From Deltaproteobacteria bacterium (GTDB taxonomy: Bacteria; Desulfobacterota; Syntrophia; Syntrophales; UBA5619): a DNA stretch of 12,726 nt. A program made the position numbers and the translations under genes. Shown piece after piece: positions 1-12,726 of the stretch. The stretch is taken from assembly GCA_026388345.1 (NCBI GenBank), contig JAPLJY010000057.1:1-12726 (forward strand). The letters are read 5' to 3'. The number at the start of each line of letters is the position of its first letter. Within the stretch, counting starts at the first letter, position 1. The notes under the pieces are model-generated. The model was not told the origin of the DNA. It searched no databases and saw only the letters and a program-made list of their open reading frames with translations.

Positions 1-1092
1 ACCTCTTCCATCAACCCCGACTTCATCAACGCCGCACAGCCGCTCAACCGGAACACCTTCTGGAAGAGCCAGCAGTATTCGATTGAATTCAGAGGGATGG
101 ACATTGGCGATGTCAACGGGGACGGCCTCAACGAAACCATCATGATCGATTCATACAATATTTTCATCTACCAGAAAAAAGGAAATGAATTCAAGCTGAT
201 TCAGCAGATCCCCGGAAAATCTTATGACAATTATGTCAGTCTTGACGTCGCCGACATCAACGGAAACGGCATCAAGGAGATCATTGTCTCGAGTTACAAC
301 GGCCAGCAGGTCGATTCTTTCGTCCTGGAATTCCGGGACGGGAAGTTCGTGCTGCTCGCCTCCGGACTCCCATGGTTCCTGCGGGTGATCGACAACGGCT
401 CGGGCACCCCTCTTCTGCTGGGCCAGAGAAGGGGCATGAACAAGCCCTTTGAAACCCCGATATACGAAATCGTCTGGCAGAACGGCGAATACCGGGAAGG
501 ACCGAAGATGAGAATTCCGCAGGGCCTCTCCGTTTATGGGATGACCCTGGACAAACTCGGTTCGGGCGGCGCCGATAAGGTCATCACCTTGAGCGACGAC
601 GATTACATCTGCGTCTATGAGCAGTCGGATAAACCCCTTTCCCGGATCGCCGTCTTCGGCGGAAGCAATGAATTCATCTGGAAAAGTGAAGATGTTTTCG
701 GGGGAAGCAACACAGTCATCGAAAGCATGAAGGGCTCAAATGTAAACTCCGATGAACCTTATAGCTATATCAATCTGAGGATTCTAACCTACGATACAAA
801 CAAAGACGGAAAGCGCGAGATCATCATCGTGAAAAACCTATCCGCATCCGGTCGGACGTTTCAGCGAGTCAAGCTGTTCACCTCCGCGGAGGTTTATGAT
901 CTGGAATGGGACGGGATGGGAATGGTGGAGAACTGGCGGACAAAAAAAATCAACGGCTACGTTGCGGATTACCAGTTCAAGGATATCGATAACGATGGGG
1001 AAAACGAGGTGGTCCTCGCCCTGGTCCTCTCCGTGGGCGGCACCATCAAGGAAAAAAGCGTGATCGTCTCCTACAAGCTGAAAGCCGAATAG
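1..1092 (+). CDS. FG-GAP/VCBS repeat protein, 3' part (5' end outside window)
   Basis: The reading frame is open from base 1 to the stop at 1090-1092, giving 363 visible residues. An ATG at 97 exists, but coding sequence clearly continues upstream of it, so the gene is cut by the window edge. Four Asp/Asn-Gly calcium-loop motifs of the FG-GAP/VCBS type are visible, near visible residues 37-45 (DVNGDGLNE), 85-93 (DINGNGIKE), 265-273 (DTNKDGKRE) and 328-336 (DIDNDGENE). Each is followed by a hydrophobic beta strand, as in beta-propeller blades. Proteins of this type are normally exported, but the N-terminus that would carry a signal peptide is not visible. The family assignment rests on the repeats. 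The biological role (surface binding, adhesion or a lipoprotein) cannot be decided here. No clear terminator follows; a promoter-like sequence for the next tRNA starts within 10 bases of the stop. Confidence 0.8.
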   Translation, partial: TSSINPDFINAAQPLNRNTFWKSQQYSIEFRGMDIGDVNGDGLNETIMIDSYNIFIYQKKGNEFKLIQQIPGKSYDNYVSLDVADINGNGIKEIIVSSYNGQQVDSFVLEFRDGKFVLLASGLPWFLRVIDNGSGTPLLLGQRRGMNKPFETPIYEIVWQNGEYREGPKMRIPQGLSVYGMTLDKLGSGGADKVITLSDDDYICVYEQSDKPLSRIAVFGGSNEFIWKSEDVFGGSNTVIESMKGSNVNSDEPYSYINLRILTYDTNKDGKREIIIVKNLSASGRTFQRVKLFTSAEVYDLEWDGMGMVENWRTKKINGYVADYQFKDIDNDGENEVVLALVLSVGGTIKEKSVIVSYKLKAE

Positions 1093-1098
1093 AAGGGG

Positions 1099-1127
1099 TT
1101 GACAACTTAATAAATCTATTATATGGG
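1099..1127 (+). promoter_or_regulatory. Candidate promoter of the downstream tRNA gene
   Basis: A perfect TTGACA lies at 1099-1104. The AT-rich stretch after it contains TATATG and TATGGG at 1120-1127, giving a -35/-10 spacing of 15-17 bases. A GC-rich stretch (gcgcgcc) follows directly, resembling the discriminator of stable-RNA promoters. The tRNA begins about 80 bases further on. The -10 match is imperfect. Confidence 0.5.
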
Positions 1128-1206
1128 TGCGCGCCTTGATGAAAATGGAAGGCCATGGCAGACGGAAGGTTGTTTGGTCCGCGTTGTTAGGCGTTTCGAT
1201 TGATCA

Positions 1207-1283
1207 GGCGGTGTAGCTCAGCCGGTTAGAGCATACGGCTCATATCCGTAGTGTCCGGGGTTCAATTCCCTGCACCGCCACCA
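1207..1283 (+). tRNA. tRNA with CAT anticodon, probably elongator tRNA-Met
   Basis: A complete cloverleaf can be folded by eye. The 7-bp acceptor stem is GGCGGTG/CACCGCC, and the D-arm has GCTC/GAGC. The anticodon stem TACGG/CCGTA encloses the loop CTCATAT, with CAT at positions 34-36. The T-arm has the loop TTCAATT, and a discriminator A and encoded CCA end the gene. The G1-C72 pair excludes initiator tRNA, which has an unpaired position 1-72. A CAT anticodon also occurs in the lysidine-modified tRNA-Ile2; overall sequence looks closer to elongator tRNA-Met, but this was not tested. Confidence 0.93.
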
Positions 1284-1291
1284 ATGAATGC

Positions 1292-1319
1292 AAAGGCCCG
1301 GTCTAAAGACCGGGCTTTT
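1292..1319 (+). terminator. Rho-independent terminator after the tRNA
   Basis: A perfect 8-bp GC-rich stem (gcccggtc at 1296-1303, gaccgggc at 1308-1315) encloses a taaa loop and is followed by tttt. A short A run precedes it. It should end the tRNA transcript. It lies 22 bases before the next gene's start, so that gene probably has its own promoter or relies on read-through. Confidence 0.85.
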
Positions 1320-1340
1320 GTGCATCGTCTGGGAGAGAAC

Positions 1341-2321
1341 ATGGTACTTGAACCTTTTCTTCCCGCCTTCTGGGCCAGAAGCCCCCACGTGCAGACGATC
1401 TTCGGAAGTCTGGGACTCAGGGCGGCAGGGAAAAGCGAGATGACCGACGCCTCACGGGAAGTCATCACGGACGCCGGCAACGGCGGGCGTCTTTTGGGCT
1501 ATCACTCCCGGCAACCGGTGCGGTCGCCGCGGGGTCTGATCATCCTGATTCACGGATGGGAAGGAAGCTCCGATTCCACCTATGTCCTCTCCACGGGACG
1601 GTTTCTTTTCCGGCGGGGATACGACATCTTCCGCCTCAATCTGCGGGACCACGGAAGAAGCCATCACCTGAACCGGGAACTCTTTCACGGCGCTTTGACG
1701 GATGAAACGGCACAGGCGGTCGGCAACATCGCCCGGCTTCTGCCGGATCGCCCGTGTTATCTCGTTGGTTTTTCACTGGGGGGAAATTTTGTACTCCGGA
1801 TTGCGCTTCGTCAATCCGACTCTCCGATACCAAACCTCAGACGGGCCTTCTCCATCAGCCCCGCTCTTGATCCCTATCAATCCACATTGGCCATCGACGA
1901 AAGCCTTCCCATTTACCGCATCTATTTTCTGGCCAAGTGGAAGAGGTCTCTCCGGCGCAAACAACGCTGTTTCCCGGAGCTCTACCGCTTTGAAGAAATC
2001 CTTCATCACAAAACGTGCATGGCGTTGACCGAGGCCATCATGCCCTGGTATACGGAATTCGGAAATTATCGCGAATATTTCAGTCTTTATACGCTGACGG
2101 GAAACGTCCTCGCTTCTCTCGCCTTTCCCGTATCGATCATCACCTCCGCGGACGATCCCGTCGTTCCGGTGGAGGATTTTCGTCATCTGCCGCAGAACCG
2201 ATATCTCGATGTTTCCATTCAACAACACGGGGGGCATTGCGGATTCCTGGATCCTTTCCCCTATGGGTGCTGGTATGAACGGAGAATCGCTGAAACACTC
2301 GAACAAGAGGAAAATGGATGA
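1341..2321 (+). CDS. YheT-family alpha/beta hydrolase
   Basis: This 326-residue protein is an alpha/beta-fold hydrolase of the YheT/UPF0017 family, a group of putative carboxylesterases whose natural substrate is mostly unknown. The N-terminal segment PFLPAFWARSPHVQTI (residues 5-20) is the usual family opening. LIHGWEG (69-75) is the oxyanion-hole region. The nucleophile elbow GFSLGG places the catalytic serine at 145. The acid is probably Asp271 or Asp272 (SADDPVVP), and the base is His299 in HGGHCGF. The frame is open upstream into the tRNA gene, so ATG 1341 was chosen: it follows a GGGAG ribosome-binding site at 1331-1335 and gives the normal family N-terminus. There is no signal peptide, so it should be cytoplasmic. 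It overlaps the Nudix gene by 8 bases, suggesting translational coupling. Confidence 0.88.
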   Translation: MVLEPFLPAFWARSPHVQTIFGSLGLRAAGKSEMTDASREVITDAGNGGRLLGYHSRQPVRSPRGLIILIHGWEGSSDSTYVLSTGRFLFRRGYDIFRLNLRDHGRSHHLNRELFHGALTDETAQAVGNIARLLPDRPCYLVGFSLGGNFVLRIALRQSDSPIPNLRRAFSISPALDPYQSTLAIDESLPIYRIYFLAKWKRSLRRKQRCFPELYRFEEILHHKTCMALTEAIMPWYTEFGNYREYFSLYTLTGNVLASLAFPVSIITSADDPVVPVEDFRHLPQNRYLDVSIQQHGGHCGFLDPFPYGCWYERRIAETLEQEENG

Positions 2322-3123
2322 CAGAACCCTTCTGGGAACCCGACACTGCGATTTTCAAGAAACCTTTCATCAGATCCATGTCGGCAGCAGGACGGATCGG
2401 CACGGTCGCGCAGCCGGGGTGCTCCTTCCCCTTCTCTATCGCGTGGCCTCTCCGGGGGGAAAGGGGCAATTCGTATTTCAGCTGATCAAACGTTCTTCCC
2501 TGGTCCCTCAACCGGGCGATCTGAGCTTTCCCGGAGGCATGCTGCACCCCCTTCTGGACCGACTGTTGAGGCCTCTCCTGATCCACGGACCTTTTCCCAT
2601 TCTCGGGGGAAAGGCCAGGGGATATGCGCTTCAGAATAACGCACCAGCCTTCCCGTCGATCGCCCTTTTCCTGACCAACGCGCTGCGCGAATCCTGGGAG
2701 GAGATCCGCCTTTCCCCTGCCCGCGTCCGCTTCCTCGGCCCCCTGCCCGCTTACAACCTGACCCTTTTCCGGCGGACGATTTTTCCGCTCGCGGGCTTTG
2801 TGGAGAACCCTGTACTGCCGCGCCCGAACCGCGAGGTGGAAAAAATCGTGGAGATCCCCCTTTCATCCTTTTACGATGAGGAACATTTCGGCTGCTATCA
2901 GATCACTGCGCCCGATTCGGCAGGCCACAGACTGCTTCAATACCCTTGCCTGATCCATCGGGATTCCGACGGTGCAGACGAGGTGCTCTGGGGGGCTACC
3001 TTTCACATCATTATCAGCTTTCTTGGGATCGTCATGGATTATCGCCTTCCCGAGTGGAGGGATGGACCCGTCATCGCGAGAAACCTCCGTCCCGATTACC
3101 TGACAGGACGTTCCCGCTCCTGA
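2314..3123 (+). CDS. Nudix hydrolase, CoA-pyrophosphatase-like, with interrupted Nudix box
   Basis: This 269-residue protein is a Nudix-superfamily hydrolase related to CoA pyrophosphatases (YeaB/NudL type), which cut nucleoside diphosphates linked to another group. GDLSFPGG (68-75) matches the family's opening of the Nudix box, and ALRESWEEI (123-131) supplies the REx2EE metal-binding core. LWGATFHII (225-233) matches the WGxT segment common near the C-terminus of these enzymes. About 47 residues separate the two halves of the Nudix box, far more than the usual dozen or so. ATG 2314 was chosen because an AGAGG site sits just upstream and the start overlaps the YheT stop. Substrate is not predictable: CoA, ADP-ribose or another nucleoside diphosphate derivative are all possible. 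Confidence 0.82.
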   Translation: MDDRTLLGTRHCDFQETFHQIHVGSRTDRHGRAAGVLLPLLYRVASPGGKGQFVFQLIKRSSLVPQPGDLSFPGGMLHPLLDRLLRPLLIHGPFPILGGKARGYALQNNAPAFPSIALFLTNALRESWEEIRLSPARVRFLGPLPAYNLTLFRRTIFPLAGFVENPVLPRPNREVEKIVEIPLSSFYDEEHFGCYQITAPDSAGHRLLQYPCLIHRDSDGADEVLWGATFHIIISFLGIVMDYRLPEWRDGPVIARNLRPDYLTGRSRS

Positions 3124-3124
3124 C

Positions 3125-3148
3125 CCACTTTCCCGCTTGACAAAGTGG
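3125..3148. repeat. 7-bp inverted repeat between Nudix and aminotransferase genes
   Basis: CCACTTT at 3125-3131 and AAAGTGG at 3142-3148 are perfect inverted copies 10 bases apart. A TTGACA hexamer at 3137-3142 lies inside, without a convincing -10 element at normal spacing. It could be an operator over a weak promoter, or a weak transcript hairpin without a U tract. Function is uncertain. Confidence 0.3.
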
Positions 3149-3218
3149 CGCCTGTCAGAATAGCTTCGCTTCCACCGTCCGATTTGTGGAGCGAATCACG
3201 AAAAACGAGGTGATGGCG

Positions 3219-4361
3219 ATGATTACCCAGAGAGCGGCGGACATCCGGCCCTTCATTGTCATGGACGTTCTGGAAGCCGCGCAGGCGATGGAGCGCAATG
3301 GCGAAAATATCATTCATCTCGAAGTGGGCGAACCCGACTTCGATACCCCGGAGTGCATCAAAGCGGCTGGATTCCGCGCCCTGAACGAAGGCAGGACCCA
3401 CTACACCCACAGCCTGGGGCTCCTGGAGCTGAGGGAGGCAATCTCCGATCACTACCGGCAGCGTTACGGAGCAGCCGTTTCCCCGGATCAGGTCATCGTG
3501 ACCTCCGGCACCTCACCGGCGATGATGATCCTTTTCTCGACGATTCTCGAACGGGATGATGAGGTCATCATCTCCGATCCCCATTACGCCTGCTATCCCA
3601 ATTTCATCCGTTTCTTCGGCGGAAAGCCGGTCTGCGTCCCCGTCCATGAGGAGGAAGGATTCCAGTACACCCCGGCCGCCATCCGAAGGATGATCCATCC
3701 GCGCACCAAGGCCATTCTGATCAACTCCCCTTCCAACCCGACGGGCAATCTGCTGAGCCGGGAGAGAATGGAGGAAATCGCCTCATTTGGAGTTCCCGTC
3801 ATCTCCGACGAAATCTATCACGGACTGGTCTATGGGGAGACGGAGCACAGCATTCTGGAGTTCACCGACAATGCCTTCGTGCTGAACGGCTTCTCCAAGG
3901 CCTATGCGATGACGGGATGGCGATTGGGTTACCTCATCGCCCCCCCCTCCTTCATCCGTCCGATGCAGAAGATCCAGCAAAATCTTTTCATCTCCGCCAA
4001 TGCCTTCGTCCAATGGGCCGGTGTCGCCGCCCTCCGGGAGGCGGAACCGGACATGATCCGGATGAGGGGGCTCTACGATGAACGGAGAAGATTCATGATC
4101 CGTCGTCTGCGGGAACTGGGGATGGGCATCCGTGTCGAACCCACCGGCGCCTTCTATGTGCTCGGCAATATCAAGGCTTTGACCCGGAATTCTTACGAAT
4201 TTGCCTTCGATATCCTCAAACGGGCCCGTGTCGGCGTCGCCCCGGGCATTGACTTTGGTATGAACTGCGAGGGCTACCTCCGTTTCTCGTATGCCAATTC
4301 CCTGGAAAACATCCGGGAGGGGATGAACCGGCTGGAGAGCTATCTGAAGGAAAGCCGGTGA
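3219..4361 (+). CDS. PLP-dependent class I/II aminotransferase
   Basis: This 380-residue fold-type I aminotransferase transfers an amino group between an amino acid and a 2-oxo acid using pyridoxal phosphate. Seen in the sequence: the N-terminal substrate segment EVGEPDFDTP (35-44), YTHSLGLLELR (62-72), NPTG at 173-176, SDEIY (196-200, Asp197 for the PLP ring nitrogen), the Schiff-base Lys227 in GFSKAYAMTGWR, and Arg355 (RFSYA), which would bind the substrate carboxylate. It is full length for the aspartate/alanine aminotransferase-like group, but the substrate cannot be read from the sequence. In-frame GTG 3186 and ATG 3213 are alternative starts. ATG 3219 is preferred because GAGGTG at 3207-3212 lies 6 bases upstream. 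It overlaps the HAD gene by 4 bases (GTGA). Confidence 0.88.
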   Translation: MITQRAADIRPFIVMDVLEAAQAMERNGENIIHLEVGEPDFDTPECIKAAGFRALNEGRTHYTHSLGLLELREAISDHYRQRYGAAVSPDQVIVTSGTSPAMMILFSTILERDDEVIISDPHYACYPNFIRFFGGKPVCVPVHEEEGFQYTPAAIRRMIHPRTKAILINSPSNPTGNLLSRERMEEIASFGVPVISDEIYHGLVYGETEHSILEFTDNAFVLNGFSKAYAMTGWRLGYLIAPPSFIRPMQKIQQNLFISANAFVQWAGVAALREAEPDMIRMRGLYDERRRFMIRRLRELGMGIRVEPTGAFYVLGNIKALTRNSYEFAFDILKRARVGVAPGIDFGMNCEGYLRFSYANSLENIREGMNRLESYLKESR

Positions 4362-5029
4362 ATCCTAAATTGGATCCCTCTCTCATCAAGGCCATCGTTT
4401 TCGATTTTGACGGGACCCTCGCAAGGTTGAATATCAATTTCCCTGTCATGAGGTCCTCGATTCGAGGTCTCATGGCCGATTTTCAGATTCCCGAAGCCGC
4501 GGTCGTGGATCTACATATCCTTGAAATGATCGATGCCGGCGGGGCATATCTAGAAGAATTCCGACAGGCAGATGCCGGAATCTTTCGATTCCGCGCGCAT
4601 GAACTGGTCACAAGAATGGAGATCGAGTCGGCTGATGAAGGCGCCCTTCTTGATGGTACGAGAATGTTGCTTACCGAACTTGCAGGTCGGTCCATTCGAA
4701 CCGGCGTTGTCACCAGGAACTGCCGCATCGCCGTCCTCAAGGTCTTCCCGGATATCGCCCGTCACTGTCAGGCCTTTCTGACGCGCGAAGACACGGAGCA
4801 CGTCAAGCCCCACCCCGATCACCTGCGGTCTGCACTAAGAGCCCTGGGAGTCGTTCCGGCCGAGGCCATCATGGTCGGCGATCATCCGCTGGACATCCTT
4901 CTCGGCCGAGAGACGGGAACCTATACGGTCGGCGTCCTGACAGGATATTCCGGACGTGAAGATCTGCGCTCGGCCAATGCCGATCTGATTATTGATAAAG
5001 CATCAGATATCATTAATATTTATTTCTGA
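4358..5029 (+). CDS. HAD-family hydrolase (phosphatase), phosphoglycolate-phosphatase-like
   Basis: This 223-residue protein is a haloacid dehalogenase-superfamily phosphatase. Motif I is DFDGTL with nucleophile Asp16 and acid/base Asp18. Motif II is VVTRN (Thr119). Motif III lysine is Lys150 in HVKPHPDH, and motif IV is GDHPLDI with Asp175 and Asp179 for Mg binding. The helical cap between motifs I and II (about 25-95) indicates a C1-cap enzyme like phosphoglycolate phosphatase. It starts with GTG overlapping the aminotransferase stop (GTGA), with AAGGA upstream, so it is probably coupled to that gene. A sugar or small-metabolite phosphate is a likely substrate, but the exact one is unknown. 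The joint operon might serve one amino-acid pathway, but nothing in the sequence proves it. Confidence 0.85.
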   Translation: MNPKLDPSLIKAIVFDFDGTLARLNINFPVMRSSIRGLMADFQIPEAAVVDLHILEMIDAGGAYLEEFRQADAGIFRFRAHELVTRMEIESADEGALLDGTRMLLTELAGRSIRTGVVTRNCRIAVLKVFPDIARHCQAFLTREDTEHVKPHPDHLRSALRALGVVPAEAIMVGDHPLDILLGRETGTYTVGVLTGYSGREDLRSANADLIIDKASDIINIYF

Positions 5030-5069
5030 TTTCCCCTCCCTGTGGACCGACGGCGGGATCATTCTTTTC

Positions 5070-5104
5070 TTGACAGAAAACGGCCATAATGGTTAGTATG
5101 GCCG
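5070..5104 (+). promoter_or_regulatory. Promoter with overlapping palindromic operator candidate
   Basis: A perfect TTGACA (5070-5075) is followed, 18 bases later, by TAGTAT (5094-5099), a reasonable sigma-70 type promoter. A perfect 8-bp inverted repeat, CGGCCATA (5081-5088) and TATGGCCG (5097-5104) with an 8-base spacer, covers the spacer and the -10 element. That position fits a repressor site controlling the CoA-transferase operon. The coding start is at 5160. Confidence 0.55.
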
Positions 5105-5159
5105 GCCTTTAAACAGGTATTTCCACGTTTATCCGAATCTCTCGGCAGGGGTACTCCTG

Positions 5160-7055
5160 ATGAGTTTTGAAAACAATATGCACTCCCTGGATGACTGGAA
5201 AAAACTTTACCCCGAAAAATTCGCCGAGGAGGAGGTTGTTTTCAGCCACATCCGCCGGGGGGATCACATCTTTGTCGCCTCAGGCTGCGGCGAGCCTCAG
5301 TACCTTGTCCGGGCCATGGTGAATTATGTGGAATCCCATCCCAAGGCCTTCTTCGACACGGAAATCATCCATGTCTATTCTTTCGGCATCGCCCCCTATA
5401 CCGACCCGAAATTCAAACGTAATTTCCGTCACAACTCCTTTTTCATCGGAAACAACACCCGGGGCCCCGTAAATCAGGGGCTTGCCGACTATACGCCCGT
5501 TTCCCTTTCCGACGTGCCCGCCCTGATCAGGAGCGGCTCCGTCCGGATCGATGTGGCGCTGGTGCAGACCTGTCTTCCCGATGAGCACGGTTATCTGAGC
5601 CTCGGTATCAGCGTGGACATGGTCAAGGCCGCCACGGACAAGGCGTCCATGATCATCGCTCAGGTCAACGCCAACATGCCCCGCGTGCACGGTGACGGCT
5701 TCATCCACATCAAGGATGTTGAGTTCATCATCCGTCACGACGAGCCCCTCCTGGAACTCCCGGGAATCGAACTCAATGAGACGACGCAGCGCATCGGCAA
5801 CCATGTCTCCAGACTTGTCCAGGACGGCGACACGATCCAGGTGGGTTATGGAGGGCTTCCGAACGCTATTCTCGCCAACCTCTTCAACAAGAAACATCTC
5901 GGGGTGCATACCGAGCTCTTCAGCGATGGCCTGATGGATCTGATCAAGGCCGGGGTTATCGACAATTCCCAAAAAACGTTGAGCCCCGGGAAGACGGTCG
6001 CCGCCTTTTCCATGGGGAAGAGAGAAACCTATGAATTCCTCAACGACAACCCCTCCATTCTGTTCAGAACCATCGATTGGACAAACAATCCGCTCAACAT
6101 CGCCCGGCAAGTCAACATGGTCGCCATCAACAGCGCATTGGAGATCGACCTTACAGGCCAGGCCACATCAGATTCTATCGGAGGTACATTCTACAGCGGC
6201 GTGGGAGGTCACCAGGACTTCATGCGGGGCGCATTGATGGCCAGGGGCGGACGGACCATCCTCGCGATGAAATCCACGGCCATGAACGACACCATCTCCC
6301 GGATCGTTCCCTCTCTGCGCGAATCTGCCGGCATCACGCTGAACCGGGGGGATGTCCGTTATGTGGTCACCGAATACGGTATCGCCTATCTCCACGGAAA
6401 AAACGTCCGGGAGAGGGCAATGTCGCTCATCTCCATTGCCCACCCGAAATTCAGGCCCTGGCTCATCGAAGAGGCGAAGAAGCGAGGAATCATTTACCGG
6501 GATCAGGCCTTCATCCCCGGGAAACGAGGCGAGTATCCGGAAAATCTCGAGACCCATCGGACCACCAAAATCGGCCTCCAGCTATTCCTGCGTCCCGTCA
6601 AAATCAGCGATGAACCGCTTCTGAAGGATTTTTTCTACTCCCTGTCCGACAGAAGCCTGAACCGTCGTTTTCTTTCCAAGCGCAAAGACATGCCGCACGA
6701 ACGGCTCCAGGACTTTGTGATCATAGACTACACCCGGGAGGTGGTTATCCTGGGGGTTGTAGGATCTGCAGAAAGTGAACTCATCGTCGGGGTGGGGCAG
6801 TATGGCATCGATGAGGAATCGCATACGGCGGAGGTCGCCTTCGCAGTCCGCGATGACCACCACAACCGAGGCATCGGGCAGGAAATGCTCTCCTACCTGA
6901 CCTATCTCGCCAAAAGAGAGGGCCTTCTGGGCTTTACGGCTGAGGTCCTGATCGACAACAAACCGATGTTGCACGTATTCGAAAAAGGTGGCTTCGATAT
7001 CAAGAAAAAAAGCGATGCCGGGGTTTACGATTTGAAAATGGCTTTCCGGGGATAG
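5160..7055 (+). CDS. Acetyl-CoA hydrolase/CoA-transferase fused to a GNAT acetyltransferase domain
   Basis: This 631-residue protein has two parts. Residues about 12-465 form an acetyl-CoA hydrolase/transferase of the 4-hydroxybutyrate CoA-transferase type. HTELFSDG places the catalytic glutamate, which forms the CoA thioester, at Glu252. GGLPNAI (231-237) and GVGGHQDFMRGA (347-358) are typical glycine-rich CoA-binding segments. Residues about 475-631 form a GNAT domain beginning with LFLRPVKISDEPLLKDFF, with the acetyl-CoA pyrophosphate loop in VRDDHHNRGIGQEML (563-577). The start region resembles GNAT domains of Pat-type protein acetyltransferases, which are usually fused to acyl-CoA synthetase-like domains. 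ATG 5160 follows AGGGG at 5147-5151. It probably moves CoA between acetyl-CoA and another acid, and the GNAT part may acetylate protein lysines; the second role is inference. It leads a three-gene operon. Confidence 0.88.
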   Translation: MSFENNMHSLDDWKKLYPEKFAEEEVVFSHIRRGDHIFVASGCGEPQYLVRAMVNYVESHPKAFFDTEIIHVYSFGIAPYTDPKFKRNFRHNSFFIGNNTRGPVNQGLADYTPVSLSDVPALIRSGSVRIDVALVQTCLPDEHGYLSLGISVDMVKAATDKASMIIAQVNANMPRVHGDGFIHIKDVEFIIRHDEPLLELPGIELNETTQRIGNHVSRLVQDGDTIQVGYGGLPNAILANLFNKKHLGVHTELFSDGLMDLIKAGVIDNSQKTLSPGKTVAAFSMGKRETYEFLNDNPSILFRTIDWTNNPLNIARQVNMVAINSALEIDLTGQATSDSIGGTFYSGVGGHQDFMRGALMARGGRTILAMKSTAMNDTISRIVPSLRESAGITLNRGDVRYVVTEYGIAYLHGKNVRERAMSLISIAHPKFRPWLIEEAKKRGIIYRDQAFIPGKRGEYPENLETHRTTKIGLQLFLRPVKISDEPLLKDFFYSLSDRSLNRRFLSKRKDMPHERLQDFVIIDYTREVVILGVVGSAESELIVGVGQYGIDEESHTAEVAFAVRDDHHNRGIGQEMLSYLTYLAKREGLLGFTAEVLIDNKPMLHVFEKGGFDIKKKSDAGVYDLKMAFRG

Positions 7056-7104
7056 GACTACATCAAGAGTTTTATCCTTTCGAGAGATAATAGAGGTGAG
7101 ATCT

Positions 7105-8145
7105 GTGGACAAATATGTAGTGACATCCCTGCGTCAGGGTGCGGGCAAGACGAGCGTCATCATCGGCATCACGAAGGCCTTGAACCGGAAAATAGGCTAT
7201 CTCAAACCTTTCGGCGAACGATTCCTTTATCGCAAGAAGAGACTCTGGGACTATGACGCCGCCCTGATCACGAACATCTTCGGTCTGGAGGAAAATCCGG
7301 AGGACATGAGCATCGGTTTTCACCACTCCAAGCTCCTCTATATGCTGAATGAAGAAACCACGCGCGAAAAGCTTCACGAACTCCTGGTCAGCGTCGGAGA
7401 CGGCAAAGAGATCTTCTTCGCGGAGTGCGGAAAGGACATCACCTACGGCGTATCGGTCCACCTGGACGCCCTCTCGCTCGCCCGGGAACTCAAAGCCAAA
7501 CTGATCGTGGTTGCCAGCGGCGATGATGATACCATTCTCGATGACGTCATCTTTTTTAAAAAATACATTCAAGCGGGAGAGGTCCGCTGCAAAGGAATCA
7601 TCATCAACAAGGTGGCCAACGTAGCCGATTTCTGCGACACACGCCTGCCGAAGATTCAACAGCAAGGCGTCGAAGTCCTGGGCGTGATCCCCTATTACAA
7701 GGAACTTTCCTACTTCTCCGTCAGTTATCTGGCGGATCGCCTGTTCGCAAAGATCATCACCGGGGAAGAAAACTTGAACCGGACCGTCAAGAACATCTTC
7801 ATCGGTTCGATGTCCGTCGGTGCGGCGCTGAAGAACCCCCTCTTTCAGGAGGAAAGCAAGGTGGTCATCACGAGCGGCGAACGGAGCGATATGATCGTTG
7901 CCGCGCTGGAAAGCAACGCCGCGGCGGTCATGCTGACCAACAATATTCTCCCCCCGCCCGATCTCATCTCGAAGGCCGCCAAGATGGAGATCCCCCTCCT
8001 GCTCGTATCGCCGGATACCTATGAGATCGCAAAACAGATCGAAGAGATGGAATCCCTTCCGACAAAGGATGACCTGGGAAAGATCGCGTTGATCGAACAG
8101 ATGGTCCGCACCCATGTCAATCTTCAAGCCCTGATCCCGGCGTGA
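7105..8145 (+). CDS. BioD-like P-loop/DRTGG-domain protein (phosphotransacetylase N-terminal-like)
   Basis: This 346-residue protein resembles the non-catalytic N-terminal part of long phosphotransacetylases. A dethiobiotin-synthetase-like P-loop domain (about 1-200) is followed by a DRTGG domain (about 205-315). The P-loop is SLRQGAGKTS (8-17), where the first glycine is replaced by serine. The DRTGG domain has IFIGSMSVGAAL (231-242), ITSGERSD (255-262) and AVMLTNN (274-280); the usual GDR and LTGG signatures are changed to GER and LTNN. No phosphotransacetylase catalytic domain follows. GTG 7105 was chosen because AGAGGTGAG ends 4 bases upstream; an in-frame GTG at 7096 lies inside that site. 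It starts 49 bases after the CoA-transferase/GNAT gene, so a regulatory role in acetyl-CoA metabolism is plausible but inferred. Confidence 0.78.
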   Translation: MDKYVVTSLRQGAGKTSVIIGITKALNRKIGYLKPFGERFLYRKKRLWDYDAALITNIFGLEENPEDMSIGFHHSKLLYMLNEETTREKLHELLVSVGDGKEIFFAECGKDITYGVSVHLDALSLARELKAKLIVVASGDDDTILDDVIFFKKYIQAGEVRCKGIIINKVANVADFCDTRLPKIQQQGVEVLGVIPYYKELSYFSVSYLADRLFAKIITGEENLNRTVKNIFIGSMSVGAALKNPLFQEESKVVITSGERSDMIVAALESNAAAVMLTNNILPPPDLISKAAKMEIPLLLVSPDTYEIAKQIEEMESLPTKDDLGKIALIEQMVRTHVNLQALIPA

Positions 8146-8152
8146 GGTAAAC

Positions 8153-9508
8153 ATGAATCCGGAGGTGTTTCGCGAGTATGACATCAGGGGTGTTGTGGAC
8201 AAGGATCTGACCCCGGATTTTGTCTACCTTCTGGGCAGGGCGATCGGCGCCTATGCCGTCCGTCACAGCGTGCGGACCATGGTCCTGGGTCGGGATTGCC
8301 GACTCAGTTCGGATATGTACCAGGATGCCGTATGCCGGGGGATTCTGTCCGCAGGCATTGATGTGACCGACATCGGCCTCTGCGCCACCCCCATGCTCTA
8401 CTTCGCAATCCGCCATTTCCGGATGGACGGCGGCGTAATGGTCACGGGAAGCCACAATCCTCCGAATTTCAACGGTTTCAAGATCTGCATTGGTCCGGAT
8501 ACGATCTACGGAGAACAGATTCAGGCACTCAGGAAGATCATCGAAGAAGGGGCCTATATCGACGGAACGGGAACATTCTCCCGCCAGGAAATCGCGGATA
8601 TCTACCGGGACCATCTCTTTGCGAACGTGAAGGTCAAGCCCGGCCACCGAATCGTTATCGACGGCGGTAACGGCGTGGGCGGCTTCTTCGCCCTCCCCCT
8701 GCTGAAGCGGTACAACTGCCGCGTCACCCACATCTACTGCGATCCGGACGGCCGCTTCCCCAACCACCATCCTGATCCCACCATACCTGATAATTTGCGC
8801 GAATTAACCCGCCTGGTCCTGGAAGAGAAGGCCGAAGCCGGTATCGCCTACGACGGTGACGCCGACCGGATCGGCGTGATCACCGATCGCGGAGATGTGC
8901 TCTGGGGCGATGAGTTGCTGCTGCTCTTCTCCCGCTTCATCCTGAAGGCACATCCCGGTGCGGCCATTATCGGGGAGGTCAAATGCTCGCAGAAACTCTT
9001 TGACGACATCGCCAGGAACGGTGGGCGGGCGATCATGTGGAAGGCGGGGCATTCGCTGATCAAGGGAAAGATGAAAGAAGAGAATGCCCTCCTGGCCGGG
9101 GAGATGAGCGGTCACATCTTCTTCGCGGACCGCTATTTCGGTTTTGACGACGCAATTTACGCCTCCGTCCGTCTGCTGGAGATTCTCTCCGAATCCGGAA
9201 AGAGGCTGAGCGATCTCCTCTCCGATGTCCCCCGGACCTTCACCACCCCTGAGATCCGCGTTGATTGTCCCGACCGGATCAAAGTTGGCGTCGTGGCAGC
9301 CGTCCGGGAACACTACCGAAAAACACATAATATCATCGATATCGACGGCGTGCGGGTACCCTTCGGTGACGGTTGGGGTCTTCTCAGGGCGTCCAACACA
9401 CAGCCCGTTCTGGTTCTGCGCTTCGAGGCGGCTACGCCGGAACGATTGGCGGCCATCCGCAGGGAGATTGAATCTGTCCTGAATAATGTTTTGAAATCGA
9501 TGGTGTGA
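8153..9508 (+). CDS. Phosphomannomutase/phosphoglucomutase
   Basis: This 451-residue enzyme of the alpha-D-phosphohexomutase family interconverts hexose 1- and 6-phosphates (mannose and/or glucose) for sugar-nucleotide and surface polysaccharide synthesis in the cytoplasm. The N-terminus FREYDIRG (6-13) is typical of the AlgC-like branch. The catalytic phosphoserine is Ser100 in VTGSHNPPNFNGFK. The Mg loop is DGDADRIG (234-241), the sugar-specificity loop is GEMSGH (316-321), and the phosphate-binding loop is RASNTQP (412-418). All four domains and all key residues are present and the length is normal. GEMSGH fits dual mannose/glucose specificity. ATG 8153 lies 7 bases after the previous stop with GAGG upstream, so it is probably cotranscribed. 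It is the last host gene before the phage junction. Confidence 0.93.
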   Translation: MNPEVFREYDIRGVVDKDLTPDFVYLLGRAIGAYAVRHSVRTMVLGRDCRLSSDMYQDAVCRGILSAGIDVTDIGLCATPMLYFAIRHFRMDGGVMVTGSHNPPNFNGFKICIGPDTIYGEQIQALRKIIEEGAYIDGTGTFSRQEIADIYRDHLFANVKVKPGHRIVIDGGNGVGGFFALPLLKRYNCRVTHIYCDPDGRFPNHHPDPTIPDNLRELTRLVLEEKAEAGIAYDGDADRIGVITDRGDVLWGDELLLLFSRFILKAHPGAAIIGEVKCSQKLFDDIARNGGRAIMWKAGHSLIKGKMKEENALLAGEMSGHIFFADRYFGFDDAIYASVRLLEILSESGKRLSDLLSDVPRTFTTPEIRVDCPDRIKVGVVAAVREHYRKTHNIIDIDGVRVPFGDGWGLLRASNTQPVLVLRFEAATPERLAAIRREIESVLNNVLKSMV

Positions 9509-9540
9509 TGTCGGTTGATGCTGGCTAATATCAAAATATA

Positions 9541-9585
9541 TGGTCGGGGCGGAGTGATTTGAACACTCGACATCCTGCTCCCAAA
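9541..9585 (-). other. Attachment site: 3' half of tRNA-Pro(TGG)
   Basis: Read on the - strand, this segment matches a tRNA from the anticodon loop to CCA. It has the loop TTTGGGA (9585-9579, anticodon TGG), the 3' anticodon stem GCAGG, a 5-base variable loop, a T-arm GAGTG/TTCAAAT/CACTC, acceptor strand CGCCCCG, discriminator A and CCA. The expected 5' anticodon strand CCTGC is absent upstream; the bases at 9586-9590 do not pair. Only this half is present, as left by integration of an element into the tRNA gene. The tRNA 5' half should lie at the far end of the element, rejoined to a phage-supplied 3' half. The exact crossover inside the segment is unknown. Confidence 0.82.
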
Positions 9586-9602
9586 AGAGCCATAAGGCTC
9601 TT
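9585..9602 (-). terminator. Weak terminator-like hairpin at the phage edge
   Basis: AAGAGCC (9585-9591) and GGCTCTT (9596-9602) form a perfect 7-bp stem around a 4-base loop. On the - strand it ends in four T residues, two of them stem T and two after it, as would suit the end of the phage lysis operon. On the + strand it is followed after 4 bases by tttt and could also stop the mutase operon. It touches the tRNA fragment, so it belongs to the element. Strength is doubtful. Confidence 0.4.
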
Positions 9603-9677
9603 CGTGTTTTGTAAGAAATTGATATTACTTTTGATTATTTTTCATCATGTCGATGTTTCCCTATGTTTTATGTCATT

Positions 9678-9699
9678 TGTTGGTCAAATGTTGGTCAAA
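9678..9699. repeat. Tandem 11-bp direct repeat near the attachment site
   Basis: The unit TGTTGGTCAAA occurs twice, head to tail and without mismatch (9678-9688 and 9689-9699), in the non-coding stretch between the tRNA fragment and the holin stop. Short direct repeats roughly 100 bp from the core are typical of arm-type binding sites of tyrosine integrases. The role is inferred from position. The rest of 9603-9677 is AT-rich and shows no other recognisable feature. Confidence 0.5.
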
Positions 9700-9717
9700 A
9701 TCCGGGTCACGCTTCCC

Positions 9718-10344
9718 CTAATTAGTCTGTGCCTTTTCTTCTTCTCGTTTCTGTTGCCCTCGATGCCATGCAGCGATCCCGACGGCTGCTCCAGGTATAG
9801 CGAGGAGAGTGGAGATCGCGATCGCAAGTTGAGGTAGAACATTCAATATCGTACTAACTGCTGCGGCCAATGACACCGTGACTAAGACCTTGTAGAACAG
9901 GTAACAGACGAACCAGACAGATGTGAGAGAACCCGCTGCGACAGCGAACCCGTTTGCCGGTCTCCATGCTTTTTGATACCATGCTTCTTTATCGCTGTTC
10001 GCGAGTTCAGCTTGCATGGTGGCGTTGACGGTCTGGAGTTGCGCTGTGGTGGCTTCAGTCGCAGTCTTGAACTCCTGGAACTCAATCTCGCGCATGTGCA
10101 GCTTGAAGTTATTCTCTGCGATCATGGCCTTCAATTTTATCTCTGGGTCCGCAGAAACAGCGTCCAAAATCTCTTCTGGTTTTGCATCGGATCCAAGACC
10201 GAACGCTTTAGCGATTGACCCGAGAGCAGCAACACCAGCCGCAGCCGGAATTCCTACTCCGGTAACGGCAAGAACCTTGGACAATCCTGGTGCATAGTCG
10301 GCAAACACATCACCTATCTTCTGAAAAATGCTTTTTTCTTCCAT
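9718..10344 (-). CDS. Phage holin, three-transmembrane (GTA_holin_3TM-like)
   Basis: This 208-residue membrane protein has a charged, probably coiled-coil middle (about 60-125), then the sequence WYQKAWRPANGF (122-133), and then hydrophobic segments at about 131-151, 152-172 and 173-193, ending in a charged tail (HRGQQKREEEKAQ). A WRP motif just before membrane helices is characteristic of the three-helix holin family of phages and gene-transfer agents. Residues 22-50 are also moderately hydrophobic. The role is to permeabilise the inner membrane so that the endolysin reaches the wall. ATG 10344 follows GAGGAGG, 10 bases after the endolysin stop; an in-frame start at 10380 would overlap the endolysin and lacks a site. 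It is the last gene of the operon and the closest to the attachment site. Confidence 0.75.
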   Translation of the reverse strand: MEEKSIFQKIGDVFADYAPGLSKVLAVTGVGIPAAAGVAALGSIAKAFGLGSDAKPEEILDAVSADPEIKLKAMIAENNFKLHMREIEFQEFKTATEATTAQLQTVNATMQAELANSDKEAWYQKAWRPANGFAVAAGSLTSVWFVCYLFYKVLVTVSLAAAVSTILNVLPQLAIAISTLLAIPGAAVGIAAWHRGQQKREEEKAQTN

Positions 10345-10354
10345 ATCAGCCTCC

Positions 10355-10831
10355 TCACGCAAAAAATTCATGATGCCCAATGGTCTTGATCACTTTCATT
10401 CCAACCTTCAGCAATTTGTCCCTTTGACCTGGTCCCGCCGTTTTCGGATTCATGTATTGGCAGCAGTTCACTTTTGCAAGATCCGGATCGCGGGGAATCT
10501 CCCCCTGCAGCATCCCCGTGGCGATCGCACAACACTCTTGCAGGGCCTTACGTTTACGATATTCCTCGACCCAAGATGAGGCGATTTTCACCGATTCGTC
10601 GTAGTAACTGACTCCCGCCTCTGGCATCGTCCAGGAGAACTGCCAGCGCCACAGAACGACCTCTTTGATGGTCTTACCGTCCCAACTCCGGTGATCGACT
10701 CGTTCGAGGATCACGGTCCCGACAGCGATCTGTCCCTCTCTTGGCTCTCCTCCTGCTTCTCGTTCGATGCAGAGGCCCATGAGTTGCCAGTCCGTGAGCG
10801 AGTTAAATGTTTTTTTGTCTTCTGGTTTCAT
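10355..10831 (-). CDS. SleB-type cell-wall hydrolase (phage endolysin)
   Basis: This 158-residue protein matches the Hydrolase_2/SleB family, which cleaves peptidoglycan glycan strands. Visible landmarks in order: CIEREAGGEPREGQIAVGTV (21-40), where Glu25 aligns with the family's catalytic glutamate; VVLWRWQFSW (58-67); a helix followed by GMLQG (106-110); and the C-terminal GHHEFF (152-157), matching the usual GxHxFY ending. There is no signal peptide or membrane helix, so release depends on a holin, and two candidate membrane proteins flank it. ATG 10831 was chosen because AGAGGGG lies upstream and it overlaps the previous stop as ATGA. An earlier in-frame start at 10864 would extend it into the preceding gene. 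It is probably the lysis enzyme of the prophage. Confidence 0.85.
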   Translation of the reverse strand: MKPEDKKTFNSLTDWQLMGLCIEREAGGEPREGQIAVGTVILERVDHRSWDGKTIKEVVLWRWQFSWTMPEAGVSYYDESVKIASSWVEEYRKRKALQECCAIATGMLQGEIPRDPDLAKVNCCQYMNPKTAGPGQRDKLLKVGMKVIKTIGHHEFFA

Positions 10832-11235
10832 GACGGCCCCTCTGAAATGACGACCTGTCCGCACTCAGGCTTGCATCCGTCCTGATTACAGTTAATGATG
10901 TGGGAATGATGATTGACCCGGCGCCACATCTCGGCGTGGTCCTCCTTGTTGGTGTCGAGGTCTGTCTGGTCCGCCTTTCCCTTTATGTCGATGCACATTT
11001 CGTTCATCTTAGTCATTAAGAGTTTGAAACCCACCTTCAGGCCGACACCGAGCAAGATCCCGACAAGAGCGATCAGGGCCGCAAGAATTATCTGCATCAG
11101 GTCCACGTGCTCATACCATGAGGGTGCAGTGGCGGCTGTTGCCTGGATTACGGCGGCGGCGTCAATGACGGACCAGATCAGCATCAGGACCAACAAAAGA
11201 ATTCCGCTCAATATTCTCATTCTGAATGGCGCCAT
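10828..11235 (-). CDS. Phage membrane protein of the lysis cassette, unknown exact role
   Basis: This 135-residue protein has a first hydrophobic helix at about 8-24, followed by AAA at 26-28 so that a cleaved signal peptide is possible. A second membrane helix lies at about 46-66, and then a polar tail. The tail contains HAEMWRRVNHHSH (100-112) and three cysteines (116, 121, 125) close to several histidines, a possible metal site. Similar RVNHH-containing tails occur in small phage proteins. Placed just before the endolysin (ATGA overlap), it may be a holin, antiholin or spanin-like component; nothing decides among these. The start could also be GTG 11271, which overlaps the upstream stop as GTGA. 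ATG 11235 is preferred because GGGGG lies about 10 bases upstream, but both remain possible. Confidence 0.65.
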   Translation of the reverse strand: MAPFRMRILSGILLLVLMLIWSVIDAAAVIQATAATAPSWYEHVDLMQIILAALIALVGILLGVGLKVGFKLLMTKMNEMCIDIKGKADQTDLDTNKEDHAEMWRRVNHHSHIINCNQDGCKPECGQVVISEGPS

Positions 11236-11267
11236 TAGATCTTTTCCCCCTTTTCTTACGATTGAAA

Positions 11268-11576
11268 TCACGTAAACGAATAATACCGATCTATCCTTTT
11301 CACCGTCGCAATAAACGGGATCTCCGCCTCATAAGACTTGCATTGATCCAGCAGGACCTGGCTGCCGGTGAATGCGACATGTTTTTCGTCTCCCATCATG
11401 AACTGGATCGTCAGGCATGATGTCGCGTTGTATTTGCTGTTCTTGACCCTGTACCCGGTGATCATAATCTCCTTGTTCAGGATATCGGCGATCTTTAATT
11501 TTGAACCATCCAGCGGCACGTGGTCCTTGGCGAAATCGCCGAATCGTTTAGGCGGCGGCTTCTGTAATTCCTCCAT
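11268..11576 (-). CDS. Small conserved-looking protein partner of the reverse transcriptase
   Basis: This 102-residue protein begins inside the last 29 bases of the reverse transcriptase gene, with GAGGAG about 10 bases before ATG 11576, so its translation should be coupled to it. An earlier ATG at 11633 is in frame but lies deeper in the RT gene. The N-terminus is basic and proline-rich. The rest alternates beta strands: KIADILNKEIMITGYRV (28-44), CLTIQFMMGDEKHVAFTGS (54-72), VLLDQC (74-79) and IPFIATVKRIDRYYSF (86-101). This pattern, with an FTGSxVLL segment, recalls small OB-fold-like phage proteins that bind single-stranded nucleic acid, but the match is from memory and pattern only. It is not the four-helix Avd protein usual in DGRs. 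Function is unknown. Confidence 0.65.
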   Translation of the reverse strand: MEELQKPPPKRFGDFAKDHVPLDGSKLKIADILNKEIMITGYRVKNSKYNATSCLTIQFMMGDEKHVAFTGSQVLLDQCKSYEAEIPFIATVKRIDRYYSFT

Positions 11577-12579
11577 GTCTGGCCAGCTCCTCCATTCGCT
11601 TGAATTCAACGGCGAGACGGAAATTCTGTGCATTGGCCCACTTCATCCAGCCGTTGATGGATGCCACGGACCCGCGAAAACGATCGAGTGTGATTCTCCC
11701 AGCCGCCAGCAGTCCCGGCAGTTTACCCAACCGCCGCCGGATACGGATCGATGTTGATTTTCGCAGTAAGACATATCCTGGAAAATGCCGGTATCCCAGG
11801 AAATCAACGCCGCGGGATACCGGGAACAGATCGCACTTGCTCAGTGTCAACGTGAGGTGCTCAGACAGAAACCTCTCGATATCCTGGGCCGCGCGATTCA
11901 GCACGGACTTGTCATCACCAAACAGCAGGAAATCGTCGCAGTATCGGACGTAATCCTTGACCCGCAGCGTCTGTTTAACGAATATGTCCAGTTCGCTCAG
12001 GTAGAGATTCCCCATCCACTGGCTGGTATAATTGCCGATCGGAACGTTCTTCCCGTCGGGTGTGCTGTAGATGATCTTATGGAACAGATCCAGGGTGCCG
12101 GGACATTTGATCTTGTTTTTGATGATCTGAAACATGATCGCGTGATCGACGGACGGGTAGAACTTCGAGATATCCATTTTCAGGCAATAGCGATTCCGCC
12201 GGACAAACTCCATCGTGCGCCGGCTGCCCGCGTGAAGGCCGCGGCCGCGGATGCAGGCATAGGAATCGGAGATAAAGAGTTTGGTCCAGATCGGCTCCGC
12301 TACCTGCATCAGCGCATGATGAATAATTCTGTCCGGGGCAAACGGCAGAATGTAGATCATCCTTTTCTTCGGCTCATAAATCCACTTGGTCTTGTAGGGC
12401 GAAGGTTGAAACGTCTTATGGACCAGCAATTCCCGGATTCCGGCCAGGTTGTTTTCCGCGTCGAGCTCGAAACGGCGCACGGCGGCCTTGAAAGATTTTC
12501 CCTTCCGGGTTTCTTGCCAGGCAAGGTGAATATTCTCCGCAGTCGTCAGTTTCTCGTATAGATTCCCGTGTCGTTTCAT
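11548..12579 (-). CDS. Reverse transcriptase, diversity-generating-retroelement type
   Basis: This 343-residue protein is a complete reverse transcriptase. Motifs in order: PDRIIHHAL (82-90), SYACIRGRGLHAG (106-118), YCLKMDISKFYPSVDH (131-146) with catalytic Asp136, PIGNYTSQ (180-187), RYCDDFLLF (212-220) with the YxDD aspartates 215 and 216, and GVDFLGYRHF (257-266), followed by a basic thumb. IGxxxSQ in motif 4 is the hallmark of DGR-type enzymes, where most other RTs have QGxxxSP. There is no maturase, HNH or protease domain, so it is not a standard group II intron protein, and the retron VTG motif is absent. The start is ATG 12579: a stop codon lies two codons upstream. It has no adjacent ribosome-binding site. 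It lies in the phage late operon. Confidence 0.88.
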   Translation of the reverse strand: MKRHGNLYEKLTTAENIHLAWQETRKGKSFKAAVRRFELDAENNLAGIRELLVHKTFQPSPYKTKWIYEPKKRMIYILPFAPDRIIHHALMQVAEPIWTKLFISDSYACIRGRGLHAGSRRTMEFVRRNRYCLKMDISKFYPSVDHAIMFQIIKNKIKCPGTLDLFHKIIYSTPDGKNVPIGNYTSQWMGNLYLSELDIFVKQTLRVKDYVRYCDDFLLFGDDKSVLNRAAQDIERFLSEHLTLTLSKCDLFPVSRGVDFLGYRHFPGYVLLRKSTSIRIRRRLGKLPGLLAAGRITLDRFRGSVASINGWMKWANAQNFRLAVEFKRMEELARHGGITEAAA

Positions 12580-12589
12580 CGTTTAATTT

Positions 12590-12630
12590 GTCGCGGGCGA
12601 CGTTCGCTTTCACTACTGGCCGCCCGCGAC
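12590..12630 (-). promoter_or_regulatory. 10-bp hairpin in the leader of the reverse transcriptase gene
   Basis: GTCGCGGGCG (12590-12599) and CGCCCGCGAC (12621-12630) are perfect inverted copies with a 21-base loop. On the - strand the hairpin starts in the last codons of the upstream gene, holds that gene's stop in its loop, and ends 10 bases before the RT start. The sequence GGAGG lies at its 5' foot (12634-12630). There is no T tract, so it is not a standard terminator. It may control RT translation or be part of a structured RNA. Confidence 0.6.
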
Positions 12631-12726
12631 CTCCGCTATGTGTTTTGCCTCCGGATCATCCGGAGACAAGGCCATGAAATCCAGCCAGGAGTTTCGCTCA
12701 AAATTGCAATCCTGTATCCGAGACGA
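12613..12726 (-). CDS. Unknown phage protein, C-terminal 37 residues (5' part outside window)
   Basis: On the - strand the frame is open from the window edge at 12726 to a TAG stop at 12615-12613, encoding 37 residues that end in SPDDPEAKHIAEVAGGQ. The open frame, its direction and its position 33 bases before the reverse transcriptase start suggest the end of the preceding gene of the same operon. The visible piece shows no recognisable domain. It does not look like the C-terminus of a DGR C-type-lectin target, nor like an Avd protein, but it is too short to exclude much. It is followed by the RT leader hairpin. Confidence 0.5.
   Translation of the reverse strand, partial: SSRIQDCNFERNSWLDFMALSPDDPEAKHIAEVAGGQ

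Follow-up and report, generated by a model that had tools for sequence, protein, structure and literature searches.

Much of what is understood about the mechanism of diversity-generating retroelements (DGRs) rests on BPP-1, where Avd is required, as described in passages of PMC12875486 and PMC6642488. Counted from the attachment site, the BPP-1 DGR has the order bbp1-4, brt, the template repeat (TR), avd, and the variable repeat (VR) in mtd. Avd occurs in most, not all, DGRs and is not a required feature; a portion of PMC3240598 presents HRDC as an alternative. The accessory proteins named in a portion of PMC10053308 are Avd, HRDC, MSL and one protein without a Pfam or CDD entry, for which Wu et al. 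2018 is cited. Two further DGRs, in ANMV-1 and Methanosarcinales virus vir525, differ in belonging to viruses of archaeal hosts. Both carry adenine-biased TR/VR pairs upstream of the reverse transcriptase (RT), with 17/17 and 17/19 mismatches at A, respectively, and vir525 has an Mtd-type target domain. A figure legend in the ANMV-1 paper (PMC4372165) names an Avd ORF. The sole ORF between adtA and the RT in ANMV-1 (L009:19757-19951, AJP62063) encodes 64 aa, its first half is the TR in frame, and it does not look like Avd.

We analysed an entire contig of 12,726 nt, referred to here as the window. We consider it probable that it carries the RT of a DGR that is cut by the contig end, within a likely prophage, together with a 102-aa gene that likely replaces Avd as the nucleic-acid-binding partner of the RT. 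Relevant features are listed in Table 1.

Table 1. Features of the window around the RT gene, with the basis for each assignment.
Feature	Position	Strand	Basis
3' half of tRNA-Pro(UGG) gene	9541..9589	-	by-eye reading: TGG anticodon region, T arm GAGTG-TTCAAAT-CACTC, acceptor strand, CCA
3-TM holin, 220 aa	9718..10380	-	PF11351, E 8.1e-7
Endolysin, SleB-type cell wall hydrolase	10355..10864	-	PF07486, E 1.9e-14
147-aa ORF, lysis-cluster position	10828..11271	-	ORF list; hydrophobic stretches by eye
Conserved accessory gene, 102 aa, OB-fold-like by prediction	11268..11576	-	homologues, co-occurrence, AlphaFold2
DGR reverse transcriptase, 343 aa	11548..12579	-	phrog_1423, RVT_1, PDB profile search, tree
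Spacer between TR and RT, 137 nt; predicted structured DGR RNA region	12580..12716	-	alignment, fold, Rfam
Putative TR 3' end (last ~10 nt), cut by contig end	12717..12726	-	alignment with L001-L005

A reading made from the sequence alone (the sequence-only reading) had described the RT gene as carrying an IGxxxSQ motif and an intact YCDD active site, and both are present, as IGNYTSQ at residues 181-187 and YCDD at residues 213-216; IGxxxSQ is a hallmark of DGR RTs. The protein matches the PHROG family phrog_1423 'Reverse transcriptase' far beyond chance (E 6.3e-118), and it also matches RVT_1 in Pfam. A tblastn search against phage records returned 159 matching records; the closest named phage relative is the RT of vir525 (57.5% identity), and identity to the RT of the archaeal DGR virus ANMV-1 is 39.5%. 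When a profile built from eight RT relatives was compared with PDB, the chain 8ub7, an RT of 328 aa and of the same length as BPP-1 Brt, scored 236 bits, and any other chain at most 101 bits.

The RT phylogeny that had been proposed as a check was built by a quick method with SH-aLRT support only, covered DGR-type RTs and, as the only outgroup, two group II RTs; 141 of 245 rows were kept after matches under about 880 nt, and then near-copies at 82% identity, had been dropped. In this tree 139 DGR-type RTs split from the two group II RTs with support of 100, and the window RT falls inside the DGR branch, within a branch of 74 rows (support 98). The RTs of three crAss-like phages and of vir215 also fall within the window's RT branch. 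BPP-1, vir215 and ANMV-1 form long branches; without the outgroup and two long rows the window RT lies in a 47-row accessory-bearing set (support 98), and the long-branched ANMV-1 RT joins the Avd side once the outgroup is removed. An identity as a group II intron RT or maturase was rejected on the basis of this split and of the NCBIfam model TIGR04416, which reached 101 bits against a cut-off of 300. As judged from its sequence, the gene is a genuine DGR RT.

The sequence-only reading had also allowed for a DGR-related RT with another job, namely one co-opted, without a TR, for phage defence or superinfection exclusion. PADLOC RT models do match the protein (RT, 140 bits; RT_UG17, 93 bits), as is expected of any RT, and these models carry no cut-off. 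The NCBIfam antiviral RT models stay far below theirs, with 57 bits against 235 for retron St85 and 53 against 200 for Drt3a; no Drt, AbiA or retron model exceeds 57 bits, where the cut-offs are 200-600. The position of the RT inside a DGR branch bearing TR/VR pairs, the 8ub7 score, and the TR end and spacer found at the window edge likewise argue against such a role, which we regard as extremely unlikely.

The RT locus likely sits in a prophage integrated into a tRNA gene. The 3' half of a tRNA gene is a typical prophage attachment remnant, and the tRNA-Pro(UGG) 3' half, for which ARAGORN made no call, is likely the attachment-site remnant that marks the left end of this prophage. Ordinary chromosomal genes lie to its left, and no integrase was found within the window. 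Separately, a gene at 5160-7055 on the plus strand encodes a CoA-transferase/acetyl-CoA hydrolase with a C-terminal GNAT acetyltransferase domain fused on. On the minus strand the RT, a small ORF, the 147-aa ORF, the SleB-type endolysin and the 3-TM holin form one overlapping run, in agreement with the earlier description of an RT packed into an operon with endolysin and holin. The 147-aa ORF has sub-threshold matches only in Pfam, NCBIfam, PHROG and PADLOC, and the holin is 41% identical to the product of a gene at 12819-13406 in the related locus L003. RTs beside lysis genes are common and nothing unusual. BalMu-1 has an RT with a holin, a small ORF and an amidase, and among nine annotated crAss-like records the RT is followed by a holin and a LysB-like gene in five and by an unnamed and a LysB-like gene in one, the remaining three showing neither layout.

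This arrangement resembles that of BPP-1 in several respects. The order VR, TR, spacer, RT, an overlapping small gene, further small genes, and an attachment site within the 3' portion of a tRNA gene is alike, the RT is of DGR type, and the spacers are of similar length (144 nt in BPP-1, 137 nt in the window). The bbp1 product, encoded next to the attachment site, weakly resembles the window holin (29% across 41 residues, E 1e-4 when seven proteins were compared), and we read bbp1-4 as lysis genes, the record naming them only as Bbp1-4. However, BPP-1 has avd between VR and TR, and none is seen in the window's branch; bbp4, which overlaps brt, is unrelated to the 102-aa gene; RF03022 (Phage_DGR) passes on, and covers, the BPP-1 spacer, whereas the window spacer scores below it; and the two RTs are only 35% identical (35.4% by tblastn).

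The RT had been described as being without visible DGR parts and as having no gap for a TR between it and the lysis genes. In BPP-1 and in the relatives of the window, the TR lies on the other side, upstream of the RT. The 147 nt between the window RT and the contig end align with the spacer and the final ~10 nt of the TR in five relatives (L001-L005), so DGR parts are visible after all, and in L003 and L004 the TR/VR identity stops at the same ...CGGA. We infer that the last positions of the window are the 3' end of a TR and that the DGR is therefore cut by the contig end. A self-comparison of the window yielded no TR/VR pair within it, as would be expected with the VR and most of the TR past the contig edge. 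The earlier suggestion that template, variable repeat and target lie just right of position 12726 is supported by the spacer and the TR 3' end found at the window edge and by TR/VR pairs at this place in relatives, the window's own VR presumably being off the contig. Attempts at extending the contig, by a single-RT search of genome contigs and by an exact scan of viral contigs for the 30 nt at the edge, found no relative and no match, respectively, and none of the 280 loci that we examined contains a 25-nt stretch of the spacer used as a probe. Judged by the relatives, the contig end, with the template cut off, likely explains the missing DGR partners, and the lone RT is most likely part of a cut, otherwise ordinary DGR.

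The spacer itself is predicted to be a structured RNA region of the DGR. Its length of 137 nt compares with 125-149 nt in L001-L007, and it folds better than shuffled sequences (z -3.97). We extracted 55 spacers, and RNAalifold on the 42 that were aligned predicted 24 consensus pairs, 16 of them with a two-sided change that keeps pairing in at least one sequence; the covarying pairs lie mostly in a long stem ahead of the RT start. The Rfam model RF02921 (RT-14) aligns over its whole length to positions 12589-12691, in the right place and on the right strand, at 25.9 bits (E 0.082), under the gathering threshold of 48.1. Among 20 relatives RT-14 was above gathering in none, RF03020 (RT-17) was above gathering in two more distant ones (L122 and L145), within the TR-RT gap in both, and the other 18 had no Rfam family at gathering. 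The RT-n RNAs of Rfam and RF03022 are likewise spacer RNAs upstream of DGR RTs, and the window spacer is probably a variant of this known kind of RNA.

The search for a repeat pair with mismatches confined to adenines of one copy, which had been proposed for sequence beyond the edge, was run on relatives. We scanned for ungapped repeat pairs in which mismatches were cheap only at A of one copy. Each of the first eleven relatives (L001-L011) has an adenine-biased pair a short way upstream of its RT, the share of mismatches at A ranging from 17/19 (L008) up to all, with only a partial VR in L001. A larger sample consisted of the best 80 of 389 IMG/VR relatives matched by RT alignment, which are top hits and not a random draw. 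Pairs were called in 63 of these 80 loci, every one in the order VR-TR-RT, and 1085 of 1109 mismatches fall at TR adenines. The median distance is 130 nt from TR to RT and 77 nt from VR to TR, which as a rule leaves no space for Avd between VR and RT (L052, with 426 nt, is the exception). Among the 17 loci without a pair called under the set thresholds, 13 have less than 450 nt upstream of the RT; a search restricted to 900 nt upstream added pairs in L036 (14/14 mismatches at A), L019 (10/11) and L020 (10/11), and found none in L078.

These data bear on the possibility that the window DGR has decayed, with an RT frame still open and a TR, VR or target broken past the edge. The sequence does end at position 12726, and some loci do lack a part. 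One is L127, with a TR/VR pair (10/11 mismatches at A) and the accessory gene but no RT between them (L127:2631-3195), possibly through deletion of the RT, or with an RT acting from elsewhere. However, RT motifs, accessory gene and spacer are all conserved in the window, and the frequency of adenine-biased pairs among relatives, together with the short upstream sequence of most of the misses, speaks against decay. We therefore consider a decayed element quite improbable, and the window's own TR, VR and target would be intact. The second domain of Mtd (PF21916) was found in the targets of L003 and vir525, which suggests that the window target is likely an Mtd-type receptor-binding protein, by analogy with these two. 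In L003, a second VR lies in a gene for 235 aa, 10 kb from the TR (L003:19830-19945, 18/18 mismatches at TR adenines), so a single TR appears to serve two targets there.

The gene directly downstream of the RT had been described as not being Avd, and this was borne out: it has no match to an Avd model (PF22296 or PF05635) in Pfam, and in hhalign comparisons all six Avds tested failed against its profile. Nor was an Avd found among the window genes that were scanned, the usual place of avd lying past the contig edge. From homologues, the start of this accessory gene was placed at 11576, giving a 29-nt overlap with the RT end. Apart from chance-level NCBIfam matches, it belongs to no family in Pfam, NCBIfam, PHROG or PADLOC, and Pfam shows no HRDC or MSL domain in it. 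A tblastn search with the accessory against 50,697 phage records matched only vir525 and ANMV-1, and in both the homologue follows the RT at once (45% and 44% identity, respectively). A profile search found 965 proteins.

We compared loci from the two sides of the RT phylogeny. In the best 80 of 389 loci of the window's branch, the accessory overlaps the RT end in 77, the overlap with the RT ORF being supported by HMM alignment in all 77, and Avd was seen in none of the 80, of which 21 have less than 700 nt upstream. The comparison loci were collected by means of an Avd-type RT alignment and comprise the best 80 of at least 586, again top hits and not random; Avd is present in 74 of them and the accessory in none, with less than 300 nt downstream in 16 and with all six loci that lack Avd cut within 400 nt upstream. 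Another locus, on an Ideonella dechloratans plasmid (L258, 3382-6781), has two RTs and two avd-annotated genes in tandem, adjoined by a phage tail gene and an integrase. Starting from the accessory instead, with the best 80 of at least 114 loci, which share contigs with the RT-seeded ones, an RT lies just upstream in 73 (within 60 nt in 66) and just downstream in three. On the RT tree, the accessory/Avd state changes once, as compared with 43.4 changes in shuffles. Of 15 accessory loci from genome contigs, 14 lie next to an RT (one is cut by the contig start and one is about 300 nt off), no Avd was found in the 15, and adenine-biased TR/VR pairs lie upstream of the RT in 11, counting one third-ranked and one short repeat. 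These contigs are binned, by names that can be wrong in metagenomes, to nine bacterial groups and one archaeon: Bacillota, Omnitrophota, Bacteroidota, Nitrospirae, Desulfobacterales/Deltaproteobacteria, Chlorobiaceae, Rickettsiales, Spirochaetaceae, Dehalococcoidia and Methanosaeta. Small genes that follow the RT in other phages, namely bbp4 of BPP-1 and those of Vibrio, Aeromonas, Pseudoalteromonas, crAss-like and vir215 phages, were rejected as the same accessory.

One could suppose that the DGR is ordinary and that the 102-aa gene is a phage gene that merely travels with it (it might encode, for instance, a small regulatory or single-strand-binding protein) and has no part in mutagenic retrohoming. 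Its place in a lysis-side operon in the window would fit this, as would its only mildly basic character, the existence of DGRs in the branch without it (L056 and L057; L022 has a remnant) and its presence without an adjacent intact RT in L115, L164 and L276. However, in vir525 the accessory follows the RT and the genes after it lead toward tail genes, while in L154, L156 and L162 it stands before the TR, in the order VR - accessory - TR, which is the place of avd (24/24, 24/24 and 16/16 mismatches at A, respectively). L156 is cut before its RT, and since the samples contain near-copies, L154 and L156 (594/613 nt) should be read as such. The 77/80 against 0/80 distribution, the overlap with the RT ORF in all 77, and the adjacency to RTs across many bins also weigh against a hitchhiker, which we hold to be unlikely. 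The accessory of L164 (2983-4083) bears a long extension near its C-terminus that by eye looks like a homing-endonuclease-type insertion, with no RT in 3 kb.

The AlphaFold2 model of the accessory (pLDDT 83.6) has five strands and short helices and is not a helix bundle; the protein is predicted to be OB-fold-like, and this fold differs from that of Avd, which adds to the rejection of the gene as an Avd family member. The two best viral fold matches of the model are proteins named RT or group II intron-encoded protein (E 3.5e-6 and 7.6e-6). A fusion of RT and accessory may be suggested by these fold matches, for which the region of the target that they cover is not given; between the tails of crAss RTs and the accessory, hhalign gave no significant sequence match.

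Our preferred reading is that the accessory is a candidate nucleic-acid-binding partner of the RT in a DGR lineage that does without Avd. In the proposed mechanism, as relatives and BPP-1 suggest, the RT would use the TR-spacer RNA as its template, beginning within the spacer, and would make errors at template adenines during copying. The cDNA would then overwrite the VR, which would form the end of a tail receptor-binding gene, likely of Mtd type, immediately beyond position 12726. The candidate accessory would bind the RT or the RNA/cDNA, taking the role of Avd. More broadly, we lean towards, with somewhat less confidence than in the reading of the window itself, a second class of DGR machinery in which an unrelated OB-fold protein, co-produced with the RT, stands in for the pentameric Avd. 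It would comprise one broad RT lineage, in phages and prophages from contigs binned to many bacterial phyla and in archaeal viruses. If this is true, adenine mutagenesis and retrohoming are independent of the fold of Avd.

The main value of the window would lie in this neighbor gene, which is conserved, family-less, predicted to be of OB type, and likely to take the place of Avd across a broad DGR lineage. Like Avd, HRDC and MSL, it is a small gene tied to DGR RTs, and these genes are alternatives to each other; it differs in not being an Avd and in matching no Pfam entry. A broad lineage in which no Avd is seen and another small protein is linked to the RT offers a natural test of which DGR parts are essential, and the accessory is also a candidate helper for the DGRs of archaeal viruses. 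Some of the accessories of Wu et al. 2018 are reportedly called CH1/CH2. As far as its brief description in PMC10053308 goes, the unnamed protein of Wu et al. 2018 may be the accessory described here; the accessory is not named in the portions of the literature on DGR accessories that our search covered, Wu et al. 2018 being outside that search.

The location of the contig end is itself part of a pattern. In the window's RT branch, public contigs often stop in the TR-VR zone: counting ends within 6 kb, 21 of 48 upstream ends fall no further than 700 nt from the RT start, as compared with 3 of 43 on the downstream side (Fisher p 8.5e-5; the 700-nt limit was chosen after seeing the list). In genome scans, a DGR RT that looks 'lone' at the edge of a contig may therefore simply belong to a cut DGR. 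The Avd branch, with ends counted within 4 kb, has no such asymmetry (7/19 upstream and 21/59 downstream).
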